From Spirometra erinaceieuropaei (Eukaryota; Platyhelminthes; Cestoda; Diphyllobothriidea; Diphyllobothriidae), in contig CACRXP010000170.1 in the NCBI GenBank assembly GCA_902702965.1, positions 280,755 to 344,754 on the forward strand: 64,000 nucleotides of DNA, given 5' to 3'. Within the stretch, counting starts at the first letter, position 1; each line of letters begins with the position of its first letter. Made by a program: the position numbers and the translations under genes. The notes below the pieces were generated by a model. It did not search any database. It saw only the letters and a list, made by a program, of their open reading frames with translations, and had not been told where the DNA came from. Shown one piece after another: positions 1 to 64,000 of the stretch.

Positions 1-104
1 CAGATGAAGGATTTCCCAATGAAACCCCTGTCGACCTTTTCATTTCGGAGTGTTCCACAACAGGGCGTAATTTGCAGTTTCACAAACACGTTCACTTAAA
101 AGAC

Positions 105-130
105 CCACCCATTCTCCTTTTCATTCCTAG
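105..130 (+). other. 3' splice acceptor of carbonic anhydrase exon
   Basis: A pyrimidine-rich tract ending in TTTTCATTCCTAG precedes position 131. The coding similarity to carbonic anhydrase begins immediately after the AG, so this AG is taken as the acceptor. Bases 1-104 are read as intron and show no other feature. Confidence 0.8.
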
Positions 131-460
131 ATGCACATCGTCGTCTACTCTTCCATGTACGCCAGCCTCACAGATGCGCAAGCCTCTCCAGGAGGTCTGG
201 CTGTGATTGGCGTCTTTTTCCAACTAACCGCTGATCAAGCCAAATCCAGTCTTGCACAAATGGGCAACCTTTTACCGAATATCGGCGAGCTCACTACAGC
301 AAATTCGAAAATTGAGGTGAATTCGTTTGACCCCAGTGTCCTCCTGCCCGAGAACAAGAACGAATTCTTCCGCTACTCGGGTTCACTCACTACGCCGCCC
401 TGTACAGAGAACGTCCAGTGGACGGTGATGAGAAATCCCCTCCTCGTGACCAGTGATGAT
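131..460 (+). CDS. Alpha-carbonic anhydrase, internal exon (110 codons)
   Basis: This exon encodes part of an alpha-class carbonic anhydrase, a zinc enzyme that interconverts CO2 and bicarbonate. The open frame starts right after the acceptor and ends at the donor at 461. Its second residue is a His in MHIVVY, matching the third zinc-ligand histidine of the family (His119 in human CA II numbering). Residues 23-31 (LAVIGVFFQ) match the conserved core strand. Residues 85-97 (SLTTPPCTENVQW) match the hallmark active-site loop, where the first Thr of TTPP is the gatekeeper. The length is a whole number of codons (phase 0 at both ends). The first Met is therefore an internal codon, not a start. 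The exons carrying the other two zinc ligands (upstream) and the C-terminal NFRP region (downstream) were not found. The open frame runs on past the donor into SINE sequence, but that part is not coding. Confidence 0.93.
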
Positions 461-466
461 GTAAGT
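461..466 (+). other. 5' splice donor of carbonic anhydrase exon
   Basis: GTAAGT, a consensus donor, follows the codons SDD. Conservation with carbonic anhydrase stops exactly here. Confidence 0.85.
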
Positions 467-477
467 CCCCATTCCAT

Positions 478-680
478 CTCCCGGCAACGGTATAGAGAAG
501 GATCCCGACAGAGCAACGGGCTCGTGGCCCAGTGGTTAGAGGCATGGACTTCTAACCGACAGGTCGCGAGTTCGAGCCTCGGGTGTTCCAAAGTTCGAGG
601 TTGGGGACGACTGGCTGACGACGGCTAATAAGCCAGAAACGGCCATACCAGTCTCCCTTGTCTTTGTCAGTAATACCATT
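478..680 (+). mobile_element. tRNA-Arg-derived SINE (intronic)
   Basis: The head at about 518-589 resembles a tRNA. It has an A-box TGGCCCAGTGG, an anticodon arm with GACTTCTAAC (TCT, Arg type) and a B-box AGTTCGAGCC. A conserved tail follows: GACGGCTAATAAG, then CCAGTCTCCCTTGTCTTTGT. The copy lies just inside the carbonic anhydrase intron, in the same orientation as the gene. Similar copies occur at 15262, 31500, 34702, 42478, 42755 and 57642-57953. It is not a functional tRNA because the acceptor arms do not pair fully. Confidence 0.85.
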
Positions 681-1348
681 CTGCCCAATTAACTGTCAGT
701 AGACTGTGGATCGTGTCATATGGGGTTTTATCTTGACATACGTTTGTAGGCTGTCTCAGAAACTACATTGCCAACAGCGATTACTTCCCACGGCCTCACA
801 CCTTAACGCAAAATCCGTTATTTTGTGAAATTTACTTGCTGTTTATCATTTAATTACTACTCTCATTTCCGTTGTCGTACAATAGCGTAGGGTAAGACTT
901 TTGGAGGAGATCCAGTTGATTTTGCGCTTTCTTTCATTTTGTCAGCTTACTATCTAGTGTACCGCTCCACCCATAAAACTCCCTTTACCATAACTCACCT
1001 ATGACACGATAAATATTTCACTGAAAGTTTCTTGGGGTCCTTCTCTATACCGTTGCCCGTCTCTATTCTGTCTGTGCTTACGCTTTAATGAAGGAAGACG
1101 AAACAGCAGGTAGGGTTGTGGCAATACGGATAGTGGCAGGGATGGTGATTTCACACGCTTCGCGTACAGGGTGAGGCCGCTTTCTGGATCCCTTCATTTT
1201 GATGGCAAACCTGTGTGCTCTACAAATGCGCACGGATTAAGCATAGGCGACCGGTTTATGGTGTCACAGGTTACCAGAAGATCAGAGCAGAGAACACTCC
1301 GAACTCGTATTGGGATGCATGAAATAATGAAGTAGAGTATGTTTGTAA
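681..1348. other. No recognisable gene; putative intron
   Basis: No coding or RNA feature is seen. Bases 1034-1062 are an inverted copy of the start of the neighbouring SINE (about 27 bp of GGTATAGAGAAGGATCC-type sequence). Confidence 0.5.
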
Positions 1349-2238
1349 CCTCATGAAATACTAACTGAAATTCCGAAATAGGCATTCGATTCGAAAAGAT
1401 CACTTAAGTAGCGTTGTGATGCAACGTTGTAACCATCAGGTATTTCAGTCATGTCACGACGTCGGTTTTTGAATTAACTCCTTTTCGGCCACTTGGAAAA
1501 ATTGCACTTTGTAATAAATGACTGCGTAAGTAGTGCCGAGTTTCCTCAATTATTTTTGATGCCCCTAAAAATTCAAATTTACTATACAAAAAAGACCGAC
1601 ATATTTTCTCCTGCACTCATTTGATGCAAAATTTGCGCCTTAAATGTTTTTGATTTATCTGCCATTGAACTTGCATTCAGAGTTTCCAACCTATATGCTG
1701 CATACATTCCGTGGCAGGAATATTGCATATTCCCCTATTTTATTAGCAAGATATGATAAAAGATTTATAAAACTTTGCAATAGATGTTGACGGGTTTGTA
1801 AACCTTATTAATGACATAAACAGAAATGCTGCTGCGACACTGTGAGTGGACATTTCATGGTCTTAGGAAATCTCACATTTAAAAACTTTTTTAAAAACAA
1901 AAGGTATGCTCTCTTCAATTAGAAAATATGGCGAAGATGTAATTTGCTGCGAAATAAATATAAGCAAGAATTTTTATGCCTTTTTATAAAATGTAATTAA
2001 ATTTACAGATGCATCTAAAATCAATTTAAAAAATGCCCTCCACATTTGTAGTTATTTTAGGAGAGAATATTTATTGTACGCGCCTGAAACTACGCTTATT
2101 TAAAAGCTATCTTTTTGATATGACTGAAATTTCTTCCGACTGTGCTCTAGGATGGTTAACATTACAGCCATACCTAAGTAACCTTTTTGAATCAAGGCAT
2201 ATTTTAGATTTTTGATTAACGTTTTATGAGATGATTCG
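1349..2238. mobile_element. R1 foldback element (MITE-like)
   Basis: The left arm (TCATGAAATACTAACTGAAA at 1351) and the right arm ending near 2236 are inverted copies of each other. The match extends over the AAGTAG and TGCAT blocks shared by every R1 copy. There is no coding capacity; the open frames inside it are not conserved between copies. This copy is diverged and its outermost terminal bases are not clear. Confidence 0.7.
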
Positions 2239-3160
2239 TCTGCCGTATTGATGCTCATCTCTGCGTGTCTGTTATCCTGTCTACAGTTGCTCCTGTGATC
2301 AAATAATTGACTGGCAAACTTGCCTGTCAATAATTTAAAATATTTGCCTAATTCAACCCAATTAAGCCTGACCTACTCTTATCCTACTCCCTGAAATCAT
2401 AGCTGGAGCTTCTGCGAAACCTCCGATTCGGAGACAGTGATGGCGGAAAGCCGATGCAGGATAACTTTCGCCCGCTTCAACCGCTAAATCCCGTTCACGC
2501 TGCGCAACCGCGAGTGTTGTTTAAATCCTGGTCGGCGGCTTCACGTCCACTTGCGACTGTCCTCTTTTTAGTCAGCCTGGTTTTCATGCTTTCCAGTTGA
2601 AAAGACTTTCCAAATCGGGCTCTCCAAATCCCCTTTCTCATGAGCCGATAGTTGTACAGTTGCTTTCATATTGTAAACATACTCGCAAGCACTTTCCAAA
2701 GAGTTCTTTTTTCTTCTTTCTTTCTTTTTCTCTCTCTCAAAAGATCTTATAATGGTTTGCAAACTCGTGGATTTATTTGATAATCCGGCCGAGTATGTGG
2801 ACGTTAAAAAGTCAGTCTAGTGTTTACAGCACAAGTCCTCTTTAGGGGGTTTGCACTGGTCAGGCCTGCCCTCCCTCCCAACTGACTGCTCACTTTCAGA
2901 TAAGAGGCATAGTCAAATGTTTTAAATAATCGATGGACCTGAGAGGAAGATGACAGTCTTTCATCACCCTCGCTTGTCTGTTTTGCGCTGGGTGTGTGGG
3001 GCATTATTCGGTGCGCGCTAGCGAGGATCGAGATGCGGATTCTTTGCGATTTGGGTTGCGATATGACCGCTTGGCAAAGACAGACACGTCACTGAGGGTC
3101 ATTTATATCTGCAGCCCTTATTCCAGTTCACTCCTCCAATTATTGACTGGTTTTCGTTGT
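2239..3160. other. No recognisable gene
   Basis: Mixed sequence with a CT-rich run near 2705-2740. No protein family is recognised in any frame. Confidence 0.45.
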
Positions 3161-3206
3161 TCAGAAGACGAAGATGTAATCACTGGAACAAGAAACCTAT
3201 TGGCTT

Positions 3207-3240
3207 GACGTTTCGGATTCCCACCCAAACACATCATCAG
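3207..3240 (-). ncRNA. Hammerhead-like ribozyme core in PLE-B 3' terminus
   Basis: The minus strand reads CTGATGA, a short hairpin containing GGGT...ATCC, then GAAACGTC. These match the conserved hammerhead core boxes. Cleavage competence is not shown: no convincing stem I was seen. Confidence 0.5.
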
Positions 3241-3269
3241 AGGCAGTCGCAGATAAGGGTATTGGTGGC

Positions 3270-4610
3270 ACAAGGACTGCGGTATTTATAGCACGTCGCT
3301 GCCGTGGGACCACATGCGTACATGCCCTCTTAATCACCGTTGGGGTCGTAATTGATGCGGTGGTGGCTTGTCAGTCCGCGTCCGAGTCGTTAATGGCCTC
3401 CATTTCGTCATCCGTGTTGGATGCTGGTGTGACGATTGCTCGGCAAATTGGCTCACCGTCACTGGGATAATTGCTCGCCCGCGTCCTCCCCACGTGACTG
3501 AGTCTCCTGCACGGAGTATGGCCCCGGGAGGTCATTGCGCTTGTTGATGGATTGCGGGCCTGAGAGTCATGACTCGAGCAGCTCGTGGCTCACGCGGTCG
3601 TCACCCCTTGCGAGGATTTCGGCCTCTTGAATCTTGAAAATACGGCCGGGTCCCGTCAAATGAGCCGCCACCTGAGAGCTAGCGTCTCCCCGCCTCACAG
3701 CTGCTGCGTGCTCGGCAATTCGCGTACGGGGTAATCTCCCAGTTTCTCCGACATAGTTGCTTTGTCCGCAACTGCACCAGATTCGATAAACGACTCCTGA
3801 CGTTTGCTGCTGTGACAGTGGTTCTTTGGGCCTTATAACTTGGCGCCAAATTGTTGTTTCCGGCCTTTGTCACACCCCAGCCTCAAGTCTAGTGAGAAGA
3901 TTACTGAAGGCTTCCAAAACGTTCTTTACGTACGGAAGAGCCCGCAGAAATTTGGGACCGATTTGATTTGGTCTCTGGTGTCGTTTTCGTATGTACTGAT
4001 TGACAAAGTTGCGCGGGCAACCATTGGCTCTCACTACCCGTCGAAGATATTGTAATTCAGCAACCTTGTCTTCTGTTTCTTTGCAGTGCGTCTCAACGCG
4101 CCGGTATAGCGCCCTTATGTAACTGTCTTTGGGACTGATCGGGTGGTTGCTGTTGAAGTCCGGTATTTGCGTCACATTTGTCGCTTTCCTGAACACTGGT
4201 TTTTAGGCCACCACAATCTTTGCGGCAGACGAGGACATCCAGGATGGCCAGCTGATTGTTTTCCTCCTCCCTCATCGTAAACTGAATGTCCGGGAAGATG
4301 GCGTTGAGATTTTCGTTGAATGTCAGCACCTGATCCCGTTCGATGAGGACGAAGTTGTCATCCACATACCGAGCCCAGAATTTCAGTCTGTGGTTTCGGA
4401 AAACCAGCGACGCCAGCCGTTGTAGGACCGCCTCTCCTATGAGCCGAAATTGGCGAACCCATTGGCGTTTTCTTCACCTGCTCGTAGATTGTTCCGTAAA
4501 ACGTAAAATGCCTGTTGAGACAGAACATTAGGAGCTGGATGATTGGGGCGTGTCCGAGGCGATTCTCCGTTTCGTCGTATTTCTTTGGTAGAAGTAGTTC
4601 GATGGTCGCG
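3270..4610 (-). pseudogene. PLE-B reverse transcriptase / GIY-YIG, broken
   Basis: Minus-strand translation gives, in order: an RT motif B with EQVKKTPMGSPIS (about 4440-4480, frame-disrupted right after it); KFWARYVDDNFVLIERD with the catalytic YVDD (about 4330-4385); FPDIQFTMREE and AILDVLVCR; then VFRKATNVTQIPDFNSNHP (about 4140-4195). A linker ending in ALPYVKNVLEAFSNLL follows, then a GIY-YIG domain in another frame (YVGETGR near 3740-3760). The usual tail follows, with EAEILARGDDRVSHELLES. At least three frame changes make it non-functional. The RT fingers and motif A are missing. Confidence 0.85.
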
Positions 4611-4655
4611 ACTGCCAGGTTCTTGTGCCACCATTACCCTTATCTGCGACCGTCT

Positions 4656-4688
4656 CTCATGATCGGTGGAGTAAGAATCCGAAACGTC
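4656..4688 (+). ncRNA. Hammerhead-like core, inverted 5' copy of PLE-B
   Basis: CTCATGA (one change from CTGATGA), a spacer ending in AATCC, then GAAACGTC. This is the inverted counterpart of the core at 3207-3240. Confidence 0.45.
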
Positions 4689-4736
4689 AGGCCAATAAAT
4701 TTCTTGTTCCATTGATCACATTCTCGTCTTCTGAAG

Positions 4737-5178
4737 TGCTACCTGGAAATCGCCTGTTTGCTTCTATCAGCATTGGTTTTTGTTGTAGTGCCGTACCGCA
4801 AAGGTTCAATCGCAAGTTTTCAAGGCGAACGTAAACGTCTGTTGTTTTGTTTAAATCTAAAAATCTCACCCACATGCAACTGGAAATATTTCCTTTAGAA
4901 GTTGACAAATGACTCGGGCTACTTAAATCTGGACCAATTTAATTCACACTCATATCTAAGGTTTATCTTATTGGATCATAGAAAGTTAAGGTCACTTAAT
5001 ATATTTGGCGATGTCAAGTAAGTGTTTGACCTTCACTTCATTCTATCCGCCCGCCGGCTTGTCACTGACGACAACGAACGTCGTATAATGGGTCCCAGGC
5101 CACACGATCGGTAACGAGAGCGAAGCTGCTGTTTGCATCTGGCCTGCAGCACTTTCACTGAGTTGTTTATGTATTATA
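4737..5178. other. No recognisable gene
   Basis: Nothing recognised. The sequence changes abruptly at both ends, where PLE-B stops and the next R1 copy starts. Confidence 0.4.
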
Positions 5179-6428
5179 CAGTGCGTGACCCGATCTCATA
5201 AAATGATCGCAAAAATTCTGGGCTAGATCGTAGTTGGTAGCCAGGTCCCGCATTACAGGTGGCTGGGGGTTGTTTACTGGGGCTATTTTGTGAAGCTCCA
5301 TAATCACATGTGACCCATTTGGCTTCCGTCTTACAGTTGAGGTTGGGATTAGGGTAACGGTTAATAGTTTCCGATTTTCGGGTTAGGTTTATGCCTTTAG
5401 GCTTAGGTTTTCGGGTTGCGGTTAGAGTTTGAGCGTACGATTAGGCTTCAGTATTACGGTTAGGTTTTTCAGTTACGCCTATGCCTAAGGGCTACAGGTA
5501 TGTTTACGATTTCGGTTAGGGTTACGATTAGGGTTGTCGTTAGGGTTAACGAATAGCGTTTACTAGTGAGGTTAGGGTTAGGGTTAATGTTAGGATTAGG
5601 GTTAGGTCACAGTCCGCTTCCCATTCCTGGCTACCAACTGCGATCTAACCTAATTCTGAAATGAATTTCCGATCAGAAAGAATTACCCATTTGGGTTTGA
5701 AGTATTGATTATCTTACAGCATAATTCTATAGTATTTCAGACTTGTCAGGATGTCGACTTTTAAAGGCACGTTTTTTCGACCTCCTTTGGAAAACCGCAC
5801 TCAATAAAAACTTCAGAATAATTTGGGGCCTGATCAGCCGGTGCATTAGCCAGTAGTGATTTCAGTCTACAAGGTGCATGCGTTTCGTCTATGAAAAGTC
5901 ATCGATTCTTCCACGTCTTTGAAAAGATACCATATAGGCTCGATAAGATTTTGCGATGGATGCGAACCATGTTGTACGTTTCATGAGGAGCAGTGGTAAC
6001 CAGACAAGTATGATGCTGTGTTAATGGACATTACATGGTCTTAGAAAATCTTATAATGAGAAACTTTTAAAAACCTCATTATACTCCTTCTTCAAGTATA
6101 AAATATAAAGACGACGTGGTTCTCTGTCAAATGAATAAAAGAAAACATTATTATCCATGCTTTTTATGAAAAAAATATTTGAATTTATAAAACCATCGAA
6201 AATCGGTGTGAAAATGCATGTCACTTAAGTAGCCACTCTTTATCGAGTGCGCTTTCTACAGGAGGTCAAAAGAAAGCGCATTCTAATGTTAACATCCTGG
6301 CAAGTCTGAAGTACTGTAGGATTATTCCACATGATAATGAATATAACAGCCCCACCTAAGTAATCCTTCCTAGTCGAAAACGCATTTCAGAATTTTAGCC
6401 AGCACTTTATGAGATCGGTCACTCACTG
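5179..6428. mobile_element. R1 foldback element interrupted by a T1 element
   Basis: The left end TACAGTGCGTGACCCGATCTC (CAGT at 5179) and the right end GATCGGTCACTCACTG at 6428 are inverted repeats. The host element resumes at 5652 after a 431 bp insertion. Without the insertion the copy is about 820 bp. The left-arm boxes (ACCTCCTTTGGAAAACCGCACTC) and the right-arm boxes (GAGTGCGCTTTCTACAGGAGGT) are complementary. Confidence 0.8.
5221..5651. mobile_element. T1 terminal-inverted-repeat element filled with telomere-like repeats
   Basis: Left terminal repeat 5221-5245 and right terminal repeat 5627-5651 are near-perfect inverted copies around the core GATCGCAGTTGGTAGCCAG. AATTCTG occurs at 5214-5220 and again at 5652-5658, which is a 7 bp target duplication, and the R1 sequence resumes exactly there. 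The interior (about 5340-5605) is degenerate TTAGGG/GGTTAGG repeat. No coding capacity. The second copy is at 37890-38518. Confidence 0.85.
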
Positions 6429-6877
6429 TTTGTCGTATGTGTCCTGTGACACAGCGTTCGTTGTCGCCAGTAGCAAGCTGTCGGGCGAACAGAATGGGGC
6501 CGAGTGAGATCCTTACCACAACAGTGAGGGTCAAACGTCCACTTGACAGGCTTATATACCTCACTTCATAAGGCCTATGACGTACTGATGTTCGATAACG
6601 ACCGTGAAACAGCTGTCTGCGTCTAGCCTGTTGTGCCCTTAACACGCTACTTATGTGTTTGGCAATACCTCGTCGTCAGATGACAATCTGCAAGGTCTCT
6701 CGGACGAATATAAAGGCTTGCATTCAGTCTTTAATTGTTTTTGATCTGTGGGTGCGCATTCATCCTTAATTAATCAGGCTTCTGAGAGAACTGATATTTC
6801 ATTTAACAAGGCAGCATATCCAACTTTGGCGATATTTTTGTTCGGTTAAACTTAAGGACGAACGATCACCTGCGTTT
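6211..6877. repeat. Tandem duplication, unit 1 (667 bp)
   Basis: This unit starts inside the right arm of the R1 copy (AAAATGCATGTCACTTAAGT) and ends at GATCACCTGCGTTT. The next 657 bp repeat it in the same order, including the anonymous stretch with GCAATACCTC and GACGAATAT. Confidence 0.9.
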
Positions 6878-7534
6878 AAAAATTCATGCTACTTAAGTAG
6901 TTATTGTTTATAGAGTGCGCTTTCTACAGGAGGTCGAAAGGAACTGCATTCAAAAGTCGACATCATGGTAAGTCTGAAATACTATATAACTATGCTGTAT
7001 GACAATCAGTATTACTAAGCCACCGAAGTAATCCTTCCTAATCGAAAACTCACTTCAGAATTTCGGCCAGTATTTCTTGAGATCGGCTACTCGCCGTCTG
7101 TTTTATGTGTCCTATGACGCAGCGTTCATTGTTGCCAATAGCAAACTGGCGGGCGGACAGAATGGGGTCGGGTGAGATCCTAACCACAACAGTGAGGGTC
7201 AAACGACTGCTTGACATGTTAGTATACCTCACTTCGCACGACCTATTACGTGCTGGTGATTGGTAACAACCGTCTGCATCCAGGGGGTTGCTTTCTTAAC
7301 ACGCTACGTATGTGTTTGGCAATACCTCATCGTCAGATGACAATCTGCAAGAACTCTCGGACGAATATGCTTGCTTGTATTCCCTTCTTAACTGTTTTTA
7401 CACTGTGGATGCGCATTCATCCCTGATTAAGCAGGCATCTGAGAGAACTGATATTTCATTTAATAAGGCAGCATATTTACATTTGGCGACATTTTTGTTC
7501 GTTGACACTTAAGGACGAGCGATCACTTGCGTTT
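6878..7534. repeat. Tandem duplication, unit 2 (657 bp)
   Basis: A direct copy of the previous unit, ending GATCACTTGCGTTT, with many substitutions and small indels. It contains a second R1 right arm (about 6878-7095) with no left arm, which the duplication explains. Confidence 0.9.
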
Positions 7535-7851
7535 GTACGGTACCGAAGACCGGCGTCTGTGTCCTAAGATTACGTCAAAAGCTGGCCGCTTCTGGTCACT
7601 GGCGACGTCACCTGGCAGTACAAATAAACAAAGAAGGACATGCGGTTGATGTTGAAAGCACAAAATAAACGAACGAGAATAGAGTAAGTGGAACACCGTT
7701 TAGATTTTGAAAATGCATATGCGACCTAGGCTGTGTTTTTCATTTGGCTGAAATTCACTCTAATCACTAACGTTGTTGCTGTATTAGCAAATAACGTTGA
7801 TCAGTCGGAAGCCGGTCCCAGTATATAGAACAAGATTCAAAATGAATAGTG
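7535..7851. other. No recognisable gene
   Basis: Nothing recognised in any frame. Confidence 0.4.
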
Positions 7852-8195
7852 AGCAACCCCACTGTTCGACCATCGATTTCGACTATGTGCACCGTGTACT
7901 ACACGGCAGGGTGAAGCAGACAAGGTGACTTGCGCAGCATCTATTGCACTAACTCCTCACCACTTCCCACCTAAACCCCGTGTCGAGAGAGAGTAAGGAC
8001 CGGAGGCGGGGGGAGGACGCAGGTGGATGACACGGTCGAGCCCACACCTTGGCTCTCCACTACACACCTCCTGGTCCACACACCACGTGACCAGGTTTTT
8101 AACCAAAAACAACAACGGGGACGGCAGGGGTCTCAGTGTGCGTGACGACTGTCGGCAGCCGGGTCTGTTACCGCACCCCGAAAGGTTGGCATTTG
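7852..8195 (-). repeat. R3 repeat
   Basis: The reverse complement matches the R3 family: a bipartite GC-rich unit with GGTCCTTACTCTC, a G-rich GGAGG-type segment and a TGGTCCACACAC-type box. Compare 24895-25240, 43160-43560 and 54335-54740. No coding signal. Confidence 0.7.
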
Positions 8196-8639
8196 TTATG
8201 GTGCACAAATCGATAACGTCTGCCAGAATCAGTTGTGACCCCCGTGTTGGTTCATCGCATCTTCCACGGGCCTCGTTTTTGAACGACCCTCAATTACGCG
8301 AAAAACACAAAAGAAATATTGGAAGTATTCCCGCGGTGCTTAGAAATAGCAATTTTCTTAAGGAAAGCAAAAGTGCTTAAAGCCGAAAACGTCGTGTCAG
8401 ACGAGCAACCCCAATTCTGGGATTCATATAAACCCGTCCATTAAAACAACTGAGTAAATAAAACAACCTTAGTTCAGTAATGTTACAAAAGTTCTGTATG
8501 CAGCTTACGTAAATGTCTTTCAGGCGCTGTGGAAGAAGAAAACTCCCGTTCCTCTTTATGTAGCAGCTACTGACCCTAGGTGTTTACTTTAAGCCTTCGT
8601 ACCGCGATAACAAATTATCTACAGTGTCTGAGGCAGGAT
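8196..8639. other. No recognisable gene
   Basis: Nothing recognised beyond the R3 edge. Confidence 0.35.
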
Positions 8640-8990
8640 TTATTGATACCAAAAATTTCGCGTATGGGAAGAATAGTGGAAAAAAGGGGGCGTTAACGAG
8701 TAGAAAAGAGAGGGGAAGGAAAAATCATGGAGCCAGAGATACCATGGCAATGTTGAGCTAACCAATTGGTCCATCTGTTTACAAAGATCTGTTTTCACCC
8801 GCCGTATATATGCCGCCTCCAGGTAACGCAATGTCGGAGTTATTCGTGCCCGAACATGTACTCGGAAGGAAGGTTCAGGGTCGACGGAGTGACCACTATC
8901 AAGCAGGTGCTTTGTGATGGTGGAACGCGGGATTTTATTTTCCTGCTTTAAGAGCCATCTGGGTAGGTGCTCAATAGACCTAGCTGCCAA
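8640..8990 (-). pseudogene. PLE family A GIY-YIG C-terminal fragment
   Basis: The minus frame reads EHLPRWLLKQENKIPRSTI, then HLLDSGHSVD, SFRVH, LRYLEAAYIRR and DLCKQM. This order is the C-terminal half of the PLE GIY-YIG domain and matches the tails at 21406-21771 and 17707-19536. The catalytic YIG end, RT and termini are absent. The last 40 or so residues after SSTLPW no longer look conserved. Confidence 0.75.
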
Positions 8991-9861
8991 CTGCCTTTGC
9001 GTTCGCCCTCTGGCTAGTCACGGGCTTAGGTTGTTGTCTCTGAGTGTTTCATGACCCATGCGATTTTAGTAATTGCAGATACTTTCGTCCACGGCGCTTG
9101 TTTATACTGATGCAGGTCTCAGTATGGTGTGTAGATTCAGGTGAATTTCACCGGCTGAAAGTTTATGCAGGGTTTTTTAAGTAAACACATCCTACGTCAG
9201 CAGAGATGGTGCGCGCGTGTATGCCTGCTAAATAGGGCTCTCGAAGGACAACGTGCATGACTGAGAATGTAACCGTTTGTAGCGCTGTCGCGTTAGACCA
9301 AAACAGGGGTGAATCTGGTCCATAGCATGAGTTGGTCGGCTTGTACTAAGTACTCCCGGCGTCTTGTTGCAGATGTGTGTAGCGCGCATTGGTCGGGGAC
9401 TTTTAACGACAATGAGCACTATGTTCAACCTCATCACCAACCTGTCGACCGATTTACGGAGGTCTCTGAGGGACGCGACAGAAGACAGCGCACGAAATGC
9501 CGTGACATGTATCGTTGCCCGACAACTGGGTAACTCAGTTCTCGTTGACCTTCTGGACGCCTATCCCTTCTGTGAAACTCAAAACCGTCGCGACTCTTTA
9601 AAGGCTACTTCATGTAGAGTCTGGGCACCGCGTCAGATTTAACAGACGTAGATAATGATTAATCTCCTCAGCTGAGAATTGGAAAAAATTACGGATGGTG
9701 AGAAACTAATTAATATAAACTTTTGTTCTAAGGAATGCTCTTGGGGTGTCGGACACCTTCTTGTCGACTTAATCTGTGAGGTCTTTGTGGACTTCAAACA
9801 CAATTTCATGCAAAACAGGCATGTCAGGGCATGAGAGATCCGGATTGATAATTTGAGGAAT
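8991..9861. other. No recognisable gene
   Basis: An open frame of 92 codons at 9364-9642 (+) has no recognisable domain and is not repeated in the window. I do not call it a gene. Confidence 0.4.
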
Positions 9862-10089
9862 GCGTAGGGCTCATGGGATCGGAGGAATTGCTCGGCTGAC
9901 GTTTCCGAAGCTTTGACTGGCTCTCTTTTACCGAAGCGTTTTGTGCAAAAGTCGGTCGGAGTCTTAAATAAACGGCTAAATTATTTGCATCGGACTGGTC
10001 CTATAAAGCGTGTCCAGCTAGTGCGATGAGACATCCGCTTACCTAAATAAACAAAAGTCTGGCAAAAGTCTGAACAAATGAGGCAATCA

Positions 10090-11830
10090 CAGCCGAAGAT
10101 TGATTTCTTATGAAACCCCCTGACTTCGCCGCTGCCCGCTTCTACAGTCTGCCGAAAGTACAAAAAGCAAACATACCGCTTAGACCCGTCATCTAACGGT
10201 AGACGTTGTAAGACAATTTTTGGGTTGACCACAAAGACGAAAGACACATTTCCCTGAAGTCCGAACATCTGATCGACCTCCTACATCATTCCCTAAAAGC
10301 ATACTTCACCTTTAATGGACAAGTGTGTGAACGAATTAAAGTCACCTCCATGGGCTCCCTCATATCAGGGCTGATTGCTGAAGTGTTCCGTCAATGGATA
10401 GATTGCTTGGTGTTTACCAAGTGCCAACCAAAATTTTGGGCTCGTTAAGTCTATGACACTTTCGCTATTCCTTTAGCACAGAGGGATCTTTGGATTGTCT
10501 ATGTTCTGCGAATATTCCCATGTTACAATTGAGAAGTCAATTTGACAAACATGTGTTTTCGGTTACTCGTCATCAGACCAAAAAAGCTACATATAAATTG
10601 AAAATATGCGCAGCTACAGGGTTTATAAGTGATTCAGGGGCTACTTACACTCATCTTTCCCACGTCACTCGCATGGAGAGGCGTGTTATGGCGTGGTCAA
10701 CTTGTTAATGTACTTGGGTCAGGGGAGCGAGGGGAGGGGGGACATAGACTGTGAGTGATTTTTATGAGTCGGGTGCATTGAGCACACCTCACTGTCATCA
10801 GGAGATTGGGGCGACGTTCAATCATCATCTGGGGTCGACGTTGGCCAGGGAAGACAGAGCGCCTGTTTCAACGTCATCTGACAACATTGCACTGGATTGG
10901 CTGGCTGGCCGTATGGCCACTACCTCGGCTGTAGCTACACCCGTTGGCGTAGGCCTCTGGAGAAGTTTTCTAGTGTTCGTTAGACAATCTGAAAGGCTTT
11001 CGCTATTGTCAAATTATCTGACTTGGAGCAACTTGATGACTTATTGAAGTCGGTTGACCGGAATATCCAATGCACAGTTGAAGCCTGGGCTTGTTGTCAA
11101 CTCCTATTCTCGGATGTCTTTATGAGTCGTTGGACAACTGGGCAACTCCAAACTACCGTTTACAGGATAGACACCAATACAGGACAAATAGTATACTTCC
11201 ACTGCCATCATCTCCTCTTTTAAAAACGCTGCCGTGACCTACTCTATTCCAATGAGTTGAAACAAACTGCGGCACACCAGCTGACAAGAGATTTGAAAGA
11301 CACTACTTTTATGAGCTCTTTTGAGACAGCGGAAACTAAAGCTATTTTATCAAGCAATGCAAGCACCGAGTGAACAAACGACGGTCGCAAAAACAGCAAC
11401 CCGAAGTCTGAGGGATTGTTCCTTGTATTAAAGGAGTCTCCGAGACGTCTTCACGAATCCTGCACTCCGCCAGATTATGTACGGCCCAGCGACCCCAGAC
11501 AACAATTCGTCGCCGTTTGATGCAACCTAAACACATACTGCCACCCAGTGAAACCCCAACAACTGTCTACCAAAGACGTTATGACGATGGAGACTGCAAC
11601 TGCGTTGGGGAAACGGGGAGGAAGTTGCAGACCCGCCTACGTGAGCCCAAACTAACCATTCGGCTTGAAATAAAAGTTCGCAACTCACATCGAAGAAACT
11701 GGTCACATTTTTTACTCCCGAGGAGCAGCCGTCTTAAGTCAGAGCACGTCAGAAACACAATGTCTTGCATTTGGAGCTCCATAGTCATATGTTAACTCAA
11801 CCGCAGGCTTCTAGACCTTCCCGCAGCCTA
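10090..11830 (+). pseudogene. PLE-C reverse transcriptase / GIY-YIG, heavily decayed
   Basis: Plus-strand pieces in order: FYSLPKVQKANIPLRPVI (about 10140); a motif B piece, ERIKVTSMGSLISGLIAEVF (about 10330-10390); FWAR then YDTFAI, the decayed YVDD box (10435-10468); after the nested insertion, SDLEQLDDLLKSVDRNIQCT (about 11020-11080); QLQTTVYR (11140-11165); and a GIY-YIG box with CNCVGETGRKLQTRLREPK (11598-11655) followed by SHRRNW-type tail sequence. Several stops and frame changes occur. Residues are conserved with the family C fragment at 57954-58540 (SYVGETGRKLQTRLQ). Confidence 0.8.
10470..10996 (-). mobile_element. Nested PLE family A fragment with 11 bp target duplication
   Basis: CTTTCGCTATT occurs at 10459-10469 and again at 10997-11007, flanking the insert. 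The RT reading of the host PLE resumes across the junction (…TFAI / SDLEQLDD…). The insert carries the antisense GIY-YIG tail and 3' terminus of family A (compare 19440-19830). It is a 5'-truncated, minus-oriented copy. Confidence 0.8.
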
Positions 11831-12175
11831 TAAGGCCCTACGTCACTTGATACGCCATGTCCAGGACAAGATGGTCAGACAGAGATCAAGAATACCTAGT
11901 AAACACGGCTGATCGAATAGTTCGCCCATAGGGGGAGCACAGGTGCGACTGAGCCCCTGTGTAAACGCAGGAGACCGCTAAGATTGACAAACAACTACCA
12001 GAAGGCCAAGGCAGCGAAAGAACAAAAAACATTGGCTCCGTCAAAGGCCAACTAGTTCGTCCGTTTATTCTGGTCGATATTTGCACAAAACGCCTCGATA
12101 ATGGAGAGTTGGTTTAACCCACCAAAAATTCGGCCGTGCAATTCCTCCGATCCGGTGAGCCCTGCATTTTCTCGG

Positions 12176-14755
12176 AAACCAACAGTGATAACGAATAAAG
12201 TGAATGAATAAATACAATGTCTAAATTTTTAAATGGTTTTACAACTCATCTTCATACCTACTAGTTTCGGGAAACGCCGTCTAACACTCAGGTGTTTTTC
12301 TTTTTTAACTAGATTTGCACTGTAATCTAAGTATCTCGGAAATGACATATTTCTGGAATATATTTAGGCAATCCTAACGAAACCGTGTTTATGTGTAGCT
12401 AGTAGGTGCAGCAATGTGCGTACACGAATAAAAATGAGAAAACAAGGCGATCTCGGAAGCCACGCTTTCATTTTTTCAACAAGTTTCCATCGCTGGAGTT
12501 GAGTATCGTAGCCAAATTCGTAGAACTGATAAAAGCTGCGGAACCACACCTATTCAAAAGGTTTTTCATCGGAATGTTAATGGGACTGTCCCATACGCGT
12601 CGATCTACATTCTCATTTGCTAAGTAAAGAATCCCTAGGCGCAAACAGCAGCAGACTAGAGCCATTGTCTGCATTCCGTGCGCTAACTGCCTCTGTCTAT
12701 ACGTTGGTTAGGAACTTTGGATCCTTGCTGACAAATTTAAAGTAATCATTTGTTTATGTGACCCGTTGTTCCCCATGTTCGTGCGCCCCCTTCAACGTTC
12801 CTGCCGCCTCAACTGCGACAGTACTGAGGTAGCCGTCGCGGTTAACGCACTACAGATGCGACGATGCTCCGGAAGTTGGTTTTCAAATGCAGGCATAATC
12901 AGCCGCCACCTTGATCTCGGCATCCACTGTGAGGGTATGAGACCACGCCTCATTGCCAAACGCCACCCGTAAAAGTAACAGCTGGTAAGCGCGCCTGAGC
13001 ACGTAAATTCTCACCGATAGCACCTCTCTCCGACTCTGGCACTCATCACAACGCGCCACCACCACCCGCATTCTCACTGATCCGTACTTCCTCCGCTCCT
13101 CATTCGCCTACAAAATAGGGAGCCCTAACGATCTTCCCTTCCTTCCAACCGCCAAAAGCTTGCCATAACTCGGCGCCCACACCTCTTACGCACCAGCTGT
13201 CTGTCTATCTATCGTTGTCTGTCCTGGCGCGCAAACCGACCTAGTCTACCGTTCTCACCTTCTCATCTGTCGATTTCGTCTGACGATGGGTTTGTGTCAT
13301 CAACTTAAGAATTCACGAGTACAACTCCATTTTCCGAAGAGCCTCCACTTACAAGGTCCCGTCAAGCTATCCAAAACTACTTGCATAGCGCCTGTTGGCT
13401 ACGACAGAGGCGGCTGCAATCAGACTACGCTGACCGGTCCTATGCGCGCAGGAGAACTTCATGCAGGTCCCACAGTTGCCATGGCTCAAAGCCATCAAGC
13501 CAGCCATCCGCATGTAGTTACCTTCGTCGGGACCCACCTTTTCCCTGACGCTGACTGGAATTGTGGTGTTTCGCTCTCACCCCCCCTCACCAAACCCCAA
13601 CTACAACATAATTATCTACTTGCCCATATACTTAATTCATTACTTCAATAGCCAAATAAACGTACGGGCCTGAAGATAATTTATCGGAAGCAGACGTATG
13701 CTCGCCAAATGGCCTTTAGAATTACTCATTACATCACCTTAGAATACACACCATGCCAGTTGTTCAATATTTACATTAGACTGTATTCGATCCTGAATCA
13801 AGTGTGGGGAACTAGGTCAAGAATTTCAGCAGATGTTACATCTCAACGAGGATGGAATCGTCCTGTGTCAGTTATTACGCCATTAGTCGGTTCGACCAAC
13901 AACATTTCAGCTTCCTCGGGACCGACGGTACTTCACTTTTCGTGTCCGGCCAGCCGACTTGACCCTAGGGCACCTTGAATTTGGGTACAATCAAGGACAA
14001 CACATCCTAGATTCCCCCAGTTTCCAGTCTCCGCAAGAGCTGGGGACTGTAATCTTAGCCAATACGAACCTGCCTTGCGGAACTGGCATGCTGACGATAG
14101 TTCCGCAATGATCGATCGAAAAGTCCAGTAGGTAACATAACTCATGAAATTTACGAATGATTGTCAATCACTCGAAAACCGACACCAATGCATGGATCCA
14201 ATATTTTTGTTAATAAAGCACAACTCTTAAAGCTTGACTGCGCAAAAAGTAATGTTTTATACGTTCAAAACCAAAAATGACTATTTTGCGGTGGTCATTT
14301 CTGTGACAACAAGTAGAATTTTCCAAACGGCAAAAGAAATTCAGACTATTTAAACGAAGGATTGTCTGTGTGCGTTATTACTGCACTTCAGGGCACCATA
14401 TCGCACAAATCTGCTAACTTGACTTTTAAAATTCAATAAAAAATCTGGGTTTTCTAAAATAGCCTTTGCGTTAGCAAACCGATTCCCACGATTAGCATCG
14501 GACAGAAAATAAATTTAAGCTCGGCAACCTCTGCTTATTGAAACGCTCGAGGGTAAATTACTTTCTTTTCAAGGAAAAAACCGCCCAGATGCGCACGCGA
14601 AGCCTAGGACAATTATTAGCATAGGAAATTGTCAAGTATATCGCGACGTCCATTTTTGCTCAAATTTATGAACATTTTGGTTAATACAATTGCGTGAGGG
14701 CTATTTCTGTGCAAGAAAAGTACATTTCGTTGAAGAGACTGGATTAGTAAGCAAA
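12176..14755. other. No recognisable gene
   Basis: About 2.6 kb without a recognised protein, RNA or repeat shared with the rest of the window. Open frames up to 121 codons (13286-13651 +) have no domain I know and no convincing splice context. Confidence 0.45.
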
Positions 14756-14761
14756 ATGCGC

Positions 14762-14833
14762 GACGTTTCAGACGTCCAAAATTCTCACATCACCTTCCGT
14801 CATCAGGTTTTATGAGACAGGTCACGTACTGTA
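14762..14833 (-). repeat. Solo PLE terminus with hammerhead-like core, next to R1 end
   Basis: The minus strand reads CTGATGA (14800-14806), a 29-nt spacer, then GAAACGTC (14762-14769), as in PLE termini B and C. It is followed directly by GAGACAGGTCACGTACTGTA (14814-14833), which resembles the outer R1 end. No PLE coding sequence adjoins it. Confidence 0.45.
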
Positions 14834-15261
14834 TATGCCTAAAAACCACTCCCAATCACATGAAATGCGCAATTGTACAAAGTGTTCGGATTTCGTAAAT
14901 AAATAACCTGTACTTGTTGTGAATTTTGACAGCGTATTTCGAATTTTTCGCATGATTCATAATTTGCCCCTTTATTCTGTCTGGTTGCGGTTTCCCTGCA
15001 CGTTCATTGTGCTGACCAACGCAACCTACAAGGACGGTTTCCGGATGTCGTTCAAACAAGAATTTTTATCGCTTGAAGTTTAAAATACACACTGAAGTTC
15101 ATCATCAAATACGGCTTCATATAAATACTAGCATGCTGGTCTTGATAATACAAACTGACAATGTCTCAAAACCGAACGTTCAAGATATGCCTACTAAGGT
15201 GCACTAAAATAGACACACCACAATACAATGCGTCCCCCGATATCAGACTAGACCCGAAGGC
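14834..15261. other. No recognisable gene
   Basis: Nothing recognised. Confidence 0.35.
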
Positions 15262-15310
15262 CAACAACCCAGAAATGGCCATTCCAGTCTCCCTTGTCTC
15301 TGTCAGTGTG
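15262..15310 (+). mobile_element. SINE tail fragment
   Basis: CAGAAATGGCCATTCCAGTC then TCCCTTGTCTCTGTCAG matches the conserved tail of the tRNA-Arg SINE. The tRNA-like head is missing. Confidence 0.7.
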
Positions 15311-15324
15311 CTGTCTCTTGAACT

Positions 15325-16095
15325 GTTCGTCGAAATTCCGAAATGTGTTGCCGATTACAAAAGATTGCTTAGATAGGGCTGTAATGCTAAGTATTGCGCA
15401 ACATTATCTGAAGATATTTCAGCTACGTCAGGATGTCGGCTTTTAAATGATTCCCATTTCAGCCGCCTGCAAGTACCAAAATCTTTACAAAATAGCTTCT
15501 TAGGTAATAGGGCTTTTTTCAAAGTGACTTTTGATGCCCTCATAAATTCAGATTTACTTTCATCAAAAGAAACGCAAAAAAACAATTATTTCTTTACTCA
15601 TTTCGTGCCAGATTACGTCTTCTTCAAGTTTAATGGTTAACGAAAGTAAGTTCCGACTTTAAAAAACTTTTTCAGTTCCCGCATACAGTCAGTCCTGACC
15701 TCATTGCTTACACACTGAATGCTGTACATTTTCCGCGTAAAGGGAGTCCAACACTCCTCTGAACTATTTAAAAAACATCAAACTTTACAATCAGCATTAA
15801 TAACTTGACAAATACGATGCCTTGCGAATGGGCATCTCACAGTTAAGAGCCCTTTTAAAACCGACTAGAACGCGTTCTTCAAGTATGCAATTTAGGAAAA
15901 GCATAATTCTGCCACTAATAAAGGCAAGGAAGAATATTTTCATATAGGTCTTCCATAAAATATATTCCAGTTCATAAGGATATCAAAAATCGTTCTGGAA
16001 AAATGCATACTGGTTAAGTAGTCGTTTTATGCAGAGTGTATTTCTTGCAAGCCGGAATAAAAGAAAACTTGAAAAATGGGATAACACTCTCCAAA
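15325..16095. mobile_element. R1 foldback element, terminally eroded
   Basis: The left arm begins GAAATTCCGAAATGTGTT (15333) and continues through GGATGTCGGCTTTTAAAT. The right arm shows the complementary GAGTGTATTTCTTGCAAGCC at about 16034. The outer right end is lost. Confidence 0.65.
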
Positions 16096-17043
16096 TACAG
16101 CGTCTACGCGTGAATTAATGTTTCAGGACACATTTCCGCGTCGTGCTACGAACCCCGAGTTAGTAAAATGGCTTCAAACTGGGGTTTTCTTTTATCGCTT
16201 CCTCTGCCAATGAACGAAATGTTCATTCGATGAAAGTCTAGCATAGAACCTTATTCACTGATTCGGTCAGATTGCACCGATGCCCGTCGCCAGACCTACA
16301 GGTGTCGCCTTGCTAAATGGAAGATGGCGCGTATGCAGTTGGAGAATGAATGGGGTAGGCAAACCCTAAGTTCGTTTTAAAACAAAAAACTATGATGAGA
16401 CGCAAAGCATATACGCGTATCCAGCGATTTCGTGCGCATAAAAGTACGACTTACAGAGGGTAAGTATTACCATTATTCATCATGGAAGCGCGCACGAACC
16501 TAAGTGAGACAAGCCACTTAAAGTGCAGTTTGAGGTATGTGAGGTTTCCCTCTGCACTTCACCTACCTACATCAGGAAAACTGCAATTTCGTGAAAAACG
16601 TTCTTGTTCACAGGCGGTAGTAACCCACCTCCCCCTCCGTCCCCCAACAAATGCGACTTCAGGACGATGCATCTCCCTGCGTCCGCCCTCGCGACAAAAA
16701 CACCTTCGTTCCGTGACGAAAGCCGGCACATCTGAATAATAGATAGGCAGCAGTCCTTAAAACTTCGTAACTCACTCCCTTTATGCGCTACTTATACGTT
16801 CCTTGCAAACTCAGTCCAGTCAGAAGAGCACGGGTAAGTCTGTTCTTGACAATTCATCGGTCAAATTCTTTTGAATGTATCCATACACAGGGGTGGGGTA
16901 AGTAAAGAAACTTGATGGCTGGAATAAAGCAGATCCCTTTGAGGCGCATAATACTTTTGCACTTGACGTATTCGTCTAACCCCGTCTTGAGAATATCCTT
17001 TGCTTTTGCAATGCATGGGTTTAAATAATTTTTGAGAAAATAA
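16096..17043. other. No recognisable gene
   Basis: Nothing recognised; the open frame at 16482-16739 (+) has no known domain. Confidence 0.4.
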
Positions 17044-17256
17044 AATCTGCGCATTTGGGTAACAATCAAAGCTGTCTTTTATTTAGGCGAGTGCATATGC
17101 TAGAAGTTGTCTTAAACCATGTTTGGACATCCGTGTGTATTTTTCTACGAAATCTGCGCATTTGGGCAGCAATCATTGCTGTCTTTTATTCAGGCGAGTG
17201 CATATGCTAAAACTTATCCTAAACCATGTATGGGCATTCGGGTGTTTTTCAACGAA
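17044..17256. repeat. 107 bp tandem duplication
   Basis: Two direct units, 17044-17150 and 17151-17256, both begin AATCTGCGCATTTGGG and share GGCGAGTGCATATGCTA and AAACCATG. Confidence 0.9.
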
Positions 17257-17440
17257 GGCAAACTAATTCAAGCTGAAACGCCTTTTCAAATTAACTTCCG
17301 TCCACTAAAGATTTAATTTTTTTGTCATTTGTTTTTTTCAGAAACTCGGAGGTTTTGACGTTTTTACTAGGACATGTATGTGAACTATTGCGACTGTCTA
17401 AGTTCACCAAATATTTCCATGTTACAATTGAAAAGTCAAA

Positions 17441-17737
17441 TTGGCGAACATGTGTTTTCGTAATCTGTGCCAGAGAACAGCGGCCCTGGACCGTCTTGAA
17501 AATTTCGAGAGACTGGCATTTGAAAACTACGTGCAAACTGTCAGGAGTAAAAGAATCGAGGCGAGGTGGGCTAAGCTCCTTCGAAGTGTCCAACCAGTGA
17601 AGGCTCAGACGGCCCTTCCAAATAATCCGGAACGATACGTTCATAACTATTACTCAGTACAGCTTGACAAAACTCTCATAGAGGTACTATCTCTTGGTTT
17701 TAAGTTTTGCAATGCACGACGATGCCGAGGCAGCTAG
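17441..17737 (+). pseudogene. PLE-A N-terminal region (first frame)
   Basis: 98 open codons end in YVHNYYSVQLDKTLIEVLSL and GFKFCNARR, which resembles the conserved start of PLE RT proteins (V.NLS...L...E..VL.LG.KF). The main RT frame takes over within 17707-17737, so a single-base frameshift separates the two. The Met at 17441 lies in the terminal repeat, so the true start is uncertain. Confidence 0.7.
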
Positions 17738-19536
17738 AGTTAGAAGTCCAATTCGAAAGTCTATTCAGTCACACTGCCGATCTAAAACCTAGCGGGCCTA
17801 GAGACGTTGACTATCTGAAGTCGACTTTGATTAATGGCTGTCAACAGTACTTAAGGAAGGCTCTAAAAAACAAAGGTCTCTTAACAAGGGTCCATCTCGA
17901 TAGCCTCAGCGAACTTCGTAAAAACGAAAACATTGTGCTAACCAAGCCGGATAAGGGTTCAGGAAACGTACTGATGGATAGAAAAAAGTGCGTCGCAAAA
18001 CTAGAAGCAATCTTGTCGGATCGTACCAAATTCTCGAAATCCCAGCGAAGCAAGGACTGCACCGAGGCCGTTGAAGGTCAGCTGACGGCTGTTCTCAAAG
18101 TTCTTCACAAAGAAGGTCATTTATCTGACAAAGAATATGAGCGAGTAAGAACAGTGGGCACGACCATACCCAGAATGTACGGCCTCCCGAAAATGCACCA
18201 TCACGGGCTACCCCTACGTCCAATCCTGGATATGAGGAATTCGCCCTATCACACCATAGCAAAGTGGTTATTCGAAAAGCTTAAACCGTTGCAAAGTCCT
18301 CTGTACCCCCTAAGTCTGAAGGACTCCTTCGAGTTTGTCGAGGCGATTAAGGATATTAACGTTGACGGACGGAGGATGCTATCATTAGATGTAACATCAC
18401 TGTTTACTAGTGTACCCGTAGCCGAAACAATAACCTACCTTTGTGACGTTATCCGTGACACCAACTACCCGTTAGATATGCCGTCGGAGACGCTAAAAGA
18501 ATTACTGACGCGGTGCACGCAAAAAGTCCATTTTCTCTGCAATGGTCAACTGTACAAGCAAACAGACGACGTAGCGATGGGCTCACCGCTCGGCCCATTC
18601 CTTGCAAATATCTTCATGGGCAAAGTCGAGATGACGAGTTTACAAGACACCATTAATGACCTCAGCTTCTACGGTCAGTGCGTGGACGATATGTTTTGCC
18701 TGACGGATGCTACCACCGACACAGACGACCTGATTCAAAAATTCAACAACTCACATCCCTCGCTAACGTTCTCTGCAGGGTTTGAGGCAGACAATGAAAT
18801 CGCGTTTCTCGACGTTCTTCTGCACAGACAAGAGGATGGGTCTATCCAACGTAGGGTATTCCGAAAGAAAACCTGGACGGGACAATACATTAATTTTCGC
18901 AGTTTTGTTCCCCTAAATATAAAACGCAATTTGGTCCAGGGATGGGCAACTAGAGTCCGACGTATCTGTTCTCCTGGGACTGTTGAGGCAGAACTCCAGC
19001 AGCTGCGGGATATACTCCACGAAAGCGGATACCCAGGAAGATTTATCCTCCGAAATATAGGGAAGCGAACTGCAAAGCCCACCATAACAACTTCAGAAAA
19101 GAAGGACTTATTTATAAGAATGCCTTTTCAAAGGGACGCAGCAAGTGAACTAATAAGAAGACGGCTGAAGACAGCGATCACTAGCGCTTTCCCCGCGCCG
19201 AACTTACGTATATGTTTCACTAACTCTCCCTTCCTACGCTTTGGAGGTAAAGACCGACTCCCGTTGCAGGCCACATCGATGTGTATTTGCTCATTCACTT
19301 GCTCCTGTGGAGCGGAATACATTGACCGTACAACGAGGCGCTTGGAAAAGAGAGTACGTGAACACATACCGGCCTGGCTAGGCAAAGGGGAAAAAATCGA
19401 TCTCGAGTTCTATTCTCGCACACCTTGTCAATACGAATCACCGAGTCGATGCCAAAGAAGTCTTTCAGGTTGTCTACCGGACACCCCAAGCTTCTCCGTG
19501 GCCAACGCCGACCACAACGTCGCCCCAACTTCCTGA
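17707..19536 (+). CDS. PLE-A reverse transcriptase + GIY-YIG endonuclease (609 codons, frameshifted at both ends)
   Basis: This is the retrotransposition protein of a Penelope-like element: it copies RNA into DNA and nicks the target with its GIY-YIG domain. In order: NIVLTKPDKGSGNVLMD (residues 75-91), the PLE-specific N-terminal box; YGLPKMHHHGLPLRPILD (158-175); motif A LSLDVTSLFTSVP (226-237) with the first catalytic Asp; motif B AMGSPLGPFLANIF (290-303); motif C QCVDDMF (324-330), where the usual Tyr of YVDD is Cys; and FLDVLLHRQ (368-375). A GIY-YIG part follows at about 527-560 (CSFTCSCGAEYIDRTTRRLE, then REHIPAWL), with YID in place of YIG. After about residue 565 (near 19410) the family-like tail (HLVNTNHRVDAKEVFQVVYR) continues in another frame, so a second frameshift truncates the endonuclease. 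The RT core itself is uninterrupted. Probably inactive. Confidence 0.9.
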   Translation: MQCTTMPRQLELEVQFESLFSHTADLKPSGPRDVDYLKSTLINGCQQYLRKALKNKGLLTRVHLDSLSELRKNENIVLTKPDKGSGNVLMDRKKCVAKLEAILSDRTKFSKSQRSKDCTEAVEGQLTAVLKVLHKEGHLSDKEYERVRTVGTTIPRMYGLPKMHHHGLPLRPILDMRNSPYHTIAKWLFEKLKPLQSPLYPLSLKDSFEFVEAIKDINVDGRRMLSLDVTSLFTSVPVAETITYLCDVIRDTNYPLDMPSETLKELLTRCTQKVHFLCNGQLYKQTDDVAMGSPLGPFLANIFMGKVEMTSLQDTINDLSFYGQCVDDMFCLTDATTDTDDLIQKFNNSHPSLTFSAGFEADNEIAFLDVLLHRQEDGSIQRRVFRKKTWTGQYINFRSFVPLNIKRNLVQGWATRVRRICSPGTVEAELQQLRDILHESGYPGRFILRNIGKRTAKPTITTSEKKDLFIRMPFQRDAASELIRRRLKTAITSAFPAPNLRICFTNSPFLRFGGKDRLPLQATSMCICSFTCSCGAEYIDRTTRRLEKRVREHIPAWLGKGEKIDLEFYSRTPCQYESPSRCQRSLSGCLPDTPSFSVANADHNVAPTS

Positions 19537-19830
19537 TGGCAGGGTGGGTGCACAACGTACTCGACGTACTCACAGCCTATGGCCCCCCTCTCCCTCGCCT
19601 CCTTGACCCAATGACCACGACACGCCGACCACGGCATAGCACGCATCGTCATGCAAGTGGCATGGGAACGATGATTGGCGTGGGAACAATGGATGTTAAT
19701 TGTCCCTTAATCACTTATAAGCCATGTAATTCGCATGACTTAAACTTCTAGGTAACCGTTTTTGGCCTAACGAAGAAGTGCCAAAAACACGTGTTCACCA
19801 ATATGACTTTTCTATTGCGACTGTATATCC

Positions 19831-21164
19831 TTAAATGCGGCACTGAGAACTGAAGGCAGTTGTGGAAAATATCCATTGCCGAACGTTAATTTTAGCTGCA
19901 AAGTACGTCCTAAGACACTGAAAGGATGCTCTGGTTTCTGCTAGTGCATAATTTTAAAAGATACAGACTGTTTTTAAGGCGCTGTAAGACAAATACATCA
20001 AAGCGTGTGGAATTTCACGACGCCATAAAATTCCTTATACAAACGAGTAAGAAGTCACGAAATCTTATGACGTCATTAACTCCTGCATGTTACGTCGCCT
20101 TGGTCTTGTTCAAAGCCCATTTTTGGCAGTTTGGGCAGTTATTTCCTATTCATTTCAACACTTTGTCATGTATGTATAATAGCAAAGCAATGATCTGGCG
20201 TCATAAACGTTACCAAAAATGGGCCAAGCACAAAAAAGAGAGATTTTTTACCTCCGGCAAAATAAAATCCGTGTTTTTAGTCGATTGGAAAAAGTGACCT
20301 AATATAGCATGTTTTGTCACGATTGACCTTGCAAAAAAGTTTAAAAAACATAGGCGGTCTTCAACGAAATATCCAAATAAACGTTTTTAATAAAATAGAT
20401 CTCTAGAGATTATCATTGTATAGATCGAAAGCCCATTTTCTCCAGACCCTTATTGAGGACGTTCCATTTTTGGTGACGGGTGAGTCTGCACATATGATCC
20501 GAGCGGTCTTCTGCATAAAAACCCAAATCTTACTACTTCACAAGCACGTTCATGAAGCATTCATCTTTGTAGGTTCTGATAGAGAATGACCAGTAAAAAT
20601 ATACATAATGAAAACAGCAAAGGAATGATTGGTATTTCAAGGACACTCTCCAACTTCACAGACTGCAACGTCGCCAAAAGGCACACAGTAGTTTCAATGG
20701 GGAAAATTTTAATTTCTGCGCAATAAAGTGGTATGCTTAAATTGTACCTGCTATTTTTGCGCTAATTTTTGTTCGCTGGCCGGGCTCGATAAATGAAAAT
20801 TCTATTCTGGTGTCATCTCATCAACTAACTTAAGCGAAATCATCTTATCGTGAAACAGTGTCGGAATTCATACTCAAAGTTCGGGTAGTTTGCCAAACGT
20901 CTCACGTCATATTCAACCAACTATTGGAGAGTATTTAAACTTGAACTGCACAAAGTGAACATTTTTAAACACCTGCCTACCTACTTTGTCTTATTTTCTT
21001 GGCTGCATTAACAGGCCTTCACTTCAAACACTTAACTTTATCCATTTACTATGATTTTCCGCGTTTTCCACATATCCGCTTTTTTGGTTGTTATTTCAAA
21101 CAGATGCGAAGCTGCTTCTAATATTTCTTTGGTGCTATCAAATCACATAAGGCTGTTCATAAAT
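19831..21164. other. No recognisable gene
   Basis: AT-rich sequence. A 123-codon open frame at 19926-20297 (+) is rich in Lys and Phe and shows no known domain. Confidence 0.4.
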
Positions 21165-21300
21165 AGTTGGGATTGAAAAGTCAGTTGGTAAACATATGTT
21201 TTAAGTAGCTCATCGTCAGACCAATACATTTAATGATCTATTTAATTGTAGACAGGATATAAATGCGTCTCAAGAGCAGGGTTAGTCAGACTTTATGTTT
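21165..21300 (-). repeat. PLE family A terminus fragment
   Basis: TTGAAAAGTCAGTTGGTAAA, CATATGTTTTAAG and CTCATCGTCAGACC match the family A terminus in the nested copy at 10510-10580. The minus strand gives CTGACGA, a GAG/CTT mini-hairpin, then AAAACATATG. Confidence 0.6.
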
Positions 21301-21320
21301 CCTGGCCGCCCACACGACGG

Positions 21321-21840
21321 AGTTAGCCTTCAGAAGACGACGATGTGATCACTGGAACAAGATATTTATTTGCCTGACGTTTCGGATACTCGCTCGAGCC
21401 CATCATCAGAGACAGTGTTGAGGACCGTTGAGTGGAAGTGGGAAGGAGGGTGAAGTAGAGGGGTTCCGGTAAGACTGTGAGCACTGTAAGTGCGTGTGAC
21501 TGCACTCAGGGCGTCGGGAGGACGTGCGATCACCGTTTGGAGTCAGCCAGGGCAGACAGACTGCTTGTGTCAGCGTCTTCTGACAACAGAGAGCTGGGTT
21601 CGCTAGTCGAATGGCCACTGCTTCGGCTGTGGCTAGCATCCGTTTGCGCAGGCCTTTAGAGTAGTGTGCCAGTGTTTCTTTAACGTTGACCTGGTTGCTC
21701 GTAGCGATTAGATGTGCGAGAATTGAACTTGAAGTCAATCGATTCTCCCTTCTACCTAACCAGGCAGGCATGTGTTCGCATACTCTCTTTTCCGGACGCC
21801 TCGTTGTAGGAGCAATATATCCAGTCTACAATCAAATAGA
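21321..21840 (-). pseudogene. PLE GIY-YIG fragment with 3' terminus
   Basis: Minus frame: APTTRRPEKRVCEHMPAWLG, then SSSILAHLIATSNQVNVKE, AEAVAIRLANPALCCQK and CLPW. This is the C-terminal GIY-YIG segment of family A. The 3' terminus with its hammerhead-like core (21376-21409: CTGATGATGGG ... GAAACGTC) follows. The RT is missing, so the copy is 5'-truncated at about 21840, within the endonuclease. Confidence 0.8.
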
Positions 21841-22437
21841 TCATTTACAATGTAAATGTATTGGCCTGATGATAAGTTGCTGAAAAAATATTTGCCAACT
21901 GGCTTTTCAATCGAAATAATTGGGACTTTCGGTTGATGCATTTCGGCATGTTTTATGGCGCCAAGATTTTTTTCGATAGGCTGCTGTACAAAGTTTCTAC
22001 TACTTTCTCTACCCTAATAACTGAACACTTCTCGCTGGCCTAAAAGTCGCATCTTTACAAAAGGCTTAGTTGTTGTTGTTGTAGATGTTTTTCACGAGGA
22101 CAGCCATATTGTGCGAATAGTCGCGGCCATCATCGCAAATTCATCTAAACAAATTCGACACAAGCCAGGCTGTTTCTAACGTTCATAACGCCTTTTTCAC
22201 TTCGTATAGGCAAGATACGGTTGTGTGGAAACTCGCGTCGCCAAACAGACACGAGAAGTCCAAGGCCCTCAGAAATTCAGTCAAACGCAGAAATCAGTCG
22301 CCAGCAGTATATAGCTGGTTTAAAATGTGAAATTATTAAACATGCGTCTTCATTTATTCCTCATTAGGCCGATAGTGACATAGAAATTAAAAATATGAGG
22401 TTTCACAGAGTTCCTAAGTGACTCCAATGTTTAACCG
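21841..22437. other. No recognisable gene
   Basis: Nothing recognised. Confidence 0.35.
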
Positions 22438-22605
22438 ACGTTTCCGACGATGTCCACCGTGTGTTCCACAGCAAGGTTAAGCCGGTACGGCGAATTTCGC
22501 GTGAAATTGTTTATAGTTAGAATGTACTTTCACAGCATCTACCGCACTCTCGCCCCTTCCCCACCTGGGCCCGGTGTCAAAACAGAGTCAAGAAGCGAAG
22601 AGACG
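22438..22605 (-). repeat. R3 repeat, partial
   Basis: The reverse complement of GTCCACCGTGTGTTCCACAG, CACCTGGGCCCGGTGTCAA and CAGAGTCAAG matches R3. It is part of the composite block that recurs inverted at 52.3-54.2 kb. Confidence 0.7.
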
Positions 22606-23231
22606 AGTCCCAGGAAGTAGTCTTGAAGAAGGAGACACGATCGCCTTGACAAGAGCTTTATTAGCCTGACGTCGCCAGTTCTCAAGTCGAGGCACATTCA
22701 ACGAGATCCGGCCACACATTCAAATTCGACGAGGCCGAAATTCTTGCAAGAGGTGACAACCGTGTTAGCCGGGGGCTACTTGAATCAAGGTTTACTGGTC
22801 TCCAGTCCATTAACAAGTGCAATGAACTTCCCCCTCTATACTCGGTGCCGAGACTTCGCCTAGGCGGAGTAATTAGCCACACGGGGAGCGCACAGGTGAA
22901 CATTTTTACCAACACCAGGGTCAGCCTGTCAGATGGTTGAGCAATCATCACACCAACATCCAACACACGTGATGAAATTGCAGCAATTAACGACGCGAAC
23001 GTCGACCATCAAACAATTAGCACACCAAGTGCGACGATCCCGGATGAAGAGGGGAGCCATGAATTTTCATAGGTATGCGGTAGCATGGCGACCGTTTCCT
23101 GTAAATACTGCAGCCCCTTGTGCATGAACCACCCGTATCTGCTTTTTGTCTCTGATGATGGGTTTGAGCAAGGATCCGAAAATCCAGGCTAATAAAGCTT
23201 TTGTCCCAGCGATCGTGTCTCCTTCTTTAAG
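22605..23231 (+). pseudogene. PLE family B/A-like GIY-YIG tail with both termini
   Basis: The segment starts with an inverted terminus (GAAGGAGACACGATCG at 22628) and ends with the same terminus in direct orientation (CGATCGTGTCTCCTTC at 23211-23226). Between them the plus strand encodes a GIY-YIG tail: FKFDEAEILARGDNRVSRGL, LLYSVPRLRLGG-type sequence and ISHTGSAQV, with stops. The end carries a hammerhead-like core at 23152-23185 (CTGATGA ... CCGAAAATCC, the last box mutated). Confidence 0.75.
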
Positions 23232-23480
23232 AGTCAAGAACACCGGAGGCTGAGGAGGGCGCAGGTGGATGGCACGGTCGGACCCGCACCTGGACGCTCC
23301 ACCTCACACCCCCTGGTTCACACAACAAATGACCAGAATTTTAAACAAAAAAATCAACACACCGACGGGTCAGAAGTACGAGGATGACCGGGCAGCCATG
23401 CTCACGAGCTGCATACACGACGGGAGTGCAAGCGCATCTACCGCCAGGAAACCCAACCTGTCAGTTCGTTCCAGACTGCG
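23232..23480 (-). repeat. R3 repeat
   Basis: GCGCAGGTGGATGGCACGG, CTCACACCCCCTGGTTCACA and CAGAATTTTAAAC, read in reverse complement, match 54335-54600. Confidence 0.7.
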
Positions 23481-24238
23481 AGATCATGGTTGGCTAATCC
23501 TGGCATAGCAGACGCTTACAGACCTTTGATATGTGACCTAGGGCTTATTACCGTCCATTGTTCTCACACCCGCGTGATGATGTCGGCATCTTGTGGTCAT
23601 CGGGGCACTGGAAATGCATAGGCTGCGAGTAATGCTTATGAACCGAGTACGTGGGGCATACATCATCGTCATCAGGAGGTTGAGGCGGCGTGCGACAACC
23701 TGGCATCCGTCGACGTAGGCCTCTGGAAATGTACGCTGGTGTCCGGCAGATAACATGAAAGGCTTCTTTGGTCGATCTGTTTTCACCACTGCTTAGCCCT
23801 GTCGTGTGTATTCACATACACTCTTTCCCAAGCATCTCGTTATACGGCCAATTTATTTCTCTCCACAGAGCGCAAGTGAATGAGTAAATACAAATTGACA
23901 TAGGCTGTGAGTGATGGTTTTGATTTGGGTTCATGGAGGACACACTACTGTTATCAGGGGGTTGGGGTGGCGTGTAATAATCATATGGAGTCGATGTTGG
24001 CCACGGAAGGCAGAACGTCCGAGTCAATGTCTTCTAACAACATAACGCTGGATTCACTGGCTGTATAACCACTGACTCGACCATAGCTTAAAGTTTTTAG
24101 CGCGGGCCTCGGGAGAAGTTTGCCGGTAGAGGACTTGAAAGGATATTTTGGCATCAACTCGGTGATTGGCATCAACATAATGTGCGGCAACAAAACTTTA
24201 AATCGATCTACCTAGCCAGTTCGGTATGTGTTCACGTA
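23481..24238 (-). pseudogene. PLE family A GIY-YIG tails, rearranged
   Basis: The minus strand holds two successive pieces of the same domain. The first is at 24238-23960 (EHIPNWLG..., HYVDANHRVDAK). The second is at 23880-23530 (SICIYSFTCALWREINW, PYNEMLGKE, then VDGCQVVARRLNLLMTMMYA). The pattern equals 52349-53110 in the opposite strand. Stops and frame changes throughout. Confidence 0.7.
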
Positions 24239-24315
24239 CAGTGAGTGACCAGTCTCATGAAATGTTGGCTGAAATTGTGAAATGTCTTTTCGATTAGGAA
24301 GGTTGCACGGGTGAC
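24239..24315. mobile_element. R1 left end fragment
   Basis: TACAGTGAGTGACCAGTCTC then ATGAAATGTTGGCTGAAATT and CTTTTCGATTAGGAAGG are the outer R1 end, flanked by TA. The rest of the element is missing. Confidence 0.75.
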
Positions 24316-24406
24316 TTGAGTCCGAGACTATCCCGACACGTCAAGCGTCGTGGATAGGAAGGTTGCTGATTGACGCCCGCTCTCGGTTCACGCAGTTCGT
24401 CGCGTT

Positions 24407-24434
24407 GTGTGTGTGTGTGTGTGTGTTGTGTGAA
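24407..24434. repeat. (TG)n microsatellite
   Basis: A run of TG dinucleotides with a single interruption. Confidence 0.9.
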
Positions 24435-24534
24435 GTGGCGGACTGGTGGGCTGGGGACGAGCTGAAACAGCACCTTTCACGGCCCTCTCACGCAAGTGAG
24501 AGACACGCCGTTCAACCCCCGTTGTGTGAAATCC

Positions 24535-25240
24535 TGGTGTTTGTGTGTATGGGGGGGCAGGTCGTGCTGTGGTGCGCGCAGACATGGTCAGTCGACCATG
24601 TCAGCCACCGCGCCCATTCCCCACTCCAGTCTTCTGACCGGCTCGGACAGCGGCTGGGGTGTGGGGATGGGAAGGGAGAGTGAGGTCGACGACTCAGCGC
24701 ACTTTCCCCTCACTATAAACAATCTGACGCGCTTGAAGCTATCACGGTGCGCTAAAAGCCGTGGCTTGGAAGGTTGCCAACTGACGGGGTACCTTGGACC
24801 TCCTCCTTCACTGGAGGCGGTCTGAGAGTCAGGCTGCAATGGCTCCTTTTTAATGTGGCCTTTATGGCATTCCCACCACAGTGTGGGATTCGAGCCAGGC
24901 GTTGGCGGCACGCCCAGGTGCGGCTTCGGCCGTGCCAGCCTCCAAATCTCTGTTGTGTTGGTTGAAATCCTGGTTATTGCTGTGTGGACCAGGGGGTGTG
25001 GTGGAACGCCAAGGTGAGGATCCGTCCGAGCCATCCACCTGCGGCCTCCCTCGTCTCCGGTCTTCTTGACTCTGTCTTGACACCGGGTCCAGGCGGGGGA
25101 GGAGGAGAGAGTGTAGGTAGATGCTACGCAAGTCTACCGGCACTATAAACCCCTGCGTAAGTCACCGTCCCTGCTCCCATTGCTGCTGCAACTGTGGGGC
25201 ACACGGTGGACATCATCGAAACCGATGGTCGAACTGTCAT
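24535..25240 (+). repeat. Two R3 repeats in tandem
   Basis: The first copy is at about 24535-24785 and the second at 24895-25240. Both contain the sequence CTCCRGTCTTCTKRCYSKSTC (R, Y, K, S are mixed bases), a GGGAGAGAGTG-type G-rich box and CACTATAAAC. The second runs directly into a truncated R1 copy. Confidence 0.75.
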
Positions 25241-25797
25241 CATCTTGCGGCATAATCCTATAACACTGCAGACTCAACAGGATTTTCGACTTTAAATACA
25301 CTGTTTTTTAAACACCTCTAGAAACCGTACTCGGTACAAAATGACTGACTAAGTAACATGCATTTTTCGCATTGATTTTCGATGGTCTTGCAAACTCTGA
25401 TATATTTTATAGAAACCACGAACAAAAGTATGCTTTCTTTTAGTTGGTTGATAGAGAATCACGTCCTCTTTGTATTTCATACCCAAAGAAGGAGTATAAT
25501 TAGGTTTTAAAGAAGTTTTCTAATTGCCAAGTAATTTGGAGCCTGATCATTCGTTGCATAAGCGCTAAGTGTTTTCAGTCTACAAGGTGCATGCATTCTG
25601 CGTAAAGAAAATCGCATGTTCTTTTATGCTTTTGAAGGGATATCATATGGAGTCCACAAAATTTTGCAGTGGATGCGGACCATGTTGGGCATTTCATGAG
25701 GAGTAGTGGTAAACGGACAGGTACGATGCTATATGAATGGACATTTCGCGGCCTTAAAAAAATACCATAATTATAAACTTTTTAAAACGGCGTTAGT
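25241..25797. mobile_element. R1 element, truncated at both ends
   Basis: It begins mid-arm (CATCTTGCGGCATAATCC) right at the R3 edge. It runs through AAATGACTGACTAAGTAACA and the internal GCATTTCATGAGGAGTAGTGG, and stops near 25797. Confidence 0.75.
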
Positions 25798-26708
25798 GAC
25801 CGCTGTCTTACTGGTTTGCTTGCCGCACACATCTGCCCTTTCTGCATCTGGCGTAATAGGTTAATTTTTGTATTCTACGTAGGGTTCCAAGGTTAAATGC
25901 AAATGCGTTGTCATGAAACTATACCTTTCTCTTTCCCTCACATGTTGTCTAGTATGCGCTCGTTTACGTACATTATGCAGCGCCACGCTCCCTCGCTCTC
26001 CGGTGGCCTGAAATGTGCGCCTTTGCTTAGGGCTCAGTGTCTGGTGTAAACGTCCTCTCTGAAGACATTTTTTAATCTTTCCATGCACACTTCTTTTTTG
26101 CCTTCAAATTTGACTTGATTTACAATGCTTTGATGTATGCAGTGTGAATTCTACTGCATCTGTTTTGCATTTTTGCGTTCGTCGTAACCTTCGAGACATA
26201 GTGCCGACTGCGGACGACGACGACGACGCCATCGTTTGGTTGCAAACAATGGAATACTCCCTCTCAGTCTGAACCACATGCGACTTCAAGTGTGCGTTGC
26301 TGGCCTAGAGACATGCATCAGCATGTGAATTTCTACTCCGAACTTATATTCCAAATTCGACCTGTACTCGGCAGTGATGTTACAGATGATCAAACGTCCA
26401 CGGAGATGAAGAAGATATCGGGATGGATGAGGCGGTATCACAAACATAGGAGTTTTAGTGCCTCCAAAGGTTCTGATTTACATTTGAATCCACGGTCTGG
26501 TACGGTCACTGATGATGAATTCGAATTTAATTCCGAAAGGCAAGGCGGGTAACGCTCTTCTTCAAACGATCTCATCCTCGCCTTCCCTGTATCCGTATTG
26601 TTCTTGTGTTGACGAAAAGCCCATCATCTACAGGGACGCCGTAAAGCTACTTAGCCTGAAAACCGAACTACGATAACGCACTGAGGTCCGTTAAACAACA
26701 GACGGCGA
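25798..26708. other. Anonymous region with an 86-codon open frame; no gene called
   Basis: The frame at 26292-26552 (+), with SDVTDDQTSTEMKKISGWM and a Ser/Asp-rich end, is not a family I recognise. It partly overlaps a segment at about 26250-26362 that is duplicated at 27602-27712. It could be an exon or chance. Confidence 0.35.
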
Positions 26709-27986
26709 CAGTAGGTGGGCTAAGTCACGAAAGGTCAACAGATATTCCGAAATGCGTTTTCGTTTTGAAAAGATTAATTAAGCAAGGTTGCAAAACTAGT
26801 CAGACTGAAATATGATTCTATAATGTTTCAGCTACTTTAGGATGCCGGCTTTCGAGCGAACGTCCTGCTTCCTGAATACAAAAACAACACTCTGTAAAAA
26901 ATGACTATTTTAACACCATGCATTCTTCTCGTTGATTTTCGTGGCCTCTAAAAGTCCAATTGTATTTCATGAAGCACATGCATAAAAATATTCATTCATT
27001 TGCTCATCCGGTAGGAAATTACGTCTTTTTCCACTCGTACACTCGAAGGAAGGGCATAATCCGGGTTTCAAAAACTTTTTCAATTTCCGAATAATTTTGA
27101 ACCCGCTCTACGTCACGCTTAGATTCAGGGTTTCCAAACTAAAACCCGCATATTTTCCGCGTATGGAAAGCCAAACATTCCTCTATGTTAATAGAGGGGG
27201 ACCATATGGGGTTCATAAGGCTTAGAAGCGGATTTGAGTCATATTGTTACATTTACGAGCCACATTGGTAAATGCAAAGATATGACGGTTTATGAACGGC
27301 CACTTCAGGGTATTTAAAAGTCGCACAATTAGAAACTTTTTTAAAACCGTACTGTGCCCTTCCTTCGAGTATAAAGTTAGAAGAAGACGTCATTTTCTAC
27401 CGAATGAGCAAAAAAGATAAATATTTTTATGCATGTTTTCTATGAAATATAATTGGACTTTTAAGAACATGGAAAATCAATGAGAAAATGCATGCTGCTA
27501 AAGTAGCCATTTTTTACAGAGTGTAGTTTTTGCATTCAGCACACGGGAAGTTCGCTCGAAAAACCGGCATCCTGAGGTAAATGAGATACTACAGAATGAG
27601 GAATACTCCCTCTCAGTCTGAACCACATGCGACTCCAAGTGTGCGTTGCTGACCTGGAGACCTGCATGAACAGGTGAATTTCCTCTCTGAACTAATATTC
27701 CAAATTCGACTTTTTACGCATTTTTCCATGAACTATGATTAAACCTTTAGGGGCATCGATAATCAATGAATAAAATCATTCTACATAAGTAGTCATTTTT
27801 GTAAAGTATAGTTTTGTATGCAGCCGGAAGGAAGATAGTTCGAAAGCCGGCATCCTGAGGTAACTGAATTATTATAGAATTATGCTGCAGGCTGACAAGT
27901 TTTACAACCCCACTTAATCAATCTTTTCGAAACGAAACCGCATTTCGGAATTTTGCCCGACATCTCATGAGTTAGCCCACCTACTG
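26709..27986. mobile_element. R1 foldback element with internally duplicated right arm
   Basis: Ends: CAGTAGGTGGGCTAAGTCAC at 26709 and the inverted GAGTTAGCCCACCTACTG at 27986, the latter followed by TA. The right-arm sequence 27410-27600 is repeated at 27712-27890. The two are separated by a 110 bp segment copied from 26250-26362, which makes this the longest R1 copy (about 1.28 kb). Confidence 0.8.
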
Positions 27987-28984
27987 TATACTATTACTTA
28001 CTGCTTCACCCTGCATGCAAGATAGTCTGACGCGTAAATCGAAACTGTGAGCAGTTTTCATGCATAGTTGCTTCAGATGAAGCTCAGACCGCAAAGAAAC
28101 CCGCACACCCAGACAACAATGTTTCAAGCGCGAATCGGTTTCTCTAAATACTGAATGTACTTAAGTGCGGTCGAAAATCAGATAAAAACCATGCTGGTCA
28201 GATGAATCATTTTAAACTTTCTGCGGAATTTCTGAAGCCACTTCATCATTTTAGCATGTCAAGCCACCTCTTTTTATACTTACAGTTATTAAGTATGGAA
28301 CAATAATCTAGTATTCCCTCGAAAGTCGTCTAATGCCTCAGCTGGTCTTTTTTATTGGAAATAATCAAGAAAAGGACGTTTATATGCACACACAGGATGG
28401 GCGATATCCGTGAGCAATGAACAACGAGAAAATTTTGACGACCTTCGTTGATATTTGCTTTCATTTTGAATTTGCTCGTTTTGCTTCTGTTTCTAACATT
28501 TTAAATGTTCCTTCACAGCTTACAGTCTTGTAGCCTTTTCATTGCTGCTGGATTCTGCGTATCCTTAAACTAGTGGAATATGATGACTAACATGATTAAT
28601 GTTCAGTTTGGCACCTCGGAAACTGCTAAATTTATTGGTTCACCCACACTAACATTTTAATTGCCTTTTCTCATCCCGAACAGGATTGTAAGATATTTTG
28701 TCGACAGAGAAGAAAATTAAAAGGTAACGGCTACATTTCCCCATTAAGGGCACTTAATGTGTTATTAACTACCAGGAACCATAACTGCGTCCTTGAGCGC
28801 GCTTTACGGCGAATGAGCTTTGGTTTCCACGACAGACGTCCCACGAAAACAGCCTTCGCTAGCATTCGAAATAGGTTTTCTTTCGCGTAAGTCGCACTAT
28901 CTTTGAGTAAATAGGTGCTCTCAGAGTCAACAGTTTTTATTAAGTGCGCAGTTTTGTTTTCTACAGTGTGACGGTAATTGCAGC
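27987..28984. other. No recognisable gene
   Basis: AT-rich, nothing recognised. Confidence 0.4.
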
Positions 28985-29290
28985 CGGCAGAATAAGGAGA
29001 CACAATCGCTAGGACAGGAGCTTTATTCGCCTGACGTTTCGGATTACTGTTCGAATCCATCATCAGAGACAAAAGCAGATACGGGTGGTTCATGCACAAG
29101 GGGCTGCAGTATTTAGAGGATGCAGTCGCCATTCTACCGCGGCTCCCCTCCCCAAGGATCGTCAAGGATCTTTGCCCTTGATGTGATGACTGTTTATTGA
29201 TGTTTTTGTCTCTGATGATGGGTCCGGGCAGGAATCCAAAACGTCAGACGAATAAAGCTCTTGTCCCAGCAATCGTCTCTCCTTCTTCAC
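28985..29290. repeat. Head-to-head PLE termini forming an inverted repeat
   Basis: A minus-oriented terminus with its leader (28992-29160) is followed within about 45 bp by a plus-oriented terminus (29205-29285). Each has the hammerhead-like boxes: 29033-29066 minus (CTGATGA ... GAAACGTC) and 29212-29245 plus (CTGATGA ... AAAACGTC). No PLE coding sequence remains. The arms could pair as a long hairpin. Confidence 0.75.
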
Positions 29291-30009
29291 AAAGGCTGCT
29301 CTTATTCTCTGACAACATCGGACAATAAGAACAACGCTTTGAACTGCATGATATTGGAAAAGACACCACCACTGCCCGATCACAAATCAGGCAAGAGGAA
29401 ATCATTGGACAACCTTTACTGGGGCGAGAAAGCGTGCACACCGCCTAGCAGGCGGTTTCAGCAAGTCGTCTTGCCAGACGAATGACACTGTCGGCCTCCT
29501 GCGCGGGTTGCATGTGTGCGCCTGGACTTTTTTTGCCCGCAGACTATCAGTGAGGGATGCAGCGTTGATTGGTTTTGGATTCCCGCCATACTGATATCAA
29601 ATTACGCGGCCTCAGCAAGCGGCAGTCAGGGGGCGATAGGCGGACAATCGAGGGGGCAGACCGCCACAGACTATTTGAAATGAGGTGCTTCAAATGCGAT
29701 AGAAAACTCGTCTCTTTACTTCTATTTGTCTGCTGTGCCGTTCGGAATAAAAACGATCAGGTGGCTTCATCGCAGTTCTATGAATTACTGTAAGGTGCAT
29801 AGAAAGCTCACTAAGATACTAAGACGCCGGACGAATACTGCGATTTCACAGTCACTACCGGTGGTCAGTATGCCATAAGCCTGTCTTATATCTTCTGAAC
29901 TGAAGTGAGCGCAGAATGCCTACATGTTATGGATGGAATCTTGTTGGGTGATTTTCTTTTCGCTCGCCACTTGGGCTGCTGGCGATAACAATGGTTGCGC
30001 CAGAAGGCA
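29291..30009. other. No recognisable gene
   Basis: Nothing recognised. Confidence 0.4.
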
Positions 30010-30190
30010 AACGAAGACAGTTAGACCGTCTTTGCCGACGATGTCCACCGTATTCTCCACGGAAAGGGACGGTTACTTACGCGTAAATTAGTTCATAGTG
30101 TGTGTAGACTTGCGCTGTATCCACCGCACTCGCTCTTCCCCAAGATAGAGTCAAGGGGACTGGAGGTGGGGTAGGACGCAGACGAACGGG
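30010..30190 (-). repeat. R3 repeat, partial
   Basis: GACGATGTCCACCG, CCACCGCACTCGCTCTTCCC and GATAGAGTCAAGGGGACTGG, in reverse complement, match R3. It abuts the next R1 element directly. Confidence 0.65.
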
Positions 30191-30191
30191 G

Positions 30192-31094
30192 GAGTGACTG
30201 ATCTCATGAAATGTTGACCGAAATATTGAAATGCGTTTTCGAATAGGAAGTATAACTTTGGTGGGGTTGTGAGACTGATTATCTTGCGGCATGATCCTAC
30301 AGTATTCAAACTCGTCTGAATGTTGACTTGTAAAAACATTTACCTGCGACCTCCTGCGGAAACCGCACTCAGTAAAAAAGGACCACATAAGTAGTATGCA
30401 TTTTTCGCATTAATTTTCAATGGCCTTATCAATTTAGATATGTTTTGTAAAGAACGGTTATAAAATATGCCTCCTTTCGCAATTTACACTCAAGGAAAGG
30501 GTATATTTGGCTTTTGAAAAGTTTCCCGATTCCCGAGTAATTGTAAGCCTGATGAGCTGTTGAAATAGCACTTAGCGATTTCAGTCTACATAACTCGAGC
30601 TTCGTGTGTAAGGAAAATCATATATGCCTTTAAGAAAATATCATACAGAATTCATAAATTTTTTTATGCGTGCCGGCTGTGTTGTGCATTTCATGAGGAG
30701 CATTGGTAAACTGAATAGACATTGCATGGTCTAAACAAATCTCATGATTAGGACCCTTTCTTTGAGTGTGAAATGTACAGAAAACGTAATTTATTATCAA
30801 TCGAGTAAAAGAAAGCATATTTTTATGAGTGTTTTCTATAAAATGCATTTTAATTTATAAGACTGCTAAAAATCAGTGCGAAAAATGCACACTAGTTGAG
30901 TAGTTTCTTTTACTGAGTGTGGTTGCCGCTGGCGGTTGCAGGTAAGTGCGTTCAAAAGTCGACGTCCAGACAAGTCCGCAATACTGTTGGATCATGCCGC
31001 AAGATAATCAGTCTCACAAACCCACCTAAGTAATCCTAGTCGATAATGCATTTCAGAATTTCAGCCAACATTTCATGAGATCGGTCACTCACTG
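30192..31094. mobile_element. R1 foldback element, complete
   Basis: The best copy for defining R1. The left arm (GAGTGACTGATCTCATGAAA from 30192) and right arm (ending TCATGAGATCGGTCACTCAC then TG at 31094) are inverted repeats over roughly 300 bp. They surround an asymmetric centre of about 200-300 bp. It is 0.9 kb long with no coding capacity. Confidence 0.85.
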
Positions 31095-31499
31095 TTCTTT
31101 GTGGTCGCGGTCTTGAGTTTTCCCTATTTTGATGATTTGCGCGTTCCTCGACGGCATTTCATGAGATAGAGTTCGTCGTCGCCTGCTATTGCAATAAGTG
31201 TTTGCGTAGACTATCTTCAATCTGACTGAGATGCTTTAGACTAAGATTAGTTTTTCTCTAAGGAACATAAGAACTTCTACAGGTAAAATGACATTTGTAG
31301 AAAGAGCATTGTGGTCTCTCCGCATCGCATTGAATTCAGTGGTTTCTGCTGAAATAAACTGGTAGTCTCTGCACTCTATTATAGTCGTCTAGTCTCTAGA
31401 AGAACTCCTCGACTCCTCGTTTTCTTCCTGTCCCTATAGGGTGCTAGATAGGTTATTTTGCCAGTTAACAAGTCAATAACATTGAGGAAAGTAATATTG
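31095..31499. other. No recognisable gene
   Basis: Nothing recognised. Confidence 0.35.
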
Positions 31500-31595
31500 G
31501 CAAGGGAGACTAGAATTACCAGTTCTGACTTATTAGACGTCGTCTGCCAGTCATACCCAACCCCAAAAAGTTGAACACCCGAGTCTGGAACTTGA
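31500..31595 (-). mobile_element. SINE tail fragment
   Basis: GCAAGGGAGACTAG, GACTTATTAGACGTCGTCTG and CAGTCATACCCAACCCC are the reverse complement of the SINE tail and body. Confidence 0.7.
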
Positions 31596-32269
31596 AATCG
31601 ATATTTTTTGTTAAAGAATTTGAGAGGATTTTTCCTGGAACTTTATCGTGGAAAGATTTCTAATGAAGAAACGCGTAAAAACCATCAAGCTCTGTTTTGA
31701 AAACCATTCGTCCGCTATTCTACCACTGAGAGTAGGCATATGGTTGTACCTCGTCATGGGAGGTGAAGTCCGCTCTCACCTCAGCTGCCCTATGGATAGA
31801 CGGGAACTTTATCCTCCCAGTGGCAAGGATCTGAAGGTCACCTAGCAACGTGAATTGAACCAGCACGGTTTGCTGCACCGTAACATCTCAAGCGGGTGCT
31901 CAGACAGCCTTTTTCATGACGAAGATCCTAATATAGTCACGGCGTTCGGTGTGAAATATCGAGAGGACCTGGGTGGCCTAAGACATTGCGGCAGCAGAAG
32001 GAGGCATCTACTAGCACGACAGTGCATTCTCGAATCTGTATTTAAGGGAACCTCCACTAAAGTACGATCAGAAAGCGTCAGCTTTTGTCTTGAGTGTTAT
32101 CTAAAGAAACAGGCATAGGCGAATAAGCGGACAAAAATCTGGCATCTCATTGACAGCATTCTTGAAAAATTTCTCACAATGTTGACAGACATGTAAACTT
32201 TCATCATAGAAGAATTCCTGAAATAGAAGTACGTTTACAAGGTGGAAAAATGGGTCATTTACTTGACAT
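31596..32269. other. No recognisable gene
   Basis: Open frames at 31648-31845 and 31855-32118 (+) have no known domain. Confidence 0.35.
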
Positions 32270-32590
32270 CCTGTGGTCGGATGTGTTTATGTAGCCTCAC
32301 CTAAAGTAAACAAACGCCAGTTACCTCTAATACGGAAACGGTGGTAATAGGGTTTTTACAGGTAAAACCGGGGAACCCACAGGTGACGAGGTCAATTAGG
32401 TGTATGCAAAAGAAAGGCTACTGGGAATGCGCAGTTGTACTTTGAGTGGTTGAGAAATAGCTGCACTAACCACTAACCCCAACCTTTATCCCTAACTATA
32501 ACCCCTAATCCCAAACCCTAACCCGAAACCAAAACCCTAAACTCCAACTCATAACCCGAACCCCTTACTCCAACCCCGACAGTATTTTGT
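32270..32590. repeat. T2 repeat with AACCCTAA-like tract
   Basis: About 190 bp (GGATGTGTTTATGTAGCCTC, GGTGGTAATAGGGTTTTTAC, CACAGGTGACGAGGTCAA) is followed by degenerate CCCTAAC repeats at 32460-32580. Further copies: 59125-59545 and 59820-60110. Confidence 0.75.
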
Positions 32591-33711
32591 CGGACAGGTA
32601 AGGCTATCAAACCACATCAGAAATAATTTCATTTTTGACGACCTGTAGAATGAGAAGAACACATGCAAACGAATCAATAAGTTGAGATCTCATTTAAGGG
32701 ATGATAAAGGGACTTGTGACGTGACCTATATACGGAAGTGTAAATAAAGAGGGAAAGTTACTTTTCGGCAACGAAACCTCTGAAGAGATGAGCCTCCGCG
32801 GTGTAGTGACTTCTGCTTTGTTGGCAAAAGTACATCTTATGAAACATTGTTGGCCGAATAATAGACTTTCCTTGATAACATAAGAGCATTAGGCTTCTCA
32901 AAGACCACTGCATTTCGTGAAAAATTTTACACTACCTAATGTTATTATGTATGTTTCTGCAATCACATTTTGTACTCGTTAGGGTGACTGACTCGGAACT
33001 CTGAGGGTTTAGGGTGAAATTTAACCCCTTACCAATGTGTTCCGGGTAGTGACCTTTGAGGCACTCAGGCGATTGTAGATGAAGCATGCAATCCTTTTGT
33101 TTTCACAAGACATGAGATCGAGAGGATGAACTTACTGCGCAGTTTCCTGAGGCATCCGCCCACGTCGTTTCAAGTTCCCATTTTTCGTTACTCAAGTTTC
33201 TGATCGGCTTGGAAAATTCCACAGGTTTGCTATATAAGTTTTCCGTTTTGATAATCACGATCACCGTGTTGTAAGACCCCAGTGAGTTGTCTGTCCTTTG
33301 AGGCGATCCAGTTTTGAGACGAATATTTTTCCCACTCAAATTATCATAATAAATTTATTTCCATTGGAGACGGACTTTCGCGCGACCTCTTTTTGCTACC
33401 GGTTGACAAAAATGTAAACAAAAATAAGCAGCGAGGTGATCAAAAGATTACATAAATGCTTTTTATTGTGGACTTATACTACTAAACACGATAGGCATCA
33501 TTAAACAAATGAGTATAAGCATTTTCCAATCTACGACAACACTATCTGTCAGGCAATAGAGGCAACGGTAGGATGTAGGACCCTAATTCACTTGGGGTAG
33601 CCTGTGGACCGTGTCACACATGAAGGGTTCAGCAGGCGGTTTTACCGGTGGGGCAACATGCAGGACGGAAAATAAAGTTATTTCTGTCGAAATTTGTCAT
33701 ATGCCGATGAC
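32591..33711. other. No recognisable gene
   Basis: Nothing recognised. Confidence 0.4.
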
Positions 33712-33921
33712 ATTGAGCGCGAGAATTAAAACGATAAACCAAAAACAGTTTTTAATGCTTGTTTAGGAAGCACCAGTAAGGACGGTGAATTGTTGTATCC
33801 TGTGGACAGTTTTCAAGGAAATTGAGCGCGATAATCGATAATTAAAAAGATAAGCAAAAAGCAGTTTGTAATGCTCGTTTAGGAAGGACCGGTAGGGGAC
33901 GGAGAATTGTGGACAGTTTCC
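33712..33921. repeat. About 105 bp tandem duplication
   Basis: Units 33712-33820 and 33821-33921 both begin ATTGAGCGCGA and share GTTTAGGAAG, a GGACGGTGAATTGT-type box and GTGGACAGTTT. Confidence 0.85.
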
Positions 33922-34701
33922 ACTTCTTCACGACCTGAGGGTTAGTTAAAGGGTTCAAAACTCGAATCATTCAAACTTTTTCGCGTACAGTCTCAATCAC
34001 AATGGAACCGAACGTTGAGTGAATAGCACAGGTAGTTTCTGGCGAGGAAGTTTTTACAACAGTGCACATAAACGTCAATAGCAAACAAGTAATGAGTTGA
34101 ACTCAGAAACTAACAACAAGAGGTATTGGTGGAAGTGCATGTATATATATAGGATCACGGGTTAACCCCGGAAAACAGGGAAGTTGGAAAACAAAATGTA
34201 ACAATGACAAACGAGAGAATGAAAATAAAACACACATATATGGGACTTATCAGGTATTCAGGTCAGCGGCTTTGATCGGGTCCATGTGCTGAGCTTGGTT
34301 TGGAATTCTCTACAAGATGAGTAGTCAGCTACTTATCAAGGCAAGATCGGAGCCCTATGCTGTGTTTGGTTTGTTACAAATTCTCAAAAAATAGCGGGCT
34401 TTGAGCAAGCCGCCACTGGATGCCTATAAACTTTCAACCAGTATTAGCAGTGAAAAGAAGATGATGTTTGCAGCTACAGGGAATTCTAGTGTGCATGTTG
34501 AATTTGCCAGGTAAGTGAGATCCTAAACCCGTCCGTTACCGGGAAAGATTGGCCTGAAGAAATCAGCATTCGGTGGCAAATCTTTTGATTTAACCTTTAC
34601 TGAAACAAAAATCCGAACTAAAAGACTAATTTATCCGGATCTGTGGTTTAAGCGTGAGAGGTTAACAGTAACCAACGGGCCAAAGTTGGTCATCCCGAAA
34701 T
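33922..34701. other. No recognisable gene
   Basis: Nothing recognised. Confidence 0.35.
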
Positions 34702-34905
34702 GCCATCACCGACAAATACGAGGGAGACTTGAATGACCATTTCTTACCTATTAGCCTTTGGCAGCCAGTCATACCCAGCCCCGAAGTATGGGACGCCTGA
34801 ACCCTTAACCTGCGACTCGGTTGGGCTCAAGAGAGAGCCCGTAAGACTCAAAGGAACGAGTTATTTCCGTAAGAACGATCGATGAGCGCCCCTCTACCGT
34901 GGGTC
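34702..34905 (-). mobile_element. SINE fragment with rearranged 5' extension
   Basis: CATCACCGACAAATACGAGG and GGCAGCCAGTCATACCCAGC match the SINE body in reverse. The piece at about 34854-34895 (GGAACGAGTTATTTCCGTAA, GAACGATCG) is the SINE 5' extension in the opposite orientation, so the copy is rearranged. Confidence 0.65.
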
Positions 34906-35386
34906 ATTCCATTCTTGTCTGTATGCATTTTTGAAAAAGAAACCGCTGAATCTTGAATCCCCATGAAATATTTTACGTCGAGTGTTTTCCGTCGTTCTGC
35001 ACAGACTAAAATCATTTACCATTTCTGTTAGCAGTCGATCACATCTTTGAGGCCTGAACGTTCGAATTAAGCATGGACGTTTTTCTGTCAAAACTCAATT
35101 TTACTGAATAAATGAAATCACCTAAAAATCGCATTTTATCCCTTCTAAAACAATTTCCTTCACTATCTAAAACTGCCGAACGGCACAAAACGCCTTTTCG
35201 AAACAGTGAACTACATATACTGAAAACGAACTAACCGGGCATCCAGTCAGTTATAAACGGCCAGACTAACGTTACCAGTGCTAAGTGCGGTCTTCTTCTC
35301 AGCTCTGGTCAAAAACGTGTGAAGGTTTACTACTGTTGACAGTGTTCTTTGTGATCACCTACGTGTGTGTTTATCGCGACCATCTA
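34906..35386. other. No recognisable gene
   Basis: Nothing recognised. Confidence 0.35.
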
Positions 35387-36245
35387 CAGCAGGTGGGCTA
35401 ACTCATGAAATGTCATCCGAAATTCCGAAATGCGTTTCCGTTCTGAAAAGATTAATTAAGTATGGTTTTAGTATTGTAAAACTAGTCGTCGTGCAGCATA
35501 CCTATATAATAATTAACTAACCTCAATATGCCGCCTTTCTTACGAGCTTCTTTTGTACTGCATCCAAAAACTACACTCTGGAAAAAATGACTACTTATAT
35601 AACATGCTTTTTTCTCAATGATTTACGATTCTCTTAAAAATTCAATTATATATCACGGACAAGTACGTCTTCTTCTAGGTCTATTCTCAAAGGAAGGGTA
35701 TAATGCGGTTTACAGAAACTTTCAAAATTCCCGAGTAATTCTGAACTCGACCTGCCGTTACACGTGGATTAAAGTTTTCCAAACTGCAAGCCGTATGTTT
35801 TCCGCGTACGGAAAACCATGCATTCCCCTACAGTATTAAAAGGAGAGTATGTTGGGTTCATAAAATTTTGCAGTTGATTTGAGCCATATTGTTAACTTTA
35901 GAAGCCACCTTTGTGAATGCAGAGATATGACGTTTTCTGAAGGGTCATTTCACGGCATTAAAATATCTCACAAGTCGAAACAGTCTAAATACCAGATTAT
36001 ACTCATCCTTTGAGTATAAAATTGAAAAAAGACATATGTTTCCAACGAACGAGCAAACGAGTGAGTATTTTTATGCGTGTTTTTCGTGAAATATAATTTA
36101 ATTTTTAAGGGCATCGAAACGCATTGAGAAAAAACATGCTACATAAGTATTCATTTATTACAGAGTGTAGTTTTTGGATGCAGTACGAAAGAAGCTCATT
36201 AGAAAGCTGGTATATTGAGGTAAGTTAATTATCTAAGAATGTCAA
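35387..36245. mobile_element. R1 foldback element, right end lost
   Basis: TACAGCAGGTGGGCTAACTC then ATGAAATGTCATCCG opens the left arm. The right arm reaches GGTATATTGAGGTAAGTTAA (about 36207) and then stops before the usual terminal box. Confidence 0.75.
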
Positions 36246-36365
36246 ATTAAAAGTTGGAGTCCAAATTTTCGGAACATGCAGATTGCGCTGATTTACACTT
36301 TCAGAATAATGACGTATCTGTTCGTTACGGTGTCTTTGTTTGAAAGCGGCTTTATAAGCATTTTC

Positions 36366-37031
36366 GACACGGTGCCGTGGGATTGCCCATAAGGTTCCCA
36401 GACCTCAGCCTTTTTGACTTCTTTCGACAAGATCTTACTTCGTTATCGTACCTGATGGGGATAAGGGATCATTGGTTGGGGTTATGGGTCAGAACTAGGG
36501 GTTACTGCTAGGATTTGGGGGTAGGGGCTATGGGTTGGGGCTAAGGGTTATGGGTTGGGGCTAAGGGTTATGGGTTGGGGTTAGGGGTCAGGGTTAGAGG
36601 TTAAGATTAGCGGTTGGGGTTCGGGTTCGGGTGAGGGGTTGGGATGAACTGGGGCTTTTCTTCTGCAGGTACGACCATGAAATAAGATCCGAACATCTGT
36701 CGACACGGTGCAGTGGGATTGCCCATAAGGTTCCCAGACCTCAGCCTTTTTGACTTCATGACTTCCTTCGACAAGACCTTATTTCGGCATCAAACTTGTC
36801 GGGGGTTAGGGACCAGGGGTTGAAGTTAGGGGTTAGGGGTCAGGGCTAGAGTTTAATGTTAGGAGCTGGGGTTAGGCGCTTTGGGTTGGGACTAGGGGTT
36901 AAGGGTCGGGGTTAGCGGTCAGGGTTAGAGATTCAGGTTAGGGGTTGAGGTTAGGTATTAGGGGTTCGGGTTAGAGTTTGGGCTAGGGCTGATCTTCTGC
37001 ATGTACCTCCACGAAATAAGATGTGAACTTT
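36366..37031. repeat. 336 bp tandem duplication containing GGTTAGGG-like repeats
   Basis: Units 36366-36701 and 36702-37031 both start GACACGGTGC, share GGGATTGCCCATAAGGTTCC, carry a long degenerate GGTTAGGG tract and end with a GAAATAAGATCCGAAC-type box. Confidence 0.85.
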
Positions 37032-37889
37032 CCTTCTATGGGGAATACCCGAAAATCAGGTGTTCAGCAATAAAGCAAAGAGTCTCATTGCTCAGAAACA
37101 GAGCAGCATAAAGGGAATGAAGAATATTAAGCAGGGGGTAGGGAAAAAGTTAACCAGTTCAGCCGTTGATCGACGTCGCAACTAGTGGTTTAGATTTTTA
37201 ACATTCATCGTATGTTTTTGTGATAACATTTTGTCCCATTTATTTGTAGCTTCTAGTAATATTAAGGGTTCGACTGCATCTGGACCGCCCTCTATATGCA
37301 TCGTGATTGCAGTCTTAACTTTTGCCTTCTGATGCGCCTCCCGCAGCTGATTTTCTGGACAAAATAAAACTTGTCTCCACTTAACGAGTCAAATATTAAC
37401 CAATCAAGACGCACTTCCATGATAAAAGCATGTAACCGAATGTAAAGATGATGCCCTTTTGAAGAGAGTACGACACATGGACACTGAAAATGTTAGCAAT
37501 ACTGCAGTCCGTCCCAGCGTAGCTTTGCGAAAATTACTCAGAGGCCGACTAACACCAAGGTGTTTTGGAAGCAGCAAGGCTAGGCCTTCAAAATTTACAA
37601 CCAGTCGGGTGAATGCGTGTTTACGGGGAAAACACGAGAAAACATAGTGCGTCAGAGTTCTAACGAAGTTTTTTGTTTCCTTAAAGCATATTTACATTTC
37701 TGAATCTTAGTTGTCTTCGAGTGCCGCAGAATGTGAACCTCATAAACCCTCGGAGACGAAACTCAGGCAAGTGACATTTAACACACCTATAAGTTGCCCG
37801 GAGGCCAGTTTCAGATTCACCCCATGTCTGACCACCGAGAAGCAGGCAAAGTTCACCCACTTTAGGAGACAAGGATATGGTAGAAAACC
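37032..37889. other. No recognisable gene
   Basis: Nothing recognised. Confidence 0.35.
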
Positions 37890-38518
37890 GTTAGATCGCA
37901 GTTGGTAGCCAGAAATGGTGAGGCATACAGCCAGGTCCCTGTCGTACGGGAATGGTAGGAAATTGAGTTATATGGGTGGGGTGACTGGAAGGACTGGTAG
38001 GGGATAGCTAAAGTTTCTGGGAAAATTTAAAGTTACCAGTGAAAGTGTTGGGAAGTCTCAAGTTGGTGGAATAATGGCAAAAATTTAAACCCCAAACTTA
38101 AACCTAAAATCCAACCCTAAGCGCAAACATAAAGCATAACCCAAAGCCTAAAAGCCGAAACGTAAGCAAAATCTTAAAACCCAATGCTAAACCGAAACCT
38201 AACCATAGCCCTAACCCTAGCCTTGATCCTAAACCTAACCCTAACCCTGGCACTAACCTTAAACGTAACACTAACGGGAACCTAAATCCTAACCCTAACA
38301 CTGAAACCTGACCAAAAAAGGCAAACCCTAATCCTAAAATATAAACCACGCCTACCCTGACCCTCATTAAACCCAACAGCCTAATCGGAACGGGGGACCC
38401 GCCTTAATCAGTAAGAGCACATCTACTGATAACAAGTTCCCTAGGCAAGGTAGGCACACCTACTGATACGTACGTCGACAGTATCAACGTATAATGTTTG
38501 GCTACCAACTGCGATCTT
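37890..38518. mobile_element. T1 terminal-inverted-repeat element with AACCCTAA-like repeats
   Basis: GTTAGATCGCAGTTGGTAGC at 37890 and GGCTACCAACTGCGATCT at about 38500-38517 are inverted repeats identical in core to the T1 element at 5221-5651. The interior from about 38090 to 38360 is degenerate CCCTAA repeat, so it lies in the opposite orientation to the first copy. The open frame on the minus strand here (Leu/Gly-rich) is only the translation of these repeats. Confidence 0.8.
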
Positions 38519-40229
38519 ATCTAAATAACCCCACTCGGAAAACTGTAACCAACCGTGGTCTTACCTTTAACAGGTAATCCTAACGCTAAGTTTAAACCCA
38601 AACCCCAATCCTAGCCTTCATCCCAAGTTCAAACGACTACCTAGGCCCAAAAATCCTAGCTCACAAAATAGCCCGTCCAGACACTCAACCCAATCCGCGT
38701 ATCGCAGAATCCGACCCGAGACCTCTTGCAGGGTAAATCGTTATGAACCATGCCTAACTACATAAGATAAGGTGAACTTTTGTAAAACCACTCAGGGGAG
38801 TTGCATACCATACCCCCAAGTTTTTAGAAAAGGGCTGAAATTGCCTCAATAAGCAGTGACTACAAATTAAATCCTGACTGTGTCGACTAATATACTTCGC
38901 CTTATTAAGTAAAAAGTCGAAGTGCGTTGATCGGGATGAGAGGAACCATAAGCATCGTTCTTGCAGGCTTACTCTGCATCTCAGCGAGGACTCAACCTCT
39001 TTGCAATCTAAATCTCAACAATAGTGTAGTAGAAACAATTGCGAGATTTTAATAGCTGACTGTCCTTCGAGATTTGCATAACTTTGATGCTGGAATCCGT
39101 ATGTAGAGCGACAAAAGCTTGAGCCGCGAGCCGCTCGAATCATGGTTCTCCGACCTGTAGCCAATTAACGAGCGCAATGGCTTCCGTAATCTGTGCAGAA
39201 ACTTTACTCGGGCGGAGCGGCCAAACATGCGCGTAGCGCATGCACAAACAGGGCTTTGTGCGGCGAAATCTGTGAGCCAAACTATAGTGTCAGTATGCAA
39301 AGCTGATGATGAATTTACAGATATTAACGACTCGAGTGAGGGTAGACAAGCGATGTTCGCACCGAGTACGGCCGTGAACAGTGAAGGCAGGAGCCGTGGA
39401 TCTTAATAGATATGCGGATGCTAGTTAACCGCACAATATAAACACTGAACCATTTTCCAGCTAAACTGGGTCTTGAGTTGGAATACCAAACGTCAGACAA
39501 GTGTAATCCATGTTTCAGTGACTGCGTCTTCCCTTTCCGAACAACTTCCTGGAACTCGATCGCTTTTTTGCATGTATATGCATACACATTGCTGAGCAGC
39601 ATTTTTTGATCTTAAGCCCACAAGACAATTGACAAACATGCAGGCGTGAATACGCACAACAGCATTTGGCAATAATTATTTCTTATTTTGTGGTTTTGTT
39701 GGGCTTCAATGACCACATTTGGAGAGCTATGGATGTCTGTTTGGACTTCCAAAAGCTGTCCTTGCTCTGGCGGTGGTGTTTTCAAACTTGCGCGCAATTG
39801 ACCAAAGTGTGTTGTGTGGGGACTTTCCCTTCACCAACTGACTCTTCTACAATGGCCACATCGTTAGATGTTGCTTTTCTGATTGAAGACATTCCTGTCC
39901 GGAACTTGCCTTAGGTCGGATAATGTGCTGTATAAAGTATTTCAAGCAGGCGTCAGTTCCAGTGATGTCTACTTTGACGAAGAGGGCATGTGTCTTACCT
40001 TCTTTCAAAGTCGAGAATTGTAATGTATGTACCTGCTAACAGAGCTTTTCTTGTTCGGTTCTGTTCTAAGCAGAAATTCAGGAATCTTTACCGGCAGCAA
40101 AAAAACCGTCAGGATGACCATTATCAGTCCACTTGACATTATCAACCGGACGGACCCAAACTTGAAACCCTAGTTCGACAAGTCACTGGACATCGAAGTT
40201 TAAAAGAACTGGTTTATTGTAAAGAAGAT
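38519..40229. other. No recognisable gene; short CCTAA-like tract
   Basis: Bases 38570-38660 are weakly telomere-like (AAACCCAAACCCCAATCCTA). The remainder, including open frames at 39324-39602 (-) and 39666-39914 (+), shows no known domain. Confidence 0.4.
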
Positions 40230-40263
40230 GAACGCACGATCTCTGGGAGAGGTGTATTAGTCT

Positions 40264-40297
40264 GAGCTTTCGGTCTCGTATAGGAAGCTACCGTCAG
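40264..40297 (-). ncRNA. Hammerhead-like core in PLE-D 3' terminus
   Basis: The minus strand gives CTGACGG, a hairpin region, then GAAAGCTC. Here a stem I is possible: the CACAGTCTCT just before the core can pair largely with AGAGATCGTG about 30 nt after it. This makes it the most ribozyme-like of the termini. Confidence 0.5.
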
Positions 40298-40329
40298 AGA
40301 CTGTGAGAAATGTGACATCAGAGGAGCAG

Positions 40330-41475
40330 TTTTTGTAGTCAAGTCATGAAGGGGGGGTATATGAGTGCAGAGGGTGGTATTCGCGATAAGCTGAGTCCCA
40401 CGCCGTCTCGCGGCGGCGTGACTGCGTGCACCCTTGGCTGAAAATTGGGTTCCCTTTTGGCCGCGGGTACGGAGCGCGTGATAGCAGGGGGGTATGTCAA
40501 CGTGTCTGTTGGTAGAGTTGGTGTCAGACACCCAGGCCTTCAACAGTTCCTGCCCTGTCTTATTGTTGGCCCGCGCTACTATCCGCGTGCTCGCGAAGTT
40601 GAATTCGTGGCCTTCCTGCAGGGTGTGAATGGCGACCTGAGACAACAGGTCGCCTCTCCTGACCGTCCGTTTGTTCTCCGTTATTCGTGAGATAAGTCGT
40701 CGTTCGGTCTCTCCCGTGTAATGGTGAGGGCAGTCCCGACATGGGATCCGATAGACGACACCCGATTGTTCTCCCACGCATGATTTTGTTGCGCATGGTT
40801 GCTGTCGAACGGTGAGCGATACCCACGGCGAGCTCTCCGTCGATACGTGTCATCGCTTCGGACCCGGTCTTTGTATATGGTAGAGAGTTCCAGAGTTTTG
40901 GCGGCTCTCCTCCGTTTGCTCGCCGTAAGTGCGTGCAAAGGCAGCGGATGACGAAGCTGTTCGAGCATCTATTCCTTGCCATTTGGTCCGAGGATGCCGT
41001 ATTTCTTGTACTCGTTCCTGTGGCTCACTGCAGTGCGTTTTTACGTTTTGGAATAGTGTCCTAACACAGCTGCGTTTATCCGCCATTGGATGGTTACTGT
41101 GGTAGTTGAGAATCTGAGTCATGTAAGTCGCCTTTCTGTACACCGTGGTGTTGAGTTCGCCGTTGGGTGTGCGTGTGACGAGAACGTCAAGGAAAGGCAG
41201 CTGTTCGGCATGCTCTTCTTCCCTTGTGAACTGAATGTCCGGGAAGACGTCCTTAAGCAGGTCTTGAAAGCCGGCCAGTCTGTGCCTTTCAAGTAAAACG
41301 AACGTGTCATCCACGTACCGGCGCCAAAATGCAGGTTCGTAGTGGTCGTAGGCGACTTTTTCCAGCTCCTTCAGGACTAGTTCTGCAACCAGGCTGGATA
41401 TTGGCGAACCCATCGGCGTTCCTTTGATCTGCTCGTATGTTCTGCCACGCAATGTGAAAAACTGGTTGATGCCCG
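40330..41475 (-). pseudogene. PLE-D reverse transcriptase / GIY-YIG, frameshifted
   Basis: The first frame (41452-40990) has EQIKGTPMGSPISSLVAEL (RT motif B), FWRRYVDDTFVLLERHRL with catalytic YVDD, FPDIQFTREEE, QLPFLDVLVTR and TTVYRKATYMTQILNYHSNH. The linker continues in other frames (SLPYTKTGSEAMTRIDGEL, GIAHRSTATMRNKIM). The GIY-YIG domain is in frame 40777-40214: SGVVYRIPCRDCPHHYTGET, then ERRLISRITENK, RRGDLLSQVAIHTLQEGHEF and STRIVARANN. The endonuclease motif is well kept (GVVY, YTG). At least two frameshifts in the linker inactivate it. Confidence 0.9.
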
Positions 41476-41480
41476 ATCGG

Positions 41481-42010
41481 CGGCGATCAGTAGTGCCCTA
41501 TACCAATCAGTCCCAGCTGAAGGAAAGAATTATCCGTTGTCATGAAATATGTGCCTTTCTGGAAATGAAGTCAAAAACTGCGGTAATTTTGTAAAAATAT
41601 TAAGCAATGACAAATTATAAAATAGTGCTTTACTTTCGAAAATGGTAAATCAACACGAGGCTTGTTTTAGTTCTATTAATTGGGGCTTTAAGACTTGAAA
41701 ATAGAATTTTTTTAAAAAGGACAACCTTGCGCTACCTATCAAAACTATCGCCTGGGATTCTGTTACACTTTAGCAAGACAATTGTAATTACACAATTTGG
41801 ATCTGTACTTTTTAGCTGTTTAAACTGGGTGTGATATGTAACCCCTTTGGGAAAACTATAGTTGCCTGCAACCATAACGCAACCGTAGCCTTTAAGGAAA
41901 ACCCTAAGGCAACCGCTGCCTCAACTCAAGTCTTACAACCCTAACCCTTAAACCCCAACCCAGCCCTGGCCTGGCAACTCCAGTCTTGAAAACCCCAACT
42001 CCCAACAGCC
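41481..42010. repeat. Anonymous sequence ending in a CCCTAA-like tract
   Basis: 41481-41859 shows nothing. From 41860 to 42010 there are degenerate telomere-like repeats (AACCCTAACCC, AAACCCCAACCC). Confidence 0.6.
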
Positions 42011-42477
42011 CCGTACGCCCAATTTTAACGTCAATAATGCTATCGAAGGTAAAAATCCACGCAGCACATTACCCCTTCCGCGACCTACTACCAGACAAAC
42101 TGCTACGAACCACACCTATTTAAATAAGAAAAGAAGGAATGTTTCTAGACAACCACCCATGGTGTGGGAGGAGGTTACATATTATGCCTTCACCTAGAAG
42201 CGTAAAGGTTTCATTGCTTCACCTGGTAAATAAACTTGACGTTTGGCTAACGCATGCTTGATTGACGCTCTAAAAATGGATGTGTCAATCTTCGAACGTT
42301 CTAGGGGCTAAAGTTGCTTTTCTTTCACTGGCAAAGCTCGCGTATATTGGCTCCCGTATTACGGGCGACCTTGCGAAGAATCTCGGAGGGGATTGAATCA
42401 GTGTTAAAGTTAGGACGTGGGAATTTTCACCTCCCGGACATTCTCACACAAAGACCGGTAAGTTCCATATTTAGACA
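42011..42477. other. No recognisable gene
   Basis: Nothing recognised. Confidence 0.35.
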
Positions 42478-42997
42478 GAATGTTATTACCGACAAAAACA
42501 AGGGAGACTGCAATGATCATTTCTGGCTTATTGGCCGTCCTCAGCAAGTTATACCCCTTCCCGACCTGTTAGTTAGAAGTCCAGTCCTCTAACCATTGAG
42601 CCACGAAACCGTCGCCCTGTCAGTTTCGATCGGGAATATACAATGGTGGGGAGCGTTCACCGATCGTTCTTACGGGCCTCACTCGTTCCGTTGTGCCTTA
42701 CGCGCTGTCTCACGAACCCAAGCAGCAGCCGCACAGCGGCGCATGATATAAGCAGAATTGCATTACCGACAAAGACAAGGAAGACCGGAATGGCCACTTC
42801 TCGCGTATCAGCCGTCGTCAGTCAGTCATACCCGACCCCCAAGTGTGGCTCTAACTCGTGACCTGTTAGTTAGACATTCACGCCTCTAACCACTGGGCCA
42901 CGAGCCCCTTGCCATTTTGGTTTCGATCGGAAATATACAATGGTGGAGAGCGTTCACCGATCGTTCTTACGAAAATCACTCGTTCCGTATTACCATG
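42478..42997 (-). mobile_element. Two SINE copies in direct tandem
   Basis: Copies at 42478-42695 and 42755-42997, both minus. Each has a tRNA-Arg-like head (reverse of GTTAGTTAGA...CCTCTAACCA; the anticodon loop reads TTCTAAC in the first and TCTAAC in the second), a body and tail. A shared 5' extension reads GAGCGTTCACCGATCGTTCT on the plus strand. The second copy keeps the better A and B boxes. Confidence 0.85.
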
Positions 42998-43159
42998 TCC
43001 GATGCTTTCCTTTTAACCAAACACTTCCTATCGTGATTCTTAGAAACTGCCAAGTATCCGCTACCGTTTCATTGCCCTGCTACTTCCTCACATTTGCGGA
43101 ATCAGTCTACATGCGTTTGCTATGTCATGATTCAGCAAACCAAGGCCCTCACAGTCTGG
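42998..43159. other. No recognisable gene
   Basis: Short spacer. Confidence 0.3.
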
Positions 43160-43560
43160 TTGGCATTTCTCTGACACCTGGTTCCCTGCCGGTGGAGGCG
43201 CTTGTGCTTTCGCTGGGTAAACAGGTGGTGGGCAGGGCTGCCCAGTCATCCTCGTAGTCTTTCTGACCCGCTGTGTTGCTGTTGTTGCTGGCTAAGATCA
43301 TAGTCGAGTGTTTTTTGTAGACCAGGAAGAGTGGTGAGGTGCTTAGGTGCGGAACCGGTCGTGCCAGCCACCTGTGCGGTCTTCTTGACCATTTCTTGAC
43401 ACCAGGCATAGGTGGGGGGAAGGGATAGTGCGATAGATGTTGAGCAAGTCTACTCTCACTATAAACTGATTCACAGGCAGGCCACCGTTTCTGCTTCACC
43501 TTGTTGTGGAGCACTCGCTGAGCATCGTTGAGCGCGACGGTCGACATGTCGGTATCAGCC
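43160..43560 (+). repeat. R3 repeat
   Basis: CAGGGCTGCCCAGTCATCCT, GGTCTTCTTGACCATTTCTT, GACACCAGGCATAGGTGGGG, CACTATAAACTGATTCAC and CACCTTGTTGTGGAGCACTC align in order with the other R3 copies. Confidence 0.75.
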
Positions 43561-44232
43561 GGTGTTTTTAAATAAAACTTTCATATTTATGAAAAAACCT
43601 TCTGTAATACTTTAGAACAGTATCGTCCAGAAAGCATTAATATCGTAGAGTTGCGGTACTAGCAAGTAACTTTGTGCGGGATACGTAACCTCACTTCCTG
43701 CAATAGATCAGACGTACTAAGTTAAGATCATCAAGTGTGCACACACTTGTTCTGCCAAATGAACACGCTCTACCGTCCATTTATTGCCCCATTGTTGGAC
43801 AGACTTTGAAGGTCTTAGTCCACCGCCCAAAATTCCAATGAAAAACCCGACAGTCAAGAGGCTCTCACTACTTAAGCACCCCCAACGGAGACCTGTGTAA
43901 ATAATTTGCAACGGCGCGAGCATCGCGCTTGGAGGCGTGCATCTAGTCACTTCAACAAAACAAGTAATTTTTTTGATTTAGAACTGAATGTGGATCCTTA
44001 GGTGTATCATCGGGTGTTTGATCTTTAAGTAGACCCAGGATCTTGGCGATCCAGAAAGAAAAAGTGACCCCCAGAGTTTTCCATTCCCAAAGACGGTAAA
44101 TCTGTCATCTCCATTATTGTTGATTGTTTAATTAGAGTTTTAGTCGCCTACTCATCTTCTCAACTTCGTCTGATGAGTAGAATCTCAACAGATCCGAAAG
44201 ATGAAATCCAAAGTTTCGGATCGTGGCAAGTA
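43561..44232. other. No recognisable gene
   Basis: Nothing recognised. Confidence 0.35.
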
Positions 44233-44270
44233 CAGTAGGTGTGTTAACTTATGAAATGTCAAGAGTTAGC
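44233..44270. mobile_element. R1-like terminal end
   Basis: TACAGTAGGTGTGTTAACTT then ATGAAATGTC matches the outer end of the R1 subfamily with GGGCTAACTCATGAAATGTC. The sequence then diverges from R1 and leads towards the transposase relic. Confidence 0.6.
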
Positions 44271-44559
44271 GCAACAAAGTCCCTATAACGCAAAATCCGC
44301 CCAGCCTGCGTTCCCTAAAGTCTTATGGAAGTAAAAAGGCTGGTTCTTTAAAAAGGTATCGTTTGGGTTGTAAGTTAATGTTAAATAACTTCAAAAAGTT
44401 AATTTTCACTGAAAACCAGAATTTCAGAAAATGGGTACATTACAAGTCGCTTTAATAGGGCTAACTTCAAGAGTGTAAAATGAAGGGAGCCGCATAAAGT
44501 GGTGAAAATAATAAAAAATATAATAACAAATACGAAATATCAGTATTTTGTTGATTGTC

Positions 44560-45210
44560 CATTTGCATTAATCACGGCAGAAATTCTTCCAGGCATGGAG
44601 ATGGTCAGGTTGTTTACAGTAGATTGTTCAATGTGATTATCCAAAATCAAATCAAGTTTTTCATGTACGGGCAGTTTTTATTCGCCTTATGCCAGTGTTT
44701 TTTGATAAGTAAGAAAAGATTTTCGACGGGATTGAAATCTCGGAAGTGGGTAAGGATGAAAATCGGCTGGAGTCTATGCGCGGAGAGGCTGACTGTCGTC
44801 TAAAAGGTCAGATTCCGGTTAAAAAAACACTATTAGATTCAAACGTCTTTAAAAGGATGGACAGGTGCATTGTCGTGTAACATTATGGTATGCAGTTGGC
44901 GTCGGTGGATGTCGTTGTAATCATAAACATCCATCACATTGTTGACGAACACCTGGCTGTTGATGTAAGACCACCTGCTGTAGTTTTACAAATCATGGAC
45001 TGACGCCGAATTCTTACATCACTCATGCTTAAGAGGTAAATTCGTAACGGGTAACCTGGCGGTTGCCAGACCTACTGTTTACCGTTCGTGATCCTTCGAG
45101 TGATCCGGGTGGGTCTGTTGGATGAAGACCAGTGTTTTTAACCAGGTGGCAGGGAATTTAAAGTTAGTGGTTTTCTTGTCTGTCGATTCGTTTCAGGATA
45201 CCTCTACTGA
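44560..45210 (-). pseudogene. Tc1/mariner-type transposase relic
   Basis: The minus strand, mostly in one frame, gives: NTTVTAFSRG (about 45210); TVGLATARLPVTNLPLKHE (about 45030-45080), as in the Tc1 segment before the catalytic core; YINSQVFVNNVMDVYDYNDI then HTIMLHDNAPVHPFK (44847-44975), containing the second catalytic Asp in the DNAPxH box; and FRDFNPVENLFLLIKKHWHK (44688-44745), containing the DxNPxENL box with the third catalytic acidic residue. At least six in-frame stops interrupt it. It is not functional. The N-terminal DNA-binding part was not recognised. Confidence 0.8.
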
Positions 45211-45470
45211 AAGCTGTCACTGTTGTGTTTACATAATAAGTGACATCTGTTCTGATTTAGTATCGTGTTTAGAAGCCCACCCGTAAGCAGTGTTCAGAAC
45301 GTCGCGTTAGTTAACGCGTACGAAGAGGAGAAAAAAACGCACCATCCGCGTTGACGCAAACATCCGGACTACGAGGCGATGCGCTTGCGGTGGGTCCCTG
45401 ATTTACGACTTCCGTCTCAGTTTTATTTATTGTTGAGGACTCACATAATTGAACAAACGATCCCCAATTA
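45211..45470. other. No recognisable gene
   Basis: Spacer between the transposase relic and the next R1 copy. It may hold decayed N-terminal transposase sequence. Confidence 0.3.
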
Positions 45471-46174
45471 CAGTTGGTATGCTAACTCAGGAAACGTTGA
45501 CCGAGATTCTGAAATGCGTTTTCGTGCCAAAAGGATTTGTTAAGTAGTGTTTTAAAACCAATCGTCTTGCAACATGATTCTATAATAATTCAGTTACCTC
45601 GGGATTTTGGCTTTCAAACGAACATCTTTCCGACCGAATGCAAAAATCGTCCTCTGTAAAAATGACTACTCGAGTAGCATGAATGTTTCTCATAGATGTT
45701 CGATGCCCTTAAAAAGTCAATTTTGTTCCATGAAAATCATGTATGAAAATATTGTTTTTTTTGTTTATTCGGTAGAAAATTACATCTTCTTCCAAGTTTA
45801 TGCTCGAAGGAGGAATATAATTCGTTTTTTAAAAAGTTTTCTAATTCCCCAATAATTCTGAACGCGATCTGTTGTTACACTTGTATTCAGGTTAAATGAA
45901 TGGACATTTCTATGCTCGTTCTCTGTGAAGTGTAATTAAGCTTTTAAGGGCATCGAAGATTTATGAAAAAAATGCATGCCACTATGTAGTCATTTCTACA
46001 GAGTTTAGTCTTTGCATGCAGCCGGAAGGAACTTCATTTGAAAGCCGGTATCTCGCGATAACTGAATTATCATAGAATTATGTTGCAGTATGATTAATTT
46101 TAACACCCTAAATAAGTAAGCTTTTTGAGTTGGTTGGATTTTTGTTGACATTTCTTGAGTTAGCACATTTGCTG
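45471..46174. mobile_element. R1 foldback element
   Basis: Ends: TTACAGTTGGTATGCTAACT (CAGT at 45471) and the inverted GAGTTAGCACATTTGCTG at 46174, each next to TA. About 700 bp with the usual arm boxes (GAAATGCGTTTTCG; ATGACTACTCGAGTAGCATG). Confidence 0.85.
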
Positions 46175-49100
46175 TAGGTTCCGGGACGGGCGATGGTGTT
46201 CTGATGGTTTTCGTACCTTAAGAACGATTATTTCGACGGCGTCTTTGTAGCTGCCGTCGCGTTAGCAATAACGGACTAGTCAAATCCACCTATCGGCAGC
46301 TCTAGTAGGTATTGAACTCAGGCGACCTGACCCTCAAATACGTCCAATTAGGGGTGAGTCGTTCCCAGCGGGAAATCTGCCTAATGGTCCCCTTGTGATC
46401 TACATCATGTCAGTTTTGCAAACGTTCCTCCTAGATTTCGGTTGGGGCAACTGCGGCTTTGCCAGTTGCACGTGAATGTACTTGTTCGGATCGTTTAAAA
46501 GGCTGCAGAGGCACCAGGAAAGACATGGGAACACTAAAATCAGCCAGAAAGGTGATGGTCGCTGTCCTATCATCTTGAAGAGAAACTGTCATGATGGTGG
46601 GCTGGAAGGTCAGATTGTGACGCCTACCGAACATTTTTTCTGGTCCTGCTAGGAGTCATTCGCCACGGCGCCAGATGACAGAGGTTTGTGATGGAACTTC
46701 AGAGCCTACGCCCAATTCAAATAAAATCAGTATATCTGGAGTACGTGACAGTAGCACTTTGAATTTACATTTTAAAACATACACAAGTCTGAATTAGGAG
46801 CGACTGGGTTGCAAATTTACCTGACCTCTCTCTCCCTAGCCTTCACTTGTTTCTAAAAACAAAAATTCGACCAAGCGAAAACCAAATTAGGATTAGTGAA
46901 TGGGTCTTAAAACCTCTTCAGGTTTGAAACAAACCATCTTGAGGGGCTTTCGACGTCCGAATTGCCTGTCTCAGTAATTATTTCAGTGGGGGTGAGGGCA
47001 TAAGAAAGATGAATAAAATGCCGAAGATACATGAAAGTTAAGTTTGAAAATGTCTAGTATGTGAACTAAGACTTTACTAGCACCCGCGTACCTCCAACCA
47101 TAGGCCCGTTTTATTCTTTCAATTTATACCTATACGTGGGTAAACAGCTAGATTTTTGCCATCCTGAAGAAAACGACTGCGCGTCGAAGTCAACTAGCGA
47201 TTACCTTATCTTCATACATTAGCCCTACCCACAGTCAAATATCAGACAGAATTTTGAAACTGGATGAAAAATTTTAGAGACTTGGCAGTTTCGCCGTCGA
47301 GACTCTCCAGTACTTCACCGATATCATCAACTTAAATGCTTTCCGACAGTTGACTCAACTTCTCTACCGATTGCACGGCCGATCTGTCAGCTGTCTTGGA
47401 GCCTAAAGAAATGGGGCCATGAGAATTTTTCTAGCTTTCTCTTGTGGTCGCGAAGTTCGCACAAAGTTACATGATCCAGACAACCTCCGTGCAAACCAGA
47501 AATTATTGTAACGCATTTCCAAGATGCAACAATGACGCCAAGAGCAACAAATAAAACACTGTAGGGGAAGAAATTTGCAAGATTACGCCGTTTAGGGTTG
47601 TACAACGATGTACAGTATATACATATATATATATGTATGCAAAGATACTGGTGTTAGAAATGGCAGAACGAAAAAGTTACACTTACGGCTACTTCTGAAA
47701 CTGAGAAAACTGCAAGCATTCCTTTTAAAAAGAAACCGTGATATCGGTCGAACTAAAACCCGCAATTGAAAAACTGCCTATTTCGAAATCTAAGAAACCT
47801 CGCGGATCGCACCTTCCCTATATATCTAAAATAACCTAAGGTTCTTTCTTACCCTGACTAGCAAATATCTATCAAATGGAAAAGGTGTCGTAACTATTCT
47901 GCAGATGTCATCGAAAATATAACACGTATATGGTAAATGACCTATGTCATGAAATCTGATTGCAGAATCTCGTATGAGAATTTTCGGACGGCATAAACTT
48001 CGTATTTTGCTCATTGATCCAGCTTCTCCTAGGAAGTGTCATTTCTTGTGTCCGCATAATTCAACCAAGCCAGAATTTCATAAATTTGAAGGAAAATGAA
48101 AAGTGTAATATGTTCAGACCATTCCCCAGGCTAATGCCTGTCCCGGACTTCGATTGCGCATGTTTCTTTGAGAAAAGAGTAATTCAATCTCAAACGTTCT
48201 ACTAAACAAGGTTTGCCACAACTGGAAGTTGGTTTTTTTATCCGATGATAACCGTAAGAGCCAGTTCGCTAAAACACCGGTTATTTTTAGAGAACCAGAC
48301 GTTTTACCGATTCGTAAAATTCACATTAACAGATCTGTGCGACTTCGCGCCCTAAGGTGCTGTAATGACGCACACTGTCAATTCTTCTTTTAACTGGGCC
48401 GAAATTGTTTTGCGCTTGAAAAACTCTGTCTTGTCAGCAAAGTGACTACCACCGAATAGTCACTTTTCGTTTCGAACATACGAAACATTGCTTTTAGTGC
48501 GAAGTATTTTCTGCAAGTGCGTAATTTAGAAATGGGACGGACAAAGCGTTGGCAGTTTTATCAAAATAGCAACATTTATATGGCTACCTCGAAGTGCATT
48601 CATAGTCGTAAACCGGAGCCTTAAAGTTGGCACGAATAACAAAAATGGATGCAATATAAAGAAAAAGGTATTTTCTCACATTTGTGGTGGAAAAATGTCA
48701 GTATTTTAGCAACATAAAAAAGAAAAGGTCAAAAGTCGCAAAGAAGGAGACCCGATCGCAGAAACAGCCATCGTGTCTCATCCTTCGCGACTATTTCCTC
48801 AAACTCGCATCTTTGCTTCTATTAACGGTCGAAAACGCCAGATTTTTTCATAGTTTCACCGTGTGGCAATGTAAGGTATACAGGCATTCGTCAGTAAAAT
48901 GCAGTGTTAAAGCAATCCATGAAAAGGCCACTTATTAGTCAAGGTTTTATTATTGATCGGAATCATATTTGTTGTTGTCGCACGCATTAAGCGTTCATTT
49001 CATTCGATGAAGAAGTTTCCTGTTTGAAAGAGTCATCAAATGTGATCCAAATGACCTTCGATATGAGACTATACGCCTAAATACTCGTTATTTTGGAAAA

Positions 49101-51390
49101 TGAGTTCAAGAAGTATCGTATTTTAAGGGTTTAACAAACGCATAGCATTGAATCTCATTTTAAGATTGTTAACAAACATCTAATTTGGAATCTGTCGTTA
49201 TGGAAATGGATTGAAAACATTAAAAATCACGATGTATTTAGCGATTTTTAGGGGCTAATCTGAAACCCAATGCAATTCAGAACAAAGGAAAAGAGAAAAT
49301 TAGTTTCACGGCAGAAAGGTTCTCGCCATTTACACAAAATGATGTGTTTACGATTACTCCTGTCAATTCTACTAAAATTCACTAGTTACTGACCCACCTG
49401 ACAATATGTGCGCTTATAAAAACCTTGGTGATTAAGAAGTCCGTATGGGCAAAACCAAGCAATTCGAAAGCATAAGAAACACCACGAATCCTCGAAAACT
49501 GTTTTGGAATCTATATTCGGGATGCTGGTTATTGGCAAATCGCCAGCCCTGAAATTATGCTAACTACTAAAAGGTGTTTAAATGCAAACTTTACCAAAAG
49601 ATTTTTCAGAGCTTATTCTATTTGTGTTTTCCTTTTGGCTCAATATTCTGCATGGACAGGCTTTCTGCGCATAAGAAACTGCAGTTTACCCAATTACAGT
49701 CATTTTTGACGTTTTTGGATTTCCTGCTTCTCCAAAAGAACTGGTCATTCCTGAACAACGCAATACTAACTTCGACATTTCCTTTATGTTTTATTGCTAT
49801 ATATTAACATAGATACTGAGTACATACATTGGTCTCAGCTTGCGGATGATTAACAATCATTCGTAAATTTCGACAACCTTTCGTCAATCAGGTCAACGAC
49901 TGTATATCTACGAAGACGGTAAAACCGACCTCAAATAAAGTAGAGCGCAGAGGAAATATTTGGGACATTATTATATTGCTCACAAATGGTAATTTTCTTA
50001 AAAAACGCGGAGATGCCGGGAACACGAAAATTAGTATAAAATGAGTAAACCCACTTTTAGAGGAACATAAAGGTTAACCAAGCAAATACCAGAGTATATA
50101 AAGTGGCGTAAGCACAACACGTTTTATGACGCCTTTTCTGTGCACATTTGCAGCGCATTACATTTCAATATATGCTTAAGGGGCTGGTTACCACAACCAG
50201 GTGATATTTTTCTACTTTATGTTGGCCAAGACTGGTTTGGATAGGTTAAGGGGAATTCCACCTGGTTTATCTGAAAACACGTCAGAGTAACACTTTCTGT
50301 AAGGTCATATACTAAGAAGCCAGTCAGCGACCAATGACCTAGGATAGAATTTGCAGATGTGACCGTAAGCATATTATTTCTGTGTAGCAGAAGAACTTTT
50401 CTTCATCAAATTTAATATTCGGTTTTTAGTAACTAGGTAATTTGCTGTGTTACAGGCTGATCTGCAAATATCAGGAAGCACATCGCAGCTTCCAGAGTTC
50501 TTAATCGTCTGCTCGAAAAGAGAGGTTTTGCAATTTCTCTACACCGAAACCTTCAAAATAATATATTTAATGAGGGGCTTTACAGAATTAGGGAAGAATT
50601 GTGTTTTTTGTAAAGATGACCATCTAGGTAATTTTTATAGACTTACCGAACATGAAACCGTCAAGATAAAAGAAACGCCAAATCAAAGGTTTGAAATGAG
50701 TGTACTCCTGGTCAATTAAAAACTTCTCACATATAGGAGCCTTTTTTAAAAATGCATTAGTGTAGTAGTTTGTTGACAAGAGTCCACATACCTTGCCCTT
50801 TTCCAGTAGGAAATACTGGGAGAAAGAGGAACGTTTGATTCGTTTTTTAGTACTTAAAAATCGCTAATAATAATATCTATATCAAGGGGCATAAGAACTG
50901 ACGTTTTTTTCACATCGGAGTCATTTTCATTAATTTTGTCTACTTTTATTTTTCGTACCATGGTTATAAATGCCTCTTTGTGGTGAAACACATGTATTAA
51001 ACTATTATTCAAAATGCTAACCTTATTCCGGCCCTATTTCTAAATTACGCATTAGCGGACACTATATAACAAAAAAAGTTCCTCGACTTGCACTAAAGAG
51101 TTAATGTGGGCCTTTTCATGGTTTTATCTCGGATATTTACGAATATCAGTAGACTAAGTGTACGTTAGAACAGATGATTGCTTGTATATGTCGTTGTATC
51201 CTCTTACGACACGTAATTGTACAGACTAATAAGTCCGCACTCCTAAAAATAGGATATTGGCAGCTCTTCTAAAAATACCGTGCTTGTTTCCGCTTTTTCC
51301 AACTTAACCTTTGCATAATAAGACTCAGTTTCAAAGCGAGAGAAGTCTGTTTTGATGAAAATTTAAAGTTCAGATTTCTGCCCTCAGTTA
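46175..51390. other. Repeat-poor AT-rich stretch without recognised genes
   Basis: About 5.2 kb with none of the repeat families found elsewhere. An AT dinucleotide run lies at about 47615-47640. Open frames (for example 47387-47605 -, 49574-49807 +, 50447-50719 +) are short, and I recognise no domain. It may be intronic or intergenic unique sequence. Confidence 0.5.
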
Positions 51391-52348
51391 CACCGAGTGA
51401 CCGATCGCATGAAATGTTGGCCGAAATCTCGAATTGCGTTCTCGATTAGGAAGGATTACTTAGATGGGCTTGTAATGCTGATTATATTACGGCATGATCC
51501 TACAAACTTTCGGACTTATCAGGGTGTTAGATTTTGAATGCGCCTCTTTCCGACATCCTCTAAAAACCGTGCTTGGTAAAAAATGACTACCTAAGTAGCG
51601 TGCATTTTCCAAACTGATTTTTGATGGTCATATAAACTTAAATATATTGTATAGAAAACATGCGTGAAGTATGCCTTCCTTTAATGAGTCAAGAAATGAG
51701 TTTTATTACGTATTAAAAATGTTTCTAATTATGAGATTTTCTAAGACCATGCAATGTGCATTCATACGGTGTTGTACCTGTCCGCTTACCAATGCTGCCC
51801 ATGAAACTTACATCATAATTGACATTCACTGCAAAATTTTGTGAATTCTATCTGATATTTATTTAAAGGCCTAGAAGAATATGCGAGTTTCTTCACGCAG
51901 AGCGCATGCACCTTGTGGACTCAAATCACTAAACGCTAATGCAACGGTTGATCAAGCTCAAATTTATTTGGGATTCAGAAAACTTTTTGAAAATCTAATA
52001 TTACTCCTTCTACGAGTATGAAATATAAAGAGGACGCGATTTTCTATCAAAAGACTGGAAGAAAGCATACTTTTGTTCGTGGTTTCTATAAAATGTATTT
52101 GAATCTGCAAGACCATCGAAATCAATGCGAAAAATGCACGTTAATTAAGCAGTCATTGTGTACCGAGTACGGTTTTTACTGGAGCTTGAAAAGCAGTGTT
52201 TTTAAATTTTGACGGCCTGCCAAGTCTGAAATATTATTGGCTTATTCCGCAAGATAGTCAGAATTACAACCGTGTCTAGGTAATCATTCCTAATTGAAAA
52301 GTCATTGCAGAATTTCAGCCAACATTTCATAAGACTGGTCACTTACTG
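51391..52348. mobile_element. R1 foldback element, complete
   Basis: The left end CACCGAGTGACCGATCGCAT at 51391 and the inverted right end AAGACTGGTCACTTACTG at 52348 are both flanked by TA. The arms are long inverted repeats. The right end abuts PLE sequence, as in the inverted copy of this junction at 24239. Confidence 0.85.
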
Positions 52349-53110
52349 TACGTGAACACATACCGAAATGGCTAGTTAGATCGATTTTAAAGTCTGTTCC
52401 CGCACATCATCTTGATGCGAATCACCGAGTTGATGTCAAGGAAGCATTTCATGTTGTCTACCAGACACCGGCAAACTTCTCCTGAGGCCCGCGCCAACAA
52501 CTTTAAGCTATAGCTGAGTCAGTGTCTATACAGCCAGTGAATCCAGCGCTATGTTGTTAGAAGACATTGGCACAGACGGCCTGTCTTCCGTGGCCAACAT
52601 CGACCCGAGATTATTATTACATGCCACCCCAACCCCCTGATTACAATGTTGTGTTCCCCACGTACCCAAATTACAACCATCTCTCACAGCCTATGTTAAT
52701 GTGTATTTACTCATTCACTTGCGTTCTGTGGAGAGAAATAAATTGGTCGTATAACGAGATGCCTGGGAAAGAGACAACGTGAATGCATACCACCGGGCAA
52801 GGCAGTGATGAAAACAGATCGATTTTTAGTCCTTTTCTCGCACCTTCAGTTGGCCAACGAAGCCTTTCAGGTTGTCTGCCGGACACCAGCAAACTTTTCC
52901 AAAGGCCTACGTCGACGGATGCCAGGTTGTCGCTCGCCGCCCCAACCTCCTGATGACGGTGATGTATGTCCCACGTACTCGATTTATAAACATTAATCGC
53001 AGCCTATGCAGTCCCCATACCCCGATGACCACAACAAGCCGACCTCATCACGCGGGTGTGAGAACAATGGATGGTAATAAGCTCTGAGCCACTAATCAAA
53101 GGTCTGTAGG
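52349..53110 (+). pseudogene. PLE family A GIY-YIG tails, rearranged
   Basis: Plus strand: VREHIPKWLV, HHLDANHRVDVKEAFHVVYQ and TPANFS (52349-52490); then a second piece with MCIYSFTCVLWREINWSYNE (52695-52765) and VDGCQVVARRPNLLMTVMYV (52905-52965). The same two-piece order exists on the minus strand at 23481-24238, so this is the inverted partner block. Many stops. Confidence 0.7.
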
Positions 53111-53149
53111 CGTCTGCTATGCCAGTATCAGAAAAATATGGCCTTGCAG

Positions 53150-53390
53150 TCTGGAATGCGCTGGCAGTTCTCCGGTTTCCCGCCGGTAGATGCACTTGCC
53201 CTCCCGCCGTGTGAGCACGGCTGCCCAATCATTCTCGTATTTCTGATACGTTGGTGTGTAGATTTTTTGTTTAAAATTCTGGTCATTTGCTGTGTGAACC
53301 AGGGGCTGTGAGGTGGAGCGCCCAGGTGCGGGTCCGACCGCACCATCCACCTGCGCCCTCCCCGTCCTTCGGTCTTATTGACTCTTGAAG
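53150..53390 (+). repeat. R3 repeat
   Basis: TTTCCCGCCGGTAGATGCAC, GTGTGAACCAGGGGCTGTGA and CGCACCATCCACCTGCGCCC align with the R3 copy at 54335. Confidence 0.7.
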
Positions 53391-53994
53391 ACGGAGACAC
53401 GAACGCTGGGACAGGAGCTTTGTAAGCCTGCCTTTTCCGATCCCTGCTCGAACCCATCATCGAAGACAATAGCAGATACGGGCGGTTCATGCACAAGGGG
53501 CTGCAGTATTTACAGGAAACAGTCGCCATGATGCCGCATACCTAGGAAAATGCATGGCTCCCCTCTTCATCCGGGATCGTCGCACTTGGTGTGCTAATTG
53601 TTTGATGGCCGACGTTCGCGTCGTTAATTGCTGCGATTTCATACGTGCGTTGGATGTCGGTGTGATGATTGCTCGACCATCTGACGCACCGTCCCCGGTG
53701 TTGGGACAAGTTTTCACCTGTGTGCTCCCTGCATGGCTAATTACTCCGCCTAGGCGAAGTCTCAGCACCGAGTACAGAAGCGGAAGTTCATTGCATTTGT
53801 TAATAAACTGGGGGCCAGCAAACCATGATTAAAATAGCTTCCGGCTCACGCGGTTGTCACCGCTTGCGAGAATTTCGGTCTCGTCGAATTTGAATGCGTG
53901 GCCGGATCTGGTCGAATGAGCCGCGACTTGAGAGCCGGCGACGTCAGGTTAATAAAGCTCTTGTCCCAGCGATCGTGTCTCCTTCTTCAAGACT
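53391..53994 (-). pseudogene. PLE GIY-YIG tail with both termini
   Basis: The mirror image of 22605-23231. The minus strand carries the GIY-YIG tail (FKFDETEILASG-like, then LRLGGVISHAGS) and, at the low-coordinate end, a degenerate hammerhead-like terminus (53429-53465). The other terminus lies at 53940-53990 in direct orientation. Confidence 0.75.
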
Positions 53995-54195
53995 ACTTCC
54001 TGGGACCCGTCTCTTCGCTTCTTGACTCTGTTTTGACACCGGGTCCAGGTGGGGGAGGAGGGGATAGTGTGATAGATGATGTGAAAGTCTATTCTAACTC
54101 TAAACCGACTCACGTGAAAGTCGCCGTACCTGCTTCATCTTGCTGTGGAACACCTGGTAGACATCATCGGCAACAACGGCTAAACTGTCGAGTCA
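53995..54195 (+). repeat. R3 repeat, partial
   Basis: CTTGACTCTGTTTTGACACC, GGGTCCAGGTGGGGGAGGAG and ATCTTGCTGTGGAACACCTG define the right half of R3. It matches 22438-22605 inverted. Confidence 0.7.
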
Positions 54196-54334
54196 CTTAT
54201 GAATCCTGTGAACATTTTATACTTTCAATTTCTATGTCGCCATGGGCGTTTATAGGCCCTGAGCCAATAATCAAAGGTCTGTAAGCGTCTGCTATGCCAG
54301 TATCAGAAAACTATGGCCTTGCAGCCTGGATTGC

Positions 54335-54740
54335 GCTGGCAGGTCTCCGAGACCCGGTTTCCCGCCGGTAGATACACTTGCAATCCTGCCGTGTATGCAG
54401 CTCGTGAGCATGGTTGCCCGGTCGTCCTCGTCTTTCTGACGCGTAGGTGTGTTGTTTTTGTTGGTTAAAATTCTGATTAATTGTTGTGTGGACCAGGGGG
54501 TGCGAAGTGGAGCGCCAAGGTGCGGGTTCTACCGTGCCATACACCTGCGCCCTTCCTCGCCTCCGGTCTTCTTGATTCTGTCTTGATACCGGGCGCAGGT
54601 TGGGGAGGAAGAGAAGAGAGTGTGGTAGATGCCGTGAAAGTCTCTTCTAATTATGAACTTATTCGCTCGAAAATCACCGTACCTGCTTAATCTTGCTGTG
54701 GAACCCCCGATGGACATCTTCGACAAAGACGGTTAAATTG
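54335..54740 (+). repeat. R3 repeat, full
   Basis: GACCCGGTTTCCCGCCGG, GTGTGGACCAGGGGGTGCGA, CTTCTTGATTCTGTCTTGAT and CTTGCTGTGGAACCCCCG: the longest in-order R3 copy. Confidence 0.75.
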
Positions 54741-55299
54741 TCGAGTCCCTTATGAACCCTGTGAACATCTCATATTTTTAACTTTTATGTCACTATGAGC
54801 CTGATTGGGAATTACTGAAGACGTATGTTTAATATCTGTACTGTTTCGGGCTTATTTTGCCTTCATTCTACCAATCATAGCCCTGACCAGCGGCTGAGAC
54901 GGGATGTTCTATCAATGGGGACTACCAGATGGGTCATAGGCACTTCATCGAACCGAAGTTCATCTGTGTCAGGCGACCTGTCATTCTCTGTCGCTGAAGA
55001 CCAACTGCAAGCCAAGTGCGCCAGGTCCGTCTGTGCGCATGTTTGTTTTTTCTGGTTCCAGCTGCTGGTTAGAGTTTTGATTGCCTGAAGGAAGGCAAAA
55101 TTAGCCCGAAACAGTACTGTATCAATCTATCCGCATTCTCTGTCGTCCCTCCTCGCTGCTATTATGAGTTGGCCAACTTCGGCCTGGTAAATGGTTGTCT
55201 GTTCGTGACCTATGCCACCCATGCGAAGCTTGTTTGCTTCGTGAAGCCAATAGATCTGTGCACGCCTATTCCTGACTGAATACATATATATATATATTT
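54741..55299. other. No recognisable gene
   Basis: Nothing recognised apart from a short (AT)n run at about 55283-55298. Confidence 0.4.
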
Positions 55300-55349
55300 C
55301 GAAGAAGAATGAGTCCTTTGGGAAAATGAACAAACTTTATTTCGTAAAT

Positions 55350-55380
55350 TTTCGAGTCTGGTTCCCCAGCTCGTCTTCAG
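55350..55380 (-). ncRNA. Hammerhead-like core in PLE-E 3' terminus
   Basis: The minus strand reads CTGAAGA, C, then a hairpin GAGCTGG-GGAA-CCAGACTC, then GAAAATTTA. Stem II is well formed (GAG/CTC plus CTGG/CCAG) with a GGAA loop. One extra base sits between the CTGANGA box and stem II, as in the other families here. Confidence 0.55.
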
Positions 55381-55462
55381 ACGTGTAGTAAGTGTGAAGA
55401 AACAGTCAAAATTTAAAAAATGCCGAAAAAATCGATATTGCTCTGTCATGACTGAGGATGGG

Positions 55463-55828
55463 TTAATGCTGTGGGCTGATGTCACGTCTTGATTGGCTGT
55501 TATTTTTCCATTTTTCTTTGAGACTTGTGTACATGGTATCAAGGTCGATGCGTCGATTGATGCATGAATCATCAGAGTGAACGGCCTCTAGGAATTCTCG
55601 GCCTTTCTTATATGGGCAGGAACCGACAATGCGTGTTTTATCCCAAGCGAATTTGTGCCCAGTTTCAAGAGTATGCATGGCGACTTGGGATAAGTGGTCC
55701 CGCCTCTTCACTGCCAATTTGTGTTCATGTAGGCGTGTAGAGGCGGATTTTCCGGTTCGACCACAATACACTGCATTACAAGTGCCACATGGCATCTTAA
55801 AGACTACTTTTTTTATCCAAATAGCCAA
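55463..55828 (-). pseudogene. PLE-E GIY-YIG endonuclease domain
   Basis: 121 codons: KKVVFKMPCGTCNAVYCGRT, GKSASTRLHEHKLAVKRRDH and LSQVAMHTLETGHKFAWDKT, then RIVGS and EFLEAVHSDDSCINRRID. Catalytic-site landmarks of the PLE GIY-YIG are present (YCG in place of YIG, then Arg, His, Glu in RTG...RLHEH). It is out of frame with RT by one shift near 55820. Confidence 0.85.
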
Positions 55829-56879
55829 CCCTTACCTTAGGGTGTACGAGCTGATTGCTTAGTGTGGTAGTCAATTTGTGAGCCACTTGTATTTGGTGCT
55901 TCCTCAGGTGTCTTTCAACGAGTTCAGACACATTTTTAATGTAGGGAAGCGTTCGCCAATGTTTTGGTTTTGGCGTCTGATCGGAACAATCTAGTTCCTT
56001 CTTTCTTTCTTTTGATTCCCGCTCTTTCATGCATCTGCGTACAAAATCTCTGGGGTAGCCGTTTTGGGAAAATAGGTTAAATAGATAATTGAGTTCTTCT
56101 TTGTAACCTTCGTTCTCAGAGCAATTTGTCTTTGCTCGATTAAGTAGGGTCTTAACAGCACTCCGTTTGTGAGCCATAGGGTGGTTGCTCTCGTAATGTA
56201 GGATAACTTCCGCGTAAGTTTCTTTGCGGTATACTGATGTCTGGAATGTCCCGTCAGTTTTTCGCTGTACGAGGACATCAAGAAATGGGAGTTTGCTGTT
56301 AGCTTCTCTTTCGAGCGTGAACGTAATTCCCGGTAGTGTTGAGTTGATAGCTTTATGCAGAGTTTCTAGCTGATCTCTCTTGACGATGACAAAGGTGTCA
56401 TCGACGTAGCATACCCACAATTTGGGGTTGAATAATGGTAAGGCCATAGCCTCTAATTTTTGCATTGTGACTACACCCAAAAATCCAGAAATAGGTGACC
56501 CCATAGGAGCCACTTTCAGCTGTCGATAACAGTCAAGTGCGAACGAGAAGTTCGTTTCCAGACATAGGTCCAAGAGTTCAAGCAAAGCAGATGCAGGAAC
56601 ATCCATGTCGTAGGACTGTAAGAGTTATTTTGTGCACTGCCTTGCCAAATCGAGTGGTATGGACGTGAATAGAGAGATGACATCGAACGACACCATTATC
56701 TCATCTGATTCAATAGTGAGTCCTCTTATCTTGTCTAGGAATTCAACTGAATTCCCGATTGAAGTCTCACAATCCTTTGTTAAGGGATGGAGTTTGTGAA
56801 ATAGCCATTTAGAGATTTTGTAATTCGGTGCACCGATTAGTGATACTATCGGTCGCAATGGTACGTCAGGTTTGTGCAC
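55797..56879 (-). pseudogene. PLE-E reverse transcriptase with one stop codon
   Basis: A single frame from 56879 to 55797 is interrupted only by TAA at 56625-56627. Upstream of the stop: VPLRPIVSLIGAPNYKISKW and motif A VSFDVISLFTSIP. Downstream: KVAPMGSPISGFLGVV (motif B), CYVDDTFVIVKRD (motif C with YVDD, residues 67-70 of the downstream part), LPFLDVLVQRK, SVYRKETYAEVILHYESNHP and LPYIKNVSELVERHL. Apart from the nonsense codon the RT is intact, so this copy is relatively young or was recently active. Confidence 0.9.
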
Positions 56880-56923
56880 TTTCGGTAGTCCATAGATTTT
56901 AGCGCTTTTTGGTTCAGTTTGTC

Positions 56924-57142
56924 TCAGGGATTTCGCGATTTCTCCTGGTAGTTGTTTCTTTCTGCAAGACGTTTCAGTACTTTATCGATAGATGAAATTT
57001 GTGCTTTGGTAGGGTCAATGTTGAGGGGCATATAAGTTGACGTATCTTCTAACAACGATCGCATTTTGTTATTGTAGTCTGCTTTGTTTAAAATTGCCGT
57101 TGAGCCTCCTTTGCCAACGAAATTATGCAGCACTCGCGACAT
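56924..57142 (-). pseudogene. PLE-E N-terminal fragment
   Basis: GKGGSTAILNKADYNNKMRS, LLEDTSTYMPLNIDPT and KVLKRLAERN match the PLE box that precedes RT (KADKGG.VVI....Y..KM..LL.D..TY..L..DPT). A frameshift separates it from the RT frame. Confidence 0.8.
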
Positions 57143-57150
57143 AGGTACTA

Positions 57151-57612
57151 GCTAATAGTTGAGACACGTGTTTCACCGATATTCTGCCGATGCGGGAAGC
57201 AGCTGCGAGAGGTTCGGTCCCTCAGTGGGTACTCTAACGTTATCTATGCGGTTTCTGGTATATGAATTCCAGGGACTAATAAAGCGAATAGTTTCATAAA
57301 TTGTTAAATATGGGACATGGAGTTAAGTCTTCGAGACATGACATTTTAGGGTCAGACGTGAAATTTCAACGAGCGCTGAGGGACCCACTGAGGAGCCGAG
57401 TGCATCGCCGCTGTATCACGCAGCGGCAGAATATTGGTGAAACACGTGTCCGGGCTTATTTCTACTGCCCATCTCGTACATTTGCCATTATGTAGTTATT
57501 TAACAGTAGTTGACTGCCATTGACTCAAATTTTCATTAAAAGTTCAGATCTTACCCTAAAATGTCATGTCCCGAAGACTGAACTCTATGTCCGGCACTGA
57601 ATAATTTATGAA
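57151..57612. repeat. Nested inverted-repeat cluster
   Basis: Two inverted-repeat pairs interlock. Arm 57170-57245 (GACACGTGTTTCACCGATAT) pairs with 57375-57455. Arm 57291-57370 (TTCATAAATTGTTAAATATG; CGAGACATGACATTTTAGGG) pairs with 57533-57612. No coding content. It could be a PLE terminus or a separate foldback element. Confidence 0.7.
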
Positions 57613-57641
57613 GTTATTCGCTTGATATATGCATACATATA

Positions 57642-57953
57642 TGGCATTACTGACAAAGACAAAGGAGACCGGAGTGTCCATTTCTGGCCTATTAGTTGTC
57701 GTCAGCCCGTCATACCCAACCCCCACGTGTGGATCACCTGGGGCTCGAACTCGTGACCTGTTAGTTAGATGTCCAACACCTCTAACCACCGGACCACGGC
57801 CCGTTGTCCTGTCGGTAGCCATCGGCGAATATACGATGGTATATAGGTCGGGAGTTCGAGCCTCGGATGATCCACATTTCGGGGTTGGGTATGACTGACT
57901 GACGACGGCTAATAAGTCAGAAATGGCCATCCCAGTCTCCCTTGTCTTTGTCC
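57642..57953. mobile_element. Two SINEs in inverted orientation
   Basis: 57642-57838 is a minus copy (head near 57750-57800). 57846-57953 is a plus copy starting within the B-box (GGAGTTCGAGCC) and ending in the full tail. Their bodies form an inverted repeat. Confidence 0.8.
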
Positions 57954-58540
57954 GAATGCCTGTAGATGGAGTGAGCATCGAAGAACCACGCCTCGAGAGT
58001 AAGCCGTTTTGCTTCTATGTTGCCCTGACCTAAGATGGTAGCTCGCCGGAGATCGAAAGTACGCCCAGTTACTCCAACTTGTGCTTCTAATTGAGAATTT
58101 GGGTCTAATCTCCGATTACGCCTTGTAATCGAGTCTGCAATTTCCGCCCGGTTTCTCCCACATAGCTGCAGTCAACCTCAGTGCAATTTATTTTGTAGAT
58201 GACTGCTGAGTTTTCAGAGAGTGGCAATGGGTCATTAGGTTGCATCAGACGGCGTCGAATTGTTGCCTGATTCGATGGACTATGCCTACTCTGGCGGGTT
58301 GTAATAGTCAAGATACCGCTTCAGAGACCCCTTTAGCGTATGGAATGACCTTCCACATTTCGGGTTGCTGCTCATTTGGTCGTCGTCTGTGTGCCCGACG
58401 TCGGCTTCTCTCGACGAAATGTCTGAGATAACCATTGGTTGTTTGTCTGTATTGCTTGCTTCTGTCCAAAACTTCCGAACCCGAATGTTATAAACGCGGT
58501 TCGTAGGAGTTTTGTTCATCATGCATCCCCTAGTCAATGC
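57954..58540 (-). pseudogene. PLE family C fragment (GIY-YIG)
   Basis: The minus strand contains linker sequence (CGRSFHTLKGSLKRYL), AVIYKINCTEVDCSYVGETG then RKLQTRLQ (GIY-YIG core at about 58130-58200). The tail RRLDPNSQLEAQVGVTGRTF, DLRRATILGQGN and LTLEAWFFDAHSI reaches 57960. Frames change several times. Closest to the copy at 11517-11700. Confidence 0.8.
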
Positions 58541-59124
58541 TCCTAGATATTAACTGTCTGTCAGTCAAATGTGAACCTTGCACGGTTCTCGGACAAGATC
58601 TGTCGCTTAAATTTCTTAAAGAAGTTCAAACATTAAACCTGTCTTATGATTAGATGGCTGTATTAAAAGGAAATTGCGGATCAAAAGATGTTTATATTAA
58701 ATTTCTGATTGATAGTATTATGTTCAGCCAAATACAACGAAGAAAACGTTAATATAGGAAGGATATGATAGCTTTTGTCAAATCCTGGCCGATTCGATAG
58801 GCAGTCATGATTTAGAACAATTTATATTTTGTACAGGTAGCGATTTTTAGTTGTCCCGGCTGGGTTCAAAGGCTGTATAGGCCGGAAATTGTCCTCCATG
58901 TAATTTTCACCATCACTTTCGCCAAAACGCGCAGATCTCAGTATGTTAAGCTAAATTACGGAAATAGAAACGTTCAAAGTAGGCAACTTGGTGAAAATTT
59001 TTTTTAAAAAGGAACTTTTTCCATTTCAGAATTTGACTCTTGCCAACAGACTCCTTTGAAAATACTTCCAGTGATATGCATAAGCAAAGATGTCATTTGA
59101 ATCTGTATCGAAAACATTCTCCAG
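58541..59124. other. No recognisable gene
   Basis: Nothing recognised. Confidence 0.35.
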
Positions 59125-59545
59125 GTGCAGTCAGATGTGGTTATGTAGCCGCACCTTAGGTAAACAAACACCAGACACTCTGTAATACGGGATTGGCGGT
59201 AATAGGGGGTTTTTACCGGTGAGAGCGGGGAACGCACAGGCGACGAGGTCAAGTAGTTGTGTGCAGAAAAATAGCTATTGGGAATGGGCGGTTAAGTATT
59301 TGAGAAACAGTTGCGCTAACCCCAAATCCTAAATCTAGCCCTTAACCATAACCCCTTATTCTGACTCCTATCACTAAGCCCTAACCCCTTAATCCCATAA
59401 CCCAAACCCCTATCCCCATAACCCTAGTCGCTAATCCTAACTATGAGTCCTAACCGCTGACCCTAACACCAACCTTAACCCTTAAACCCTAACCCTTAAC
59501 GGCAGCCCTAAGCTCTAACCCTGAAAACTCGACTGTACTAAAGCC
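59125..59545. repeat. T2 repeat with CCCTAA-like tract
   Basis: CAGATGTGGTTATGTAGCCG, GGCGGTAATAGGGGGTTTTT and CACAGGCGACGAGGTCAAG lead into degenerate CCCTAAC repeats at 59320-59530. Confidence 0.75.
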
Positions 59546-59819
59546 TTCCCCTTACTGTCCTGGGTTTATATCCCGCCGAGGCTCCGAGTTTTCCACATTT
59601 GGGTCAATATTAATTATTCAAAATCTGCCAAAACAGCTATGAAATACATAGGTCATCACTATGAGGTAATGAGTCACAAAGAAAGAGCGCACGACTTTGT
59701 CATCTATTCATTTCGTTGGTCTTGTAGATCTTAAACATTGTCAGGCTGAACTTGCTATGATTTGGAAGGAGTTTCTGCGTAATCTTAGTCCGTCAACTGG
59801 TAATTTGGTAAAATTAAAG
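59546..59819. other. No recognisable gene
   Basis: Spacer between two T2 copies. Confidence 0.3.
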
Positions 59820-60110
59820 ATCAAATTTGGTTATCTAGCCACACCTGAGGTAAATTAACCCCAGCCGCCTGTAACAGGGATCCGGTGGTAATAGGAGTTT
59901 TTACAGGTCGGGCCGGGGATCGCACAGGCGACGATGTCAAGTAATTGTATGCAAAAAAGCTATCGGGAATGCCTAGTTTTGCATCCAATGGTTGAGGAAT
60001 ATTTGTCCAAACCCCTAACCATAACTCCTAACTCTAGCCCCTAATTTATAACCTCCAACCCTAACCCAAACCCTAACACCAGACCGCAGCCCAAAACCCT
60101 AACCCTGAGA
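59820..60110. repeat. T2 repeat, second local copy
   Basis: TTTGGTTATCTAGCCACACC, GGTGGTAATAGGAGTTTTTA and CACAGGCGACGATGTCAAG, followed by CCCTAAC-like repeats to 60110. Direct orientation relative to 59125. Confidence 0.75.
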
Positions 60111-60629
60111 CACCGAACGCGAAAGTTAGAAGGATATGACAGGCCGTAAGTCAAGAAGAACCATTGGCATTGGGCTGTTTTTGATCGGCTCTGTGAGACT
60201 AGCATTTCAAAGTTCGCGATGTTGTAGTCCCAAAACGATTCGGCTGTTAAATGAATCATACTGATGTGTGTGCTAGAAATTGAAACTCTTTCTACACCAA
60301 CGTGAAACGTTGACGTGTTAAGACATAGACCATGTCTACTTTCGCGCCGTGCGCCAACCAAATCACGCCTTACCGGTGTCGGTCTGCTGGTCGAATTGGT
60401 GTCTCGGCCGCCCACTACGATCGATTGGGAGACTTACCTTTGCTCCAGGAAATGGCTCAGCCAAGAATTGCCAACATCGTAGTTGTCGCTGACTATAAAC
60501 CGAAAGAGGCATTTAATAACGATTTGCGGAGAACCTTGTGTGATTTCCTTGTCGCTACTAGGATTCAGGTTGGCAAACGTAAATATCGGGGTCGATACTC
60601 TGAAGAAAGGGAAGCGCTCACCGCATTGA
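60111..60629. other. No recognisable gene
   Basis: The 104-codon open frame at 60332-60646 (+) runs into a PLE terminus and has no known domain. Confidence 0.35.
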
Positions 60630-61110
60630 GGGAATTGTTTGGCTGACGTTTCGAAGAGCTTGGGCGGCTCTCAACTATCAAAGCGTCTAGTGAATTTAGA
60701 ATAGACAGCCGAATTAGTTTGGCTTGGGCTGATCGATTTTTTTCTTCCATTCGCTGCCATGGCGTACTGGCCGTCGTTTGTAAGTATTGATGGCCTCCTG
60801 TGTTGCGAGTCATCACCTTAATTTGGGTTAGCTATGTTTGTATCCCCTTTGGATAACTTGGTTGGCGCTCCGTGTTTGCTTGGGATTCTTAAGCTCCGTG
60901 TGACCGTCTTGTCCTCGTCACCGCCTGTGTAGTGATGCAGGACTTTATAGGCCGCAAGAAGGTCTAGATGCCTGTTGATGGAGTTGCTATCTGAGTACCA
61001 GGCCTCAAGTGTGAGGCATTCTGTCCTTGAGGTGTCCCGGCTTAAGACAGATGCTCCTTGAAGGTCAAAACTGTGGCCACTTTTTCCGACGTGAGTCGCA
61101 AGCTATTAGG
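60630..61110 (-). pseudogene. PLE family C 3' end with GIY-YIG tail
   Basis: Minus: HVGKSGHSFDLQGASVLSRD, then LTLEAWYSDSNSINRHLDLL and AAYKVL (about 61100-60930). A terminus follows, with TTGATAG, a GAGAGC/GCTCTTC hairpin and GAAACGTC at 60644-60680. It matches the inverted ends of the copy at 9862-12175. Confidence 0.75.
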
Positions 61111-61899
61111 ATTGGTTTTTCGGGGAGGGAGGTTGGTTGATGCAGTTATGGGACGAGTCTTCTACCACTGCTCAGTCGGAAAGCGTTAAGCGAATAAGTA
61201 ACTACCTATCAACTCCGCTGGCCCGGACAGTTTTATAACTACAAATCCCATGTGGAGCATTTGTTGTGGGTTACTCGAACTCTGCGCCGGCTGGGTAACG
61301 CCTACCAGGAATCAATTTGTCCCCCGTTTTCGTCTGCCATATCTACAGAGGGGCTCGTGGGAGGACTGATTTGGAAGGCTGTAACACTGTCGGCATCCGG
61401 CCAGTAAATAACGCGTGCAGTATTCGCCGGGACCTGAACCATTGACAACCACCACCTGTTTCGTGAATTCGGCTGCGACATTTGGTTGTTTACTGATCAC
61501 GCTGCTTGGTGGCGAATCACCGAAGTAGCCTCGCCTGTTCAAATACTCGGTTCTTCAAAGTGTGCTGGGGTTACCATAGATCGTGGGTCGAACTCCCTAC
61601 CAAATGGACAAGGAAGGTTAGGATCAATCTTTGAATCAATCAGAGCGTGGGATTTTTGTTTGGCTCTACCTAAGCCACAGTAATCGACGCGAAATCAGTT
61701 TAAATAACCTGTTGCAAATGTACGATGCTCCAGTTAGGTAAATCCTTTATAGATAAGAGATGACTCTGCGCCCAGAAGATATGCGTCGCTCAAGAGTCTG
61801 CGACTAATGTCCTCGGCGCTCCAATGCACGATAATTCAAAGGGAAAGACGTCTACGGGGAGAGGTTTACCGGGAGGTCTGAATTTTCGTGTAGTTATTT
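61111..61899. other. No recognisable gene
   Basis: Nothing recognised. Confidence 0.35.
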
Positions 61900-63050
61900 C
61901 GTCTACCCAACTTTAAAGACTAGAAAGTCATGCGCACAGCTCCCCTTATATGGTGCACTTTGTTCAGTGCGTGACCCGCCAACGCCGCCTGTGTGGCTGC
62001 ATCCGATCTGCATGTCATCATGATCTGAATCCCGTCCTTCTTCGTCGGCCGCGGCGATGGTTGACGGCCCCGACTGTCCCGCGCCGTGACTGTCCTCCGT
62101 CAAAAATATCCGTAAAACCAGATAGGGGGAAGGCAATTTGATTTGGCCGTTGACAGAACAGTCGATAGACATCCAGACTTCTTGCACCTGCCTTGCCGAA
62201 TGATCACCGCGACTTCCGATCTTGACGGCGTCGAAGTTAAGGATGTGTCTCATTTGCGCGGCCTGAGCTGCTACCTCCGACTTTGGGTCCAACCTTCGCA
62301 CGGACAACTGATGCTCGTGTATTCGTGTTCATAACCGCCGGCCGGTTTTCCGAAGTAGTTGCACATTCCGGAGCTGCAATGAAGTTGATAGACAACGGCC
62401 GACATCACCTGTTTAAGGATAGGGTTCAGTGGCCTCAGCAATTGCCGGCGGATTGTTGAATCAGGTCTGTGAGTTACTCCTATTCCAAGTGGTGCGAGGG
62501 ACTTAGCCACGGCTTCGGAGACTCCCTTCGTGTACGAAATGCCCCGCCATGATTTTGGCTGTCTGTGGTCTTAATTCCGCCTCCTTTGTTGCATTCGGCT
62601 CCGTCCGACGGATGCTCTCGGATAAACGTTGACTCTGAAGAGTTCATGAAGGCGTCTCCATCAGTTTGGCGGCTGCCGTACAGAACTGAGTTTCCACGGC
62701 TTTGTTTGTGTTTCAGTGAGTGGTTGCTGTTGAAACTAAGCATTTGCAGCGTGTTCGTCGCTTTTCTGTAGATGGACTTCACCAGTTTGCCATCCGGTTG
62801 ACGGCAGACGAGAACATCCAAAAATGGAAGTTTGCTCTCCACTTCTTCTTCCATCGTGAACTGTACGTCTGGAAAGATCGAGTCCAGATGTTCTTCTTAC
62901 TAGTTCATTTACTTCTGGTCGATGATTACAAAGGTGTTATCGACGTATCGCGCCCAAAAATTGGGTTCAGACTCCTCGAACAGATGCCTCTCGAGTTTCC
63001 GAAGAGTCATGAATAGAACCCCCGTAAGCTAGCTCGGCGAATGCTGTGTT
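61900..63050 (-). pseudogene. Penelope-like RT / GIY-YIG, family F, degenerate
   Basis: Minus: EPNFWARYVDNTFVIIDQK (about 62915-62975), where the second Asp of YVDD is Asn; FPDVQFTMEEEVESKLPFLD and VLVCRQPDG; KSIYRKATNTLQMLSFNSNH; the linker KSLAPLGIGVTHRPDSTIRR; the GIY-YIG remnant SAVVYQLHCSSGMCNYFGKP; and the tail SVRRLDPKSEVAAQAAQMR. Several frame changes and stops. 5'-truncated inside RT. Confidence 0.8.
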
Positions 63051-63189
63051 GATCTGAATGTGGACTCCTTCGGTCCTGGCTGGCGACGACGTTAAAGGGA
63101 GCAGCTTAAATCGTGAAAGGGAGTGACGAAAGAGGACCGAATTTACGTGACTGAACTGCCCTGGTCATGTCGGATGCATCACACACATG
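63051..63189. other. No recognisable gene
   Basis: Short spacer. Confidence 0.3.
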
Positions 63190-63956
63190 ATAGGTCGGCG
63201 TGCTATCCCATGAACTGTTAACCGGAATTCTGATATGCATTTCCGATCCGAAAAGGCAACTTAAGTAAGGTTGTAACATATATTACCTGCAGTGTAATCC
63301 CAGGATACTTTAGTCAAGTCAGGATGTTGGCTTTCGAACGGGCTTCTTTCTGCCCGTCCGCAAAATCTGAACTTTCTATAAAGGTGGCTCAGTTCAGTTC
63401 AGTTTATTTGAGAGAAATATAGGCATTGAACCTTTGGACTCCTTATTTGTTACAAGGAAGCGAACTATATCAAAAATTTGAAAATGGAAACATCAAACAG
63501 CTACAGAGTTTCTTCAGATTGGCAAAGTTTTCGAAGCCAGACAGATAAACGAATTGTTCCAAGAGTTAAAAACATTAACATTACTAAGTCTGCTGTACAG
63601 TAGTCTGTCTATGGATAGTTGATGCTATCTCAGTTTCTGAGGGAGACGAATTAGATGCCAACATACATTCAACGGACATGAGACAATAATAAAAAAATAC
63701 ATTACTGAAATACAGGCAGTAATATAACAACATTAATAAACTGTTCGAACGGAATGCTAGACGTTGTCGGTCAGGTGGCATTATGACGTTTGGTGGTACA
63801 CTGGTCCAACTTTCGCTTAAAAACCTCGACAGATGTGGACTGAAATATCTCAAGATAATGCAGCATAGTAATTAATGTTTTGATCGCCCCATCTTTTCGA
63901 GGCGGAAACGCATTTCAGAATTTCTGCTAATATTTCATGAGATAGCACATCCACTG
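63190..63956. mobile_element. R1 foldback element interrupted by a LINE 3' end
   Basis: The left arm 63190-63383 (CCCATGAACTGTTAACCGGA) and right end 63885-63956 (CATTTCAGAATTTCTGCTAA, then CACTG) are inverted R1 ends. The middle of R1 is replaced by the insertion at about 63384-63884. Confidence 0.75.
63384..63884 (-). mobile_element. Non-LTR retrotransposon 3' end, 5'-truncated
   Basis: The minus strand ends AATAAACTGAACTGAACTGA, i.e. a polyadenylation-like signal plus a short TGAAC repeat, typical of CR1/Jockey-type LINE ends. Near its other end it can encode FQSTSVEVFKRKLDQC, resembling the C-terminal FK..LD segment of such elements. The rest is 3' untranslated sequence. Confidence 0.55.
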
Positions 63957-64000
63957 CGGTATCTCTTCGCACTGACTTCACCTAAGTATTTTTAGTGTGT

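Follow-up and report, generated by a model that had tools for sequence, protein, structure and literature searches.

Why does a short palindrome stand in place of stem III in the hammerhead-like motifs of this stretch of Spirometra erinaceieuropaei DNA (hereafter the window, 64,000 nucleotides), and are these motifs ribozymes of Penelope-like elements (PLEs)? A sequence-only reading of the window had listed ten sites in families A to E and proposed that each family kept a palindrome under selection for dimeric self-cleavage. Parts of the report on the S. erinaceieuropaei v2.0 genome (PMC8166898) assign 10.4% of it to LINE/Penelope, and its main text has no mention of hammerhead or ribozyme; among the papers of a partial library, none treats hammerheads in tapeworms by its title or the start of its abstract.

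Hammerheads of PLEs are described, in passages of PMC6155905, PMC7761336 and PMC6466107, as minimal, without helix III and possibly acting as dimers, and Lunse 2017 reports, according to its title, that PLE-associated hammerhead variants cleave as dimers. A palindromic stem III with dimeric folding appears in the legend of Fig. S8 of Perreault 2011 (PMC3088659). Passages of a 2020 review (PMC7761336) call the role of minimal PLE hammerheads still a mystery and contain the proposal that PLEs mobilise hammerhead-bearing non-autonomous elements. The diminished stem III, the double-hammerhead dimer and the association with PLEs are thus already published; new here are the enrichment of palindromes in family B, the overlap of the B hammerhead with a probable start codon together with the inverted pairs of B, and an unlisted family, F. 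The explanation that we favour, and consider probable, is that these are minimal type I hammerheads of PLEs and of a tRNA-like SINE that form an obligate double hammerhead through a self-complementary stem III and are predicted to cleave.

Hammerhead motifs in the window

A strict descriptor, which demanded 3 bp or more in stem I and in stem II, no more than one mismatch to CTGANGA, GAAANNT and H17, identified 4 sites in the window (4656 on the plus strand; 21376, 29033 and 55346 on the minus strand), all on the earlier list and one of them, 4656, with one core mismatch, compared to a mean of 0.23 and a maximum of 1 in 30 shuffles. A second descriptor demanded an exact core, a stem I of at least 4 bp and a stem II of at least 3 bp, and made no demand on palindromy. 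Applied to 264 kb chosen without regard to the motif, made up of the window plus twenty 10-kb stretches, it yielded 16 matches, with a palindromic stem III (ACGT, AATT or ATGGCCAT) in 12, whereas 60 Mb of first-order Markov sequence yielded 4 matches, 1 of them palindromic, which corresponds to 0.018 and 0.0044 expected per 264 kb. The string pattern CTGANGA, 8 to 24 bases, GAAA occurs 14 times in the window vs. 3.5 times in shuffles (largest shuffle, 10), which, as a pattern without stems, is weak evidence. Hammerhead identity and association with PLEs are supported by the descriptors that include stems and by the RT and GIY-YIG-like frames that adjoin the D and E hammerheads. The features of the window are as follows.

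55346..55380, minus strand: family E hammerhead, CGT-CTGAAGA-C-GAG..CTC-GAA-AATT-T-ACG, 82 bases downstream of the GIY-YIG-like PLE frame
55463..56606, minus strand: PLE frames of family E (RT piece 55797-56606; GIY-YIG-like piece 55463-55828)
29033..29066, minus strand: family B hammerhead, the best copy in the window, GTCT-CTGATGA-T-GGATT..AATCC-GAA-ACGT-C-AGGC
29212..29245, plus strand: family B, inverted partner of 29033, G12 changed to A, decayed
21376..21409, minus strand: family B hammerhead, core intact, ACGT
23152..23185, plus strand: family B, intact core, stem III AATC and non-palindromic, decayed member
3207..3240, minus strand: family B, mismatches in stems I and II, decayed
4656..4688, plus strand: family B, core CTCATGA
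53417..53470, minus strand: family B, decayed, unlisted earlier
40264..40297, minus strand: family D, hammerhead-like, core CTGACGG, stem III AGCT, stem I GTCT/AGAC, decayed
14762..14806, minus strand: listed family C site, core string present, stem I of about 1 bp; rejected as a hammerhead
60644..60680, minus strand: listed family A site, core TTGATAG; rejected as a working hammerhead
602..665, plus strand: family F (tRNA-like SINE) hammerhead, GACTGG-CTGACGA-C-GGCT-AATA-AGCC-A-GAA-[8 nt]-H-CCAGTC; this copy reads ACGGCCAT
42494..42834, minus strand: two F hammerhead regions in direct order, 277 bp apart
57643..57960, both strands: F inverted pair (57655 minus and 57886 plus)
15238-15301, 31496-31559 and 34714-34777: other F copies
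6560..6654 (6579-6623), plus strand: provisional G copy, GACGTA-CTGATGT-T-..-T-GAA-ACAGCTGT-C-TGCGTC, core one base off
131-480: carbonic anhydrase exon at the left end, 67% identical to Dibothriocephalus latus

All ten listed sites carry the strings described for them or decayed forms of these, but only four pass the strict descriptor. An exact core with all helices is found among them at 21376, 29033 and 55350; several listed copies and the single D copy depart from the hammerhead core, and most copies in the window are dead. The intact B, E and F copies have the core CUGANGA, GAA, A15.1-U16.1 and H17. Families A and C as listed are unsupported, their cores or stems being too poor, and the palindrome ACATGT given for A falls away, since a search of the window for GAAACATGT found none. 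We confirmed palindromes of ACGT in B, of AGCT in the single D copy and of AATT in E (the earlier AAATTT includes A14), but not in every copy, as stem III at 23152 illustrates. The earlier list missed further B copies (e.g., 53417 on the minus strand), family F (e.g., 615 and 57899 on the plus strand, 42520 and 57681 on the minus strand) and the provisional family G (6560 on the plus strand). Scanning for hammerheads with Rfam, one of the checks that had been suggested, gave no match at either of two thresholds; we infer that the Rfam hammerhead models expect stem III inside one molecule.

Shared plan of the families

The families share one plan: stem I, CTGANGA, one extra base, stem II, GAA, palindrome, H17, stem I. 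Without CTGANGA and GAA, the representative sequences are:

B: GTCT / T / GGATTC..GAATCC / ACGT / C / AGGC
E: CGT / C / GAG..CTC / AATT / T / ACG
F: GACTGG / C / GGCT AATA AGCC / A / ATGGCCAT / T / CCAGTC
G: GACGTA / T / CGGC AACT GCCG / T / ACAGCTGT / C / TGCGTC

The extra base before stem II, already noticed in the sequence-only reading, is real: it is present in 15 of the 16 matches of the second descriptor, and most of the copies of B, E, F and G that were seen carry a pyrimidine there. The 7 F copies among these matches have an extra base also on the 3' side of stem II, and the two flanking bases of F may alternatively be an unpaired C.A step.

A stem III that has no loop cannot close within one molecule, so that a dimer is needed, and in the symmetrical dimer the two strands of stem III, like those of stem I, come from different copies. 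Two sense copies would pair through the self-complementary stem III (4 bp in B, D and E; 8 bp in F, perhaps also in G), and each copy would supply the substrate strand and stem I of its partner, whereby the junction would close to form a double hammerhead. Because two sense copies would be needed, cutting would be confined to multimeric or abundant element RNA and would yield unit lengths.

Alignment with MAFFT across families misaligned the 3' half and was replaced by a hand-made table of stem halves from seven representative copies. All seven copies can form the initial three base pairs of stem I, compared to 44% when halves are swapped between families; stem II forms in 100% (six copies, D left out) compared to 61% for swapped halves, and self-pairing of stem III reaches 93% vs. 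64%. This comparison is support, not proof, for the predicted stems, given that several of the copies were found by requiring stems.

The families differ in how well they are represented. D is known from one copy, 71-73% like B over about 67 bases. Relatives of E occur at the genomic loci L018, L038, L039 and L047; the E RT piece matches Pfam RVT_1 with E 3.5 × 10−5, below the curated cut-off, and a Pfam search with the E GIY-YIG piece gave no match, the GIY-YIG-like assignment having been made by eye. A Sparganum proliferum protein shares 76% identity with the RT frame at 55797-56606. An AATAAA lies a few bases past the predicted cleavage site in B and E (window 55335-55345), and in B it also forms the codons Asn-Lys. 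Of G, three copies were seen, L050:7401-7445, L050:7275-7319 and window 6579-6623, with one inverted pair among them; it is provisional because the copies are few and each is differently defective, stem II being good in one only.

Palindromic changes in family B

The B pattern with ACGT has at least 5,097 copies in the 758.7 Mb genome, and reversed-pattern controls have 0. Holding the flanks fixed, we counted variants of stem III over the whole genome, all counts being lower bounds: the first inner base is changed in at least 326 copies, the second in at least 349, and both in at least 32. With the letter shares of single changes read by eye from the first 100 of the 326 and the first 100 of the 349 places, 22.3 double changes are expected under independence, of which 7.8 would be palindromic. 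Observed are 32 and 21 (ATAT 13, AATT 7, AGCT 1), and the non-palindromic double changes number 11 vs. 14.5 expected. The palindromic share is significantly larger than expected (binomial p ≈ 4 × 10−4; p = 0.0013 at the 97.5th percentile of resampled letter shares), also when shuffling is confined to the 32 double changes (p = 0.004).

Because palindromic double changes exceed expectation, the B palindrome itself looks selected. The same excess could instead stem from a few B source copies that had ATAT or AATT and spread, with no selection for pairing. The counts are of copies and not of independent events, ATTT is also raised (7 vs. 3.2 expected) although it is non-palindromic, which counts against selection, and if ATAT is left out, 8 of 19 double changes are palindromic. 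Yet the sequences of stem-loop II differ in 12 of the 13 ATAT copies and in all 7 AATT copies, which speaks against one spreading variant, and we regard the spread of source copies as rather unlikely. Selection for a palindromic, dimer-only stem III, as put forward in the sequence-only reading, has thus gained support from the enriched double changes in B and from the palindromes that differ among B, D, E, F and perhaps G, but the idea itself had been published before.

Element ends and probable start codon in family B

Analysis of the B ends was based on 62 copies (66 were found; L023 and L026 were dropped for overlap with L022 and L025), which, since 30 of the loci had been fetched by a B pattern, are not a random sample. 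The sequence after the ribozyme stops either at a short end or 40 bp further on, and this long end with its 40-bp tail is present in 21 of the 62 copies. Among the 21 pairs of B copies less than 2 kb apart, 18 are divergent, 2 convergent and 1 direct. Exactly one long tail is found in 13 of the 18 divergent pairs, and 7 of the 18 share flank words of 10-15 bp, where mismatched flanks reach 10. Inverted copies are also usual for PLEs. The B ends thus have an optional tail and flank duplications; the loci seen do not include a complete B element. As a typical close B pair provides one sense and one antisense ribozyme, the dimer would need two transcripts or a longer tandem; direct tandems within 2 kb that could form dimers in cis are limited to 1 of the 21 pairs, in loci of 3 kb that cannot show longer units.

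At one inverted B insertion, both arms (L037:2161-2214 and L037:3078-3131) carry the identical rare changes AACT and CGGGC, so that its ends were apparently copied from the same RNA or from each other. Repeats of TTC or ATT continue from the ends of some B insertions at L009, L017 and L027; the TTCTTC end may have seeded them.

The B core CTGATGATGG reads CTG ATG ATG G, with A9, the extra U and the next G forming an AUG that is probably a start codon. The frame that begins there has no stop over 37 codons in 19 of the 21 long-tail copies, and the 40-bp tail carries it on to LLPGTRLFASIG; the ATG is still first in 17 of the 21, 10 of the 21 having been fetched by a pattern that demands ATG. Two B subfamilies differ at 23 sites, 12 of them third positions (p = 0.048), and 10 of the 18 changed codons are synonymous. 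Counted from the start of the AUG, the cut is predicted at 28 nt, inside the reading frame; cleavage there would leave, in place of a translatable RNA, a cut one that has a 5'-hydroxyl end, a putative RNA switch. That a start codon explains the extra base in general was rejected because E and F carry C (once A) at this position.

ACGT in B also encodes part of Pro-Lys-Arg-Gln, which counts against a pure RNA reading and allows for an explanation in which the stem III bases are conserved as the coding start of a PLE protein and not for RNA pairing. The open frame, the retained ATG and the excess of third-position differences are all in line with this. However, in the single D copy the codon CGT (Arg) is replaced by GCT (Ala), which alters two bases and leaves stem III palindromic, the palindromic double changes in B are enriched despite the amino acid change, and F, which is not known as coding, has a palindrome of 8 bp. 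Conservation for coding is, in our judgement, distinctly improbable as the reason for the stem III bases, and pairing between copies is the reading that we retain.

Family F, a SINE-like carrier

The exact 32-base core of F with its palindrome has 4,360 matches in the 758.7 Mb genome, compared to 0 for the reversed control, and a BLAST search of the fetched loci with a 58-nt query identified 32 F copies. Stem III of F is the straight, loopless 8-bp palindrome ATGGCCAT. The sequence upstream is a tRNA-like head, in which an Arg-TCT-like anticodon arm was recognised by eye; ARAGORN made 0 calls on F with default settings and weak Arg calls at a relaxed threshold that also yields noise, and it found no tRNA in the window.

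F copies occur in inverted and in direct order. The first 100 places listed include 16 neighbours less than 2 kb apart, by eye 9 divergent, 6 direct and 1 convergent, and 4 of the 6 direct neighbours are spaced at 312-314 bp. Close pairs in the fetched loci, based on 30 of the 32 copies, number 8 (divergent in 4 cases, direct in 3 and convergent in 1). The F-bearing loci include L042, L045, L047, L048, L051 and L052; L051 and L052 each have two direct copies 312 bp apart, with an inverted copy in front in L052. Of the 4 divergent pairs, 2 (L042 and L048) each combine a long end with a short one and share a flank word of 8 bp; as mismatched F flanks also reach such words (8 and 10, once each in 12 comparisons), the F duplications are suggestive only.

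Compensatory changes across genomic copies, which had been named as a check of the stems, do not exceed shuffles within F: 86.2% of cells are paired vs. 86.3% in shuffles (24 of the 32 copies, with 8 partial or poor copies omitted). Judged from its sequence, F is likely a new variant that unites features of retrozymes, SINEs and PLEs. We put forward tentatively, as a possibility that falls short of the probable, that F, as a tRNA-headed SINE, is a retrozyme and at the same time a parasite of PLEs; an obligate double hammerhead would cut its 312-nt units from tandem transcripts, and a PLE protein would insert the RNA.

Folding predictions

Two 45-nt F copies folded together without constraint reach −36.9 kcal/mol, compared to −12.5 kcal/mol for each alone (dimer z-score −2.9 vs. 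shuffles), and the minimum-energy fold of the two contains all helices of the double hammerhead. It also pairs A14 with H17 of the partner, closing the junction, which counts against the predicted structure; the exact double hammerhead lies 1.8 kcal/mol above this minimum. The comparison of monomer and dimer folding that had been called for therefore favours the dimer in F but is unfavourable for B, D and E: two separate hairpins, which pair the core itself, are 15-23 kcal/mol more stable than the double hammerhead of B, and the double hammerheads of D and E lie 13.5 and 8.8 kcal/mol above two monomers. Of two G copies folded, one gave a partly double-hammerhead structure and the other did not.

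Folding of the 359-nt genomic F tandems (n = 2) gave probabilities of 0.65 and 0.98 for stem III and of 0.55 and 0.68 for the outer stem I. The inner stem I was 0.00 in both tandems, L051 and L052, and stem II of the second copy was 0.00 in L052. Adding 40-nt flanks to L051, the one tandem tried, led to loss of the dimer helices. Stem III was kept in 16 of 20 folds with a shuffled spacer, and the two dimer stems I were together absent from all 54 folds with a scrambled palindrome, a control that says little because the inner stem I is 0.00 in the unscrambled tandems too.

The hairpin that B favours suggests another explanation, namely that the conserved B block forms just a simple hairpin, in which CTGATG pairs with CGTCAG and the pairing extends into stem II; it might be, for example, a binding site for a PLE protein, with the hammerhead core as a by-product. 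This hairpin is the minimum-energy monomer fold of the B copies tried (−12.4 to −16.6 kcal/mol), and, according to parts of PMC11167929, reverse transcription of the anole PLE begins in an AC-rich stem-loop. However, E and F keep the core, GAA and the junction, yet by eye AATT and ATGGCCAT do not pair with CTGANG, so that these two families cannot form a hairpin of the B type; nor does a simple hairpin predict the palindromic double changes. We consider it unlikely that a simple hairpin accounts for the B block, and relate the double-hammerhead reading to known systems below.

Relation to known hammerheads

B, D and E belong to the known kind of minimal PLE hammerhead (Cervera and de la Pena 2014; Lunse, Weinberg and Breaker 2017), as described in reviews: they are alike in the type I core, the missing or diminished stem III, the position at the PLE end and the proposed dimeric action. 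They differ in the extra pyrimidine before stem II, and the present analysis adds a new host genome, a genome-wide test of the palindrome and close B pairs that are mostly inverted. The hammerheads of the newt satellite, ASBVd and Aedes (passages of PMC3088659) likewise have a palindromic stem and loop III that allow a double hammerhead; their stem III has a loop, whereas here there is none, and F has a straight 8-bp palindrome.

De la Pena and Flores 2001 describe, by the title, an extra nucleotide in the core of a viroid hammerhead. The families here likewise have one extra base, mostly a pyrimidine (B, E, F and G), which in B completes the AUG. The extra nucleotide of the viroid is said to lie between A9 and 10.1.

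Similar to B in layout is the Poseidon PLE of Anolis, for which parts of PMC11167929 describe a hammerhead that overlaps the start of the frame, which begins at stem II, an optional tail of 30-40 bp, and PLEs in tandem or partial tandem. The cut lies 26 nt after the start codon in Poseidon vs. a predicted 28 nt in B. According to the same parts, the anole ribozyme depends on added protein for cleavage, and elements with a mutated ribozyme are still inserted in vitro. The similarity between the anole PLE and B thus supports a shared layout, with a warning on function.

F resembles metazoan non-LTR retrozymes and the Sj-alpha SINE-like elements (parts of PMC7229834 and PMC7761336; Laha 2000) in being a small hammerhead repeat with a 312-bp tandem unit and a tRNA-like head, and differs from them in that it lacks a stem III loop and can have inverted ends.

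The need of PLE hammerheads for a dimer has so far been argued from their shape and from one cleavage paper, as its title states it. With thousands of copies in one genome, the dimer idea becomes testable from sequence alone. In F, two proposals meet: mobilisation of non-autonomous hammerhead elements by PLEs, and double hammerheads as the necessary outcome of stems III that have no loop. Its 312-nt unit allows tests of either. If F is indeed a parasite of PLEs, insertion by a PLE protein would explain why its inverted insertions pair a long end with a short one, and cleavage only as a dimer would limit cutting to multimeric RNA and so act as a length gauge of F.
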